IMG/VR virus record: IMGVR_UViG_3300037189_026801
Coordinates: 1 to 39,415 of that record
DNA length: 39,415 nt
Reading direction: 5' to 3' (one strand)
Source of the DNA: a virus
How positions within the stretch are numbered: the stretch's first letter is position 1; each line of letters starts with the position of its first letter. Under the pieces are notes generated by a model, which was not told the origin of the DNA, did no database searches, and was given only the letters and a program-made list of their open reading frames with translations. This document shows, in pieces, positions 1 through 39,415 of the stretch. The position numbers and the translations under genes were made by a program.

Positions 1-30
1 GGCGGCGACAAAATCCCTGAGCTTAAATAA
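1..30 (+). CDS. 3' end of an upstream gene (partial)
   Basis: Frame 1 is open from the window edge and reads GGDKIPELK before a TAA at 28-30. It is most likely the last nine codons of a gene that begins outside the window. Nothing can be said about its function. A promoter-like sequence follows directly, so this gene probably ends the preceding transcription unit. Confidence 0.5.
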   Translation, partial: GGDKIPELK

Positions 31-33
31 CTG

Positions 34-61
34 TTTACTTTTGCGCGGAATTTGAGATAAT
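34..61 (+). promoter_or_regulatory. Sigma70-like promoter for the gene at 89
   Basis: A -35-like TTTACT (34-39) and a -10-like GATAAT (56-61) are separated by 16 bases. The -10 ends 28 bases before the ATG at 89. The same spacer and the same distance to the start codon recur at 5464-5491, upstream of the gene at 5519, which supports a shared promoter design. It was found by eye and no expression data are available. Confidence 0.45.
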
Positions 62-88
62 GAAGCGCAACTATCCCGGAGTTAAATT

Positions 89-472
89 ATGAACGCATTT
101 GAATTTGGTCAGCTAGTTGCGGGCAGTATTTCGCAAAAAATGGCGGAAGAATATCGGCCCACCAGCCCGAAAGTGCAAGCCGCCATGGATCGGTACAAAG
201 CCAAAAATCCTGGCGCCAAATTTGAACCAATAAATCCGCGCTCAACGGCTCGCCGTCCTCTAAGCGGAGCGGCACCTGCTGGAGCGCCTGCTCCTGTTCC
301 GGCTCCTGCTCCTGCGCCTGCTCCTGTTCCGGCTCCTGCTCCTGTTCCGGCTCCTGCTCCTGTTCCGGCTCCTGCTCCTGCTCGCCCCGGCACGTCGTCG
401 CCGGCGGAGGATATGGGGTTTGATCGGGCGAAGCGCGTGTGGGACGCGTATTGGAGCCCCAACCCGCAATAA
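89..472 (+). CDS. Small Pro/Ala-repeat protein with N-terminal FEFG motif
   Basis: This is a 127-residue protein of unknown function. The ATG at 89 follows a GGAG site at 78-81. The N-terminus, MNAFEFGQLVAGSI, resembles those of the proteins starting at 507 and 4291. Residues about 66-98 form an (APAPVP)n tract that should be an extended, flexible linker. A short tail rich in D, W and R follows. There is no cysteine and no membrane segment. The N-terminal motif is shared by otherwise unrelated proteins in this window, so it may be a targeting or assembly tag with the Pro/Ala arm as spacer. That role is inferred. The protein is probably virion-associated, but no family is recognised. Confidence 0.8.
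   Translation: MNAFEFGQLVAGSISQKMAEEYRPTSPKVQAAMDRYKAKNPGAKFEPINPRSTARRPLSGAAPAGAPAPVPAPAPAPAPVPAPAPVPAPAPVPAPAPARPGTSSPAEDMGFDRAKRVWDAYWSPNPQ
284..383 (+). repeat. 18-bp tandem repeat encoding APAPVP
   Basis: An in-frame array of 18-base units (GCTCCTGCTCCTGTTCCG and close variants) encodes Ala-Pro-Ala-Pro-Val-Pro. About four to five imperfect copies are present. It lies wholly inside the gene at 89. It creates long spurious ORFs on the opposite strand (Gly/Ala- and Glu/Gln-rich) that should not be read as genes. Copy number is likely to vary between relatives through slippage. Confidence 0.8.
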
Positions 473-506
473 AACATGTCGCGAAGTTTTGTTTGGAGTG
501 CAAATT

Positions 507-896
507 ATGCAACCTTTTGAGTTTGGCCGTTTTGTGGCTAAAAAATTTGCGGCAGTACAGGGTGCAGCGGATGCGCCTGAATATGACAATGAGTTATCTC
601 CGGATGCGCTTGCAGGTATGCAGCAAACAGCAAAAATGTTGAAAGCGCCCGAAAGAATGGCGCGCCCACTTGTCCGCCAGCCCGCCGTGATCGATATGCC
701 AATGTCAAACACTAAAGTTCCGCCGCTTCCATCCAAATCTCCGGCAAAAAGCATTTTTGAGCAGCAATATGACGAGTGGCGAATGGCGCAAGGTTTAACG
801 CCCGGCCATGGAACGCCGGCAAGGCCTCTAGCCGAGGGAATGGCTGACGCTCCGGCGCCAATCCGGCTTCCGGTGGGTCGCCCGCAGCATAAATAA
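507..896 (+). CDS. Small protein with N-terminal FEFG motif
   Basis: This 129-residue protein of unknown function starts at the ATG at 507, which has a GGAG site about ten bases upstream. An upstream in-frame start at 420 is unlikely because it overlaps the preceding gene and lacks a ribosome site. The N-terminus, MQPFEFGRFVAKKFAA, closely parallels that of the gene at 89. The remainder is hydrophilic, Pro/Ala-rich and probably poorly structured, with no cysteine and no transmembrane helix. The two genes may be diverged duplicates sharing only the N-terminal segment, or carriers of the same targeting signal. No family is recognised. Confidence 0.75.
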   Translation: MQPFEFGRFVAKKFAAVQGAADAPEYDNELSPDALAGMQQTAKMLKAPERMARPLVRQPAVIDMPMSNTKVPPLPSKSPAKSIFEQQYDEWRMAQGLTPGHGTPARPLAEGMADAPAPIRLPVGRPQHK

Positions 897-964
897 ATAT
901 TCGTCAATGAGGCGATGAGGGTGAAGTTATGTAACTAGCCGCGCATTACCGCAAGGAGGCGAAC

Positions 965-1768
965 ATGCGACTATTTGTGTCAATTTTGATTATTTTTTAC
1001 TCCTCTCTAAGTTTTGCCGGCACCCGCGACCCACATACGCCAGACGAGCAATACGTCGAGTTTGGCAAATCTTTTCCTTGGGTCGTGCAGATCTCGAATA
1101 CAATCGACTGCAAAAAGTGCCAAGACGTGCACGCGCAACGCGCGTCAGCCGTTGTGATTCGACCCAATTGGGCGCTAACAGCTGCTCACGTGGTCAAAGA
1201 CACAACAGAGAACGTCATCCTAATTGGCGATAAGGAGCACGTAATTACATATAAAGTCGTGCACCGTGACTTTGAAGAAGCCAAAGCCGGATTTTACGAC
1301 ATTGCGTTGTGCTACTCGCCAGACGATTTTGGGTTGGAATTTTACGTACCGCTGTACAAAAAAACAGACGAGGTCGGCAAACCAATTACAATTGCTGGCT
1401 GGGGCGCGACCGGGACTTTTTTAACAGGCGCTAGTCATGTAGATGGAAAACGTCGCGCCGGGCATAACAGGATTATTGCGGAGGAGAGCGCGATACTAAT
1501 TTGCAGCCCAGCGCGTCCAAAGCAATTCCAACTTGAATTTATGATCGCCCCAGGCGACTCAGGCGGCGGTATGTTTATTGGAAATGAGTTAGCCGGTATT
1601 AATTCATTTCTGGCTGCAGCAGACAAAAATCCTAACGGAACATATACTGATGAGAGCGCTTTTACGCGTGTAAGTCTGTATGTCGACTGGGTTGAGGCGC
1701 AAATCGAAAAATACGAAAAAGCTATGCGCGCCCAAGCTACCACTAACTCTGAGCTAGATATTAAATGA
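965..1768 (+). CDS. Exported trypsin-like serine protease (S1 family)
   Basis: This 267-residue protein has a clear signal peptide (residues about 1-18, MRLFVSILIIFYSSLSFAG), so it is likely exported to the periplasm or beyond. The full chymotrypsin-fold triad is visible: His75 in LTAAHVV, Asp112 in YDIALC and Ser199 in GDSGGG. A GWGATG motif also fits the family. A cysteine pair in KKCQ and near residue 180 could form disulfides. The start has a perfect AAGGAGG site at 954-960. Trypsin-like enzymes are uncommon in phages. Possible roles are degrading host envelope proteins, excluding other phages or processing an exported phage protein. The small membrane protein at 1765 overlaps its stop, suggesting co-translation. 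Confidence 0.92.
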   Translation: MRLFVSILIIFYSSLSFAGTRDPHTPDEQYVEFGKSFPWVVQISNTIDCKKCQDVHAQRASAVVIRPNWALTAAHVVKDTTENVILIGDKEHVITYKVVHRDFEEAKAGFYDIALCYSPDDFGLEFYVPLYKKTDEVGKPITIAGWGATGTFLTGASHVDGKRRAGHNRIIAEESAILICSPARPKQFQLEFMIAPGDSGGGMFIGNELAGINSFLAAADKNPNGTYTDESAFTRVSLYVDWVEAQIEKYEKAMRAQATTNSELDIK

Positions 1769-1863
1769 AAAATCCAGTTAATGCGTTTTTATTCGCAATT
1801 ATGACCATGACGACGATTATAGCCGCTGGTCTAAGTTGGGCCTTGTTGTATTTGCGGGGTTAG
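1765..1863 (+). CDS. 32-residue membrane protein overlapping the protease stop
   Basis: A short ORF starts within the stop of the protease gene (ATGA at 1765-1768) and encodes a 32-residue peptide. It has a short polar N-terminus and one hydrophobic helix rich in Ile, Ala and Leu (about residues 8-29). It ends three bases before the probable GTG start of the next membrane protein. The tight chain of overlaps supports a real gene. Its function is unknown. It may be a small inner-membrane accessory to the exported protease or the neighbouring membrane protein. Confidence 0.5.
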   Translation: MKNPVNAFLFAIMTMTTIIAAGLSWALLYLRG

Positions 1864-1865
1864 CC

Positions 1866-2114
1866 GTGGAAGTCTTGGCTATCTCGGCATTTTTGCTATT
1901 TTCATCGTTATTTCTCAGCGGCCCGATCGCAATTATATTAGCGACGCAGCGCTGGCACATAATGGCGGTGTTTCTGGGCGCTAGTTCGTGCTGGCTGGGC
2001 ATATTTTGGTTTGTAACTGTGTATACTGGATGGAAATACTTGGGATTATTATCGGCAGCTTGCGGGCTCTATGCCATGTATAAAACAGCGCAAAATATAC
2101 AGGTGGGCCCGTGA
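1866..2114 (+). CDS. Small membrane protein, probably three helices
   Basis: This protein has about 82 residues if it starts at the GTG at 1866, just after the previous stop and preceded by GGGG. An in-frame TTG at 1836 would add ten residues. It is almost entirely hydrophobic, with roughly three transmembrane segments (residues about 2-22, 30-50 and 55-75 from the GTG). Its stop overlaps the GTG start of the helicase gene (GTGA, 2111-2114). No family is recognised. A holin-like or membrane-anchor role is possible, but no lysis enzyme is adjacent. Confidence 0.65.
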   Translation: MEVLAISAFLLFSSLFLSGPIAIILATQRWHIMAVFLGASSCWLGIFWFVTVYTGWKYLGLLSAACGLYAMYKTAQNIQVGP

Positions 2115-4294
2115 GCGATGAGCTACAGCAAGAAATAAAGGCCGCGGTTAAGCAAGCCGAGCTTTTACCCGATATACAGCTCCAGCCGCACCAAGAGCGG
2201 GTCAAGAAAAAATTCGAGGAAGAGAATCCTCGGATGCTGCTGTATCACGGGCTAGGGTCAGGTAAATCTCTGTCTGCAATCGCTGCCGCTGAGGCCGCCA
2301 AAGCCAATACGGGCGGCGAATACGGGATTATTGTACCCGCGAGCCTTCGGGGAAATTTTCAAAAAGAGTTAGAGAAGTTTACGCAGAAAAGTTCCCCGGA
2401 AGTCATGTCGTACACGGGGATTGGCCTCGGAAAAAAATTCAAACAGCAGCCCGACACCATTGTTATGGACGAGGCGCATCGAATTCGAAATCCCGCCAGC
2501 GCTTCAGCTCACGCGGCACGAGACGCGGCGTATAACGCGAATAGATTATTACTGCTCACCGGGTCGCCGATTACTAATTCGCCCAGCGATCTTGCAAATC
2601 TAATGTCGTTGCTTCGCCGCCAACCAATTTCTCCGCAGGAATTTGAAAAGCGGTATATCGGCAGCAAGAAAGTATATCCGGGAATATTTAATTATTTGCG
2701 CGGTATTACGCCGGGACAGCAAGCTGTAATTAAAAATGAGGGCGAGCTGCGTAATATGCTGCGCGGGCATGTTGATTATCAGCCCAGCAAAACACCGGAA
2801 GGCGTTAATGTCAACGAAGAAACTATTCGCGCGCCATTAACGTCAGCGCAGCAAAAAATTCAAAAAGCATTACGCACAAAAATTCCACCGAGCTTTCTCT
2901 GGAAACTAGACAGCGAGTTTCCGCTAAACAAAGATGAGCTGTCACGATTAAATAGCTTTCTGACGGGTCTGCGGCAAAACTCGGTATCCACGGCGTCATT
3001 TCGCAAAGACGGCGACCCACTTAAAGCGTTTCAGCAATCTGGCAAGCTGCAGCTGGCCATGAAAAAGTTGCGCGAGGTTGTTGACTCGGACGAGCGTAAG
3101 AAAGCGATTATCTACTCGAATCACATCGGCGCTGGGCTCGAGCCGTATGCCGCCGCGTTAGCCGCCAATAATATTCCGTACGGCATGTTCCACGGCGGCG
3201 TGCCTACGCGTCAACGCCAGCAATACTTGAAAGATTACAACGAAGGCAAATTGAAGGCGCTGTTGATTGGCCCGGCCGGCGCGGAAGGTTTGTCAACGAA
3301 GGGCACAAATTTAATTCAGATTCTAGACCCTCACTGGCATGAATCGCGAACTCAGCAGGCGCGCGGTCGTGGTTTGCGCTTTGACTCGCATGACGACTTG
3401 CCGGAAGAGTTGAAAAACGTTCACGTGCAGCGGTTTATCTCAGAATCACATGATCCAAGTTTCTTAGGCAAATTAATGGGCTATCGCCGCGAACGCACGG
3501 GTGACGAAATTCTCGAGCGGTTGTCGCGCGAGAAAGAAAAGTTTAATGAGCGATTCCGGCAGTTATTGCGCGAAGTCGGTTCCGAGAATCACGACAAGTA
3601 CCAGCAGCCGCAGAAGCAGGCTAGCGTCGACTGGTTGCAAACTGCAATTGATGCGCTACCAATGGTAGCGGTTGGCGGGTTGGGGGCGGCGCCTGGTCTT
3701 ATGAATGACTCTTCGGCCGCGGCAACGTACGGCGGCGGGGCTGGCGCTGCGTTAGGTAGTTTAATTGCCTGGCGTAACGCCAATCAGCGTAACAAACTGC
3801 GCGTGATGGCCGGCGAACAAATGCCAGATAACAAATCATTATTTGACTACGAGCTGCCGATGTCGCCGGCGGTACTCGCAGCGCTTGGCCTGGGCGGCGC
3901 TGGCCTAGCATATTCGATGAAGCAATCGGCGTGGGGTCGTTTTTCGGAACAAGAGAAGGCTGCGGGCGTCAGGTTCTATAAACGTTTTCCCATCAACAAC
4001 AATATGGCGCTTAATCTGTCGTTAGGCGGGCCAAGTATTAGTTTTCGCAAGCTTATTCCGGGTACAAGTTTAACGCTGGGCAATCGCTCGCCCCGAGTTT
4101 ATGTCGGCACGCCTATTCCGGGGTTGGCGTACCAACAGTACATTTCGCCAAAGAAGCAGAAAATAAAAGCCGAGAAAGATTTCCCTGACGAGCCGCGCGA
4201 TAAAGATGACGAGCCAGATAAGCGTACGACGTGGCAAAAAATTCGCGACTTTATGTTTGGTTCCGCGTATGGCGATGAAGATGAAGAGCCATGA
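2111..4294 (+). CDS. Superfamily 2 helicase/translocase with Gly-rich hydrophobic segments and DUF4236-like tail
   Basis: This is a 727-residue SNF2/D6-like superfamily 2 ATPase. Visible motifs are a Q-like LQPHQ (24-28), Walker A GLGSGKS (47-53), DEAH (120-123), motif III TGSPITNS (150-157), and in the second RecA domain SNHIG (336-340), GAEGLST (390-396) and motif VI QQARGRGLRF (415-424). A charged coiled region follows (about 462-490). Two Gly/Ala-rich hydrophobic stretches (517-554 and 585-603) look able to insert into membrane. Residues about 620-676 (RFYKRFPINN..., LNLSLGGPSISF, TPIPGLAY) resemble the DUF4236 domain. The C-terminus is acidic and there is no cysteine. Fusion of a translocase to membrane-like helices among virion-like genes suggests a packaged, DNA-entry-related enzyme, which is inference. 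Confidence 0.88.
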   Translation: MSDELQQEIKAAVKQAELLPDIQLQPHQERVKKKFEEENPRMLLYHGLGSGKSLSAIAAAEAAKANTGGEYGIIVPASLRGNFQKELEKFTQKSSPEVMSYTGIGLGKKFKQQPDTIVMDEAHRIRNPASASAHAARDAAYNANRLLLLTGSPITNSPSDLANLMSLLRRQPISPQEFEKRYIGSKKVYPGIFNYLRGITPGQQAVIKNEGELRNMLRGHVDYQPSKTPEGVNVNEETIRAPLTSAQQKIQKALRTKIPPSFLWKLDSEFPLNKDELSRLNSFLTGLRQNSVSTASFRKDGDPLKAFQQSGKLQLAMKKLREVVDSDERKKAIIYSNHIGAGLEPYAAALAANNIPYGMFHGGVPTRQRQQYLKDYNEGKLKALLIGPAGAEGLSTKGTNLIQILDPHWHESRTQQARGRGLRFDSHDDLPEELKNVHVQRFISESHDPSFLGKLMGYRRERTGDEILERLSREKEKFNERFRQLLREVGSENHDKYQQPQKQASVDWLQTAIDALPMVAVGGLGAAPGLMNDSSAAATYGGGAGAALGSLIAWRNANQRNKLRVMAGEQMPDNKSLFDYELPMSPAVLAALGLGGAGLAYSMKQSAWGRFSEQEKAAGVRFYKRFPINNNMALNLSLGGPSISFRKLIPGTSLTLGNRSPRVYVGTPIPGLAYQQYISPKKQKIKAEKDFPDEPRDKDDEPDKRTTWQKIRDFMFGSAYGDEDEEP

Positions 4295-5193
4295 GTATTA
4301 CACCGTTTCAATTCGGGCAAAAAATCGCGGCTGAAATAGGCACGCCAAATCACACAGCGGTTATCATCCGCGGCAACCCGAAGTTTATTACGGGAAATCT
4401 AGCTGCAGAAAAATTCTATGCCAAGCTGCAAAAACACATGGAGCAGCAGGGCTATGCTGTTACGCAAGACGCTGGTGAGCCGCACACAGTTCCAGCCGCT
4501 GCCGATGTTTGGCTAGGTCATAGCCGCGGTGTAGATCGTTTTCGATTTGCTCCAGCTGGCACACGCACTATTGGACTGGGCGCGCCAGACGGCATTAATC
4601 ACCCAAACGACACTGCTATGGCGCCCGGCGATGTACCTACAGCGGCGCATTACAAGCTCACGCCAGCGATGCTCAAAGCACTTTCGGCCCAGCTGCAAAA
4701 ACAAGCTGTAGAGTTCACTCCAGACTACACTCCCGAGCAGCTGGAAAACCTCGGCGTGTACGACGCGCTGTATCGCGGTAAGGGGCCCAGGTTAGCCAGC
4801 CTAGGGGAATGGAAGCCCGAATGGGTTAATCCCGTAGACCCGAAAGGCTGGGCCCAGTGGTACAAGCGGTATTCCGGGGGCCGCAGGATCCCCGCGGAAG
4901 ATTTAAGGCAAATTAAGCGTTGGCGTAATTTTAAATCCAGGCACGGCAGCCCGTTTGTTAAAAATCCCACTCCACGCCGCGGCTGGGCCTTAACAAATTG
5001 GGCGATCGCACCTGACAAGCTAGTTTCTGATAAAGACGCTACAATGGTGCGGGAGATGCTGGAACGGTACCGGCAGCGAAAATTAAAACGGCATGAAGCC
5101 GCCCAGGAGCCAAAGGATGGCAACAACATTCAAGAAATACCGGACACTAGTGGCGTCGCTAAGGAAGCATGCGCCTCCCGCGTACCCAATTAG
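4291..5193 (+). CDS. Conserved phage protein with FQFG N-terminus and basic aromatic C-terminal domain
   Basis: This 300-residue protein overlaps the helicase gene by ATGA. It opens with MSITPFQFGQKIAAE, the N-terminal motif also seen at 89 and 507. Residues about 20-115 contain LGHSRG, which recalls an alpha/beta-hydrolase nucleophile elbow, but I see no convincing full triad. Residues about 150-250 are rich in W, R and K (TPEQLENLGVYD, KGWAQWYKRYSGGRRIP, FKSRHG, PTPRRGWALTNWAI). I recall this pattern from proteins in bacteria, phages and giant viruses with no assigned function; it might bind nucleic acid. One cysteine lies near the end. The last 77 bases overlap the next gene. Confidence 0.75.
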   Translation: MSITPFQFGQKIAAEIGTPNHTAVIIRGNPKFITGNLAAEKFYAKLQKHMEQQGYAVTQDAGEPHTVPAAADVWLGHSRGVDRFRFAPAGTRTIGLGAPDGINHPNDTAMAPGDVPTAAHYKLTPAMLKALSAQLQKQAVEFTPDYTPEQLENLGVYDALYRGKGPRLASLGEWKPEWVNPVDPKGWAQWYKRYSGGRRIPAEDLRQIKRWRNFKSRHGSPFVKNPTPRRGWALTNWAIAPDKLVSDKDATMVREMLERYRQRKLKRHEAAQEPKDGNNIQEIPDTSGVAKEACASRVPN

Positions 5194-5467
5194 CGTAAAA
5201 AGGCAGTCATTATCGAATAAAACAGAGGGTGTGTGCTGGAAACACGGAAAAAAGTTTTTTATTGTGGTTGAGCGGACATTAAGCGAGTCACGGGCAATAG
5301 ACGTTTTACTGCACGAATGGGCGCACGCGCTGGCCTGGAACGACTTGTTAGACAACGCCAAAACTGATGATGCATTTAATAAATTAGCCCACGATGCCAG
5401 CTGGGGAGTAGCGTACAGCCGCGTATATCAGGTATATGAGCAGGAATTTTTGCCCAGCCTCGCTTGA
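5117..5467 (+). CDS. Small zinc metallopeptidase-like protein (HEWAH)
   Basis: The protein has 116 residues from the ATG at 5117, which has AGGAG seven bases upstream. An in-frame ATG at 5093 lacks such a site. The single diagnostic motif is HEWAH in VLLHEWAHALAW, a zinc-binding HExxH, preceded by a beta-strand (FFIVVERTL) as in compact gluzincin/SprT/ImmA-like domains. A third zinc ligand is not obvious, so family assignment is open. It overlaps the preceding gene by 77 bases in another frame, which is unusual, yet the strong ribosome site and the motif make it convincing. Its target is unknown. It probably acts in the cytoplasm, since no signal peptide is seen. Confidence 0.75.
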   Translation: MATTFKKYRTLVASLRKHAPPAYPISVKRQSLSNKTEGVCWKHGKKFFIVVERTLSESRAIDVLLHEWAHALAWNDLLDNAKTDDAFNKLAHDASWGVAYSRVYQVYEQEFLPSLA

Positions 5468-5491
5468 TTGCGGCTAATTTGATACGATAAA
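5464..5491 (+). promoter_or_regulatory. Sigma70-like promoter for the gene at 5519
   Basis: TTGATT (5464-5469) and GATAAA (5486-5491) have a 16-base spacer. The -10 ends 28 bases before the ATG at 5519, the same geometry as at 34-61. A GGAG ribosome site lies between. The -35 overlaps the stop codon of the preceding gene. Assignment is by eye. Confidence 0.4.
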
Positions 5492-5518
5492 CTAACTGTA
5501 TCCCATTGGAGTTTTAAT

Positions 5519-6124
5519 ATGAGTCGCGAAACTGTGATTGCGCTGCGTCGGTTTACTGAGAAGCTGGCTTACACTCCTGCTACTATGGGCGCTGAACTTG
5601 CTCAGTCTCCGTCGCCAATTCCGCCGCCCGAATTGCGCGAAAATACCCGCGAACTCGGGCTGCCGTCATTTGAAATTCCTGCCGCCCCTGGCGCCGGAGA
5701 TTTGCCGGTGATACCTCGACGCGTAGACGCTACTATGCCGCCCCCGCGCCGCTCTGATGAGTTAAGTAATCCGCCTACATCTGCAGCCGCTAATCGCGCT
5801 GTTAATGATCTCGGCGGCGGGGCAAAAGCGACCGAGCAAAGTTTACTGCAGAGTTTGCTCGGCAATATCGACATGAGCACTATTGGCGGTATGGGCATCG
5901 GCGGTCTTGGTGCGTACGGCTTAGCGCGAATGCTACAGTCGGAAGAAGAAAAGAAAAAGAATCGTTTTCCGTGGCTTAGCACTTTAGCCGGCACAGCTGC
6001 TGGCGGTTTCTTGGTGCCTGCCCTGATGAATAACGCGTATGCGCAGCAAGCGGGTTCAGCGGTGGCGAACGCGGCCTCGGGGGCTGTAAATTCTGCAAAA
6101 AGTTTAATGGGCGGTAACGCCTAA
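5519..6124 (+). CDS. Gly-rich membrane-inserting virion-like protein
   Basis: This 201-residue protein has a TTGGAG site before the ATG. A basic N-terminal helix (about 1-18) is followed by a long Pro-rich disordered region (about 28-95). Two Gly/Ala-rich hydrophobic segments (about 120-138, containing GGMGIGGLGAYG, and 151-173) flank a charged EEEKKKNRF turn, giving a helical-hairpin pattern. The tail is Ala/Ser-rich and there is no cysteine. This layout recurs in the proteins at 7971, 21528, 27342 and 28144 and in the helicase tail. Glycine-zipper segments of this type are typical of phage proteins that enter the host membrane during DNA injection, so an ejection role is inferred. No named family is recognised. 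Confidence 0.75.
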   Translation: MSRETVIALRRFTEKLAYTPATMGAELAQSPSPIPPPELRENTRELGLPSFEIPAAPGAGDLPVIPRRVDATMPPPRRSDELSNPPTSAAANRAVNDLGGGAKATEQSLLQSLLGNIDMSTIGGMGIGGLGAYGLARMLQSEEEKKKNRFPWLSTLAGTAAGGFLVPALMNNAYAQQAGSAVANAASGAVNSAKSLMGGNA

Positions 6125-6130
6125 TTTTTA

Positions 6131-6355
6131 GTGGTAGCGCCATTATCCGCTCAATTTTTACTTTCTCGTGGCGTATGCTGCGGCGTTAAATGTTTAAACT
6201 GCCCGTATATCCCTCGGCACCTAATTGGCGCCACGGATACGCGGGCAGTTTGCTTTGTATGCGGCGCGTTACTGGAATCTATTCGCGCAAAGTTAGTTTG
6301 TACACAATGTCACACTATTAACGAGACGTGTTGCGATGGCGGAAAGTGCGGATAA
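6131..6355 (+). CDS. Cys-rich DUF5522-like / zinc-ribbon protein
   Basis: This protein of about 74 residues probably starts at a GTG (6131), seven bases after the previous stop. The motif RGVCCGVKCLNCPY (about 13-26) closely matches the signature of DUF5522, a short Cys-rich family of unknown role. It is followed by a second half with CFVC and CTQC pairs, as in a zinc ribbon, and a CCDGGKC tail. Twelve cysteines in so small a protein point to metal binding. The last 20 bases overlap the AlkB-like gene, suggesting co-expression. A ribosome site before the GTG is weak, so the exact start is uncertain. Its partner or substrate is unknown. Confidence 0.65.
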   Translation: MVAPLSAQFLLSRGVCCGVKCLNCPYIPRHLIGATDTRAVCFVCGALLESIRAKLVCTQCHTINETCCDGGKCG

Positions 6356-6902
6356 TAAAATCGACGCGGCGGCGCTTGGGCTGACGTTGTTACCAGAGTT
6401 TATTTCTGCAAATGAAGAAGCAGAACTACTCGCACAAATAAACAAAGTAGCGCCCAGCAGACAAAAAAAAGTGCCAATGCGCAATTCTATTCGGCGCTAC
6501 GGATCTAGCGAGCCTTATTTTGACAATGTTGTATCCCCGACCATTCCTGATCATTTTTTATCTTTGTGCCAGCGGCTAGTGGAACAAAAACTAGTTGCGG
6601 CTATGCCGGACTCGGTTACAGTAAACGAGTACTACGCGGGTCAAGTAATCAAAGCGCACGTCGACCGCATAAACGCAGGTCCGGTAATTACTATACTTAG
6701 TTTAGGCTCGCCGGCTGTGATGGAGTTTGCCCGCGGTGATCAGCAATTTTCTGTCAAACTTTTTCCGCGCGGGCTCGTCCAACTCCGTAACGAAATAAGA
6801 TACGATTGGACGCACGCAATCGCCCCGGTTCCTGGGTTGCGGTATTCGCTAGTGTTTCGTGATAGCGCGAGCTGTATAACCAACACGCGAGCATTTAAAT
6901 GA
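6336..6902 (+). CDS. AlkB-like 2-oxoglutarate/Fe(II) dioxygenase
   Basis: This 188-residue protein has the length and fold signals of AlkB-type oxygenases. The iron ligands are His108 and Asp110 (AHVD, after the substrate-loop motif VNEYYAGQ) and a downstream His160 (RYDWTHAI). Arg169 and Arg175 in PGLRYSLVFR fit the 2-oxoglutarate binding position. AlkB enzymes remove alkyl groups from nucleic acid bases, and eukaryotic relatives act on RNA. In a phage this could repair methylated genome or RNA, or handle a modified base. It overlaps the DUF5522-like gene upstream and the glycosyltransferase downstream (ATGA), so the three are probably co-translated. Confidence 0.88.
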   Translation: MAESADNKIDAAALGLTLLPEFISANEEAELLAQINKVAPSRQKKVPMRNSIRRYGSSEPYFDNVVSPTIPDHFLSLCQRLVEQKLVAAMPDSVTVNEYYAGQVIKAHVDRINAGPVITILSLGSPAVMEFARGDQQFSVKLFPRGLVQLRNEIRYDWTHAIAPVPGLRYSLVFRDSASCITNTRAFK

Positions 6903-7507
6903 CTGACGCCGCAGAAACTAGCACTCCGTTTCTTCGTACGTGTATTATCACGTGTCCAGCGCGTAAAGAATCATTAGAAGAAACATTTCGCAGCTATGCG
7001 GCTGCTGATTTCGCGCATCCCGCTGTTGTATTTTTAGACTCGGGGCATAGTGCAGATCCGCGGTTATCTCAAATGGGTAATTCTTTATTTGCTATCACTT
7101 CCATGCTAGATCTTGAGTGGGAGTGGCTTCTATTCGCCGAAGATGACGTCGAGTTTAATCGGCATATTGAATACAATCTTCGTACCTGGCCGTTGCTAAA
7201 TTCGGGCGATGTTATTTGCGGAAAACTATACAACGCAGAGCCGTACCCAGACGGTTTAATACTTGACCCTTTTAAAGTCGCGGGTAGTCAGGGAATTTTA
7301 CTGTCTCGTGATGCCGTCAAAATCGCCATTGCCCAGTGGCACGGATTTGAAAGCACTGTGATGCAAGATTTGCGGATATACCGCATTCTTCGCCGGGTAC
7401 ACGCCCATGACCCGAGTCTGGTGCAGCACCGCTCTGTCCCGTCAACTTGGGGCGGATTAGCGCATACTTCGCCAACATTTGATATTAATTGGCGCCGCGC
7501 TATTTAG
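6899..7507 (+). CDS. Glycosyltransferase-like protein (GT-A fold)
   Basis: This 202-residue protein starts in an ATGA overlap with the AlkB-like gene. An N-terminal strand and helix (TCIITCPARKESLEETFRS) is typical of the nucleotide-sugar binding half of GT-A transferases. It is followed by WLLFAEDDVEF (about 77-87), where EDD is the metal-binding DxD-like motif seen in GT25/GT2-related enzymes. A later GSQGILLSRDAV segment matches the acceptor-side helix. Its length is somewhat short. The sugar and acceptor cannot be told. With the cupin gene next to it and four more sugar-active genes at 11762-18885 it suggests glycan modification by the phage. Confidence 0.7.
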   Translation: MTDAAETSTPFLRTCIITCPARKESLEETFRSYAAADFAHPAVVFLDSGHSADPRLSQMGNSLFAITSMLDLEWEWLLFAEDDVEFNRHIEYNLRTWPLLNSGDVICGKLYNAEPYPDGLILDPFKVAGSQGILLSRDAVKIAIAQWHGFESTVMQDLRIYRILRRVHAHDPSLVQHRSVPSTWGGLAHTSPTFDINWRRAI

Positions 7508-7594
7508 CGTATTTTTCTCTTTTCAAAAATTCTGTTCTCTGGTGTAATGCGCTTCTGTCCCCGGTCATTTTGTATACTGTAAGGAGTTAATTTT

Positions 7595-8002
7595 ATGAAG
7601 TTCGTTATCAATGCCACGGCGCGCACTCAAGTAGAAAAAACCTGGGGGTACGAAGACTGGATCTGGAACGGACGTTATTGCGGAAAAAAGCTGTTTATCA
7701 ACAAAGGTAAGGAATGTAGCTTTCACTGTCATAAAGTTAAAGACGAAGTGATGTATTTAGAACGCGGGAAGGTGCTGCTAACTTACGGCTGGGACGACGA
7801 CATCCGCAACGCCTCCACGCTAACGTTAACGCCAGATATGGCCTTCCACATTCCGCCCGGCATGTTTCACCGATTTCATGGAATTGAAGAATCGCTGTTA
7901 ATCGAGTTTAGTACGCATCATTCTGACAAGGACGTAGTCAGGGCCGGCGACACACGCAAGGAAGCGGAAGATGACGAACAAGATAGCGACGAAAATAGTT
8001 AA
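7595..8002 (+). CDS. Cupin-domain protein, sugar-phosphate isomerase-like
   Basis: This 135-residue single-domain cupin is preceded by AAGGAG. Cupin motif 1 is present as HCHKVKDEVMYLERGKV (about 45-61, with the two His and the Glu as metal ligands). Motif 2 is PPGMFHRFHG. EKTWGYEDW near the N-terminus and STHHSDKDVVR near the end resemble type II mannose-6-phosphate isomerase/cupin proteins. It may isomerise a sugar or bind one for the neighbouring glycosyltransferases. The tail (residues about 119-135) is strongly acidic and overlaps the start of the next gene. The 87 bases before it are noncoding, with a possible weak -10 (TGTAAT at 7543-7548). Confidence 0.82.
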   Translation: MKFVINATARTQVEKTWGYEDWIWNGRYCGKKLFINKGKECSFHCHKVKDEVMYLERGKVLLTYGWDDDIRNASTLTLTPDMAFHIPPGMFHRFHGIEESLLIEFSTHHSDKDVVRAGDTRKEAEDDEQDSDENS

Positions 8003-10379
8003 GCAAAAATTAATTGCGCAAAAATCTATTAAATTGGCGCGCGGAACTGCTGAAACAATGCGGCAAGATGCGCTCAAATCTATATTGCCTTTTTCATTCG
8101 GCGATACGCCGCCACGCCCGGCTATATCGCCGACTGAATACGCAGATCGCTATTTACCAAACAAGCAAGTACCTGAGCTCAAAGCTGGTCCAGTTACTGC
8201 GGCGCGCAACAATTCTTCAAACAATTTATCCCCGAGCCCGATCTCTGCTTTTTTCGGTGGTCTTGGGCAAGGCGTGGGTAATCAATTTTCTGCAATTGGT
8301 AATTTTTCCAAAGGTACTATTCGCGGCGGCTTAGCCGGAATCGCTGCACAGTTTGTTAGGCCTTTTTCGCCCGACTACGCCGACGACCTCAACCGCCAGG
8401 CTTATGCGGGCGGCAAAGACATGTGGAACGCGCTAGGGCAGTACGTAGGCGTGAATGACGCCTGGGACCCGCGCACTGGTAATTATCGCGGCGCGCAAAA
8501 ACCAAATGCGCTAAACACGCACGACCAGTACACCGATAAAAAATACTTTAGCGGTAAAGATACGACAACAGATTTGCTGCGCGGGTTGTGGCGTGGCGCA
8601 ACAAATCTCGCCAATGAGGCTAGCGCGGCAGTTCCTCTCGCGGCCGTCGCGCCAGTGGCGGCGACTGCGGCTAGTAACGCGCCGGTAGTTCAGAGCGCAT
8701 TAAATGCAGTGCCACAAGCGGTTAAAACAGTTGCGTCTCCTGCAATAACATATGGCGCAGGTATTCCGGTAAATACAAAAATTAATGCTCCTTTATTTTT
8801 AGCGTCAAATTTAGGGCAGACAGGCGCGTTGGTGGCTGGAGTGCCCGGCGCAGAGTATTTGCCGGCTAATGCAGTAGACATAGCAACGCGAGAAACAATT
8901 GGACCGTGGGCGCCCGAAGTAATCGATCAGGTCCGAGGCCTTGGCGGCGCAGGGTTAACTGTAAATATGTTAAATCGCGGGTTGGTTAACCCACTGGATG
9001 AGTATTTGGGCGAGCAAAAAAGAGAGCAATTAACCGCAGAAGGCGGCGAAAATCTAATCCCAAATAAAAATATTCCGTCGGCACCGCCGGCCAATTCGGG
9101 CAGTAAGTCCCGACGACCGTTTGTGGATGACGATGGGCCCGCACAAAACTCGCAAACACCGATAAATGAACCCGATCTAGCCGATCCGTTTGGCGATAAG
9201 GAACAACCGGCGCCACCACCCGCTACAACAGCTGACAAATATCTTCCTGACGCAGATGATCAAACTAAAGCGCAGCTAAACGACGCTGAGGCGCAGCTGC
9301 AAGCTAGAGCTGCGGAGGATCCAACTGTCGGTGAGATGGCCGCAAATCCCGACGGAGAGCGCGCAAAACAATTTAGACAACAAGAGGCACAGCCGCGCCA
9401 TTTGGATGAGGCCTCGGCAGCTTACGCGGCAGAAAAACCACCGCCGACAAATCCACAAGACTGGGGCGGGTGGCTGCAAGACATGATGGGGCATGTGTCA
9501 ACTTCCTGGAACAATATGACACCAGAAGCGCAGTTAGCGTTTGGGTTGGGCGTACCGCTCGGTTTAGTCGGACTTCTTAGTGGAAATGTAGGCGGTTTCT
9601 TGCTCGGCGCTGTTGGGCTTGGAGTTGCCGGTGTAGCCGCGTCGCAGAGCGGTATGTTTGGCGACACCGCTCAAAATGCGACGACTCCCGCGGGCGAAAA
9701 ACCAGCCGAGCCAATTAAACCGCTTAATCCAGACGAGCAATTGTCTGTAGTTCGCGGTTTAACGTCTGCGGCTGATCCAATGGCTTATGTAGCGGCTAAT
9801 AAAGCGCAATTTGATCAAATAGCCAATTTATCAGACGACGAATTATCCGCCGTTGCGCAGCAGTTCGACCCGCAAGCCCGCAGCAGTCTAGTAGGAATTT
9901 TAAAGCAATTTAACGACAAAATTGACAAAGGGCTAAGCGATTTAGACAAGAATGGTTTTAAGCCGGGCCCAGCAGCTGATTTTGCTATTCGGGCCAGGGC
10001 GAGCCTTGGTTATGGCGAGGCACTGCCCAATGGAATTAGTTCTGCAGAATTACCGCAATTAAAATCAAAGGTGGAACGTATGTTGCAAATTTTAAACAGT
10101 AGCCAATCATCCCCGGCGAGTAACACAGGGGCGTACATTCAAAACGAGCTTATGCCGAAGATTGCGCGTTGCTGGAAAGGATATGAGCCAGTCCCAGGTA
10201 AAAAACCGTATAGCGAAGATTCTTGCCGCCCTGTCGGCAGCAAGAAAAAAAAGAAAATGAAAAAGAAGGCCGAAAATTATCTTAGTTTTTTAACGTCTGA
10301 TAAGCCGGCTATCCTCACTTTAATTCGAGGTTACTATGACAAACAAACCGGTTCGCAAAGCAAAGAAGTCCGCTCGTAG
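7971..10379 (+). CDS. Large Pro/Gly-rich virion-like protein with membrane-type segments
   Basis: This 802-residue protein overlaps the cupin gene by 32 bases, with a purine-rich ribosome site AAGGAAGCGGAAG. A basic N-terminal helix (about 1-35) leads to PFSFGD. The middle has Gly-rich hydrophobic stretches (about 95-120 and 210-300), a long Pro/Asp/Glu-rich disordered part (about 360-500), and a strong glycine-zipper membrane pair (about 519-563, LAFGLGVPLGLVGLLSG then GGFLLGAVGLGVAGVAA). The C-terminus is helical, with a lysine cluster (SKKKKKMKKK) and only two cysteines, both near the end. It lacks a recognised domain. The composition suits an internal or ejected virion protein. The last 44 bases overlap phoH. 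Confidence 0.75.
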   Translation: MTNKIATKIVKQKLIAQKSIKLARGTAETMRQDALKSILPFSFGDTPPRPAISPTEYADRYLPNKQVPELKAGPVTAARNNSSNNLSPSPISAFFGGLGQGVGNQFSAIGNFSKGTIRGGLAGIAAQFVRPFSPDYADDLNRQAYAGGKDMWNALGQYVGVNDAWDPRTGNYRGAQKPNALNTHDQYTDKKYFSGKDTTTDLLRGLWRGATNLANEASAAVPLAAVAPVAATAASNAPVVQSALNAVPQAVKTVASPAITYGAGIPVNTKINAPLFLASNLGQTGALVAGVPGAEYLPANAVDIATRETIGPWAPEVIDQVRGLGGAGLTVNMLNRGLVNPLDEYLGEQKREQLTAEGGENLIPNKNIPSAPPANSGSKSRRPFVDDDGPAQNSQTPINEPDLADPFGDKEQPAPPPATTADKYLPDADDQTKAQLNDAEAQLQARAAEDPTVGEMAANPDGERAKQFRQQEAQPRHLDEASAAYAAEKPPPTNPQDWGGWLQDMMGHVSTSWNNMTPEAQLAFGLGVPLGLVGLLSGNVGGFLLGAVGLGVAGVAASQSGMFGDTAQNATTPAGEKPAEPIKPLNPDEQLSVVRGLTSAADPMAYVAANKAQFDQIANLSDDELSAVAQQFDPQARSSLVGILKQFNDKIDKGLSDLDKNGFKPGPAADFAIRARASLGYGEALPNGISSAELPQLKSKVERMLQILNSSQSSPASNTGAYIQNELMPKIARCWKGYEPVPGKKPYSEDSCRPVGSKKKKKMKKKAENYLSFLTSDKPAILTLIRGYYDKQTGSQSKEVRS

Positions 10380-11061
10380 GGAAGTGCGTAAACAAATAAG
10401 AAAAGATAGGCGCGAACAAAACGTTTACGAACCGGTTGAAATAGCATTAAGAACAAAAGCGCAAGAAAAAGCCGTCGAGACAATGGCGGCAAATGACATA
10501 ACGTTTTTACTCGGCTCCGCGGGTTCGGGTAAGACGTTCTTGGCAATGGCGTACGCGATAAATTCTGTATTATCGCGCAAGACAGAGCAGATTGTGCTTA
10601 CGCGCCCAATCGTGGAAGCTGGCGAGAAGCTGGGCTATCTGCCGGGTACGTTCGGGGAGAAAGTTAATCCCTACATGCAGCCGCTTTACGACACCATGGA
10701 TTTGCTGCTAGGTAAACAAAGCGCCAAGCGTGAAATTATTAATAAAGCTGTTGTGCTCGCGCCTTTGTGCTACATGCGCGGCAGAACATTTAACAACGCT
10801 GTTTGCATTTTTGACGAAGCACAAAACGCTAATTATGCGCAGTTAAAATTATTTCTCAGTCGTTTCGGGCAAAATACTAAAGTTATAGTAACGGGAGACC
10901 CGGACCAAAGCGATCTTTACACGCGAGATAATCCAGAGTACGTTGCACTTCGTGATGTGACAACTAAATTGAAGGGCGTGAGCGGTATTGGTATTCACGC
11001 GTTCGCGCACTCTGACGTTGTACGCCATCCTTTGGTAGCGCAAATTCTAAAGCGATTGTAG
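10336..11061 (+). CDS. phoH: PhoH-like P-loop ATPase
   Basis: This 241-residue protein has Walker A GSAGSGKT (60-67), the PhoH-specific TRPIVEAGEKLGYLPG segment, Walker B CIFDEAQNA (about 158-166) and a sensor VTGDPDQSDL. The first about 30 residues are strongly basic and may bind nucleic acid. PhoH proteins are ATPases related to the helicase core. They are common in phages and bacteria, often tied to phosphate or RNA metabolism, but their phage role is not settled. The gene overlaps the end of the 802-residue protein by 44 bases, with a GAGG site nine bases before its ATG. Confidence 0.95.
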   Translation: MTNKPVRKAKKSARREVRKQIRKDRREQNVYEPVEIALRTKAQEKAVETMAANDITFLLGSAGSGKTFLAMAYAINSVLSRKTEQIVLTRPIVEAGEKLGYLPGTFGEKVNPYMQPLYDTMDLLLGKQSAKREIINKAVVLAPLCYMRGRTFNNAVCIFDEAQNANYAQLKLFLSRFGQNTKVIVTGDPDQSDLYTRDNPEYVALRDVTTKLKGVSGIGIHAFAHSDVVRHPLVAQILKRL

Positions 11062-11097
11062 ACTATTGGCTTTCAGCTCTCGAACAAGGAAATTTAA

Positions 11098-11541
11098 ATG
11101 CTTATCTCGGATATGGTGGCGCGACTTAACGATGACTTGAAAAACGAGTGGAAGCACCTGAAATTTTACGCGCATCACGCCAGCGCCATAACCGGCTTGC
11201 ACGCGCACGAGTACAAGGAATTTCTAACTGAGCAGGCCAACAGCGAACTTCAGCATGTCATCCAGTTTGGTGATTTGATTATCGGGCTAGGCGCTACACC
11301 AACAACTGAGTCGAATGATTTTCCTAAGCTCACTGTCGCGAAAAATATTCTTGCGTACGCGATTGAAATAGAAAATGAAGTAGTGCAGAACTACTCGCAA
11401 CGCATCGCGGAGCTTGACCAAATTTTTGATACGCCTGAAACGATAGCGGATAAAAAGTGGATTGAAATTTTTCTCGAGAAGCAAATCGAAGACAGCCGAC
11501 AGGACCTCGATCATCTACGTCAAATTATTAAAGGAGAATAA
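11098..11541 (+). CDS. Ferritin-like diiron protein (bacterioferritin-like)
   Basis: This 147-residue all-helical protein, preceded by AAGGAA, fits the four-helix ferritin-like fold. Candidate iron ligands are Glu17 in helix A, Glu50 and His53 (ELQH, an ExxH), Glu90/Glu94 in helix C and Glu127/Glu131 in EKQIED. The final ExxH of classic bacterioferritin is not exact, so it may instead be a plain ferritin-like or Dps-like protein. The haem-binding Met is not evident. It may store iron or protect DNA from oxidants during infection, or contribute to the virion. Its stop codon abuts, and its last base takes part in, the closing stem of the RNA element at 11541. Confidence 0.8.
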   Translation: MLISDMVARLNDDLKNEWKHLKFYAHHASAITGLHAHEYKEFLTEQANSELQHVIQFGDLIIGLGATPTTESNDFPKLTVAKNILAYAIEIENEVVQNYSQRIAELDQIFDTPETIADKKWIEIFLEKQIEDSRQDLDHLRQIIKGE

Positions 11542-11752
11542 CAGGTTAGACGCAAATACGGCGACTGACTCGGTTTCTCCTTTCGGCTGAGTTGGTTTGA
11601 AGTTTGCGTGGCACAATGTGCCGCACGCTACCGGATAGTCAGCGTGCCGAGAATTAATCGCTGGGTTTTCAACGGAATCCGGCCGCGTCCTTCGCCCCTA
11701 CGACCGAGCATAAGTGGAATACGAGCGATTCTGCTGTTAATTCTTAACCTGT
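11541..11752 (+). ncRNA. Multibranched structured RNA element (class unknown)
   Basis: The 220 bases between two genes fold by hand into a compact junction with almost no unpaired bases between stems. The closing stem is 11541-11548 with 11745-11752 (8 bp, ACAGGTTA/TAACCTGT). Then come 11550-11557 with 11602-11609 (8 bp), enclosing 11564-11573 with 11587-11596 (10 bp, three G-T); hairpin 11610-11614 with 11618-11622; hairpin 11623-11629 with 11641-11647 (7 bp); and 11650-11657 with 11737-11744 (8 bp), continued by 11658-11661 with 11725-11728 after an 8-base bulge. No ORF covers it. It may be a processed noncoding RNA or a leader for the gene at 11762, which has no ribosome site. I recognise no known class. 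Confidence 0.7.
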
Positions 11753-11761
11753 TTTAGTTAT

Positions 11762-13273
11762 ATGGCGGATACTAAATACATTTCTTTCCCGCACGGATTG
11801 GGCGATTGCGCTAATTTTATTCTTGTTTTACGTATGTATCGCGCCTTGGGTTTTGATTTGGGCGCGACCTGCGAAAAAAATAAACAGCCATTTTTTACAG
11901 CTGCAAAAATTCCAACTGTTAGCCCCGGCGTAGTTACCGCACAAGAGCATCCGTGGTGGGAGCCGGCCGGGTTATCGCATGTAACTGCCGACAATGTTTT
12001 GGCGCAAAACAAAGTGCGGCAAAATTTTAAGGGTTCGCCGTTACCGCCAGTGCAGTTTACTAAAGAAGATCTTTGGCAGAAACTCGCAGCGCAGCGTGAC
12101 CCAGATATGTTTAATTTGTATCGGGATCGCGTGGCGGCGACCATAGATGAACTGCCCAAACCATTGTTGCTTGTTCACGCGCACGGCAATACATCTGCGG
12201 GACAAAAAGATCTTCCAGCAAATTTTGCTGCTGACGTTTCTTCGTTGTTCCTATCAGAGACGCGCGGGTCGGTTATTTTTTTGGATTGGGACAATCGCGT
12301 TAGTTGGGTGCATTCTTCTCGCGCACGCCACATTACATATCACTATGGCGGAGCGCTCTCGACGCCAGAATCTTTAATGGGTTTAATGGCCTCGGCCGAT
12401 ATTTTACTCGGAATTGATAGCGGTCCGTTGCACTTAGCCGGGTTAATAGATTTGCCTACGGTGGGCGTTTGGTCTGATCACCACCCGCTGCGTTATGCGG
12501 TTAGTCGCGAAAACGCATTACACATTTTAACTAAGCCAAATATCGCAAACATGTGGGCTGCGCCAGATTTTAACGCAGTAGATCAAATTAAATTAACGCC
12601 GCAGTATATTTTTGACGCGTTAAAACTTATGTTATCTCCGCGTGAGTTTGGATTATCGCGCGGGGCTGATGTGCAATTGCAACTAATGTTGAAAAAGTGT
12701 TACGGCGGTATAGTTAAAAACACTAAACATGTTCCAAGCGTCGTAGTAGATCGGCACATCAGTTTTTCTTTAATTTTTGATTACTTGCTGCAGCTGAACC
12801 GCCCGCCGAAAATTGTAGAAACCGGATGTATTCGCGCCGATAACGACTGGGCTGGCGCTGGGTATTCTACATTTTTATTTGGTTTGTTTGCGCACAGACT
12901 TGGCGGCAACTTATTGAGTATCGACCTGTCGTCCGCGAGCGTTAATTACGCGGCTCGAGTTTGTGCAACGTTGCCAAGTGTAACCATGTTATGCTCCGAT
13001 TCTGTAAAAGCTATATCTGAATTATCCGGCCCGGTCGATTTATTTTATCTCGACAGTATGGATGCCAACATCCCCGGCCACGAAGAACACGGATTAAACG
13101 AAGCTAAACAGAGCGTACAAAAAATTTCAAATGACGGATTAATCGTGTTTGATGATACCGTTAAGGATGGCAGCAGATTTCTGGGGAAGGGCGCGCTGGC
13201 CGTGCCGTGGCTATTAGACAATGGTTGGGAAATTATTTTTATGGGACACCAGATTGTATTAAAACGAGCTTAA
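11762..13273 (+). CDS. GT9-like glycosyltransferase fused to a class I methyltransferase
   Basis: This 503-residue protein has two domains. Residues about 1-295 match the GT9/ADP-heptose transferase type: PHGLGDCANF at the N-terminus (the GxGD acceptor-side motif), and DSGPLHLAGLIDLPTVGVW (219-237), the family signature for nucleotide-sugar binding. Residues about 330-503 look like a SAM-dependent methyltransferase (IVETGCIRA motif I near 351, LLSIDLS near 385, DLFYLDS, IVFDDT), of the Methyltransf_24 type. Together they could add and then methylate a sugar. There is no ribosome site before the ATG. The structured RNA ends nine bases upstream, so translation may depend on RNA structure. The next GT9-like gene starts two bases after its stop. 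Confidence 0.82.
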   Translation: MADTKYISFPHGLGDCANFILVLRMYRALGFDLGATCEKNKQPFFTAAKIPTVSPGVVTAQEHPWWEPAGLSHVTADNVLAQNKVRQNFKGSPLPPVQFTKEDLWQKLAAQRDPDMFNLYRDRVAATIDELPKPLLLVHAHGNTSAGQKDLPANFAADVSSLFLSETRGSVIFLDWDNRVSWVHSSRARHITYHYGGALSTPESLMGLMASADILLGIDSGPLHLAGLIDLPTVGVWSDHHPLRYAVSRENALHILTKPNIANMWAAPDFNAVDQIKLTPQYIFDALKLMLSPREFGLSRGADVQLQLMLKKCYGGIVKNTKHVPSVVVDRHISFSLIFDYLLQLNRPPKIVETGCIRADNDWAGAGYSTFLFGLFAHRLGGNLLSIDLSSASVNYAARVCATLPSVTMLCSDSVKAISELSGPVDLFYLDSMDANIPGHEEHGLNEAKQSVQKISNDGLIVFDDTVKDGSRFLGKGALAVPWLLDNGWEIIFMGHQIVLKRA

Positions 13274-13274
13274 A

Positions 13275-14300
13275 ATGTCATCAAATTCTTCCGCTGTTTC
13301 AGTTGCGGCAAAAACTGGAATTAAAAAATTAGTGTTGCAAAACTATCAAAGTCCTGGTGATTTAGTGATGTTGCTGCATACTTTAGTAAGTTTGCACAAA
13401 ACATATCCTGGAAAATTTATAACAGATGTGCGCTGCTCTGCGCCGGACATTTTTAAATACAATCCTCTTGTCACAAAAATAGCGCTTGATGATGAGGAGG
13501 CGCAGATAATTGACATGCATTATCCGCAGATTCATCAAAGCAATAACAAACCCTTCAGATTTATTACTTCTTTTACGGCTTATCTTGAAGACAAAATTGG
13601 TTTACCCATTCGCCCCGACAATTTCTCCGGATTTTTGTACATCGCAGATATTGAAAAATCGTGGTATTCGGCAATATATGAAAAAATTGGGCGCGACGTG
13701 CCTTACTGGGTTATTAACGCTGGGCACAAATACGATTACACCGCGAAAGCTTGGTCTTTCAAAAACTATCAAGAGCTTACAGCGCGGTTCCCAGATGTTT
13801 GGTTTGTTCAGGTCGGCGCTACTGAGCACAATCATCCAGAACTTACTGGTTCAAACGTCATTAATATGGTCGGCAAAACAAATATTCGCCAAATGATCCG
13901 ACTTGTTTATCACAGTTTTGGCGTTATTAGTGGCGTAAGTTTTCCTATGCATTTAGCGTACGCTGTACCGCCGCATCCCAGATTCGGACGAAAGTCGCGC
14001 GCAAATATAACCATAGCCGGCGGTCGCGAGCCGCCGCAATGGGAAGAGGGCCCAAACCATCATTATTTACATACGTGCGGTATGTTGTCGTGTTGTGATA
14101 ACGGCGGATGCTGGAAAAGCAGAATAGTGCCGCTAAACGACGGTTGCAAAGAGCGAGAAGAAAGTTTATGTGTTTCTCCGGTGCAGTTAGCGGACGGACA
14201 ATGGATTGGAAAGTGCATGGATATGATAACAATAGATGATGTAGCGCGTGTTATGCAAAAATACGTCGATAACTTGGATTACGAGCCCAAAAATGAGTGA
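13275..14300 (+). CDS. GT9-like (ADP-heptose transferase type) glycosyltransferase
   Basis: This 341-residue protein probably shares the GT-B fold of the preceding protein. The N-terminal SPGDLVMLLHTLVSLHKTYPG corresponds to the GxGD... segment of heptosyltransferases. VINAGHKYDYTAKAW and GVISGVSFPMHLAYAV (about 218-233) are the C-terminal-domain equivalents of the GPxH motif, with substitution of the usual DSG by SGVS. An unusual Cys/His-rich insertion (CGMLSCCDNGGCW, about 271-283, then more Cys) may bind metal. It follows the fused glycosyltransferase by one base and overlaps the next gene by eight bases. Substrate unknown; it is likely part of the phage glycan pathway. Confidence 0.7.
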   Translation: MSSNSSAVSVAAKTGIKKLVLQNYQSPGDLVMLLHTLVSLHKTYPGKFITDVRCSAPDIFKYNPLVTKIALDDEEAQIIDMHYPQIHQSNNKPFRFITSFTAYLEDKIGLPIRPDNFSGFLYIADIEKSWYSAIYEKIGRDVPYWVINAGHKYDYTAKAWSFKNYQELTARFPDVWFVQVGATEHNHPELTGSNVINMVGKTNIRQMIRLVYHSFGVISGVSFPMHLAYAVPPHPRFGRKSRANITIAGGREPPQWEEGPNHHYLHTCGMLSCCDNGGCWKSRIVPLNDGCKEREESLCVSPVQLADGQWIGKCMDMITIDDVARVMQKYVDNLDYEPKNE

Positions 14301-14553
14301 ATTTAGTTGGCTTACGGCGTTAACTGTATTTATTGTGTATGTATTTTTTGACATACTTTACGCGTTGTACGTAATTTGCGTAAGCCGTCGTCAAGCAGTT
14401 GCAGCCAGCGCAATCAGTTCAGTACTGTATAGCCTCGGCGCGTACGGCGTTATGAATTACTTACACAATGCGTGGTACTTAATTCCTTTAGCGTTAGGCG
14501 CATTTATCGGAACGTATGTTGCGGTAAGGTATATGGGAGACTGGCATAAATGA
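14293..14553 (+). CDS. Small membrane protein, three helices
   Basis: The protein has 86 residues from the ATG at 14293 (MSEFSWLTA), inside the end of the previous gene. An earlier in-frame start at 14248 would add only out-of-context residues. Three hydrophobic helices are visible (about 5-27, 34-53 and 58-78), with SRRQ in the first loop. The pattern resembles small phage and bacterial inner-membrane proteins of unknown role. ATGA overlap with the HAD gene suggests translation coupling. No family is assigned. Confidence 0.7.
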
Positions 14554-15020
14554 CGCCATATCGCCAGACAACGATCGCGCTCGATTTTGATCGCACGTTT
14601 ACGAGCGACATCGAATTCTGGCGGTTGTTTGTGCGGCAGGCAGTTACGCGCGGCCACAAAGTTTATTGTGTTACAGGCCGCACCGAGTGCCCGAGAAACC
14701 GGGTAGAAGTTGCTAGCGTTTTTGGCGCTCCTACGTTTGCATTATTAAGTGGTTGCATTTTTTGCAATCACTCCTCTAAACGCGCCAAAGTTGATGAATT
14801 AAAAATTAACATAGACATTTGGATTGATGATATGCCGGAGGGTGTAGGCGCGCCTGATCCCGCGGTGTTCAAACAGCTTGAGTCAAAATTTCCGGTTTGT
14901 GAAACTCTTCCCGTTTTTACGCCAAAAGCAGTAGATCCAAACATAATTTGGCAACCCACAATTCCAACAATTATTACCACAGCGCGCGAAAATTGTGTAA
15001 AATTTAATTCGCAAAACTAG
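14550..15020 (+). CDS. HAD-superfamily phosphatase-like protein
   Basis: This 156-residue protein has HAD motif I as [10 protein letters not shown] (residues 11-20, DxDxT with the nucleophile Asp). It also has a motif II-like CVTGRTE (about 40-46), a Lys in [10 protein letters not shown], and the acidic motif [10 protein letters not shown]. There is no sizable cap domain, as in small phage HAD proteins. The substrate is likely a phosphorylated sugar, nucleotide or nucleic acid end, and sugar metabolism would fit the surrounding glycosyltransferases. It starts in an ATGA overlap. The stop codon is part of a terminator-like hairpin. Confidence 0.82.
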
Positions 15021-15035
15021 ATGGATCTAGTTTTT
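15013..15035 (+). terminator. Terminator-like hairpin with T-run
   Basis: A perfect 9-bp stem (AAAACTAGA at 15013-15021 with TCTAGTTTT at 15026-15034) with a TGGA loop is followed by a T-run. The A-tract on the other side would let it work in both directions. The stem is AT-rich, so strength is uncertain. It includes the stop codon of the HAD gene and separates it from the homing-endonuclease-like gene. Confidence 0.5.
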
Positions 15036-15057
15036 CCGCACTGTATGGAAGCAGTGT

Positions 15058-15756
15058 ATGAAAAAGAAGTGGCACTATCTGTATGTGATTTTCTACCCAG
15101 CACTTAGTTTTAAGTGTTATTACGGGTCAAGAATTTCGCATTTACATCCCGACGAAGACATCGATTATTTCGGGTCTTCGGTTACGTTTGCGCACTACAA
15201 CGACACGACTCACCCTGAATACCAGCCCGACGCGTTAAAAGTAATTATCTGGGCGCAGCATCTAATCGCGTCAAAAAAGAACGGGTTGGCGCTAGCGGAG
15301 CTTGAGGCCGGCATGATTAAACAAGCTCTTGCGGAAAGCGGCGCAGAACTGTGTTTAAATAGAAATTATGCTGGCCGTATCGTAATGACCCCAGCCGAGC
15401 AAAAAAACGCTTGGGAAAAATCAGCGCAAAATGGCAGTGGTTTCTTGAATATGTCAAAAAGTAAACACGCAAAATGGGCGCTCATGGGCGGTTTAAAATC
15501 GTTCGAGCAGGGCAAAGGCATTCACGGAATGTCTGAAGAAAAATTGCAAGAGGCGCGCGCAAAAGGTAATAAAGTTATTAGCGAAAAATACGCCAAAGTT
15601 TATACATTTAAATCGCCAGCAGGCGAGTTAATAACTTTTAAAAATTTGCGCGCATTTTGCCGAGAAAATAATTTGCAAGCTAGCCACATGCGTAGTTTGA
15701 ATATCGGAAAAATTCGCTCGCACAAGGGCTGGAGACGACCAGAAGAAGATGCATGA
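15058..15756 (+). CDS. Homing-endonuclease-like protein (GIY-YIG type) with DNA-binding tail
   Basis: This 232-residue protein has an N-terminal block HYLYVIFYP...YYGSRISHLHPDEDIDYFGSS, which has the form of the diverged GIY-YIG nuclease domains common in free-standing phage endonuclease genes. A C-terminal block (about 180-228: FKSPAGELITFKNLRAFC, then GKIRSHKGWRRP) resembles the NUMOD/helix-turn-helix DNA-binding repeats of such enzymes. It sits behind a terminator-like hairpin, with a small hairpin (CACTG/CAGTG) at its start and no clear ribosome site. This fits an independently mobile insert. No interrupted gene or intron is seen next to it. Exact catalytic residues are not certain. Confidence 0.7.
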   Translation: MKKKWHYLYVIFYPALSFKCYYGSRISHLHPDEDIDYFGSSVTFAHYNDTTHPEYQPDALKVIIWAQHLIASKKNGLALAELEAGMIKQALAESGAELCLNRNYAGRIVMTPAEQKNAWEKSAQNGSGFLNMSKSKHAKWALMGGLKSFEQGKGIHGMSEEKLQEARAKGNKVISEKYAKVYTFKSPAGELITFKNLRAFCRENNLQASHMRSLNIGKIRSHKGWRRPEEDA

Positions 15757-16078
15757 GTCTATTTATTTAATTTTGTTGTGCGGTTGTTTTTTATTCGGCT
15801 ATTTGCTTGGTCGCGTGGACTTGTTAGTTTGTCGCTCTAGTCAAAAAGACGCCGCTCCAACCCCGCAAAACTTTTTTACGCGAGTCGGGCAGTCTGAAAA
15901 TAAAACCGCAAACACGCTAAAGACCGCAGCAGCGGATATAGACACTCGTGTATTTGTGGCACCACTGACCACGTCTGATATGGTGAAAAATTCCGATGTG
16001 ACCATTGGCAAAACAAACGTTGTGGATGATGATATCAACAAGTCTGTTTCCAAACTGGCGCAACTTAAGGGTAAATAA
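15749..16078 (+). CDS. Membrane-anchored small protein
   Basis: This 109-residue protein overlaps the end of the preceding gene, with an AGAAGAAG purine run before its ATG. One N-terminal transmembrane helix (about 4-22, LILLCGCFLFGYLLG) precedes a short basic/Cys stretch and a hydrophilic, Thr/Asp/Lys-rich tail of about 80 residues that should face one side of the membrane. The Cys near the helix does not form a convincing lipobox. Unknown function. Its position right before the actin-like ATPase invites the idea of a membrane partner, but nothing in the sequence proves this. Confidence 0.65.
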   Translation: MHESIYLILLCGCFLFGYLLGRVDLLVCRSSQKDAAPTPQNFFTRVGQSENKTANTLKTAAADIDTRVFVAPLTTSDMVKNSDVTIGKTNVVDDDINKSVSKLAQLKGK

Positions 16079-16080
16079 GC

Positions 16081-16176
16081 GTGAATCGCATTGTATCGCT
16101 ATTTGGCGTAGTTTGGATTAACTGGCCGCGTGATTACTGGCTTAACGCATTTAAAAAAGGAACAAAACATGGCTAA
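16081..16176 (+). CDS. Possible 31-residue peptide
   Basis: A GTG two bases after the previous stop opens a 31-codon frame (MNRIVSLFGVVWINWPRDYW...) rich in aromatic and hydrophobic residues. It ends by overlapping the start of the actin-like gene by eight bases. The chain of overlaps and the amphipathic composition make it plausible. There is no clear ribosome site and no homology can be judged. It may only be a leader region. Confidence 0.25.
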   Translation: MNRIVSLFGVVWINWPRDYWLNAFKKGTKHG

Positions 16177-17170
16177 AGGTTTAGACGTTGGTACTTCTTT
16201 TATCGTGCTCGCGCAGGACACTGAAAAAGGCGTGGCGTACAAAGACTTTCGTGACGCATTTTATGTAATTAAACCTACTACGCCGGTCGCTACAAAGATG
16301 ATCGAAAAAGGCCTGCAGGGGCGGACATTCGTCAAAGACGCCGACGGCAGCTTTATACTTCTCGGGCAGGACGCAATTGAAAAAGCGGTAGAGCGTAATG
16401 ACTCGGCCAAGCGTCCGATGTATCGCGGCGTGGTTTCGCCGAAGGAGCGCGACGCTAAGCGTGTTTTAGCGTACATACTTAAAGAGGTAGCGGGCATTGC
16501 CGCAACCCCGGGGGAGCAATTGGTTTTTTGCGTGCCCGCGCAGCCCGTCGACCAGCCCGACGAAGACTTTGATGTCGGTTATCACGAAGATGTAATAAAG
16601 ATGGTTCTTGCGGAGGTTGGCTATAGCGCGCGCGCTATTAATGAGGCTGAAGCGCTGTGCTATTCCGAATTAGAAAATGACGATTACACCGGCGTTGCTC
16701 TTTCGTGCGGCGCTGGCATGGTGAACTGCTGCGTCATGCTAAACGGCGAGCCAACTGTGATGTTTAGCACCACAAAGTCCGGCGATTGGGTAGATCGCAT
16801 GGCCGCCGTTGCCACAGCTGAACCTGACTCAGTGGTACAGGCAGAAAAAGAGCACGGAGATTTCACAATCGGCGAGCCGACAGACAATCCAATTTTGGCG
16901 GCCGTTTCTAGCTATTATGAGCGGCTAATTGATTACACCACTAAGCAGTTAGCTAGCGCAATGGCCGGGCATAAGCTGCTGCCCAAGTTTAAAGAGCCGC
17001 TGCCGGTCGTAGTGGCTGGCGGCACGAGTCGCGCAAAGGGTTTTATTGAACTATTTTCGGCCAAACTGGCAGAGAATGAATTTCCGTTGCCAGTTGCCGT
17101 AGTACGACACGCTAGCGATCCGCTTCATGCTGTTGCGCGCGGCTGTTTAGTGGCCGCAAAAATTTTGTGA
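16169..17170 (+). CDS. Actin-like ATPase (ParM/Alp type)
   Basis: This 333-residue protein starts at the ATG at 16169 with an AAAGGA site. A start at 16130 would add 13 unlikely residues. Actin/Hsp70-fold motifs are present in order: phosphate-1 KGLDVGTS (3-10), connect-1 region NEAEALCYSEL, phosphate-2 ALSCGAGMVNCCV (about 181-193), and the adenosine motif VVAGGTSRAKGF (about 290-301). The length fits ParM-like proteins. Such filaments move plasmid or phage DNA, so the protein may position the phage genome or factory in the host. No ParR-like adaptor is obvious, though the membrane-anchored protein upstream is adjacent. The gene ends in a GTGA overlap with a GT25 gene. Confidence 0.85.
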   Translation: MAKGLDVGTSFIVLAQDTEKGVAYKDFRDAFYVIKPTTPVATKMIEKGLQGRTFVKDADGSFILLGQDAIEKAVERNDSAKRPMYRGVVSPKERDAKRVLAYILKEVAGIAATPGEQLVFCVPAQPVDQPDEDFDVGYHEDVIKMVLAEVGYSARAINEAEALCYSELENDDYTGVALSCGAGMVNCCVMLNGEPTVMFSTTKSGDWVDRMAAVATAEPDSVVQAEKEHGDFTIGEPTDNPILAAVSSYYERLIDYTTKQLASAMAGHKLLPKFKEPLPVVVAGGTSRAKGFIELFSAKLAENEFPLPVAVVRHASDPLHAVARGCLVAAKIL

Positions 17171-17886
17171 ATAATGTGTGTACCGTACCCGAAAATTTAC
17201 TCGATCTTCCGTGTTTTGTGATCAGCCTGGACAGGCGCGCCGACCGGCGCGAGGAGGCGCTGCGTCGGGTGTCCGAAGCTGGATTTGAAACCGTTACAAC
17301 ATTTCCAGCGATAGACGGCCGCAATTTTGCGCAGTTGCGCCAGGCGTGGCGACAATTTCCGCCCGAGCTTTTCGATAAGGCGTTGCCGACATTTAAAACA
17401 AAACGCGGCACACAGGGCTGTTATCTATCGCATGTTATTTTGTGGAAAAAAATTTCACATGAAGAAATTCCAGCAGCAATAATATTCGAAGACGACGTTG
17501 TGTTTCATGAAAATTGGCACGAGTTATATCCAACTTACTGGGCGCAGACCCCCAAAAATTTTGACATTGTGTACATGGGGGCAGACGTTTTGGATTTTAA
17601 ATCCAAGCCTGGAGTAATTTGCTGCCCAGTCTTGTGCAACCACGCCACGATTCTTTCCTGTGGCGGCGCTACCAAGTTATACGACTACATAACAAGTCAA
17701 CGCCCGGCGCCTTTAGATTTTGTAATATATGCGCTACAAAAACGGTTAGTGGCTTCGGACAATTCAGAAACTCTTCGGTGGTATAACTGGGTCGCGCAGA
17801 CTGATATGGACTTGCCTGAAATAAATACAAATCGGCACGTCGGGCTAGTTTATCAAGACAGAAAATTTAAAAGCGATAATTACTAG
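17167..17886 (+). CDS. GT25-family glycosyltransferase (LPS-type)
   Basis: This 239-residue protein starts with GTG overlapping the actin-like gene's stop. It carries the GT25 signature set: FVISLDRRADRREEALRR at the N-terminus (about 17-34), the RGTQGCYLSHVILWKKI segment (about 80-96) and the metal/donor motif AIIFEDDVVF (about 105-114), plus a VYMGAD strand. GT25 enzymes transfer galactose or related sugars in lipopolysaccharide and collagen glycosylation. No membrane segment is present. Together with the GT9-like genes and the propeller protein next door it suggests that the phage modifies a surface polysaccharide. Confidence 0.88.
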   Translation: MNNVCTVPENLLDLPCFVISLDRRADRREEALRRVSEAGFETVTTFPAIDGRNFAQLRQAWRQFPPELFDKALPTFKTKRGTQGCYLSHVILWKKISHEEIPAAIIFEDDVVFHENWHELYPTYWAQTPKNFDIVYMGADVLDFKSKPGVICCPVLCNHATILSCGGATKLYDYITSQRPAPLDFVIYALQKRLVASDNSETLRWYNWVAQTDMDLPEINTNRHVGLVYQDRKFKSDNY

Positions 17887-17895
17887 CAATAGTTT

Positions 17896-18885
17896 ATGTT
17901 TAACATACTTGCCGATATTCCATCGCCGCCCTTGAGCTGGGCAAGAATGTTCGCCGGAGATATTTATGAGCTGGCGCTTCCCTGTCCTGACAAGAAATGG
18001 GTTTGGACAAATCCATCTGTAATAAAAGCACTCGACGGAGATAATTATTTGTGCGCTGTTCGGCTTACAGTGTCTCCGTGGCACGGCGGGTATGCTTCTG
18101 AATTAGCTTTAGTTAAGACTAGTTTGTCAGGAATTCCGTCATCTATTAAACAATTGCGCCCACCAAAAGGCGATCGCGAACTAATTGACGACGCGCCAAT
18201 TGTGCATCACGGCGCGCACGATTGTCGTATTTTTAAAGTAGCTGGACGTTTATTTGGTACCGCTACTTTTTGGGATAACACAAAAGAATGCGTGCAAGAA
18301 GCTGGTTACACGCTTGGCAGAATAGGGTTAATAGAGATAGATGTTTCGGGAGTTAAACCGGTTTGGACTGCAACTAAAATGCTGCCAAGTCTATACGGCG
18401 CCGTCGAAAAAAATTGGATGCCGGTCGAGGATGAATTTTCTTGGTTATATTTACCAGCACAGAATATTTTTGCGGAATACGTCGCGGCCACACAAAAATT
18501 TAAATTTGCGTCAGTCGGTAGAACCCACGAAGAGCTAGAGTACGCACGCGGCGGGTCACAACTGGTAAAAATTGGCGCGAATTATTTGCTGGGTGTAGTG
18601 CATTACGTAACCGAGCCGGCTGTAACTAAACCCACATTCTTTCAGCGTTTGCGTTACGCGCATCGATTTATGCTGTACGATGCCGCAACGAAAGATTTGC
18701 TGGGTTTTTCTCCCTATTTTTACTTTATTAGCCCGAACGGTATTGAATTTGCCGCCGGCCTGGCGACGACACACGACGGCAACAGTGTAGTGGTTTCTTT
18801 CGGTTATAGGGACACATCTGCCTGGTTTGCTACGGCAACAATTCAGTCAGTTCTTTCTCAGATTCATTTTATTGTGCGTCACTAG
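17896..18885 (+). CDS. Five-bladed beta-propeller, GH130/GH43-like
   Basis: This 329-residue protein looks like a GH130/GH43-type propeller. Regularly spaced blade strands can be seen, with family-like segments HGAHDCRIFKVAGRLFGTAT (about 109-128), EKNWMPVEDE (about 170-179), RGGSQLVKIG and YAHRFMLYD, and a late IEFAAGL. GH130 enzymes act on beta-mannosides by phosphorolysis, and related non-catalytic propellers accompany glycosyltransferases. The usual catalytic Asp is not confidently placed. It could modify or bind the glycan made by the genes around it. It begins nine bases after the GT25 stop with no strong ribosome site. Confidence 0.7.
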   Translation: MFNILADIPSPPLSWARMFAGDIYELALPCPDKKWVWTNPSVIKALDGDNYLCAVRLTVSPWHGGYASELALVKTSLSGIPSSIKQLRPPKGDRELIDDAPIVHHGAHDCRIFKVAGRLFGTATFWDNTKECVQEAGYTLGRIGLIEIDVSGVKPVWTATKMLPSLYGAVEKNWMPVEDEFSWLYLPAQNIFAEYVAATQKFKFASVGRTHEELEYARGGSQLVKIGANYLLGVVHYVTEPAVTKPTFFQRLRYAHRFMLYDAATKDLLGFSPYFYFISPNGIEFAAGLATTHDGNSVVVSFGYRDTSAWFATATIQSVLSQIHFIVRH

Positions 18886-18949
18886 AATTGACTAAAGTGC
18901 CACCCGGCGCGACAATGCTTTTGTTGTTCTTTTACAATTTGCTTTTGCC

Positions 18950-18971
18950 GCCGACTGTATCTTGTTAAAAT
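18950..18971 (+). promoter_or_regulatory. Weak promoter-like -10 ahead of the second RNA element
   Basis: TAAAAT (18966-18971) matches a -10 at five of six positions. A TTGCCG (18945-18950) lies 15 bases upstream, a short spacer. Transcription would start close to 18978, at the start of the RNA's closing stem. The 90 bases before the RNA (18886-18974) are otherwise T-rich and noncoding. Found by eye; spacer and -35 are imperfect. Confidence 0.25.
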
Positions 18972-18974
18972 TGA

Positions 18975-19201
18975 ATTTGTTGTAAGTTAGTCGTGGTGGT
19001 CGACTGGTTAGGATGCTACTTCGCGCGACAGGGATGTTGCGCGGGGTAGTCGGAGTCCGTGGTCAGGCTACGGCCGCGCACACGGCAGGTGGAGCAATGA
19101 ATGCCGCACGAGGTTAATTTATACCTTAGAAAGTCATTGCGTTGCCCTGGTTCGCCGGGGTTAGGACCTGCGGGAGGGGATCGCAGGGGCTTACAACAAA
19201 T
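18975..19201 (+). ncRNA. Second multibranched structured RNA (class unknown)
   Basis: This noncoding stretch folds by hand around a perfect 12-bp closing stem, 18975-18986 with 19190-19201. Inside are 18987-18993 with 19001-19007 (7 bp); 19016-19029 with 19036-19049 (14 bp with a few G-T); 19057-19061 with 19081-19085; 19094-19100 with 19134-19140 (GCAATGA/TCATTGC), enclosing a small hairpin; 19145-19150 with 19155-19160, capped by a TTCG tetraloop; and 19167-19172 with 19182-19187. GGTTAGGA occurs twice (19006-19013 and 19159-19166) in junction strands. The layout resembles a stable free RNA more than a small leader hairpin. It is not a tRNA or an obvious tmRNA. I recognise no class. Confidence 0.7.
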
Positions 19202-19225
19202 CATTAATTTTAAATGAGGCGGCAA

Positions 19226-19579
19226 ATGATCGACGAATATTTTCATTCGTTGTCGGTGTTAGCTAGCGCTTTTGGCGTATCTGCGTTTGCGGGCTTAGCC
19301 ACTTTGTTGCGGTTTGCCCACAAATTTTCGCGGTTATCTGTGATTAGTGCTATGTTGAACGCCGGCTTTTTGGGGCTAGCAATTGCCCTTCTTTGGTACC
19401 AAAACTACCGAAATGCTGAAAATGTTTATGGATTGCTCGGTATTTGCGTATTAGCCGGTATGGGTGGCTCTACGCTCACAGATTTGTTAATATCATTATT
19501 GTCTGGAGCCGGCATACAGGTCACAATTACCCATTCACGCCAAGATGACGGAGAAGACGATGACGCTAAAAACACGTAA
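19226..19579 (+). CDS. Membrane protein, holin-like
   Basis: The protein has 117 residues from the ATG at 19226, which has GAGGCGG just upstream. An ATG at 19214 would add four residues but has no ribosome site. Three hydrophobic helices are predicted by eye (about 8-26, 37-57 and 69-92, the last including LAGMGGSTLTDLLISLL), followed by a beta-like ITITHS stretch and an acidic DDGEDDD tail. Size and topology fit a class I holin or similar small phage membrane protein. No endolysin is adjacent, so this remains tentative. The small gene at 19560 overlaps its end. Confidence 0.65.
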   Translation: MIDEYFHSLSVLASAFGVSAFAGLATLLRFAHKFSRLSVISAMLNAGFLGLAIALLWYQNYRNAENVYGLLGICVLAGMGGSTLTDLLISLLSGAGIQVTITHSRQDDGEDDDAKNT

Positions 19580-19718
19580 AAATTTAAGTTTGGCGGCGGT
19601 AATGGCGTCAGCAGTTTGCGCACTTCTCTTGGTTGTATCGGCATTTGCTGCTGTCGCGCATCCGCAGAACAAAACGCCGACTGCGTGGTCCGATATCGAA
19701 ATTCATGCTCCGAGGTAA
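19560..19718 (+). CDS. 52-residue exported or membrane peptide
   Basis: The ATG at 19560 lies inside the end of the previous gene, after a GGAGAAGACG stretch. The peptide has a basic start (MTLKTRKN), one hydrophobic helix (about 9-33, ending SAFAAVAHP) and a short polar tail. The AFA-A form could be a signal-peptidase site, leaving a tiny exported product, or the helix may stay as an anchor. It is arranged with the holin-like gene as some phage spanin genes are with holins, but no lipobox is seen. It ends seven bases before the tRNA. Confidence 0.5.
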   Translation: MTLKTRKNLSLAAVMASAVCALLLVVSAFAAVAHPQNKTPTAWSDIEIHAPR

Positions 19719-19724
19719 TTGTGA

Positions 19725-19796
19725 TCCCTGATAGCTCAATGGTAGAGCGACCGGCTGTTAACCGGTAGGTTGTAGGTTCGAGCCCTACTCGGGGAG
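19725..19796 (+). tRNA. tRNA-Asn (anticodon GTT)
   Basis: A 72-base cloverleaf is complete. The acceptor stem is TCCCTGA (19725-19731) with TCGGGGA (19789-19795) and discriminator G. The D stem is GCTC/GAGC, the anticodon stem ACCGG/CCGGT with loop CTGTTAA (anticodon GTT, reading AAC/AAT), and the T arm GTAGG-TTCGAGC-CCTAC. No 3' CCA is encoded. It lies between two genes and was probably released from a longer transcript. It is the only tRNA I find in the window. Confidence 0.95.
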
Positions 19797-19810
19797 CTCG
19801 GGAGCTGTTT

Positions 19811-21226
19811 ATGGATGGCATATCACTTTTAAATCCGTCAACCCCAGACTTTCAGCCGCTGCTTTATTCGCGGGGTAACGCGGTAGGGTGGCTAGCGCGC
19901 AGCGACAAAACGGCCGCAGCGCCATACAACATGGCTGGCCGGCTATATCTAGCCAAAAGCGGCTGGCTTCTTCTGTCCGTACCGAATGCGTTTGTTCGTG
20001 GCGTATTTGACGCGCTAACGGCCCCGGGGGCAGAACTACCCACGGCCGGGCTTATGAACGTGCCCAACGTAGACGGCGATGTGCTTAATGCGCATATCTC
20101 CGTTATGACCGCTGCCGAGGTTGAAGCTATCGGCGCCGACAAGATTAACGAGCGCGGGCACATGTTTTATTACGCGCTAGGCCCGGTAGAAGAAATTCCC
20201 GTACACAATGTAGACGGCGTTAGCAAGATTTGGGCTGTGCAGGTTAAGAGCCCTGCCCTCGCCGCCTTACGCAAAAGCTACGGCTTATCGCCGTACATTA
20301 AAGATCATCAGTTTCACATAACTGTTGCCGCCCGCCGCAAAAAAGTCCTAGCCAATAACGACGTCAGCAAGTTTGACACTGCAACCGGCCGCGGTGAGCT
20401 AAAAGCCGCCGCCGCCGATAAAACAACATACGACTGCTGTTGTGCTGGTCCCTGTACATGCCCGCCAACTTGCATCTGCAAAAAGAGCGGATATTGTGGG
20501 CATAAAAAAGAAGCGGAAGACATTCTTACAGGCGGCGCAGCAGACAACAAACCAGATTCGGCGTTTCCAAAAAAGGAATTACAGAAAGGCAAGAAGCATG
20601 AGCGAGAACACACAAATAATGATCAAGTCGCCGCAGAAATTGCCAAGGATCATCTGCAAGAAGAACCCAACTACTACAAAAAGCACGCCGAAGAAAAAGA
20701 AGTAAATAAAGAACCTGCAATCATTTTTCAGCTACGTAAAGCCAAAGAGCATTCCGACGCGAAACGGTATAAACATAAAAATGAAATACTGCGCAAATTA
20801 ATGCACCGCGCCCCTGAAGACTGGTTTGTCGACGATCCCGATAAATATCACATGGGAATTACGCACGCTCCAACTAATTTCCGTTTTCATGCTGATCCGC
20901 GCATTATTCCGGTAGGCGTGCCCGTCCAGAAGGCTGCGGCTAAAAATCCTTACGCCGGGCACCTGTTCGATTTCAAAGAGCCGCTTGTTGTTCCGCCTAA
21001 TTCAAACATGTGGCAGAAAACTCTGGCGCATTTACAGCGCGTTGTAGATAAAGGTAATCGTACAGCGGAAATGCAGCAGCGTACGCCCGGGCTTCTGGCA
21101 GCTATGGATCCGGCATACAAGCACCAAATGAACATGTCGATTGCGCGAGGCGTTTGGCCGCAGCCTGATTTACTTACACAGCTTATTCAGCGCCATGGGA
21201 GCGGCGTACTCGCGTCGTTACAGTAA
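19811..21226 (+). CDS. 2H phosphoesterase-like protein with Cys cluster and DUF5661-like region
   Basis: This 471-residue multidomain protein is preceded by GGGAG. Residues about 1-175 contain the paired motifs HIS (95-97) and HIT (169-171), as in 2H (HxS/T...HxS/T) phosphoesterases that act on 2',3'-cyclic RNA ends or related substrates. A cluster of eight cysteines (209-229, CCCAGPCTCPPTCIC...C) likely binds metal. Residues about 262-296 (HEREHTNNDQVAAEIAKDHL...PNYYKKH) closely match DUF5661, a short phage family of unknown function. A third part (about 330-471) carries APEDWFVDDP and THAPTNFRFH and looks structured. The combination suggests RNA repair or processing, possibly packaged. Its stop overlaps the next ATG by one base. 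Confidence 0.75.
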   Translation: MDGISLLNPSTPDFQPLLYSRGNAVGWLARSDKTAAAPYNMAGRLYLAKSGWLLLSVPNAFVRGVFDALTAPGAELPTAGLMNVPNVDGDVLNAHISVMTAAEVEAIGADKINERGHMFYYALGPVEEIPVHNVDGVSKIWAVQVKSPALAALRKSYGLSPYIKDHQFHITVAARRKKVLANNDVSKFDTATGRGELKAAAADKTTYDCCCAGPCTCPPTCICKKSGYCGHKKEAEDILTGGAADNKPDSAFPKKELQKGKKHEREHTNNDQVAAEIAKDHLQEEPNYYKKHAEEKEVNKEPAIIFQLRKAKEHSDAKRYKHKNEILRKLMHRAPEDWFVDDPDKYHMGITHAPTNFRFHADPRIIPVGVPVQKAAAKNPYAGHLFDFKEPLVVPPNSNMWQKTLAHLQRVVDKGNRTAEMQQRTPGLLAAMDPAYKHQMNMSIARGVWPQPDLLTQLIQRHGSGVLASLQ

Positions 21227-21540
21227 TGGGATGGAATTGGCCCGTTATATCTTGGGCAAAGAAAAAACTGACTCCAGATAAGCCAGTAGACATTGTGCCG
21301 GACAGCCCCGCCCCGCCGCCACCCACGCCACCGCTAGTAACACCCAGCGCGATTAATTCAATTAACTACTTGCGCGCATGGTTACTGCTTAAAAAAATAC
21401 CGTTCAAAAAACTGCGCGACGAATTTTTAAAATTACCGCTTAAGGATCTGGCGTATATTGGCGGATTATTTATTTGGGTATACATGACATATACTTTAGT
21501 CATGTGGCTTTTAACCAGTTTGATGCCATGGCCGCGTTAA
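21226..21540 (+). CDS. C-tail membrane protein with Pro-rich linker
   Basis: This 104-residue protein starts on the last base of the preceding stop codon. A basic/aromatic N-terminus is followed by a Pro-rich linker (about 25-42, PDSPAPPPPTPPLVTP), a basic amphipathic helix (about 45-72) and one C-terminal transmembrane helix (about 76-100). Unknown function. Its last 13 bases overlap the next gene. It may be an anchor for the following Gly-rich protein. Confidence 0.65.
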   Translation: MGWNWPVISWAKKKLTPDKPVDIVPDSPAPPPPTPPLVTPSAINSINYLRAWLLLKKIPFKKLRDEFLKLPLKDLAYIGGLFIWVYMTYTLVMWLLTSLMPWPR

Positions 21541-22565
21541 AAAATAAACAAGAACTAGCTGCGTGGAAAACGGTGCCAGACAAGGTAGCCGAATTAGTTC
21601 CGCTGGCCTTTTCTGTAAAAGTTGCGCATGCCCGCGCTGCAAGCAAAGCTGATTTACTTCTTATTTCGGCGGCGAGCTGGCGTCCCGGCTCGTCCGAAGT
21701 AACGGTGCATACGGACACAGAGCTAACAGCCGCGCAACGAGATAAATACGCTAAAGAAATGCCGGCAGACGCTGTAGTCAAATTTTCTACGGCTGCTCCG
21801 GATATTTCTAAAGACGTTGTTGTAAATCAGTCTAAATGGCCTAGCTTTGGGCAAGTGTGGGATCAGTCAAACTCCGCTATTGGCGGCCCAACGCCTTTAT
21901 CTCACGCTATTGTTTCTGGCCTCATGCTCGGCGGGCTTGGTTATGGCGCCGGTACACTAGCGGAGCAGATTATCCCTGAAAGATTTATGGCCCCGGGCAG
22001 TCTGCGAAACTCTTTCGGAATAATGGGATTGCTAGGCGGCGCTGGGATTGGCGCGATGAATGCCGGAGAAACTGCGCGGCAACTAAATATTAACTATTTG
22101 CCGGCTTGGGTTACATCTAACAATACGCCCATTCCGCCGAAGTTTGGAAAAAAATACGAAGAAAAAACTGGTAGTTTTTGGAATACATTTAATCAAGGCG
22201 GCAACACCAACATCGGCAAACCGTACATCCCAGTCGACGCGTTTAATCGCGCAACCTGGGCCGACGCCAGTAAAAATTATGATCAAAGCAGTTTTATTAA
22301 TCATACGTCGCCAGAAATTGCTGCAGCTACTACCGGGATTATGTCGGGGATTAAAGCGCAAACAGGCTCTGGTATTGTCAGCCCAAGCACTGTTATTCGC
22401 GGCTTGGCTTCGGCTGGCGTAGGCCTCGGTGTTGCGACGTTGGCCGGTAAAACAATTGGCGCCCTGGCGGGACTAACTCCAGTGGCGCAAGAGAAAATTC
22501 AAGATATTGGTTTGTGGGGCGGCATGTTGCACTCCGTAATTCCGCCCGTACTCGGCTGGCGATAG
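21528..22565 (+). CDS. Gly-rich membrane-inserting virion-like protein
   Basis: The protein has 345 residues from the ATG at 21528 (MAALKNKQELAAW). An in-frame start at 21474 lies deep in the previous gene and is less likely. A soluble alpha/beta N-terminal part (about 1-95) is followed by glycine-zipper membrane segments: HAIVSGLMLGGLGYGAGTL (about 125-143), FGIMGLLGGAGIGAM (about 162-176), and a C-terminal pair near residues 290-345 (SAGVGLGVATLAGKTIGALAG, with WGGMLHSVIPPVLGW). There is no cysteine. Similar LGYGAG segments occur in the protein at 27342. An internal or ejected virion protein is the best guess. Confidence 0.72.
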   Translation: MAALKNKQELAAWKTVPDKVAELVPLAFSVKVAHARAASKADLLLISAASWRPGSSEVTVHTDTELTAAQRDKYAKEMPADAVVKFSTAAPDISKDVVVNQSKWPSFGQVWDQSNSAIGGPTPLSHAIVSGLMLGGLGYGAGTLAEQIIPERFMAPGSLRNSFGIMGLLGGAGIGAMNAGETARQLNINYLPAWVTSNNTPIPPKFGKKYEEKTGSFWNTFNQGGNTNIGKPYIPVDAFNRATWADASKNYDQSSFINHTSPEIAAATTGIMSGIKAQTGSGIVSPSTVIRGLASAGVGLGVATLAGKTIGALAGLTPVAQEKIQDIGLWGGMLHSVIPPVLGWR

Positions 22566-22623
22566 GCTTGCGCAAAATCCGCTCGGCGTACAGAATACCA
22601 AAGCCAAACGGCAGGAGGTTTTA

Positions 22624-22989
22624 ATGACTAAGAAAAGTATCAGCACAGTCCGCGAAGAGTTGCGTGTATTGAATACTGCAGCGGCAGACAATTCGTCTGA
22701 GCAGGATTGGATCACGCCTGAGTTTATTTCTATGGCAACAGCGGTAGTTGTAAATTTAATTACAGCCGCGACGTTGATTGGTTGGGTTGAAGCACATCAC
22801 GCTCAAGAACTAGTAAATGCTGCCACCGCAGTAATTGCTGGTCTCGGTGCGGTTAGCGCTAACGCTTTGATTGTGTGGAAATATTTAACCAGTCGCGCGG
22901 AAGTTAAGGCGCAGCAAATTAATGCGCAATATCGTTATATGGAGTCTATTGCGATCGAGCGCATGCGCGCGGATCGCGCTGGAAGTTGA
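22624..22989 (+). CDS. Holin-like membrane protein
   Basis: This 121-residue protein has an excellent GGAGG site seven bases before the ATG. Two transmembrane helices (about 35-56 and 62-88) are joined by a short VEAHHAQEL turn, followed by a charged C-terminal helix (SRAEVKAQQINAQYR...). This N-in/C-in two-helix pattern with a charged tail fits many phage holins, though other small membrane proteins look alike. TTGCGC-17-CAGAAT at 22568-22596, ending 28 bases before the ATG, is a weak promoter candidate with the same distance as at 34-61. The stop overlaps the next ATG. Confidence 0.65.
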   Translation: MTKKSISTVREELRVLNTAAADNSSEQDWITPEFISMATAVVVNLITAATLIGWVEAHHAQELVNAATAVIAGLGAVSANALIVWKYLTSRAEVKAQQINAQYRYMESIAIERMRADRAGS

Positions 22990-23390
22990 TGACGGAAGAA
23001 GAACTAAAGAGCCGGATCGAGTCGAGTTCGGATTTGCGGCGGGTAAGGGCAGCTTTAATCGATGAAGTTGCTTTTCGCGCCGACGGTCTAGCTCGGCTCG
23101 ATCCGCTCACTATTTTAACTATTATCTCTGTGATTATTCAGGTCGTTGCTTACTGCCGCGAGCGCAACTCAGAAGAAATTGTAATTAATTACATTCAAAA
23201 CGCCCGCACTCTTCCTCGCCGCAAAACAATTTTATTAAGACGTAAGCTTAACAATTTACTACAAGATTACAATTTACAATTAGAGAGTCCGCAGCCAATA
23301 TATGATGCTATAATGGATATGGCAGAGAGCGCTTCAACTACAGAAATTGCTGCAGTTATGCGCTTAGCGCAAGATTACTCGGCAAAATAA
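22989..23390 (+). CDS. Small helical protein with one hydrophobic segment
   Basis: The protein has 133 residues. The ATG at 22989 overlaps the holin-like gene's stop, and a TTG immediately before it is in frame. The protein is mainly helical: an acidic N-terminus, one hydrophobic stretch (about 40-54, LTILTIISVIIQVV), then a basic region with LPRRKTILLRRKLNN, and a helical tail. It has one cysteine. It could be membrane-associated through the single segment. It is coupled with the preceding holin-like gene. No family is recognised. Confidence 0.65.
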   Translation: MTEEELKSRIESSSDLRRVRAALIDEVAFRADGLARLDPLTILTIISVIIQVVAYCRERNSEEIVINYIQNARTLPRRKTILLRRKLNNLLQDYNLQLESPQPIYDAIMDMAESASTTEIAAVMRLAQDYSAK

Positions 23391-23412
23391 TACGGCACGG
23401 CAGGGACGCGAA

Positions 23413-24234
23413 ATGGCCAAAAGAAAAATTGTAAAACCGGGGCAAGTACTAAAAGACGCCGAGATAGTCGCGCGGTTATTTACGCTCGGATACTTTGGCG
23501 ATCTACCGTGGGCGAAAGTTCGCGGGCTGCATGGCGCGAAGCTAGACAGCGCAATTCGCGAGTATCAGCAATTTCACGGACTTAAATCTGACGGAATTGT
23601 CGGAGTAAAGACTGCGCACGTGCTGTTGCGGCACCGTTGCGGCCTACCCGACTTTAACATCTCCGGCAGTGACGCTCCATGCAGATGGCCAATGCCGCGG
23701 ATTACCTACTACGCCAAACTTAGACTGCCCGGTATTACAGAAGAGCAGGCAGACCTAGCTTACGATACAGCTTTTGCGCAGTGGGCTGCTGTGTGCAACG
23801 TAGAGCCAGTCCGCGTGCACGACCACAACCTAGCGAACATTTTTGCCAAGTCTGGCGTGGGTAGAGCTGTCAACTTAGATGACCGCGGGGGTACGCTTGC
23901 GTGGAGTGAGCTGCCGTGCAATGTCACTGAACACATACAGCTTGATCAAATGTACGACGAGGCTGAGGATTGGTCATTTAACATGGCTGTCGCCGTTATT
24001 TGCCACGAACTTGGCCATGCGCTTGGTTTAGCGCATCTCGGTAAGGGCAATTTAATGGCGCCGTACTACGACCCAAACGTTAGAGCGCCGCAAAAGGGCG
24101 ACATCAAGGAAATGGTTAAATTGTACGGAAAGCCAGCCAAATCGGCCCGCGAGTTAAACACGAATGCAGAACTTTTGGTGGCTGGTACAATCATGATTAA
24201 TGGAAAACCGTACAAACTTGTACCGCAGACTTGA
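23413..24234 (+). CDS. Matrixin-type metalloprotease with peptidoglycan-binding domain and cysteine-switch-like motif
   Basis: This 273-residue protein is built like a matrix metalloprotease proenzyme. Residues about 12-72 form a PG_binding_1-like domain (AIREYQQFHGLKSDGIVG...TAHVL). RCGLPD (75-80) resembles the MMP PRCGxPD switch, whose Cys coordinates zinc. The catalytic domain has ICHELGHALGLAHLGKGNLMAP, with zinc ligands His198, His202 and His208 and catalytic Glu199, plus the Met-turn at 215. No signal peptide is seen, so it may be a virion or lysis protein rather than Sec-exported. It probably cuts proteins near the cell wall, and activation by release of Cys76 is inferred. A tail of about 45 residues follows. 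Confidence 0.9.
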   Translation: MAKRKIVKPGQVLKDAEIVARLFTLGYFGDLPWAKVRGLHGAKLDSAIREYQQFHGLKSDGIVGVKTAHVLLRHRCGLPDFNISGSDAPCRWPMPRITYYAKLRLPGITEEQADLAYDTAFAQWAAVCNVEPVRVHDHNLANIFAKSGVGRAVNLDDRGGTLAWSELPCNVTEHIQLDQMYDEAEDWSFNMAVAVICHELGHALGLAHLGKGNLMAPYYDPNVRAPQKGDIKEMVKLYGKPAKSARELNTNAELLVAGTIMINGKPYKLVPQT

Positions 24235-24245
24235 GGAGTATACAT

Positions 24246-24524
24246 ATGACACAATTTCAGCTTGTTTCTTTATTTCTTTTTACTATTGTAGCCGCGGGCG
24301 CGTATAAGGATACGTTGCTTAAATTTTTACGCAATGTTGCGCCAAAGCCCGGCGTTGTTGTGAGTCCTGTAGTGCCAGGGCCGGCAGCTGTTAACTTCGT
24401 CCAAGACATGCTTACAGTAGCCGACCTTCGCGACCGGCTTTCTGCGGCGGGTTGTCAGGACGGCGTTGATGCTTGTACTGTATTGCTTCGCGTAATGATC
24501 GAATATAAGTCGACGAAAGGGTGA
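24246..24524 (+). CDS. Small N-terminally anchored protein
   Basis: The protein has 92 residues from the ATG at 24246 with a GAGGAG site. The alternative start at 24231 overlaps the previous stop without a ribosome site. One N-terminal hydrophobic helix (about 3-19), a Pro/Val linker (PKPGVVVSPVVPGP) and a small helical domain with two cysteines (CQDGVDAC) follow. It is probably anchored in the inner membrane or exported. It starts a run of three small membrane/exported proteins (24246-25435). Unknown function. Confidence 0.65.
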   Translation: MTQFQLVSLFLFTIVAAGAYKDTLLKFLRNVAPKPGVVVSPVVPGPAAVNFVQDMLTVADLRDRLSAAGCQDGVDACTVLLRVMIEYKSTKG

Positions 24525-24527
24525 GTC

Positions 24528-24986
24528 ATGAAAAAGTTTGTATGGTTAGCCGGCGCATTACTCGTATTTTCGCTTTTATTTCCTAACGGCATATCCCTGC
24601 CGACGCGGCCCGATCCCTCCCCGCCCGCGCCGACTCCTGTTAATCCGGCCCCGCCGGAAGCAGAGAAAGACGCTAAGATCTCGGAGATTTTGGCGAATGC
24701 TGCTCGGGTCGATCGCGCGCGTATCTACGACGTTTACACGGCCCTGGCGACGATTACTCGACGCGACAACGGTAAGCGCGTCAACACTACCGAGAAGTGG
24801 GCTGAATTGCAGGCTAATACGCTGCAACTGGCTATTGATACTCCTGGCAAATATCCGGGATTAGACGTCGCGATCGAGGCGGTTTTCGCTCGCGTACTCG
24901 GGACTGATGACGTACTTGCAATTACGCCTGAAATTTCAGCGCGGCTCGTAACCGCCGCGGAAGTTATCGCTGCATCGGCTAAATAA
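24528..24986 (+). CDS. Exported or membrane-anchored protein
   Basis: This 152-residue protein begins MKKFVWLAGALLVFSLLF, a signal peptide or anchor (about 1-22). A Pro-rich stretch (about 25-45) leads into a helical domain of about 100 residues rich in Ala, Arg and Asp (ISEILANAARVDRARIYDVYTALATITRRD...). No cysteine is present, so it is not a lipoprotein. Similar in layout to the preceding protein; the two may act together in the envelope. Its stop overlaps the next ATG by one base. Confidence 0.65.
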   Translation: MKKFVWLAGALLVFSLLFPNGISLPTRPDPSPPAPTPVNPAPPEAEKDAKISEILANAARVDRARIYDVYTALATITRRDNGKRVNTTEKWAELQANTLQLAIDTPGKYPGLDVAIEAVFARVLGTDDVLAITPEISARLVTAAEVIAASAK

Positions 24987-25435
24987 TGTTTGTTGATGCA
25001 GTAATGTTGGCTAGCGTATTTACTGTTTGTTTGTTATTTTTTGTGCTGGTACAGTTACTCTGTTTTGACAGCGGCAAAATTTTGCCTCAACCTTCTTTAT
25101 TTTTAAAACAGCTTGGGAGAGATCAAATGGTCGACACGCTGACGTATGTTGTTACCGCAAATGCGCCCACAGACGCCGATGTAGTGCAGCGAGAACTTAT
25201 TGTGACGATAAATGGCGAAGTAAAAGCTACTACGGTATTTCCGGGAAGCGCTGTCGATCTTGGCGTTGTAACAGCGCCGCAAGACGCCGACGTAAAGTTA
25301 ACCCTTATTGATGTAGACGATGTGGGGAACAAATCTCTGCCGGCGGAGTTTTACTTCACAGCTGTTGACACTATTCCGCCCAATGCTCCCGGCGGATTTA
25401 CGGTGACGCTTGTTGGCGAAAACACAAACAGCTAA
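24986..25435 (+). CDS. Membrane-anchored beta-sandwich (Ig/Fn3-like) protein, possibly two starts
   Basis: The 149-residue frame begins with a transmembrane helix (about 6-28) and a short linker, then a beta-rich domain (about 50-149: LTYVVTANAP, ELIVTINGEV, VKLTLIDVDDVGNKS, DTIPPNAPGGFTVTLV) of Fn3/Ig type, as often found on phage surface proteins. A second in-frame ATG at 25128 has a strong GGGAGAG site, while the first ATG lacks one. The soluble 102-residue form may be the main product, with a minor anchored form, or the upstream part may simply be leader. Both are consistent with the sequence. Confidence 0.6.
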   Translation: MFVDAVMLASVFTVCLLFFVLVQLLCFDSGKILPQPSLFLKQLGRDQMVDTLTYVVTANAPTDADVVQRELIVTINGEVKATTVFPGSAVDLGVVTAPQDADVKLTLIDVDDVGNKSLPAEFYFTAVDTIPPNAPGGFTVTLVGENTNS

Positions 25436-25456
25436 ATCTTATTTACACGGTGACAC

Positions 25457-26485
25457 ATGGCTGACGACGAAAAGTTTTTTGAGAATGTTTATGACGTAGT
25501 AGCTGCGTACGAAACCGGCTTTGCGGGCGCGTATAGCGACCCAGAAGCCGCGGAAGCCCTGCGTGACGACATCAAGTCTCGCGGCGGTATTCCGGACGGC
25601 GCGGAAGCTTGCACGGCGTTTGGCCTCGCCGAAACCGGTAAAAATAAAGTCAGCCTGCCGTATCTAGAGGTAATTAGCCTGTATGCGGACTGCTTACCGG
25701 GCGGGGCGCAAGGCCGTGGCGACTGCGTAAGCTGGAGCGCGCGAAACGCTGCGCTGGGCACTATGTGCTGCGAAATCACAAGCGGTACGACTGACCCGGC
25801 TAGCGGAAAGCTAGAAGGTGCCCCCGGCGTAAGCGACACTGCGCGTCTTAACGGCGTGTTGAGCACAGAAGCTATTTACAATTGGCGGCGGCATGGCGGA
25901 GACGGCTGGTCGTGCGCCGCCGCTGACCGCGTTATGTTGCGAGAGAGCGGATTGTGGCTTCGAAAGGAATACCCAGAAATTGGCGTAGATTTTACGCGAT
26001 ACAGCGCGCGTAACGCCGGGCTGTACGGCTCGAGGACGCCGCCAGAATCTTGGTTATCTGTTGGTAAGTTGCACTTAGTGCAGACAATTACGGAAATAAA
26101 CGAGTATGAAGACCTGCGCGATCTGCTGGCAAATGGTTATTGCATTAGCTCGTGCGGCGGCGAGTCGTTCTCCGACGTTCGCGACGAAAATGGAGTATCA
26201 AAGCGCACGGCTAGAGGCTGGGCGCACGCGATGGCTTATCTTGGCGTAGATGACCGCGAAGAAATTATTAAATTGTATGGCGCGCCGTTAATTTTAGTTC
26301 AAAATAGTTGGGGTGCGTGGAATGAAGGTCCGCGCCGCGTGTACAAGACAAATTTTGACATTCCGGTTGGATCATTCTGGGCGCGGTGGACGGATATTAA
26401 GAACAGGTATGCCACGGCGGTGTCTGGCGTAAACGGCTGGCCGCCCAAGAAACTTAAAAGCATGGGCGCGTTGGGTAACGTATAA
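25457..26485 (+). CDS. Papain-like cysteine protease-fold protein
   Basis: This 342-residue protein has the C1 protease pattern. Gln85 and Cys90 lie in AQGRGDCVSW (oxyanion Gln before the nucleophile), His257 in GWAHAMAYLGVDD, and Asn283 in VQNSWG, the hallmark NSWG. The order and spacing suit a papain-like domain of about 210 residues. The first 65 residues and the last 50 lie outside it. There is no signal peptide. Several additional cysteines are present. The role may be protein maturation in the particle or attack on host proteins. It could also be an inactive structural relative, but all the catalytic residues are in place. Confidence 0.8.
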   Translation: MADDEKFFENVYDVVAAYETGFAGAYSDPEAAEALRDDIKSRGGIPDGAEACTAFGLAETGKNKVSLPYLEVISLYADCLPGGAQGRGDCVSWSARNAALGTMCCEITSGTTDPASGKLEGAPGVSDTARLNGVLSTEAIYNWRRHGGDGWSCAAADRVMLRESGLWLRKEYPEIGVDFTRYSARNAGLYGSRTPPESWLSVGKLHLVQTITEINEYEDLRDLLANGYCISSCGGESFSDVRDENGVSKRTARGWAHAMAYLGVDDREEIIKLYGAPLILVQNSWGAWNEGPRRVYKTNFDIPVGSFWARWTDIKNRYATAVSGVNGWPPKKLKSMGALGNV

Positions 26486-26499
26486 CAAAGGGTATACTT

Positions 26500-26829
26500 A
26501 TGTACGAGTTTTTACTTTGGTTAGCGTCGTTTTTTGCGACCGCCTCGCCGACCGCGGAATATGCGTCGTCAAATGCGCCAAAAACAGACTATATCGGCGT
26601 GGTCGCTGCAGAGGCTGCTTACTCTGCTGCGCTTCCTGGTTCGGCGCCGGTGAAGCCCAAGCCGCCGATTGACCCTGACTGCAAAACGTGCAAGGGAAAA
26701 GGCAAAATACCGTCTGGAGACGGTTTAGGTTGGTCGCCGTGCCCGACGTGTCAGGCGGAAGAAGCGCCGCCAGCCGCCCGCGGCATGCAAATTCAAAAAC
26801 CAACCCGGCTCCCGTATCAAGCGCAGTGA
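26500..26829 (+). CDS. Small protein with DnaJ-like CxxCxGxG zinc motif
   Basis: This 109-residue protein has an N-terminal hydrophobic stretch (about 2-15), then an Ala-rich linker and a single DnaJ-type zinc repeat pair, CKTCKGKGK (about 61-69) and CPTC (about 81-84). Full DnaJ has two such pairs in four repeats; here only one zinc site is possible. No J domain is present. A Pro-rich tail follows. The ribosome site before the ATG is weak (AAAGGG, 26488-26493). Function is unknown, perhaps a membrane-anchored zinc-binding adaptor. Confidence 0.65.
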   Translation: MYEFLLWLASFFATASPTAEYASSNAPKTDYIGVVAAEAAYSAALPGSAPVKPKPPIDPDCKTCKGKGKIPSGDGLGWSPCPTCQAEEAPPAARGMQIQKPTRLPYQAQ

Positions 26830-26836
26830 GGTAAAA

Positions 26837-27340
26837 ATGGGCGACCGTAAAGACGTTATCGGGAAGTGCTACACGTATCTTGGGCTTAAATTCTACGCGC
26901 AAAATGGATTTGTCTGTCTCCATGACGAAAACAGCGGAGAATTCTTTGTGTTGACGCGGCGCGAGTTCCTCGAGCGGGCCAAGGCGCTTAGCGAAGAAGC
27001 CAATAAACTTCGCTCGCTCGGCGCTTCAAACCCGGCACAGGCGAAATGGATGAGCGCCGATCGCATGGAGCTGCAAGACGGCGTGGAAATGATGGTCGCC
27101 GCCGCGGCTGCGGCTAAGGAGCAGGGAGATCGCACTGACCCGGAAGTTGATGCGTGGTTTATGCGCCATCGCCCAAACCGTAAAAGCAAGCTTTCTATGG
27201 TAAATTCCGCTAATTTTACAACTTCAGCGCCGGGCAACCTTCCGGTAGGTAAAAACACCGGAAAACAGGTTACGCCAGATTTTTCCGTTTCCCCGGGGCA
27301 ATGTGGTAAAAAGAAGTTAATTCTCCCCGGAGACTTCTAG
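26837..27340 (+). CDS. Unknown protein, 167 residues
   Basis: The ATG at 26837 follows a GAGG site seven bases after the previous stop. The N-terminal half has a small beta-rich segment (KCYTYLGLKFYAQNGFVCLHD) and a helix with RREFLERAKALSEEANKL. A middle helix is Ala-rich (about 91-99). The C-terminus is basic, with Gly/Lys and a KKKLILPGDF end. It has three cysteines and no membrane segment. No family is recognised. It stands one base before the next gene. Confidence 0.65.
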   Translation: MGDRKDVIGKCYTYLGLKFYAQNGFVCLHDENSGEFFVLTRREFLERAKALSEEANKLRSLGASNPAQAKWMSADRMELQDGVEMMVAAAAAAKEQGDRTDPEVDAWFMRHRPNRKSKLSMVNSANFTTSAPGNLPVGKNTGKQVTPDFSVSPGQCGKKKLILPGDF

Positions 27341-27341
27341 A

Positions 27342-27791
27342 ATGGAAATAACCGAGCAAGACGCATTTAAACTGGGTTTTTTAACCAGGTGCGCCGAAGA
27401 AAAATTAACTGGCGCGGATTTAGACGCCCGGCTCGAGAAGGTCGCTGAGTTAAATAAAAAAGCTGCGTGGGGAGACGGTTTATTATCGTCGCTTGGGCTC
27501 TCCGGAATTCAAGGCGGATTAAAAGACTCGTTACTAGCTTATGGCGCTGCGTTATCTATACCGTTCGGCGCGTCGATTCTAGGCGGCAGCGCGTTAGGTT
27601 ATGGCGCAGGCAAAATGGTAGAACCCACTATAAATGATGACGAATTAAAAACACGTGAATTAGTAGATACGTATAAGTTGTACGCGGACAAAGCAAAAAG
27701 CCGGCGTAAAGCTGTAAAATACCGCACAAAAAGAGAACTAGCAGACAGCAGCACGCAGCAGTCATTTGACGACATTTACGGGCGAGTTTAA
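27342..27791 (+). CDS. Virion-like protein with AFKLGF N-terminus and Gly-zipper membrane segment
   Basis: The protein has 149 residues. The N-terminus, EQDAFKLGFLTRCAEE, recalls the F-x-FG motifs at 89, 507 and 4291, followed by a short linker and a Gly/Ala-rich membrane-type stretch (about 64-94, AYGAALSIPFGASILGGSALGYGAGKMVEP). A basic helical tail (KAKSRRKAVKYRTKRE) follows. ALGYGAG matches LGYGAG in the protein at 21528. The ATG lacks a strong ribosome site, but the short spacing to the upstream gene supports it. A membrane-active virion protein is the best guess. Confidence 0.7.
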   Translation: MEITEQDAFKLGFLTRCAEEKLTGADLDARLEKVAELNKKAAWGDGLLSSLGLSGIQGGLKDSLLAYGAALSIPFGASILGGSALGYGAGKMVEPTINDDELKTRELVDTYKLYADKAKSRRKAVKYRTKRELADSSTQQSFDDIYGRV

Positions 27792-27793
27792 CA

Positions 27794-28147
27794 GTGAGCA
27801 TTCATAAATACTACGGCGAACAAGGCGAACATCGGCACGGCGGCGATAAATTACACTGGCCTGGAACTTTAGACGGTTTTCCGGTTAAATCGCGCGGCCT
27901 GCCCCCGGATTTAAAAAAAGAAGAAGCCGAAGGAATTGAGCTGCAGTTAGACTTTAAGAGTAAAATGTTTGAGTTGTGGGACACTGCGCAGAAAGCAGAG
28001 TTTGACGAGGTAAACGATAAAATAATTAACGGCTGGTATTTGCAGCAGCGGCGCAACGACAATTGGGATGAAGAAAAAAAACATTTTCGCGTCTGGCTCG
28101 AGTGGGCGCAGGTTTACGGCATGATTCCGCCGAAAGTTAAATCATGA
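27794..28147 (+). CDS. Unknown hydrophilic protein, 117 residues
   Basis: It starts with GTG two bases after the previous stop and ends by overlapping the next ATG (ATGA). It is hydrophilic and rich in aromatic and charged residues, with blocks MFELWDTAQKAEFDEVNDKI and KKHFRVWLEWAQVYGMIPP that look like conserved helices. There is no cysteine and no membrane segment. I recall similar proteins in other large phages without a function. Lying between two membrane-type proteins and close to the polymerase, it may be a structural or assembly component. Confidence 0.65.
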   Translation: MSIHKYYGEQGEHRHGGDKLHWPGTLDGFPVKSRGLPPDLKKEEAEGIELQLDFKSKMFELWDTAQKAEFDEVNDKIINGWYLQQRRNDNWDEEKKHFRVWLEWAQVYGMIPPKVKS

Positions 28148-29082
28148 ATAAAACAGTTAAACACGCGAGTTGGCCTGCGCTGGGTATTAGCGCTTATGCG
28201 CCCGGCGGACCAGTAGCTCAGCAACTAAAAGCCCAGCAGACCGCGCTAAACGCAATAAACGAGCAGCGTAATTCGGAGTTTTCTAAAGAATTGCTGCCTA
28301 CAATGCTTGGGCTGGGCTTGCTTGGGTTAGGTACTGGCTTAACCGGCACAAAACTTTACAACATAGTTAGTCAAATCAACGCGCCGAAAAACAAATACAC
28401 GAAATTTGGTCCGGGACCAAAAGAAATAGATGCTGAAGAAAAAATAGCTGAAGATACTTGGTATCAAACATTAGTTAACGCATTATCTGCCGTACCAAAT
28501 CGCATTGGCGCTGCTGTCAGTTCCGGCACAGATTCGTTTAATAAATTAACGCCAAATCAGCAAGCTGTTTTATTGCCGGCGGGTCTTTTATCCGCTGGGT
28601 TGGGTATTTACGGAGGGAAAGCAATAGCGCAAGGTATATCAAAACAAAAAAAGAAAGAAGACCTGGATTACGAATTAGAGGCTGCGCGTAAAGAATATCA
28701 AAAAGCTCTCACAGGAAAACGCGCAAACGATTTAAATTACGCCTACCAGCGGCACAAAAAAGCGCAACAACAACAAATTACGACAAAGAGCGCAAAAAAT
28801 CCATTAATTACATTCGCGGACTACCTGGCAGAGCCCATGAGAGCTTCTGGGTTATTTCCCTTCTACACAACCGCTGCTTTAGGCGCGGGACTATTATCAG
28901 GAAAGATGACATACGATTGGACGCGAGAAAGAAGCGCGGATAAAGCACTAGCGCGGGCGCGTCAATCGCGGGCTCGTATGGAAGATTCGTCACCGCTTTA
29001 TATTGACCCAGCTCAGTTAGAAGCGATAAAAACGCTGCATCAAAAAGAGATCGACAAGATCAAGCAAAAAGAACTTGTCTAA
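28144..29082 (+). CDS. Gly-rich membrane protein with three hydrophobic segments
   Basis: This 312-residue protein overlaps the previous gene by ATGA. It has three Gly/Leu/Ala-rich hydrophobic segments: about 50-70 (LPTMLGLGLLGLGTGLTG), 141-161 (VLLPAGLLSAGLGIYGG) and 238-256 (FYTTAALGAGLLSG). These are separated by long charged helices with coiled-coil character (KKKEDLDYELEAARKEYQ; RARQSRARMED). It has no cysteine. The polymerase gene follows after 14 bases. The repeated pattern of glycine-zipper helices spaced by charged helices is shared with several proteins in the window and suits a pore or ejection-conduit protein, which is inference. Confidence 0.72.
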   Translation: MNKTVKHASWPALGISAYAPGGPVAQQLKAQQTALNAINEQRNSEFSKELLPTMLGLGLLGLGTGLTGTKLYNIVSQINAPKNKYTKFGPGPKEIDAEEKIAEDTWYQTLVNALSAVPNRIGAAVSSGTDSFNKLTPNQQAVLLPAGLLSAGLGIYGGKAIAQGISKQKKKEDLDYELEAARKEYQKALTGKRANDLNYAYQRHKKAQQQQITTKSAKNPLITFADYLAEPMRASGLFPFYTTAALGAGLLSGKMTYDWTRERSADKALARARQSRARMEDSSPLYIDPAQLEAIKTLHQKEIDKIKQKELV

Positions 29083-29096
29083 GATGAGCGGTCAAA

Positions 29097-32000
29097 ATGC
29101 CAACACCTGGGTCTTCTAACTCGATTCTCGGCGGCTCGCGCGAATTTGGCGACGTGCCCGCTTTGCGCAGTAATATTTTTAGCCAGGCGCAAGAATCTGT
29201 AGTTGAAGTGGCGCCGTTTGAACCGGTGTTCACGCGCGAAGATATATTCGACACGGTGGCGAATCAGGCAAAACAAATTAAGCCAATTCAAAACGACCTG
29301 TACACATTAAGCCTCGGCGACGTTAAGTACGAGGGGCCAGAGCGCTTCACCAAAAAAGATCACAAAAATGCGGTTTTGTCCCACAGCAGCTTAGCGCGTA
29401 AGTTGCGGGGTACGTGGAATTTAACGGATAACAAAACGGGGCAAGTTGTCGCGAATCGCCGCGCTACTTTAGCTAACGTGCCGTACATGACCGACGCCGG
29501 CACGTTCGTGCACAATGGCGTTGAGTACACACTGGCGCATCAGATGCGATTACGCCCTGGCGTGTACACGCGTGAAAAAGACAACGGTGAGCTTGAAGCG
29601 CATGTTAACGTGTTGCCAGGCCGCGGCCGCATGCACCGATACTTCTTAGATCCCAAAACAGGCGTGTTTAAGATTAATATCGGGCAAGCGAATATTCCGC
29701 TTATGCCGCTGCTCAAAATTATGGGCGTGTCTGAGGGCGACATCCGCAAAACTTGGGGCAATGAATTAACCGCTGTAAACATCGAAAAGGGCGACGCGGG
29801 CACGGTGGATAAGCTTTACAACCGGCTTGTGTATAAGGCGCAGCCTGGAATTGACGCGGCTGCTAAGCAAAAAGCAATTGCGGAAGAATTTGCCAAGATG
29901 GAACTTGACGAGGAAGTCACAAAAAGAACACTTGGCCGGAAAATAAAAAATTTAACGCCTGATGCCATTTTAGATATTACAAAAAAGCTGATCGCCGTTA
30001 ATCGTAAAGAGGCCGATCCGGACGATCGCGACAGTATGGCGTTTCAGCAGATTCTCGGGCCGGAAGACTTGATTGCCGAGCGTTTTACAAAAGATCGCGC
30101 GATGTTACGGCAATTGTTGTGGAAAGCCACCGCAAAAAAATCTTTGGATCACGTACCGACGGGCGCATTTAACAAAGCTATTGTGTCGGCGCTGATTGGC
30201 TCGGGATTAGGCTCTAGCCTAGAAGAAATCAATCCGGCTGAAATTTTTGACCATCAGACGCGCGTAACCAGACTTGGCGAGGGCGGCATCGGTTCGTTAG
30301 ACGCGGTGCCAGTAGAAAGCCGATCGGTACAGCCTAGTCACTTCGGCTTTGTGGATTATTTAAGAACGCCGGAAAGCGGTAAGGTTGGCGTAGATATGCG
30401 ATTTGCTCGCGGCGCCGTAAAAGGATCTGACGGCAAAATATACGTCAAAGTAAAAAACATGGCTAACGGGCGCATGGAGTACAAGTCGCCCCAGGATATC
30501 GCGGACACCCCTCTCGTGTTTCCCGGCGAAGACAAAACAGATTTGCCAAACGTCGCGGCTATTGTTAACGGAAAGATGAAGTACATTCCGCGCGAAGAGG
30601 CGAAATACATTCTTCCGACGATGGATTCTTCGTTCTCGATGTTGTCGAATATGGTGCCGCTAAAATCCATGATGAAAGGCCATCGCGTCATCATGGGTAG
30701 CCGAATGTTTACTCAGGCACTCCCGCTAGCCAACGCCGAAGCTCCGCTAATCCAATCCGCGACGGCCGACGACGAAAGTAAATCATACGAAGATTTGATG
30801 GGCAAAAATCTCGGCGCCATAACAGCCGACGAGGTTTCGCAGGTAGTCTCGGTTAACCCGGATGAAATTGTTTTGCGAAATCAAAAAGGCGACACAAAGA
30901 CAATCGACCTGTATAACGACGCGCCTTTTAATCGTAAAACATTCTGGACGCAAAAAGCGCTAGTACAGCCCGGCGACACAGTAAAGCCTGGACAAATTTT
31001 AGCTAAATCAAACTTCACAAACGACAAAGGAACGGCAGCGCTTGGTTTAAATATGCGCGTTGGTTATTTGCCGTTTAAAGGCCTGGTATACGACGATTCT
31101 GTAGTTATTTCGCAGTCGGCAGCGAAGCGTTTAACGTCGGATCATATGTATCAGCACGAGGCGGACGCAGACGACAGCACATTTATTGATAAGAAAAAAT
31201 TTATCAGTCTTTTCCCGAGCGAATACGACCGCCGCACGCTAGAGAACTTTGACGATAATGGCGTTATTAAAAAAGGCGCTATGGTAAACTTCGGCGATCC
31301 GCTGTTGCTAGTCACGAAGCAGCGCGACACGACTTACGGGCAGGTCCACCGCGGACAAAAAGCGAATTTTGTTAATGATGCCGTGACCTGGGACCACCAC
31401 TCTTCTGGCATTGTTACAGACGTCGCTAAAACTAAAAAAGGCTATAGCGTTGTTGTTAAAAGCCAGGCGGAAATGGAAGTCGGCGATAAGCTCACCGGCC
31501 GTTTCGGCGACAAAGGAGTTGTCGCGGGTATTATTGCCGATGATGAGATGCCAAAAGACGCGCAAGGCCGTCCGCTCGAGCTTTTAGTAAGTCCGCTCGG
31601 ATTAGCCAGCCGCGTTAATCCGTCGCAGATTGTTGAGGCAGCGCTTGGCAAGGTGGCTGAAAAGACTGGACAGCCGTACAAAATAAAAGACTTCGATGAC
31701 GCTAAAGATTTGATTGAATTTGCGCGGACAGAGCTGCGCAAAAATCAACTAGAAGATCTTGAAGAGGTCGTTGACCCGGAAACTGGCCGTAAGATAAAAG
31801 GCGTGCTGACGGGAAATAGATTTTTTATGAAACTGCACCACACCAGCGAAAGCAAAGCCCAAGGCAGGTCGACGGGCGGCTATACCGCAGAAGGCGCGCC
31901 AGCAAAGGGCGGTAGTGGCGGCGCTAAACGCGTAGGCATGCTTGATCTTGGCGCACTTTTAAGTCATGGCGCCGGCAAAGTAATTCGTGACGCCAAGATG

Positions 32001-33542
32001 GTGCGCGGCCAGGCCAATCCAGAATACTGGTCGCAGTTTATGGCCGGATATGACCCGCCGTTACCGCGTATTCCTAACGTATACGCCAAATTTGTCGAGC
32101 AGCTTCGTGGCGCGGGTATTAATACCGTACGCACAGGCAACAAGACAAACATAATGGCTCTTACTGACACAGACATTGACGAACTTGCCGGCGATCGCGA
32201 ACTCGAAAATTCTGAGACGGTAGATTGGAAGTCTAATCTGCGACCAAAGGCGGGCGGTCTGTTTGACGAAAAATTAACTGGCGGACATAACGGAAATCGT
32301 TGGTCTAAAATCACACTTTCCGAGCCAATGCCTAATCCGGTTATGGAAGAGCCGATTCGTCGGGTGCTTGGCATTACGGAAAAACAAATGCGCGAGGTTA
32401 TTGCTGGTCGCGCGCAGATAAACAATCAAACAGGCCCAAAAGCTATTCAAACAGCGTTGTCGAACATAGACGTGCCTAAAGCTATCGAGCAGGCGCGCAT
32501 GGACATTCAATCTGGGCGTAAGACAGCGCGAGATGCTGCCGTGCGTCGGTTAGCTTTTTTAAAGAGCGCGGAAAAAACTGGCGTACATCCAAAAAATTGG
32601 ATGCTCACAAAAATGGGCGTTATTCCGCCAATGTTCCGCCCCGTGTCAACAATGGGGCAAAAGAAAATGCCGCTCGTTGCCGACGCGAACTACTTATACA
32701 AAGAATTGCTAGACGCTAACTCTGCGTTAAAAGACGCTTCCGGCGTGCTCGAGGACGTGGGCGACGAGAGACTAGGCGTATATGACGCGATGAAGTCTGT
32801 TACGGGTTTAGGCGATCCGCAGCAAGCCAAAAACGCTGAACGACGCGTGCGCGGATTTTTAAAAGAAATTTTTGGCTCGTCGCCGAAGTATGGCACGGTG
32901 CAGCGAAAATTATTGAGCACCACGGTCGACCTAGTTGGTCGCGCTGTAATTACGCCCAATCCAGATCTTGATATGGATTCAGTTGCTCTGCCTGAAGACA
33001 AAGCATGGGAGATATACAAGCCATTTATTGTGCGCTCTCTCGTTCGACGAGGATTGCCGCGTATGCAGGCGTTAAAATCCTTCGACGAGCGCAATAGAGA
33101 GGCCACTGCGACGTTACAGCAGCAAATGAGTTCGCGGCCAATTATTATTAATCGTGCGCCTGTATTGCATCGTTACGGCATGATGGCGTTCTATCCGCGA
33201 CTCACAAAAAACAAAACAATGGAAGTAAGCCCGCTGGTTACAAAAGGCTTCGGCGCCGACTTTGACGGCGACGCCATGCAGTTTCACGTTCCGAGCACTG
33301 ACTCTGCGGCTCAAGAAGCGGCAGAAAAAATGTTGCCCAGTAAAAATCTTTTTTCAGTGGCCTCGTTCAAAGGGCACTTTACTCCTGTAGCCGAATTTCA
33401 TTCTGGTTTGTACGTAGCGTCTAATAAAATTAATAAAAAGTCACCTCCGCGCGTATTCAGAAATCAAAAGGACGCAATAGCCGCTTACCGCCGCGGCGAA
33501 ATAGAGGTCGACACGCCGGTACATATTGTGGAGAATAGTTAG
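29097..33542 (+). CDS. RNA polymerase beta subunit fused to N-terminal half of beta-prime
   Basis: This 1481-residue protein joins most of RpoB (about 1-1010) to the first half of RpoC (about 1040-1481). Beta signatures in order are VPYMTDAGTFVHNG, GSRMFTQALPLANAEAPLI, GQILAKSNFTNDKG, YLPFKGLVYDDS, GDKLTGRFGDKGV (Lys798 and Lys806, spaced as the two active-site lysines of bacterial beta), SPLGLASRVNPSQIVE and KAQGRSTGGY. Beta-prime signatures are GLFDEKLTGG, INRAPVLHRYGMMAF and the magnesium-binding ADFDGD (Asp1388, 1390, 1392). The N-terminal beta-prime zinc domain is absent, and the protein has no cysteine. It ends in an AAYRRGEIEVDTPV segment, before the bridge helix, and is completed by the protein at 34463. 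It should form the catalytic core of a phage-encoded multisubunit polymerase. Confidence 0.95.
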   Translation: MPTPGSSNSILGGSREFGDVPALRSNIFSQAQESVVEVAPFEPVFTREDIFDTVANQAKQIKPIQNDLYTLSLGDVKYEGPERFTKKDHKNAVLSHSSLARKLRGTWNLTDNKTGQVVANRRATLANVPYMTDAGTFVHNGVEYTLAHQMRLRPGVYTREKDNGELEAHVNVLPGRGRMHRYFLDPKTGVFKINIGQANIPLMPLLKIMGVSEGDIRKTWGNELTAVNIEKGDAGTVDKLYNRLVYKAQPGIDAAAKQKAIAEEFAKMELDEEVTKRTLGRKIKNLTPDAILDITKKLIAVNRKEADPDDRDSMAFQQILGPEDLIAERFTKDRAMLRQLLWKATAKKSLDHVPTGAFNKAIVSALIGSGLGSSLEEINPAEIFDHQTRVTRLGEGGIGSLDAVPVESRSVQPSHFGFVDYLRTPESGKVGVDMRFARGAVKGSDGKIYVKVKNMANGRMEYKSPQDIADTPLVFPGEDKTDLPNVAAIVNGKMKYIPREEAKYILPTMDSSFSMLSNMVPLKSMMKGHRVIMGSRMFTQALPLANAEAPLIQSATADDESKSYEDLMGKNLGAITADEVSQVVSVNPDEIVLRNQKGDTKTIDLYNDAPFNRKTFWTQKALVQPGDTVKPGQILAKSNFTNDKGTAALGLNMRVGYLPFKGLVYDDSVVISQSAAKRLTSDHMYQHEADADDSTFIDKKKFISLFPSEYDRRTLENFDDNGVIKKGAMVNFGDPLLLVTKQRDTTYGQVHRGQKANFVNDAVTWDHHSSGIVTDVAKTKKGYSVVVKSQAEMEVGDKLTGRFGDKGVVAGIIADDEMPKDAQGRPLELLVSPLGLASRVNPSQIVEAALGKVAEKTGQPYKIKDFDDAKDLIEFARTELRKNQLEDLEEVVDPETGRKIKGVLTGNRFFMKLHHTSESKAQGRSTGGYTAEGAPAKGGSGGAKRVGMLDLGALLSHGAGKVIRDAKMVRGQANPEYWSQFMAGYDPPLPRIPNVYAKFVEQLRGAGINTVRTGNKTNIMALTDTDIDELAGDRELENSETVDWKSNLRPKAGGLFDEKLTGGHNGNRWSKITLSEPMPNPVMEEPIRRVLGITEKQMREVIAGRAQINNQTGPKAIQTALSNIDVPKAIEQARMDIQSGRKTARDAAVRRLAFLKSAEKTGVHPKNWMLTKMGVIPPMFRPVSTMGQKKMPLVADANYLYKELLDANSALKDASGVLEDVGDERLGVYDAMKSVTGLGDPQQAKNAERRVRGFLKEIFGSSPKYGTVQRKLLSTTVDLVGRAVITPNPDLDMDSVALPEDKAWEIYKPFIVRSLVRRGLPRMQALKSFDERNREATATLQQQMSSRPIIINRAPVLHRYGMMAFYPRLTKNKTMEVSPLVTKGFGADFDGDAMQFHVPSTDSAAQEAAEKMLPSKNLFSVASFKGHFTPVAEFHSGLYVASNKINKKSPPRVFRNQKDAIAAYRRGEIEVDTPVHIVENS

Positions 33543-33566
33543 ACGCCGAATTTTATGGAGGTTTAA

Positions 33567-34226
33567 ATGAAGACCGTTAATTCCGAACTACTGCGCATGG
33601 CGCGCGAGCAATTTAACAAACAGGCGGTAGCGCCGCCGGCTGGCGCTGCGCCCGCAGATCCAAATGCGGCTATGGCTATGGATCCTAATGCTATGTCGGC
33701 TGCGCAGGCTGCTCCTATGGATATGGGAATGGGCGCTCCGGCGCCAGCGCCTGCCGCGGCTCCTGCGCCCCAAGCGCCGGCTGCTGGCGGAGCTGCTCCG
33801 CAGCAAAAACTCAAGCCAGAGCAAATGATGCAAATGATCGATTATCGTATGTATAATATGCAACAGCAACTTACTGCGATTATGAATGCTTTAGGCGTGC
33901 AGTTGCCGCCGGAGGCAATTGTGCTGCCGCCGGGATCTACATCTGCTCCTGCACCAGAAACCGCTCTTCCCGGCGGCGCTGGCGCTCCCACTGCCGCCCC
34001 GCCGCCTGAAGGCGGCGACCCCGCTGCGGCACAACTACCAACGGACGTATACGCGGGACAAGATCCGTCGCAAACTGGCGGCGCTGTACAGCCAATTCCT
34101 CCGGTAAAAGCCGCTAATTGGTGGGAAATAACCTCCGTCCGAAATAAATTTCCGCAAAATAATCTAAGCGAAACTGCTGAGGCGGTCAGGGCACTTTATA
34201 ACAGCTTAAACACCAATGCGCGTTAA
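33567..34226 (+). CDS. Ala/Pro/Met-rich protein between the two polymerase genes
   Basis: This 219-residue protein has a GGAGG site seven bases upstream of its ATG. A short basic helix (about 1-20), a low-complexity Ala/Pro/Met stretch (about 21-80), a central helix KPEQMMQMIDYRMYNMQQQLTA-type (about 83-105, possible coiled coil), a second Pro/Ala-rich part, and a structured end with NWWEITSVRNKF. It has no cysteine. It lies between the genes for the two parts of beta-prime, so it may be a polymerase-linked or virion protein, but no polymerase motif is present. It overlaps the next ORF by 11 bases. Confidence 0.7.
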   Translation: MKTVNSELLRMAREQFNKQAVAPPAGAAPADPNAAMAMDPNAMSAAQAAPMDMGMGAPAPAPAAAPAPQAPAAGGAAPQQKLKPEQMMQMIDYRMYNMQQQLTAIMNALGVQLPPEAIVLPPGSTSAPAPETALPGGAGAPTAAPPPEGGDPAAAQLPTDVYAGQDPSQTGGAVQPIPPVKAANWWEITSVRNKFPQNNLSETAEAVRALYNSLNTNAR

Positions 34227-34461
34227 AAATCAGTACAACCTTCAGCCGACAGAGTTTGAGTCGCACGCTGTCGTATTAGAAGATAGCGAAGGAAATATAA
34301 TTTTTGCCGCTGTTGAGCTGGAAGACGGGACTATTTTAGCCGCTCAGGCTGGGGATAAAGATTTTGAACCATTGTTGAAATACATGCAAATTGACAAAGT
34401 AACCGCTGTAACAGAAATAAAACCAAAATCTGTACAAGAAATGAGCCGGCTGCTTAACTAA
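34216..34461 (+). CDS. Small unknown protein between the two polymerase genes
   Basis: This 81-residue protein starts inside the end of the previous gene and stops one base before the beta-prime C-terminal gene. It is predicted mostly beta (HAVVLEDSEGNIIFAAVELEDGTILAA), with a short helical end (PKSVQEMSRLLN). No cysteine, no membrane segment. It may be a small accessory to the polymerase by position alone. No family is recognised and its ribosome site is weak. Confidence 0.65.
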   Translation: MRVKNQYNLQPTEFESHAVVLEDSEGNIIFAAVELEDGTILAAQAGDKDFEPLLKYMQIDKVTAVTEIKPKSVQEMSRLLN

Positions 34462-34462
34462 A

Positions 34463-36352
34463 ATGCTTAAAACAACTCTTGGTCAAATTTTGATAAACGA
34501 CGCCCTGCCAGAAGATTTGCGGGATTATAACCGCGTAATGAACAAGAAAAACATCGGGGCATTAGCGACGGAGCTGGCGCAAAAATATCCCGACAAATAC
34601 CGCGAAATTGTAAAACGACTTTTAGATGTCGGTCGCGAGACGTCATATACGACTAATGGATTATCTATTGGTTTGGATCACATTCGGCCAACTGTTTCCG
34701 CGCTGCAAATTCAAAATGATGTAAAAAAAAGACTGCGCGGTATTCTTGCGGACCGATCACTTGACGATAAGTCACGTAATTTAAAAATTTTGGAGCTAAC
34801 ATCGTCGGCGCAAAAACAGCTCGTAGACAAAGTATTTACAGACGCTGAAGACCAAGATAATCCTTTATTCCACCAGGTCAGCGGCGGCGTAAAAGGCAAC
34901 AAGTTTCAGCTCAACAGCATTATCGGCGCGGACATGCAATATGTGGATCATAAAAACGATCCCATTCCAATTCCTGTCATGCGCAGTTACGGCCAAGGTC
35001 TGCGGCCTGTCGAATATTTTGCGGGCGCATTCGGGACGCGTAAAGGTCTTATGGATCTTAAAACAGCGACGTCAGATGCCGGGTTCTTCGCCAAGCAGCT
35101 GACGCAGATGAACCACAGGCTACTTGTAACCGCAGACGACGATGATGACGAAGACCCTGAAGTTAAAAAATTAGCGGAAACACGCGGCCTGCCGGCAGAA
35201 GTAGACGACCCAGACAACGAAGGTTCGCTGCTGGCTAGAGCGGCTGGGCCGTATAAACGCAATACAATTTTGACGCCTAAAATCCTGAAACATATTAAAG
35301 AACTAGGCGTAAAAGATATTCTTGTGCGTAGCCCTACAGTTGGCGGCCCCGCGGACGGCGGCGTATATGCCCGCGATGTCGGTTATCGCGAGAAGGGCCG
35401 CCTGCCACCCATTGGCGACTATGTCGGCATAGCGGCGGCGCAGGCATTAGCCGAGCCAGTTACTCAAAGTCAGATTAGCTCTAAACATTCAGGCGGTGTC
35501 GGCGGAGCTGGCGCTATTGCTGGCTTTAAGGCGCTAAACGCGCTAGTGCAGGTGCCCGAAAAATATCCAGATGGCGCGGCTCACTCACAGCTAGACGGCA
35601 CGGTACAAGAAGTACGTCCAGCGCCACAGGGCGGTACATATGTAAATATTAACGGACAAGATCACTACGTCCCGACAGGTATTCCGCTAAAGGTAAAAAA
35701 AGGCGATGCGCTTGAGGCGGGTGACGTATTGTCAGAAGGAATGCCCAGCCCGGCAGAAATTGTAAAATATAAGGGCGTCGGAGAAGGTCGCCGGTATTTC
35801 GTGTCGGCCATGAAGCAGGTTTTGAGTAATAGCGGAATTGGTTCTCATCGCAGAAACGTCGAGCTGCTGGCGCGCGGTTTAATTAATCACGTCAGGCTTA
35901 CAGACGAGTATGGCGATTATGTTCCAGATGATGTCGTGCCGTATTCGATGTTAGAGCGTAACTGGACTCCGCGCGCCGGCTCCGTGCGGTCGAATCCGAA
36001 GGGTTTAACTGGACATTATTTGGAAAAGCCCGTATTGCATTATTCAATCGGCACAAAGATTGGAAAGTCGGTAGTAGATAATTTAACAAAATACGGCATT
36101 AATGAAATTGAGGCGCATAAAGAGCCGCCCCCATTTGAGCCCGAGATGATTCGCGGCATGGCCAGTATCTCTAACGACCCTGACTGGATGACGCGACTAA
36201 TGGGATCTTATCAGCAAAAAAGCCTGCTTAGTGCCACGCAAAGAGGCGGAGAAAGCGATCTTGGCGGCAGCAGTTTTGTGCCTGGCTTAGCGCGCGGAGA
36301 GACGTTTGGCGTTAGTAATGTAACAAGTGGTTGGAACCCAAATCAGAAATAG
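34463..36352 (+). CDS. RNA polymerase beta-prime C-terminal part (bridge helix and trigger loop)
   Basis: This 629-residue protein continues where the fusion protein ends. It starts with TTLGQILINDALPE, the counterpart of TTVGR... in bacterial beta-prime. It then has TNGLSIGLDHIRP, the bridge-helix/trigger-loop core FAGAFGTRKGLMDLKTATSDAGFFAKQL (about 187-214), VRSPTVGG...GVYARDVGY, where the four-Cys zinc site of bacterial beta-prime should be but is missing, and VGIAAAQALAEPVTQSQISSKHSGG (about 318-342), the classic GEPGTQ region. There is no cysteine. The tail (about 520-629) is not clearly alignable and ends near NPNQK. The split falls close to, but before, the cyanobacterial RpoC1/RpoC2 break, with the TTLG region in the second protein. 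Confidence 0.95.
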   Translation: MLKTTLGQILINDALPEDLRDYNRVMNKKNIGALATELAQKYPDKYREIVKRLLDVGRETSYTTNGLSIGLDHIRPTVSALQIQNDVKKRLRGILADRSLDDKSRNLKILELTSSAQKQLVDKVFTDAEDQDNPLFHQVSGGVKGNKFQLNSIIGADMQYVDHKNDPIPIPVMRSYGQGLRPVEYFAGAFGTRKGLMDLKTATSDAGFFAKQLTQMNHRLLVTADDDDDEDPEVKKLAETRGLPAEVDDPDNEGSLLARAAGPYKRNTILTPKILKHIKELGVKDILVRSPTVGGPADGGVYARDVGYREKGRLPPIGDYVGIAAAQALAEPVTQSQISSKHSGGVGGAGAIAGFKALNALVQVPEKYPDGAAHSQLDGTVQEVRPAPQGGTYVNINGQDHYVPTGIPLKVKKGDALEAGDVLSEGMPSPAEIVKYKGVGEGRRYFVSAMKQVLSNSGIGSHRRNVELLARGLINHVRLTDEYGDYVPDDVVPYSMLERNWTPRAGSVRSNPKGLTGHYLEKPVLHYSIGTKIGKSVVDNLTKYGINEIEAHKEPPPFEPEMIRGMASISNDPDWMTRLMGSYQQKSLLSATQRGGESDLGGSSFVPGLARGETFGVSNVTSGWNPNQK

Positions 36353-36428
36353 GGTGGATTAAAAAGCCAAATCACGGTAAATTATCAAGTACCGTATTTG
36401 TCGCGTTTTGAGCCGCATGGAGGTGGCC

Positions 36429-38831
36429 GTGTACAGTAAAAACAATAAAAAGCCTGCGTGGACCACAAAATTAGCCAATATGTCGCGGTATTCTCGCGAC
36501 AATGTTAAGGCGGCCACGTTAGGCGGCCGGGGCGACGATATCCCGTTTGAGCAAGCTTTCAGCAACTTAGCGCATGCGTATCTGCAAGATAAAGCGCCCG
36601 GACTGCTGGAGCACGAGATCGGTTTCCAGCTCCTAGACCGAAACGCTGAAAATACCAAAGCTGTCGGTATTTTTGCGTTTAAAATCGGGTCGCTGTGGCT
36701 GTACGCGCCGATGTTCTTTCTTAACGGCGACCTCAAAGGCCATGAACTTCTGTACCTGAAAAATCAGGACATGTTCGTGCCGATGAAAGAAAATTGGATT
36801 AATTATCTAATTAACCGCAAGCCTAGCGTGCTCGGGTCTGGCATTGAGCGGCAAATGGCACAATACGGCCAGCGCCAACCGGACTTTACGCAAATGTCGC
36901 GCAGCCCGTCTAAATTTGGTTCGGCCAGGCCGACACTAAAAGAAATGATGACGGCCGTGCTTCCGACGCTGGCCAAAACAGCGACGCTTAACACTGCGGC
37001 AGCTTTTAACGACCTAGGCAAAAGCCTGGATCTGAAAAAGTTTTTAAAAGAAGCGCGTTTGCAGACAATTAATTTTCTAGTAAAGACTTGTCAGAATTCG
37101 CCGGAGCTGGCGGAAGCTTTTGACGCGTTTCACGGCCTAGATGTGATTAAAGAAGCCGTAGACGCCGCCAAAGCTCGGGACAATGCGACCAAAATTGCAA
37201 GCGTACTCTCCGAAGCGCCGGAGACACCCGCCGCCGTTAAAACGCTGCGCATTATTTCTATCGATGCTACGCTGCAAACAGCCGCCCCGCACGACATTAC
37301 TGAAGAAGAGCAGGAAAAACTGCTGAATGATGGCGTGCTTATTCTAGATCAGCGCGATCGCGATAACGTGTCCGTGGCGTACAACATTCAAGCTGAGAAA
37401 AAGTTTTTTAATCCCACAGAGAGCGGGCTGTACGAAATACTCGTAAAACCCGGCGAGATCGAGCGATGCTATGTTGCCGTGTATCCAATGGGCGCGTGCA
37501 AGCGATCGGATTTTGTAACGGTTGTCCGATTGGATGGCCGTAAGGAGTGGATTAATACTCGCGCTGATCACGTGTGGGCTATGGCCCATGTAGACGGCGA
37601 AGAGTTTGATTCCTGGTATAACTCGCTGCCGGAGGCTAATACAATTTCCGGCGATGCGAGGTACATGGCTATTAACAAACGCGGCGACACTACAGTTCCG
37701 TTCCGCAAAATTCGCGAATACGGCTCTGACGAGTTTGGCACATCTGCCTACGAAGTTCACATGGAGGATCATTCAAAATTTCCTCCGCGCGGCAGCATCT
37801 CGGGTTGTTGCTACCACGACCCGCTTAATTATGACAAGTATCGCGATGGCGTGCGTATCCATCTAAACGGCAAAAAGGGCTCTAGCCTTCGGGCAAGCAT
37901 GGGCGACATATTCGTCCCTGAAGGCTACAAGCTTCTTAAAGTCAGCAAGGGCGAAGACGACGCTGAAAGCGCTGAATTAGGTCAGGGTATGTGCGGATGC
38001 GGCGAAAGTGATCCACCGGCGCTTCAGCCCGGCACGCTACTCGATGTGCAGAACGCTTTAATGAATAAAACTGCTGCTTTGGTTATTACGCACAACGGCA
38101 GCGAAGTCGAAATAAATGACGGCGCGCGTCTGTCTGAGAAAAAGGCGCTTGTTTCGCTGGTACAGACTCACGGCTTGCGAGAGTCCGCCGCCCGTGAGCT
38201 ATTAAAGCGTGCCGCCGCCAGCAAAAAGTATGAATGCCGCGTTAAGTACGCCAATCCGTACGGCGCGCCGATGATGATTAATGACGCGCCTGATGCGCCA
38301 ACTATGCCCGAGCCGGTGTATGGCGGCGAAAATATTATGGCAACACGCGTGCCTACACAACTCGGAATTGATATTGGCGTGCCTGTCCCGGGCATGAGCG
38401 CCATGCGCACCGACCGGTCGATTTACAATCCCAACACTATGTACGACCAAACGCCTATGGACAAAATGCAAGATAGCGAGTTACAACGTATTCTTGCCGC
38501 GGCTCAGTCCGGCCAGCGCGAAGTATTCGATACCGCGATGGTTGGCAGTATGCTCCGAGCCGTTCGTGACGACTCGATGGTCGAGCGGTATATGGGTGAT
38601 CTAATGAAAGGTCTAGATAAGATAGGCCGAATTTTGTTTATGTTTTACTGGCACGGCGACAAATTTGCTGAGCGCTACGGCAAATCTGATATGCCCGAAT
38701 TAGAAGACGCGCTACGCAATGCGTTTGAAATGCTTGGCGACGTAATTCTGTTCCTGAAACAAAAGACGATTGAACCGTATCCGACCGATATGTCGCAGTC
38801 TGTAGATTTAAGCGCGGTTGCTAACTCTTAA
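36429..38831 (+). CDS. Large conserved phage protein, probable virion component
   Basis: The protein has 800 residues, starting with GTG at 36429 (MYSKNNKKPAW) behind a perfect GGAGGT. Starts at 36408 or 36417 are possible but less supported. The N-terminal region (about 1-150) is conserved-looking, with LGGRGDDIPFEQAFSNLAHAY and FLNGDLKGHELLYLK. A helical middle (about 180-280) is followed by a beta-rich domain (about 290-560) with GSISGCCYHDP and MCGCGESD, and a helical C-terminus (SMLRAVRDDSMVERYMGDLMKGL, then WHGDKFAERYGKSDMPELEDAL). I recall similar proteins in other large phages without a function. Size and place ahead of probable structural genes fit a structural role. It is not recognisably a portal, capsid or terminase. 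Confidence 0.7.
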   Translation: MYSKNNKKPAWTTKLANMSRYSRDNVKAATLGGRGDDIPFEQAFSNLAHAYLQDKAPGLLEHEIGFQLLDRNAENTKAVGIFAFKIGSLWLYAPMFFLNGDLKGHELLYLKNQDMFVPMKENWINYLINRKPSVLGSGIERQMAQYGQRQPDFTQMSRSPSKFGSARPTLKEMMTAVLPTLAKTATLNTAAAFNDLGKSLDLKKFLKEARLQTINFLVKTCQNSPELAEAFDAFHGLDVIKEAVDAAKARDNATKIASVLSEAPETPAAVKTLRIISIDATLQTAAPHDITEEEQEKLLNDGVLILDQRDRDNVSVAYNIQAEKKFFNPTESGLYEILVKPGEIERCYVAVYPMGACKRSDFVTVVRLDGRKEWINTRADHVWAMAHVDGEEFDSWYNSLPEANTISGDARYMAINKRGDTTVPFRKIREYGSDEFGTSAYEVHMEDHSKFPPRGSISGCCYHDPLNYDKYRDGVRIHLNGKKGSSLRASMGDIFVPEGYKLLKVSKGEDDAESAELGQGMCGCGESDPPALQPGTLLDVQNALMNKTAALVITHNGSEVEINDGARLSEKKALVSLVQTHGLRESAARELLKRAAASKKYECRVKYANPYGAPMMINDAPDAPTMPEPVYGGENIMATRVPTQLGIDIGVPVPGMSAMRTDRSIYNPNTMYDQTPMDKMQDSELQRILAAAQSGQREVFDTAMVGSMLRAVRDDSMVERYMGDLMKGLDKIGRILFMFYWHGDKFAERYGKSDMPELEDALRNAFEMLGDVILFLKQKTIEPYPTDMSQSVDLSAVANS

Positions 38832-38842
38832 TAGGTGAAACA

Positions 38843-39262
38843 ATGGCTAGTACGATTTGGTCTGGCACGAAGGCGTTTTCTGCGACGAGCGGGCAAGAAA
38901 CAATAATCCCCATTCCAATGCCGCACCGAGGTATTCTGCGTGGTTACACGTTAATACAGACATCAGGCGCCAACAACAAATTTGAAGCCGATTTGTATTC
39001 AAGTAATCAAGAAAAGGAACCAAACGCCTCTTTACCGGCCGAAGCTTTTCACGTCATCAGTCTCGCCGATTTCGCCGATGTCGTTGCGGATCCCGATGTA
39101 GTGGCTATTGCTGAAAATAATAATGTTAGCGTGGCGTACCTCAACCGTGACGGCACGCCCACGAGCCCGCAACGTTTTCTTTACTTGTGGATTAAGCCAA
39201 ACGGTTCAGGCAGTAAAAATTTTGTGCTGACCGTAACCGTCGAAACACCGACACTGCGTTAA
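38843..39262 (+). CDS. Small beta-rich probable structural protein
   Basis: This 139-residue protein follows the large protein by 11 bases with an AGGTG site. It is predicted beta-rich: ETIIPIPMPHRGILRGYTLIQ, KFEADLYSS, SVAYLNRDG, RFLYLWIKPN and FVLTVTVETP at the end. No cysteine. The pattern resembles small capsid-decoration, tail or fibre-associated proteins, but no family is certain. The next gene begins 18 bases later. Confidence 0.65.
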   Translation: MASTIWSGTKAFSATSGQETIIPIPMPHRGILRGYTLIQTSGANNKFEADLYSSNQEKEPNASLPAEAFHVISLADFADVVADPDVVAIAENNNVSVAYLNRDGTPTSPQRFLYLWIKPNGSGSKNFVLTVTVETPTLR

Positions 39263-39280
39263 TTTTCACGGAGCGATACC

Positions 39281-39415
39281 ATGCCTGACACACGTGTATT
39301 CCGCGCGCTGCATTTCCCGAACCGACGGCGCGAGGTTGTCAGCGAAGTAGACCCGACGCCAATTAACGTGCAGCCGGGCGAGATACTGTACGACGAAGAA
39401 GAAAACAAACTGTAC
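39281..39415 (+). CDS. Start of a gene cut by the window edge
   Basis: An ATG at 39281 with a GGAG site (39270-39273) opens 45 codons that run to the window end without a stop (MPDTRVFRALHFPNRRR ... ILYDEEENKLY). PGEILYDEEENKLY resembles openings of phage tail or surface proteins, where such a strand starts a beta-rich region, but the fragment is too short to classify. Confidence 0.7.
   Translation, partial: MPDTRVFRALHFPNRRREVVSEVDPTPINVQPGEILYDEEENKLY

Follow-up and report, generated by a model that had tools for sequence, protein, structure and literature searches.

Between a ferritin-like gene and a GT9/methyltransferase gene, the window analyzed here (the whole stretch of 39,415 nucleotides, positions 1 to 39,415 of IMG/VR virus record IMGVR_UViG_3300037189_026801) carries a gap that an earlier note, made from the letters alone, described as a compact multibranched RNA. 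According to that note, the RNA might control translation of the next gene, or might be a free RNA cut from the transcript. The locus raises two questions: whether a conserved RNA is encoded here and, if so, what kind of RNA it is.

Materials and methods

IMG/VR was searched with the upstream ferritin-like protein, which yielded 27 loci, and four pattern scans on the invariant core of the RNA enlarged the set to approximately 27 distinct sequences. A covariance model, R1, represents the 133-nt core (P4–P6). Covariation was ranked by a G-test on all column pairs with average-product correction, against a null in which the tree's own substitutions were placed at random sites.

Results

Fold of the intergenic RNA

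The RNA has a minimum free energy of −78.4 kcal/mol, compared with −63.5 kcal/mol (sd 4.3) for shuffled sequences (z −3.4), and 0 of 200 dinucleotide shuffles, a control named in the earlier note, folded as well; the fold of the opposite strand is weaker (z −2.0). The architecture put forward in the earlier note, with five stems round one junction, at most two unpaired bases between stems, and an 8-bp closing stem uniting the ends of the gap exactly, is borne out (Table 1). The linkers between P1, P2, P3, P4, and P5 at the junction measure 1, 0, 0, 2, and 0 bases, and the closing stem is a perfect helix; the RNA begins with the final base of the upstream stop codon, and its 3' end lies nine bases before the ATG at 11762. 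R1 scores 120 bits at 11623–11752 of the window, whose sequence is itself part of the model.

Table 1. Coordinates of the RNA, its parts, and neighboring genes (window positions unless a locus is named)
Feature	Position	Strand	Basis and remarks
Whole structured RNA	11541..11752	+	Fold; 212 nt, homologs 227–282 nt
P1 closing stem, 5' strand ACAGGUUA	11541..11548	+	Fold; perfect 8-bp helix
P1 closing stem, 3' strand UAACCUGU	11745..11752	+	Fold; pairs with 11541–11548
P2, long variable two-part stem-loop	11550..11609	+	Fold; outer P2 compensated in the family, including L117
P2 outer arms	11550–11557 / 11602–11609	+	Fold
P2 inner arms	11563–11575 / 11585–11597	+	Fold
P3 hairpin GGCAC AAU GUGCC	11610..11622	+	Fold; longer in relatives
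P4 hairpin, 7 bp (11623–11629 / 11641–11647)	11623..11647	+	Covariation; loop bears pseudoknot strand
Pseudoknot 5' strand CCGGAU, in P4 loop	11631..11636	+	Permutation test; covariation ranking
P5, 5' strand	11649..11657	+	Covariation
Conserved junction motif GGGUU	11663..11667	+	Invariant columns; possible GGGU/GCCC pairing
Pseudoknot 3' strand AUCCGG, after GGGUU	11677..11682	+	Permutation test; covariation ranking
Conserved junction core UUCGCCCCUACG...CGAGCAUAA	11691..11713	+	Invariant columns; served as search motif
P6 hairpin, 7-nt loop ACGAGCG (11721–11727)	11713..11735	+	Covariation; loop core CGAGCG invariant
P5, 3' strand	11737..11745	+	Covariation
phoH-like gene, constant upstream neighbor	10336..11061	+	PF02562, E 9.7e-70
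Ferritin-like gene, usual but movable neighbor	11098..11541	+	PF00210, E 8.9e-12
GT9/methyltransferase gene, downstream, inconstant partner	11762..13273	+	PF01075 and PF13578
tRNA-Ser(UGA) in or beside the RNA slot	L006 4665–4753; L008 4451–4539; L017 4451–4539		
tRNA-Ser(UGA) side by side with the RNA	L022 4719–4806; L024 4720–4807		

Homologs and their distribution

A related RNA follows the ferritin-like gene in 11 of the 27 loci first recovered, and all of the roughly 27 distinct homologs come from IMG/VR phage contigs. A single copy is present in each of the first 20 member records that were searched in full. Members score 70–160 bits with R1, including L028 and ten matches in loci outside model building, compared with at most 23 bits on 50 loci of chance matches and controls. 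Among 84,980 bacterial and archaeal genomes, the core-motif scan yielded no member, only coding sequence or unrelated repeats; these pattern matches were set aside as chance, the best rejected candidate reaching 23 bits against the members' range. Viral candidates dismissed as chance by inspection and the covariance model were L035, L036, L081–L085, L089, L090, L092, L093, L095, L096, L098–L100, L115, and L121. BLASTN of the members against 50,697 cultured phage records returned nothing, or chance matches of 19–24 nt, and R1 found nothing in Salmonella phage Arash or Vibrio phage D69, the nearest cultured RNA-polymerase relatives.

Covariation of the helices

Covariation in homologs, which the earlier note had named as the test that could refute its claim, is abundant in P1–P6 and in a pseudoknot that the note had missed. 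In an alignment of 17 sequences (A3), the pairs of P4, P5, and P6 are formed in 98.5% of cells, compared with 16–51% when partners are slid by 1–3 columns. Two-sided changes occur in 15 of these 24 core pairs, including 7 of 9 in P5 (where 100% of cells are paired) and 5 of 8 in P6. P1, P2, and P3 are likewise backed by compensatory changes in clade alignments: most pairs of P3 show them, and the P1 consensus GCRGG/CCYGC carries A-U instead of G-C in L039 and the window. One clade (including L032, L034, L028, and L116–L126) has an additional hairpin, P5a, within the 5' strand of P5. The locus L117, held out of the model, retains the pseudoknot and each of the six helices, and its P4 is wholly different in sequence yet paired (GUACUUU/AAAGUAC). 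The top five column pairs in the ranking all fall in helices (two in P5, one in P4, one in P6, and one in the pseudoknot). The compensatory changes stand above a phylogeny-aware null and mark a conserved, structured noncoding RNA. The ranked pairs comprise 26 G-U and 4 A-C cells; since an A-C cell on one strand reads as G-U on the opposite one, the RNA is the plus strand.

In the pseudoknot, the P4 loop pairs with a strand downstream of GGGUU, and this pairing is kept through differing sequences: UCGGA/UCCGA in L002, CUUGGA/UCCAAG in L041, UCAGACA/UGUCUGA in L028, UUGA/UCAA in L086, and CUUGA/UCAAG in L117. Its pair 11/61 ranks fifth of all column pairs in the phylogeny-aware ranking, in an alignment whose loop register was set by hand and from which one L028 base was omitted, slightly favoring the pseudoknot. 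A permutation test independent of both choices gave the same picture: when partners were permuted among 15 members, the observed pairing was reached in 0 of 5000 trials. The five stems and the junction of the fold originally described thus stand, but its inner P5 hairpin gives way to the pseudoknot. This hairpin of the thermodynamic fold, GGGUUUUC...GGAAUCC, probably does not represent the functional pairing, since its UCC pairs with the P4 loop across the family. RNAalifold proposes pairings of GGGU with GCCC and of UGCU with AGCA, which hardly vary and hence give no covariation signal; a candidate pairing between CUCCC, a motif in P2, and GGGAG at P1 shows no clean covariation.

The invariant bases lie in unpaired stretches within P5 (GGGUU, UUCGCCCCUACG, and CGAGCANAA) and in the CGAGCG of the P6 loop. 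The helices vary freely while this unpaired core stays invariant; the UUCGCCCCUACG...CGAGCAUAA segment is the probable functional center. Neither complementarity nor identity to E. coli rRNA and tRNA exceeded that of shuffled controls.

Comparison with catalogued RNAs

At gathering score, Rfam 15 recovers only a tRNA-Asn in the window, elsewhere than the RNA, and ARAGORN and Rfam place no tRNA or tmRNA at the RNA, in accord with the statement that no tRNA or known class explains it. The best scores in permissive Rfam scans are all sub-threshold (14.1 bits for the window, 9.3 for L002, and 13.7 for L041), and the sole weak match in the window, JUMPstart (RF01707) on the opposite strand, was rejected as chance (14 bits, where the gathering score is 35; E 3.8). 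The covariance models of ROOL, GOLLD, and the Rfam ribozyme families likewise found no match in the window, L002, or L041. The manA and wcaG motifs are also catalogued in Rfam, and the window RNA matched neither. No description of the family was found in the open-access literature, which was the scope searched. Within that scope, this RNA family is new: no catalogued family has its sequence or architecture. The claim of novelty is made for the family and not for the kind of mechanism.

Phage lineage and genomic setting

The phage of which the window is a fragment encodes multisubunit RNA polymerase proteins, and the same polymerase protein occurs in 17 of 17 RNA-bearing records searched, at 71–83% identity over nearly the full length. 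The RNA therefore marks one phage lineage, with contigs of up to 205 kb and phages of roughly 200 kb. Two oddities of the polymerase gene were observed along the way. In G008, the record of L032, the match (53178–58517, minus strand) is interrupted near residue 430: its two pieces stand about 1 kb apart, and a single open frame of 1805 aa spans both; the insertion is intein-like. In G001 (14973–19388, minus strand), the match contains one in-frame TGA, either a sequencing error or recoding.

Wherever the sequence suffices (L086, L087, and L097 are too short), phoH lies 0.07–2.1 kb upstream of the RNA on the same strand. The ferritin-like gene is mostly directly upstream, but is downstream in L094, L028, and L032, 1.4 kb off in G010, and absent in G009. 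In the window the RNA is followed by GT9, but in L002 and L003 by a 112-aa ORF, in L044 and L087 by a deaminase-like ORF, in L022 and L024 by tRNA-Ser, and in L094 and L028 by the ferritin-like gene; GT9 homologs in L022, L024, L028, L002, and L003 lie 0.5–3.3 kb from the RNA, separated from it by other genes. The RNA is missing from two records of the lineage, G021 and G032, where tRNA-Ser fills its slot; either it is dispensable or it may lie outside those fragments. In other loci, tRNA-Asn lies several kilobases from the RNA, and several loci have no tRNA.

At the 5' flank, GGAG occurs about 5–15 nt before P1 in many members (e.g., window 11532–11536, L088, L091, L116, L119, and L120), and an ATG overlaps the 5' strand of P1 (AUGCGGGAG) in many members, in a reading frame that is not conserved. 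Elsewhere in the window, an 802-aa ORF directly before phoH (7971–10379) has no PHROG or Pfam match and is partly alignable in several relatives (29–32% over 250–310 aa); positions 16130–17170 match the Pfam actin-like family Volactin (E 2.9e-62), here in a phage genome; and a 471-aa ORF (19811–21226) combines a 2H phosphoesterase domain (2H-SAK) with DUF5661.

Discussion

What kind of RNA this is must be judged from its conservation and its setting. We favor, with some reservation, a free-standing and probably trans-acting phage RNA that is cut from an operon transcript, in line with the second of the two possibilities originally raised. The invariant core, the mobility of the RNA relative to its neighbors, and its single copy together argue for a free RNA working through that core; its persistence while neighboring genes change points the same way, as does a slot shared with tRNA-Ser genes, a typical site of stable phage RNAs. 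We infer excision because, in the window and most relatives, there is no room for a promoter of its own after the ferritin-like stop codon. The RNA would be transcribed as part of the phoH operon, with P1 defining the ends at which nucleases trim it from the polycistronic transcript; in L022 and L024, where tRNA-Ser starts 7 nt later, RNase P cleavage of the tRNA would make the 3' end. In the folded product, the P1–P5 junction and the P4-loop pseudoknot would hold the largely unpaired conserved core and the P6 loop CGAGCG, and the core (GGGUU, UUCGCCCCUACG, CGAGCANAA) would most likely act in trans by binding a protein or RNA of the phage or the host. Three points count against this account: no promoter, terminator, or processing signal was identified for the RNA; the same-lineage fragments G021 and G032 are without it; and it abuts same-strand coding genes, an arrangement that would be equally fitting for an mRNA element.

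Such an element, belonging to the phoH/ferritin operon at a 3' or intercistronic position and stabilizing or differentially cutting the transcript without any functional free product, is an unlikely but conceivable alternative. It would account for an RNA that is always on the same strand, within about 2 kb downstream of phoH, and usually directly after the ferritin-like stop codon. However, the RNA precedes the ferritin-like gene in L094, L028, and L032, G009 has no such gene, and dozens of invariant unpaired bases with a covarying pseudoknot exceed the needs of a stability hairpin. Control of the following gene, whether riboswitch-like or translational, appears improbable. The sugar-gene setting is reminiscent of the wcaG and manA motifs of cyanophages, and the distance from P1 to the next ATG is about 9–25 nt in the window and several relatives, with no Shine-Dalgarno sequence. 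The close ATG without a ribosome site was thus correctly noted, but it is not special: by a simple motif test, 24 of the 40 listed ORFs of the window lack a Shine-Dalgarno sequence, so its absence before GT9 is ordinary and the main argument for translational control of GT9 falls away. Further, the downstream gene families vary, GT9 homologs elsewhere do not follow the RNA, tRNA-Ser comes after it in L022 and L024, and some downstream genes have ribosome sites of their own (L002, L003, L094, L028). The consistent downstream gene or pathway expected of a riboswitch or cis-regulatory leader is not found among these loci, and the suggestion of control over the next gene's translation is not upheld.

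A self-cleaving or otherwise catalytic RNA that processes its own transcript would suit the pseudoknotted core and its many invariant unpaired bases, which have the usual look of a ribozyme or aptamer; we regard this as decidedly improbable, as no Rfam ribozyme family matched and the ends have no adjoining conserved sequence that would mark a cleavage site. Still harder to sustain is a role as leader peptide or short protein-coding gene. Many members have GGAG and an ATG ahead of the RNA, and a frame of about 90 codons is open through it in L116, L119, and L120, but L124 interrupts this frame, L126 has it shifted, and the window clade has no ATG. Across the family, a frame that is open in some members is broken in others, and members with open frames differ from one another evenly at the three codon positions (e.g., 32/21/28 and 30/30/32); on these grounds coding was rejected, in agreement with the original reading of the gap as free of ORFs. 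A chance fold of a GC-rich spacer has next to no probability left. Folding energies are unexceptional in some homologs (z −0.2 in L039, −0.5 in L086, and −0.7 in L032), but every helix covaries, as does the pseudoknot, and held-out members retain all helices, by which this explanation is already refuted.

Known systems offer partial parallels to a free-standing RNA. ROOL and GOLLD are phage RNAs of unknown function, often found near tRNA genes, and resemble the present family in being phage-encoded, pseudoknotted, and multibranched, with no known protein-coding role (PMC12286853). They are, however, far longer (many GOLLD RNAs exceed 800 nt) and form nanocages, whereas the window family measures 212–282 nt has a different fold, and has no large tRNA island. 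With regard to nearby tRNA genes, the loci of the family are mixed, tRNA-Ser adjoining the RNA only in L022 and L024. The manA and wcaG motifs are structured cyanophage RNAs, some of them near sugar or exopolysaccharide genes (PMC2864571). They are regarded as cis-regulators before particular gene classes, whereas the gene after the window family varies. In the leaders of T4 genes 25 and 38, a hairpin lies between the ribosome site and the start codon. Several members of the present family are similar in having GGAG just before P1 and ATG just after it, but unlike those leaders, the upstream GGAG is absent in L086, L087, L094, L101, and L028, and other members have a normal site after the RNA.

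A further reading, rather unlikely but worth stating, is that the family forms a class of its own among phage RNAs, with a functional core that is catalytic or made of RNA alone: it might, for example, be a ribozyme of a new kind, or might capture or mimic a component of host translation or transcription on behalf of the RNA polymerase that the phage encodes. Few complex structured phage RNAs have an unknown function, and all of them have been hard to place. The window RNA is small enough for chemical or in-line probing, or for cryo-EM with a partner, and has a sharply defined invariant core; it belongs to a lineage that brings its own RNA polymerase.

Follow-up and report, generated by a model that had tools for sequence, protein, structure and literature searches.

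A large structured RNA that precedes the gene for a small membrane protein in one group of ~200 kb phages is most likely a 5' leader of a new class

The put antiterminator RNA of phage HK022 is a short RNA of two hairpins, and the transcript modifies RNA polymerase for processive antitermination. Riboswitches and protein-binding leaders occupy the 5' UTRs of bacterial mRNAs, while the stem-loops that control phage lysis genes (e.g., lambda S) lie just upstream of those genes. Ornate RNAs associated with phages, among them GOLLD and ROOL, have also been described, as have further candidates for structured RNAs (PMC12286853, PMC2864571). Here, we analysed a 39,415-nt stretch of viral DNA (hereafter, the window; positions 1 to 39,415 of IMG/VR record IMGVR_UViG_3300037189_026801), in which an original prediction, made from the sequence alone, had placed a structured RNA downstream of a propeller gene. 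The element, which we term E2, is a real, conserved, structured RNA that is new to databases; in the group of ~200 kb phages that share it, it most likely forms a large structured 5' leader of a new class.

18975 to 19201, + strand: E2, a structured RNA of ~220 nt, matched by the covariance model at 205.7 bits, with covariation in 53 variants

The folding energy of E2 was -102.4 kcal/mol, compared to a mean of -78.0 (sd 4.5) for 200 dinucleotide shuffles, none of which folded as well (z = -5.45). The perfect 12-bp closing stem that had been predicted is present (18975 ATTTGTTGTAAG pairs with 19190 CTTACAACAAAT), as are several internal helices within 18975-19201, including a long stem in the window sequence (P3, below) and a TTCG-capped hairpin (P7). 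Two occurrences of GGTTAGGA had also been pointed out, and both exist, but only the first (GGTTAGG after P2) is kept in relatives; the second is confined to the window sequence and is probably due to chance.

Relatives of E2 were collected by way of neighbouring proteins. The protein encoded at 19811 led to five loci, in which an element 69% identical to E2 lies at the same place, and the volactin-like protein (16130-17170) led to 80 loci, many of them carrying E2; a profile search then recovered 32 distinct copies. Thirty-one copies were aligned with MAFFT, without a covariance model, to give alignment A5. Its consensus fold contains 60 pairs, with changes on both sides at 42, and 327 double-change cells were observed where shuffles led us to expect 100; pairing dropped from 97% to about 40% when the columns were shifted by one to three. 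The set was enlarged by means of a covariance model (R1) and a DNA pattern scan of viral contigs. R1 detected the RNA in 59 of 72 newly fetched loci (E below 1e-46) and, within the window, matched only 18973-19200. This brought the number of distinct complete variants to 53, all from contigs of uncultivated phages that reach a length of about 205 kb. Across these variants, 97.5% of 3,443 cells are paired, double-change cells number 595 (177 ± 15 [sd] in shuffles), and pairing falls to 35-45% on sliding by 1-3 columns. Double changes occur at 47 of the 65 pairs, i.e., the conserved secondary structure looked for in a cis-regulatory leader RNA. Since the 53-row alignment was fitted to the model, it is biased towards structure; the model-free A5 agrees with it. 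Covariation in 31, and then in 53, homologues therefore supports the predicted fold, the parts of which are as follows (percentages and double changes refer to the 53 variants).

18975 to 18988, + strand: 5' strand of the closing stem P1, pairing with 19188-19201; compensatory changes at 10 of 12 consensus pairs, 97.6% paired
18989 to 19005, + strand: hairpin P2 with loop UGGUGGU, 18989-18993 pairing with 19001-19005; double changes at 4 of 5 pairs, 100% paired
18996 to 19000, + strand: 5' strand of a pseudoknot, in the P2 loop, pairing with 19103-19107 in 265 of 265 cells; double changes at 3 of 5 pairs
19021 to 19044, + strand: consensus core of P3, a variable stem that is longer in the window; 4 plus 3 consensus pairs, the outer part paired in 87.3% of cells, each of its 4 pairs with double changes
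19028 to 19037, + strand: conserved CA-GGGA-UG hairpin of the consensus, capping P3
19057 to 19085, + strand: hairpin P4 with an invariant GUGGUCAG; double changes at 3 of 9 pairs, 96.2% paired
19094 to 19140, + strand: P5, 19094-19100 pairing with 19134-19140 (100% paired), enclosing P6 and a conserved AAUGCC(A/G)CAC internal loop
19103 to 19107, + strand: 3' strand of the pseudoknot, in the P5 internal loop, covarying with 18996-19000
19110 to 19114 with 19123 to 19127, + strand: P6, 99.6% paired; P5 and P6 together have double changes at 10 of 12 pairs
19144 to 19161, + strand: hairpin P7, with a TTCG loop in the window; double changes at 8 of 8 pairs, 96% paired
19167 to 19187, + strand: hairpin P8 with an invariant AGGGGAUC loop; double changes at 4 of 7 pairs, 98.1% paired
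19188 to 19201, + strand: 3' strand of P1, covarying with the 5' strand

The 5-bp pseudoknot, which is absent from the original prediction, was spotted on reading the alignment, where the P2 loop (UGGUGGU) faces CC(A/G)C and a neighbouring nucleotide in the P5 internal loop. It pairs in 155 of 155 cells of A5, where three of the five pairs also show double changes, and in 53/53 variants of the enlarged set, where it is the top non-nested covariation signal; the exchanges include U-A to C-G, G-C to A-U, and C-G to U-A. No other convincing pseudoknot was found in the 53-row set, the remaining signals being slightly displaced forms of this pairing and short runs beside it. The invariant loops (UGGUUAGG, GGGA, GUGGUCAG, AAUGCC(A/G)CAC, and AGGGGAUC) resemble surfaces to which a protein or ligand might bind.

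Conserved or alternating G-U pairs are numerous among the 53 variants, and their retention indicates that the functional strand is the + strand, i.e., that of the downstream gene (F3, below). These pairs would be C-A mismatches on the other strand, which speaks against a DNA-level structure such as an origin or packaging site, as do the promoter element directly 5' of E2 and an orientation that is always that of F3. Despite the occurrence of E2 as a single copy in each of the genomes searched, we regard this explanation as very improbable. Protein-coding sequence on either strand is an even poorer account of the conservation, and one to which we give almost no credence: minus-strand open reading frames cover E2 in several loci, but several variants lack such a frame, homologues differ in length by amounts not divisible by three, and compensatory changes at paired positions prevail. 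A minus-strand coding sequence was accordingly rejected as unconserved and broken by frame-shifting length changes. A small open reading frame inside E2 (GGAGG...AUG in some variants) was likewise rejected, as neither its AUG nor its GGAGG is conserved (AAUACC, AAUGUC, and GGUGG occur). tRNA or tmRNA identity was also dismissed, as ARAGORN finds only a tRNA-Asn at 19725.

Directly 5' of the closing stem, the TAAAAT noted in the original prediction as a -10-like element is present at 18966-18971, and relatives conserve its position.

18963 to 18971, + strand: extended -10 promoter-like element TGTTAAAAT (TGnTAAAAT), its hexamer conserved in position

In 44 of the 53 variants, a TAnAnT hexamer, mostly TAAAAT, TAAACT, or TATAAT, precedes the P2 loop by 22-31 nt. 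In the remaining nine, TGATAAATT, TGATAAAGT, or CGATAATT is found farther upstream, ahead of an extra 5' hairpin; a clade with such a hairpin between the -10 and P1 comprises L007, L011, L022, L034, L098, L106, L124, L131, and L155. The -10 has thus followed the RNA's 5' end upstream; this is good, though indirect, evidence for the position of the transcription start. A promoter-consensus scan gave the site no score because its -35 is weak. Extended -10 promoters can do without a -35. In four loci (L048, L014, L118, and L002) an inverted repeat (e.g., CTTTTATCCGCC...GGCGGATAAAAG) lies directly ahead of the -10; it may serve the upstream gene as a terminator, or else be an operator.

Downstream of E2, the next gene is F3, which encodes a small membrane protein.

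19202 to 19225, + strand: linker with a Shine-Dalgarno-like GAGGCGG (ribosome-site estimate) and without a terminator-like site
19226 to 19579, + strand: F3, weakly holin-like small membrane protein of 117 aa (121 aa from an in-frame ATG at 19214) with three predicted helices

F3 follows E2 in all 51 distinct variants (of the 53) for which downstream DNA is available and, in a reciprocal search that started from the F3 protein alone, E2 lies directly upstream in 80 of the 80 loci kept. The distance from the end of E2 to the start of F3 is 15-54 nt across these 80 loci. E2 therefore keeps an invariant position 5' of the same gene, on the same strand and at short spacing, as expected of a leader; likewise, a putative promoter, recognized by its sequence alone, stands at its 5' end, and the terminator scan found no terminator-like site between E2 and F3. 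Upstream, by comparison, relatives carry different genes (volactin-like, of a 150-190 aa family, or glycosyltransferase-like; the propeller gene in the window). The propeller gene (17896-18885), just upstream of E2, matches nothing in Pfam or PHROGs, and searches of viral contigs gave no relatives of it; it appears to be a local insertion. A tRNA-Asn (GTT) lies at 19725-19797, between F3 and the next gene; in L003, it follows a ferritin gene instead.

The original prediction had read the size and layout of E2 as those of stable free RNAs. The main rival to a leader is indeed a trans-acting noncoding RNA, which would accumulate on its own after termination or processing at the 3' side of P1, and to which F3 would merely be a neighbour. 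Like free structured RNAs, E2 has a closed fold that is bounded by P1 at both ends and contains invariant junctions and a pseudoknot; it carries its own promoter-like element, and the same phages carry at least one further conserved RNA, at 11541, with varying neighbour genes. However, a free RNA would be expected to yield some relocated copies, and there are none in the 53 variants; the E2-F3 linkage is strict both ways (51/51 and 80/80), and no terminator-like structure follows P1. Since other conserved genes come after F3, the linkage could also reflect a conserved gene block, and such a block headed by a free RNA could give the same pattern. We consider a free RNA unlikely, though deserving of attention, and a 5' leader likelier. 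The two-way linkage, fixed spacing, common strand, 5' promoter, and lack of a terminator make a leader of F3 the best reading of E2, so that the earlier interpretation is partly supported.

Whether the element at 11541 is related to E2 had been left undecided by the original prediction. It is unrelated: it differs in structure and neighbours, and the E2 model does not match it. The element (11541-11762; fold z -2.98) is a conserved RNA too, with 18 distinct complete copies in 33 loci and the strongest conservation in its 3' half. It adjoins a ferritin-like gene, its neighbours vary, and it looks more like a free RNA.

The 5' end of E2 coincides with the presumed start of transcription, a long series of genes in the same orientation follows it, and the phage encodes parts of a multisubunit RNA polymerase; these features would also suit an RNA that acts in cis as the first element of a long late operon, bringing about put-like antitermination or recruiting the phage's polymerase. 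Terminator-like sites downstream are no commoner than in shuffles, though, and strong ones are absent, so there is no visible need for antitermination, and put, with its two hairpins, is far shorter than E2. This role therefore seems improbable to us. The polymerase genes lie at 29097-33542 and 34463-36352; a single protein of 1,481 aa combines beta with the beginning of beta'.

F3, the gene that E2 would lead, belongs to a family of ~118 aa proteins. A low-confidence structure model (pLDDT 59.5) shows three long hydrophobic helices, and the alignment shows a charged tail; small size, one to three transmembrane segments, and a charged C-terminus are what would be looked for in a holin. Weak matches to a PHROGs holin family (phrog_6384) were obtained with 19 of 39 F3 members (best 7.7e-5; window protein 0.0068), and a Pfam search of F3 returned no holin family and nothing consistent. 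On these weak profile matches and this general character, F3 is probably a holin, or a lysis protein resembling one. Another gene for a small membrane protein of holin-like look, without a family match, lies at 22624-22989, and a gene with peptidoglycan-binding and matrixin metallopeptidase domains lies 4 kb downstream of F3 (23413-24234).

Taken together, we think it reasonably probable that E2 is the structured 5' leader (5' UTR) of the mRNA of a holin or holin-like lysis protein, F3, and that the folded leader controls this gene. Transcription would begin at the first nucleotides of P1, from the conserved extended -10 promoter, and the leader would adopt its closed, multi-branched structure, pinned by the pseudoknot that joins the P2 loop to the internal loop of P5. 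The mRNA would then continue 15-54 nt past the leader into F3, the timing or amount of which would be set by the folded leader. E2 would act most likely on translation or mRNA stability, upon binding of a protein or ligand to its invariant junction and loop nucleotides. No consistent pairing of E2 with the estimated F3 ribosome site was seen, so no simple sequestering switch is visible. A more specific and rather speculative idea is that E2, as a large RNA sensing a ligand or protein, sets the time of lysis in these ~200 kb phages through the holin-like gene, i.e., works as an RNA sensor on the lysis clock.

The phages that carry E2 are uncultivated, and each of five long records (197-205 kb) has one convincing copy. 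Neither a BLASTN search with E2 nor a search for F3 gave a match among isolated phages. Scanning 84,980 genomes of bacteria and archaea for the DNA pattern, which covers pattern-holding sequences only, gave 31 matches, of which the model confirmed 0. R1 recovered five positive controls and found no E2 in Salmonella phage Arash, Vibrio phage D69, or two uncultured phages of 485-595 kb. Over almost the whole protein, the fused RNA polymerase beta/beta' of the E2-carrying phages shares ~31-32% identity with its counterparts in Salmonella phage Arash and Vibrio phages D69, D148, and D181. The protein encoded at 16130-17170 is a full-length actin of the volactin family (Pfam PF25216 Volactin, E 2.9e-62), here in a phage, and relatives are encoded in 359 viral stretches. 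Seventeen volactin-bearing records (some of 187-230 kb, most of them fragments) gave no E2 match, and the parts fetched were also without F3; E2 is therefore not required in every volactin phage.

As the original prediction had recommended, E2 was compared with Rfam, and it matched no known family. Rfam 15 had no match to E2 in the window, where only the tRNA elsewhere was found, and none in the E2 region at E values up to 5, so that no model of a free, ornate noncoding RNA of the GOLLD, ROOL, or OLE type is matched at that level. Searches of eight relatives (E up to 2) returned only tRNAs and one sub-threshold antisense-of-tRNA match, and we found no description of such an RNA in the open-access literature. 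E2 thus stands for a well-supported class of structured RNA that had not been described; it contains a pseudoknot, its junctions are invariant, and a single gene, for a small membrane protein, accompanies it in every case. Should it control the timing of lysis, a complex RNA, rather than a small hairpin or a protein, would be acting on the lysis decision, which is rare. Its invariant nucleotides make ligand or protein binding directly testable.

Among known systems, E2 resembles the riboswitches and protein-binding leaders of bacterial 5' UTRs in its presumed place at the mRNA 5' end, conserved junctions, pseudoknot, and fixed short distance to the gene, but it has no Rfam match and no visible expression platform, and has so far been found only in phages. 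The gene linked to E2 is neither metabolic nor ribosomal but encodes a small membrane protein. GOLLD and ROOL, like E2, are complex multi-branched RNAs from phage or metagenomic DNA that were found by comparative genomics; they are much longer and, unlike them, E2 matches no model and is always linked to one gene. With the HK022 put RNA, E2 would share a position at the start of a phage transcript and a possible interaction with RNA polymerase, but it is several times larger, with ten helices, and there is no sign of terminators that would need read-through. Finally, as with the stem-loop controls on phage lysis genes such as lambda S, an RNA structure lies just upstream of what may be a lysis gene; however, those controls are small hairpins at the ribosome site, while E2 is a large, independent fold that ends 15-54 nt before its gene.

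What the first reader, a model, noticed from the sequence alone, without database searches (positions are those of the whole stretch)
29097..36352. Phage RNA polymerase with a beta/beta-prime-N fusion and a separate beta-prime-C gene
Seen: one 1481-aa ORF carries nearly complete beta motifs, then beta-prime motifs through DFDGD. A second 629-aa ORF carries the bridge helix, trigger loop and the AEPVTQ region. Known: phiKZ-type phages split both beta and beta-prime, Helicobacter and Wolbachia fuse whole rpoB and rpoC, and cyanobacteria split beta-prime. A fusion of beta to half of beta-prime plus a separate second half combines two of these and I do not recall it in a described phage enzyme. 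No alpha, omega or sigma is seen in this window.
Basis: partly seen in the sequence, partly recalled or inferred. Interest (0 to 1): 0.92.

Follow-up and report, generated by a model that had tools for sequence, protein, structure and literature searches.

The report
Phage RNA polymerase, fused then split
A widespread group of large bacterial viruses carries its own RNA-making enzyme whose two big parts are rewired, with the first part fused to half of the second and the other half made separately; in one cultured relative the enzyme was already found in virus particles, but the rewiring went unnoticed.

Summary
ORF 29097-33542 (1481 aa) is a complete RNA polymerase beta subunit fused to the N-terminal part of beta' through DFDGD. 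ORF 34463-36352 (629 aa) is the rest of beta', with bridge helix and trigger loop. It is not an error: 79 distinct fused/split pairs were recovered, forming one clade with the same fusion and split points. Active-site residues are invariant, the beta' zinc finger is deleted, and no alpha or omega is recognisable in relatives.

It is not unprecedented. Salmonella phage Arash (gp206+gp216) and Vibrio phages D69/D181/D148 have it. The Arash paper calls the proteins beta and beta', does not mention a fusion, and reports gp206 as the most-detected virion protein. Yeast killer plasmids have a beta-beta'N plus beta'C enzyme, split elsewhere.

New here: the clade's breadth; a sigma-like protein (Arash gp10, also seen in virions) in 27 of 28 clade records; a single RNAP per genome; one contig with everything in one 2032-aa ORF; inteins and a group I intron in these genes. 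Most likely a sigma-dependent virion polymerase for early transcription. The catalytic core is strongly supported; the virion role in this phage is inferred.

The parts
29097..33542 (+). beta-beta'N fusion gene, 1481 aa
29097..32150 (+). beta portion, residues 1-1018
   Evidence: matches only beta/Rpb2 chains, best E 7.9e-70
31482..31517 (+). beta barrel motif GDKLTGRFGDKG with the two catalytic lysines (residues 796-807)
   Evidence: both Lys 29/29 in the non-redundant clade set
32151..33539 (+). beta' N-terminal portion, residues 1019-1481
   Evidence: matches beta' and cyanobacterial gamma chains, best E 8.9e-49
32253..32303 (+). site where the beta' zinc-binding domain is deleted (GGLFDEKLTGGHNGNRW)
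   Evidence: alignments
33258..33272 (+). DFDGD, the catalytic metal-binding loop (residues 1388-1392)
   Evidence: three Asp 29/29
33567..34226 (+). 219-aa Ala/Pro-rich ORF between the two RNAP genes, conserved in near relatives only, function unknown
34216..34461 (+). 81-aa ORF directly upstream of beta'C, homologues at that place in divergent clade members, function unknown
34463..36352 (+). beta'C gene, 629 aa
   Evidence: model pLDDT 85 matches T. thermophilus beta' at E 9.2e-29
34997..35113 (+). bridge helix region (residues 179-217)
   Evidence: Arg and Lys 40/40; long helix 182-217 in the model
35423..35551 (+). trigger loop region (residues 321-363), AEPVTQ...KHSGG
   Evidence: trigger-loop His 40/40
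36408..38831 (+). homologue of Arash gp218, a protein detected in Arash virions; marks the virion-gene neighbourhood
   Evidence: E 5.5e-67; gp218 in virion proteome

Best explanation
The two genes encode the core of an active bacterial-type DNA-dependent RNA polymerase reduced to two polypeptides: beta-beta'N, which carries both double-psi barrels and so both halves of the active site, and beta'C, which carries the bridge helix, trigger loop and the C-terminal parts. They reassemble into one crab-claw core. Holding beta and beta'N together in cis plausibly replaces the alpha dimer, and beta'C docks at the split in the loop after the barrel. Promoter specificity comes from a phage sigma-like protein of the Arash gp10 family, encoded elsewhere in the genome. 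Core and sigma are packaged in the virion and injected to start early transcription without host RNAP. Shown: the genes, the conserved active site, the clade, no recognisable alpha or omega and a sigma-like gene in relatives, and (published) virion detection in Arash. Inferred: activity, assembly, sigma pairing, and packaging in the window's own phage.
For: All catalytic residues invariant across a clade as divergent as 33% identity; one clade, SH-aLRT 100; same fusion and split points throughout; no alpha in 18 records and no convincing omega in 20, while cellular controls ring; gp10-family sigma-like gene in 27/28 clade records and 0/4 mReC-like records; one beta and one beta' per genome in 20/20; in Arash virions gp206 has 128 unique peptides, gp216 40, gp10 24 (PMC10585845); the gene after beta'C is a homologue of the Arash virion protein gp218.
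Against: No biochemistry for any member. The Arash proteome also lists likely carry-over enzymes (ligase, primase), and its authors leave carry-over open. The sigma-like gene is not in the window fragment, and its sigma region 2 is below Pfam's cut-off. One clade record (L092's) lacks a gp10 match. Host alpha could still be recruited.
Confidence: 0.66

Rival explanations
1. An active core of the same make-up, but a non-virion enzyme: made during infection for middle or late genes, with the Arash detection being carry-over.
For: The Arash authors offer this reading; ligase, primase and ribonucleotide reductase are also in their list.
Against: gp206 is the top protein with 128 unique peptides while the likely carry-over enzymes have mostly 2-3 (up to 11); gp216 and gp10 co-occur in the same list; the genes lie among virion-protein genes.
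Confidence: 0.27
2. The proteins are virion structural or DNA-ejection proteins that descend from RNAP but no longer transcribe.
For: Zinc sites deleted or eroded; very abundant in Arash virions.
Against: Invariant catalytic Asp, Lys, trigger-loop His and bridge-helix residues; co-occurring sigma-like gene.
Confidence: 0.04
3. Sequencing or assembly error: a normal rpoB-rpoC pair wrongly joined and cut.
For: None found.
Against: 79 distinct pairs with the same joints, conserved intervening genes, and complete cultured phage genomes.
Confidence: 0.01

Closest known systems
Salmonella phage Arash gp206/gp216 (OQ632216, PMC10585845) and Vibrio phages D69/D181/D148
   Same: Same fusion point, same split point, same downstream gp218 homologue, same clade.
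   Different: About 33% (fusion) and 25% (beta'C) identical to the window; Arash keeps the cysteines of the second beta' zinc site; other genes lie between the two RNAP genes. The fusion was not noted in the paper.
Yeast cytoplasmic virus-like element RNAP, K2ORF6p + K2ORF7p (PMC6211774)
   Same: Large subunit = beta fused to part of beta'; small subunit = C-terminal part of beta'.
   Different: Split downstream of the bridge helix; most of the clamp missing; eukaryotic host; capping enzyme and helicase partners; split place makes independent origin likely.
phiKZ/AR9-type jumbo phage vRNAP and nvRNAP (PMC7598289)
   Same: Phage multisubunit RNAP without alpha or omega; beta' split after the catalytic barrel.
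   Different: There beta is itself split and not fused to beta', there are two RNAPs per phage, and no recognisable sigma.
mReC phages (Weinheimer and Aylward 2020, PMC7481178)
   Same: Caudovirales with RNAP alignable to cellular beta and beta'.
   Different: Described with separate beta and beta' (each at least 800 aa). The mReC-like loci found here mostly have beta' then beta as two genes and form a different clade.
Cyanobacterial gamma/beta' (RpoC1/RpoC2) split
   Same: beta' broken between barrel and bridge helix.
   Different: beta not fused; break roughly 35-60 residues further downstream, estimated from the PDB alignments.
Helicobacter/Wolbachia rpoB-rpoC fusion
   Same: beta C-terminus joined to beta' N-terminus.
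   Different: There beta' is whole. Only L242 in this clade is fully fused.

Membership tests
Multisubunit (two double-psi-barrel) RNA polymerase | beta barrel lysines and beta' DxDxD loop, with bridge helix and trigger loop | tested here: met
Multisubunit (two double-psi-barrel) RNA polymerase | alpha and omega subunits, as in cellular enzymes | tested here: not met
   No PF01193 match in 18 records, no convincing PF01192 match in 20, including complete Arash and D69; the window itself is a fragment
Multisubunit (two double-psi-barrel) RNA polymerase | catalyses DNA-dependent RNA synthesis | not testable with these tools
   needs biochemistry
Arash-type phage RNAP (clade defined here) | same beta/beta' fusion and same beta' split site | tested here: met
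Arash-type phage RNAP (clade defined here) | monophyly with Arash and the Vibrio D-phages | tested here: met
   SH-aLRT 100 for the clade; L242 nests inside on a long branch
Arash-type phage RNAP (clade defined here) | gp10-family sigma-like gene in the same genome | tested here: inconclusive
   Present in 27/28 clade records including the window's near relatives; absent from the 39-kb window, which is incomplete
phiKZ-type jumbo phage RNAP | beta split into two or more polypeptides | tested here: not met
   beta is whole and fused to beta'N
phiKZ-type jumbo phage RNAP | two RNAP sets per genome | tested here: not met
   one beta and one beta' in 20/20 relatives' records; window is a fragment
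mReC | separate beta and beta' genes, beta' of at least 800 aa with the catalytic motif | tested here: not met
   beta'C is 629 aa and lacks DFDGD, which is in the fusion
mReC | membership in the published mReC clade | tested here: inconclusive
   Lies outside my mReC-like set, but that set could not be checked against the published list
Yeast VLE (K2ORF6p/K2ORF7p) RNAP | beta-beta'N fusion plus separate beta'C | tested here: met
   layout as described in PMC6211774
[quoted passage not shown]
   here the bridge helix is on the small polypeptide
crAss-like / YonO single-chain RNAP | both barrels and the rest of the core in one highly divergent chain | tested here: not met
   two polypeptides here, readily alignable to cellular subunits

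The most novel reading that the evidence does not exclude
A widespread, undescribed class of virion RNA polymerase: a two-polypeptide, alpha- and omega-free core (beta-beta'N plus beta'C) injected together with its own dedicated sigma factor, that is, a complete sigma-dependent holoenzyme delivered by the particle, in a lineage that re-cut its subunit borders by fusion and splitting and in one member (L242) runs as a single 2032-aa chain.
Probability: 0.5. Interest if true: 0.78.

Novelty: new variant of a known kind. Interest (0 to 1): 0.62.

Why it matters
How phage multisubunit RNAPs hold together without alpha is stated as an open question (PMC7598289). This clade offers a natural test, because the fusion ties the two catalytic barrels together in cis. 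It could also be, to my knowledge, the first virion RNAP with a recognisable sigma partner, and it occurs in phages already in culture, so it is directly testable. Its fused-split and fully fused members show how the borders of this ancient enzyme can move. Surveys that require separate full-length subunits would probably miss it.

Tried and rejected
1) Sequencing error joining or splitting ORFs: rejected. 2) The GenBank 'phage' records OR844998, OR846602 and MT836236 as unfused close relatives: their subunits look bacterial (intact zinc finger, rpoB-rpoC order) and group with Acinetobacter, so they are probably bacterial contamination and were used only as outgroup; PHROGs 24349 and 25354 probably reflect the same. 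3) L242 as ancestral full fusion: the tree nests it inside the split clade (SH-aLRT 95 in one tree, 76 in the other), but the AU test does not reject placing it outside (p 0.097); undecided. 4) Strict sigma region 2 search in the window's near relatives: negative; the sigma-like family appeared through region 4 and then its own profile. 5) PF07068 capsid as a link to mReC: nothing rang anywhere, so uninformative. 6) The 81-aa protein as omega: no Pfam support. 7) Consensus sigma70 promoters and terminators: below the shuffled expectation, uninformative. 8) Host through genome contigs: one 4.3-kb fragment only. 9) Whole-model fold search of the fusion: the listed matches are beta chains covering only the beta half, so the beta'N half rests on sequence.

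Full report
CHECK. The 1481-aa product is a whole beta (residues 1-1018) followed by the N-terminal part of beta' (1019-1481); the 629-aa product is the remainder of beta'. Pfam and solved structures support the three segments. The split lies in the loop between the catalytic barrel and the bridge-helix region: beta'N residue 453 aligns with E. coli RpoC 544, and beta'C begins at the TT(V/P)GR motif that follows in RpoC, so the break is at roughly RpoC 550-570 (the E. coli numbering is partly from my own knowledge of the sequence). The fusion joins the last beta helix to the start of beta' with about ten linker residues. The beta' zinc-binding domain is deleted in all 29 non-redundant members; the second zinc site is lost in most, including the window. 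The catalytic residues are untouched: three Asp 29/29, two beta Lys 29/29, trigger-loop His 40/40, bridge-helix Arg and Lys 40/40. AlphaFold models: beta'C pLDDT 85, best Foldseek match T. thermophilus beta' at E 9.2e-29; beta-beta'N residues 525-1481 pLDDT 80, its beta half matching RpoB chains with Z 31-38.

NOT AN ERROR, AND NOT ALONE. Scans of IMG/VR with the fused protein, its alignment and the beta'C alignment returned over a hundred loci. By profile, they show beta and beta'N in one ORF and beta'C in a separate ORF, in 143 measurable loci always downstream on the same strand, at a median distance of about 1 kb; a few members have further breaks or are cut by contig ends. There are 79 distinct pairs, on contigs up to 226 kb. 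Four cultured phages share the layout: Salmonella phage Arash (gp206 1525 aa, gp216 606 aa) and Vibrio phages D69, D181 and D148. Fusion and split points coincide at 33% and 25% identity. In a tree with bacterial RNAPs, the YerA41/Carin-5 phages and an mReC-like set, they form one clade at SH-aLRT 100. A separate scan gave about 70 phage loci of another type, mostly a whole 885-980-aa beta' followed by a separate beta. I call these mReC-like; I could not check them against the published list.

A FULLY FUSED MEMBER. L242/L251 (IMGVR_UViG_3300033146_003879, 183 kb) has beta, beta'N and beta'C in one 2032-aa ORF, without the zinc finger, like the rest. It nests inside the split clade near L163 but on a long branch; lying outside is not rejected (AU p 0.097). 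So either beta and beta' fused completely first and beta' then split, or one lineage re-fused. It rests on one contig.

PARTNERS. No alpha was found in 18 records and no convincing omega in 20, both sets including complete Arash and D69; the same searches ring in cellular controls. Each of 20 records has one beta and one beta', unlike phiKZ-type phages with two RNAPs. Weak sigma region-4 hits led to a family of about 235-280 aa homologous to Arash gp10. Pfam gives sigma region 3 at E 3.5e-10 and region 4 at 2.3e-5. A profile of this family finds it in 27 of 28 clade records, among them Arash, D69 and L242, and in none of four mReC-like records. It is not in the window fragment. Arash also encodes a second, conventional sigma (gp196).

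VIRION EVIDENCE. The Arash paper (PMC10585845) lists gp206 as the most-detected virion protein (3516 spectra, 128 unique peptides), with gp216 (1210; 40), gp10 (467; 24) and gp218 (1149; 36). It names gp206 beta and gp216 beta', and the text search found no mention of a fusion; in my alignment gp206 holds the beta' catalytic aspartates. gp196 is not in the table. The authors say carry-over of abundant enzymes is possible. In the window the gene after beta'C (36408-38831) is a gp218 homologue (E 5.5e-67), so the RNAP sits in the same virion-gene neighbourhood. This supports, but does not prove, packaging in the window's phage.

HOW IT MAY HAVE ARISEN. These genes attract mobile elements. 15 of 79 distinct pairs carry in-frame insertions of more than 100 aa; two of the three inserts checked have intein or LAGLIDADG homing-endonuclease domains, the third had no match. 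D181 has a group I intron (RF00028, E 6.3e-25) and an HNH endonuclease gene inside the fused gene. Intron-driven splitting has been proposed for phiKZ-type RNAPs (PMC7598289). That it made this split is inference.

COMPARISON. The same kind of layout is known: yeast cytoplasmic virus-like elements have a beta-beta'N fusion plus beta'C, described as unique in 2018 (PMC6211774), but split downstream of the bridge helix and lacking most of the clamp. phiKZ-type phages and cyanobacteria split beta' nearby but not at the same spot, and their beta is not fused. I therefore file this as a new variant of a known kind, not categorically new. In the held literature no paper names this architecture in a phage; most subscription journals, and bioRxiv preprints, were not searchable.

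VERDICT. Observation confirmed; interpretation partly supported. The enzyme is real and conserved. Its architecture is undescribed for phages in the papers I could search, though already deposited and, in Arash, detected in virions. Interest 0.62.

Noticed in passing
window 16130-17170 (+): 346-aa protein matches Pfam Volactin (PF25216) at E 2.9e-62, an actin-fold family named, to my knowledge, after a haloarchaeal protein; unexpected in a phage.
   Followed up: no
window 965-1768 (+): Trypsin-like serine protease, Pfam E 2.2e-17.
   Followed up: no
window 23413-24234 (+): Matrixin-type metalloprotease with a peptidoglycan-binding domain; candidate lysis or entry protein.
   Followed up: no
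L155, L092, L057 and other clade loci, inside the RNAP genes: In-frame insertions of more than 100 aa in 15 of 79 distinct pairs; L155 and L092 inserts carry intein or LAGLIDADG domains, at sites in beta, near the beta' catalytic loop and near the trigger loop.
   Followed up: partly
L010:9506-9786 (Vibrio phage D181) and L010:5709-5916: Group I introns; the first lies inside the fused RNAP gene with an HNH homing endonuclease.
   Followed up: yes
L242:4602-10700 (IMGVR_UViG_3300033146_003879): Single 2032-aa ORF with beta, beta'N and beta'C all fused.
   Followed up: partly
window 34216-34461 (+): 81-aa ORF just upstream of beta'C, with homologues at the same place in divergent members; a possible small accessory subunit.
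   Followed up: partly
L249:6033-10868; L230; L248: Other odd phage RNAPs: a 1612-aa ORF with beta'N and only a trace of beta'C, and mReC-like loci with 1379- and 1510-aa beta ORFs.
   Followed up: no
L174 (YerA41) against L175 (Carin-5): Related phage RNAPs, one with beta' split in two genes and one with it whole, so beta' splitting recurs in phages.
   Followed up: no
GenBank OR844998, OR846602, MT836236: Records filed as phages carry bacterial-type rpoB-rpoC and are probably bacterial contamination.
   Followed up: partly
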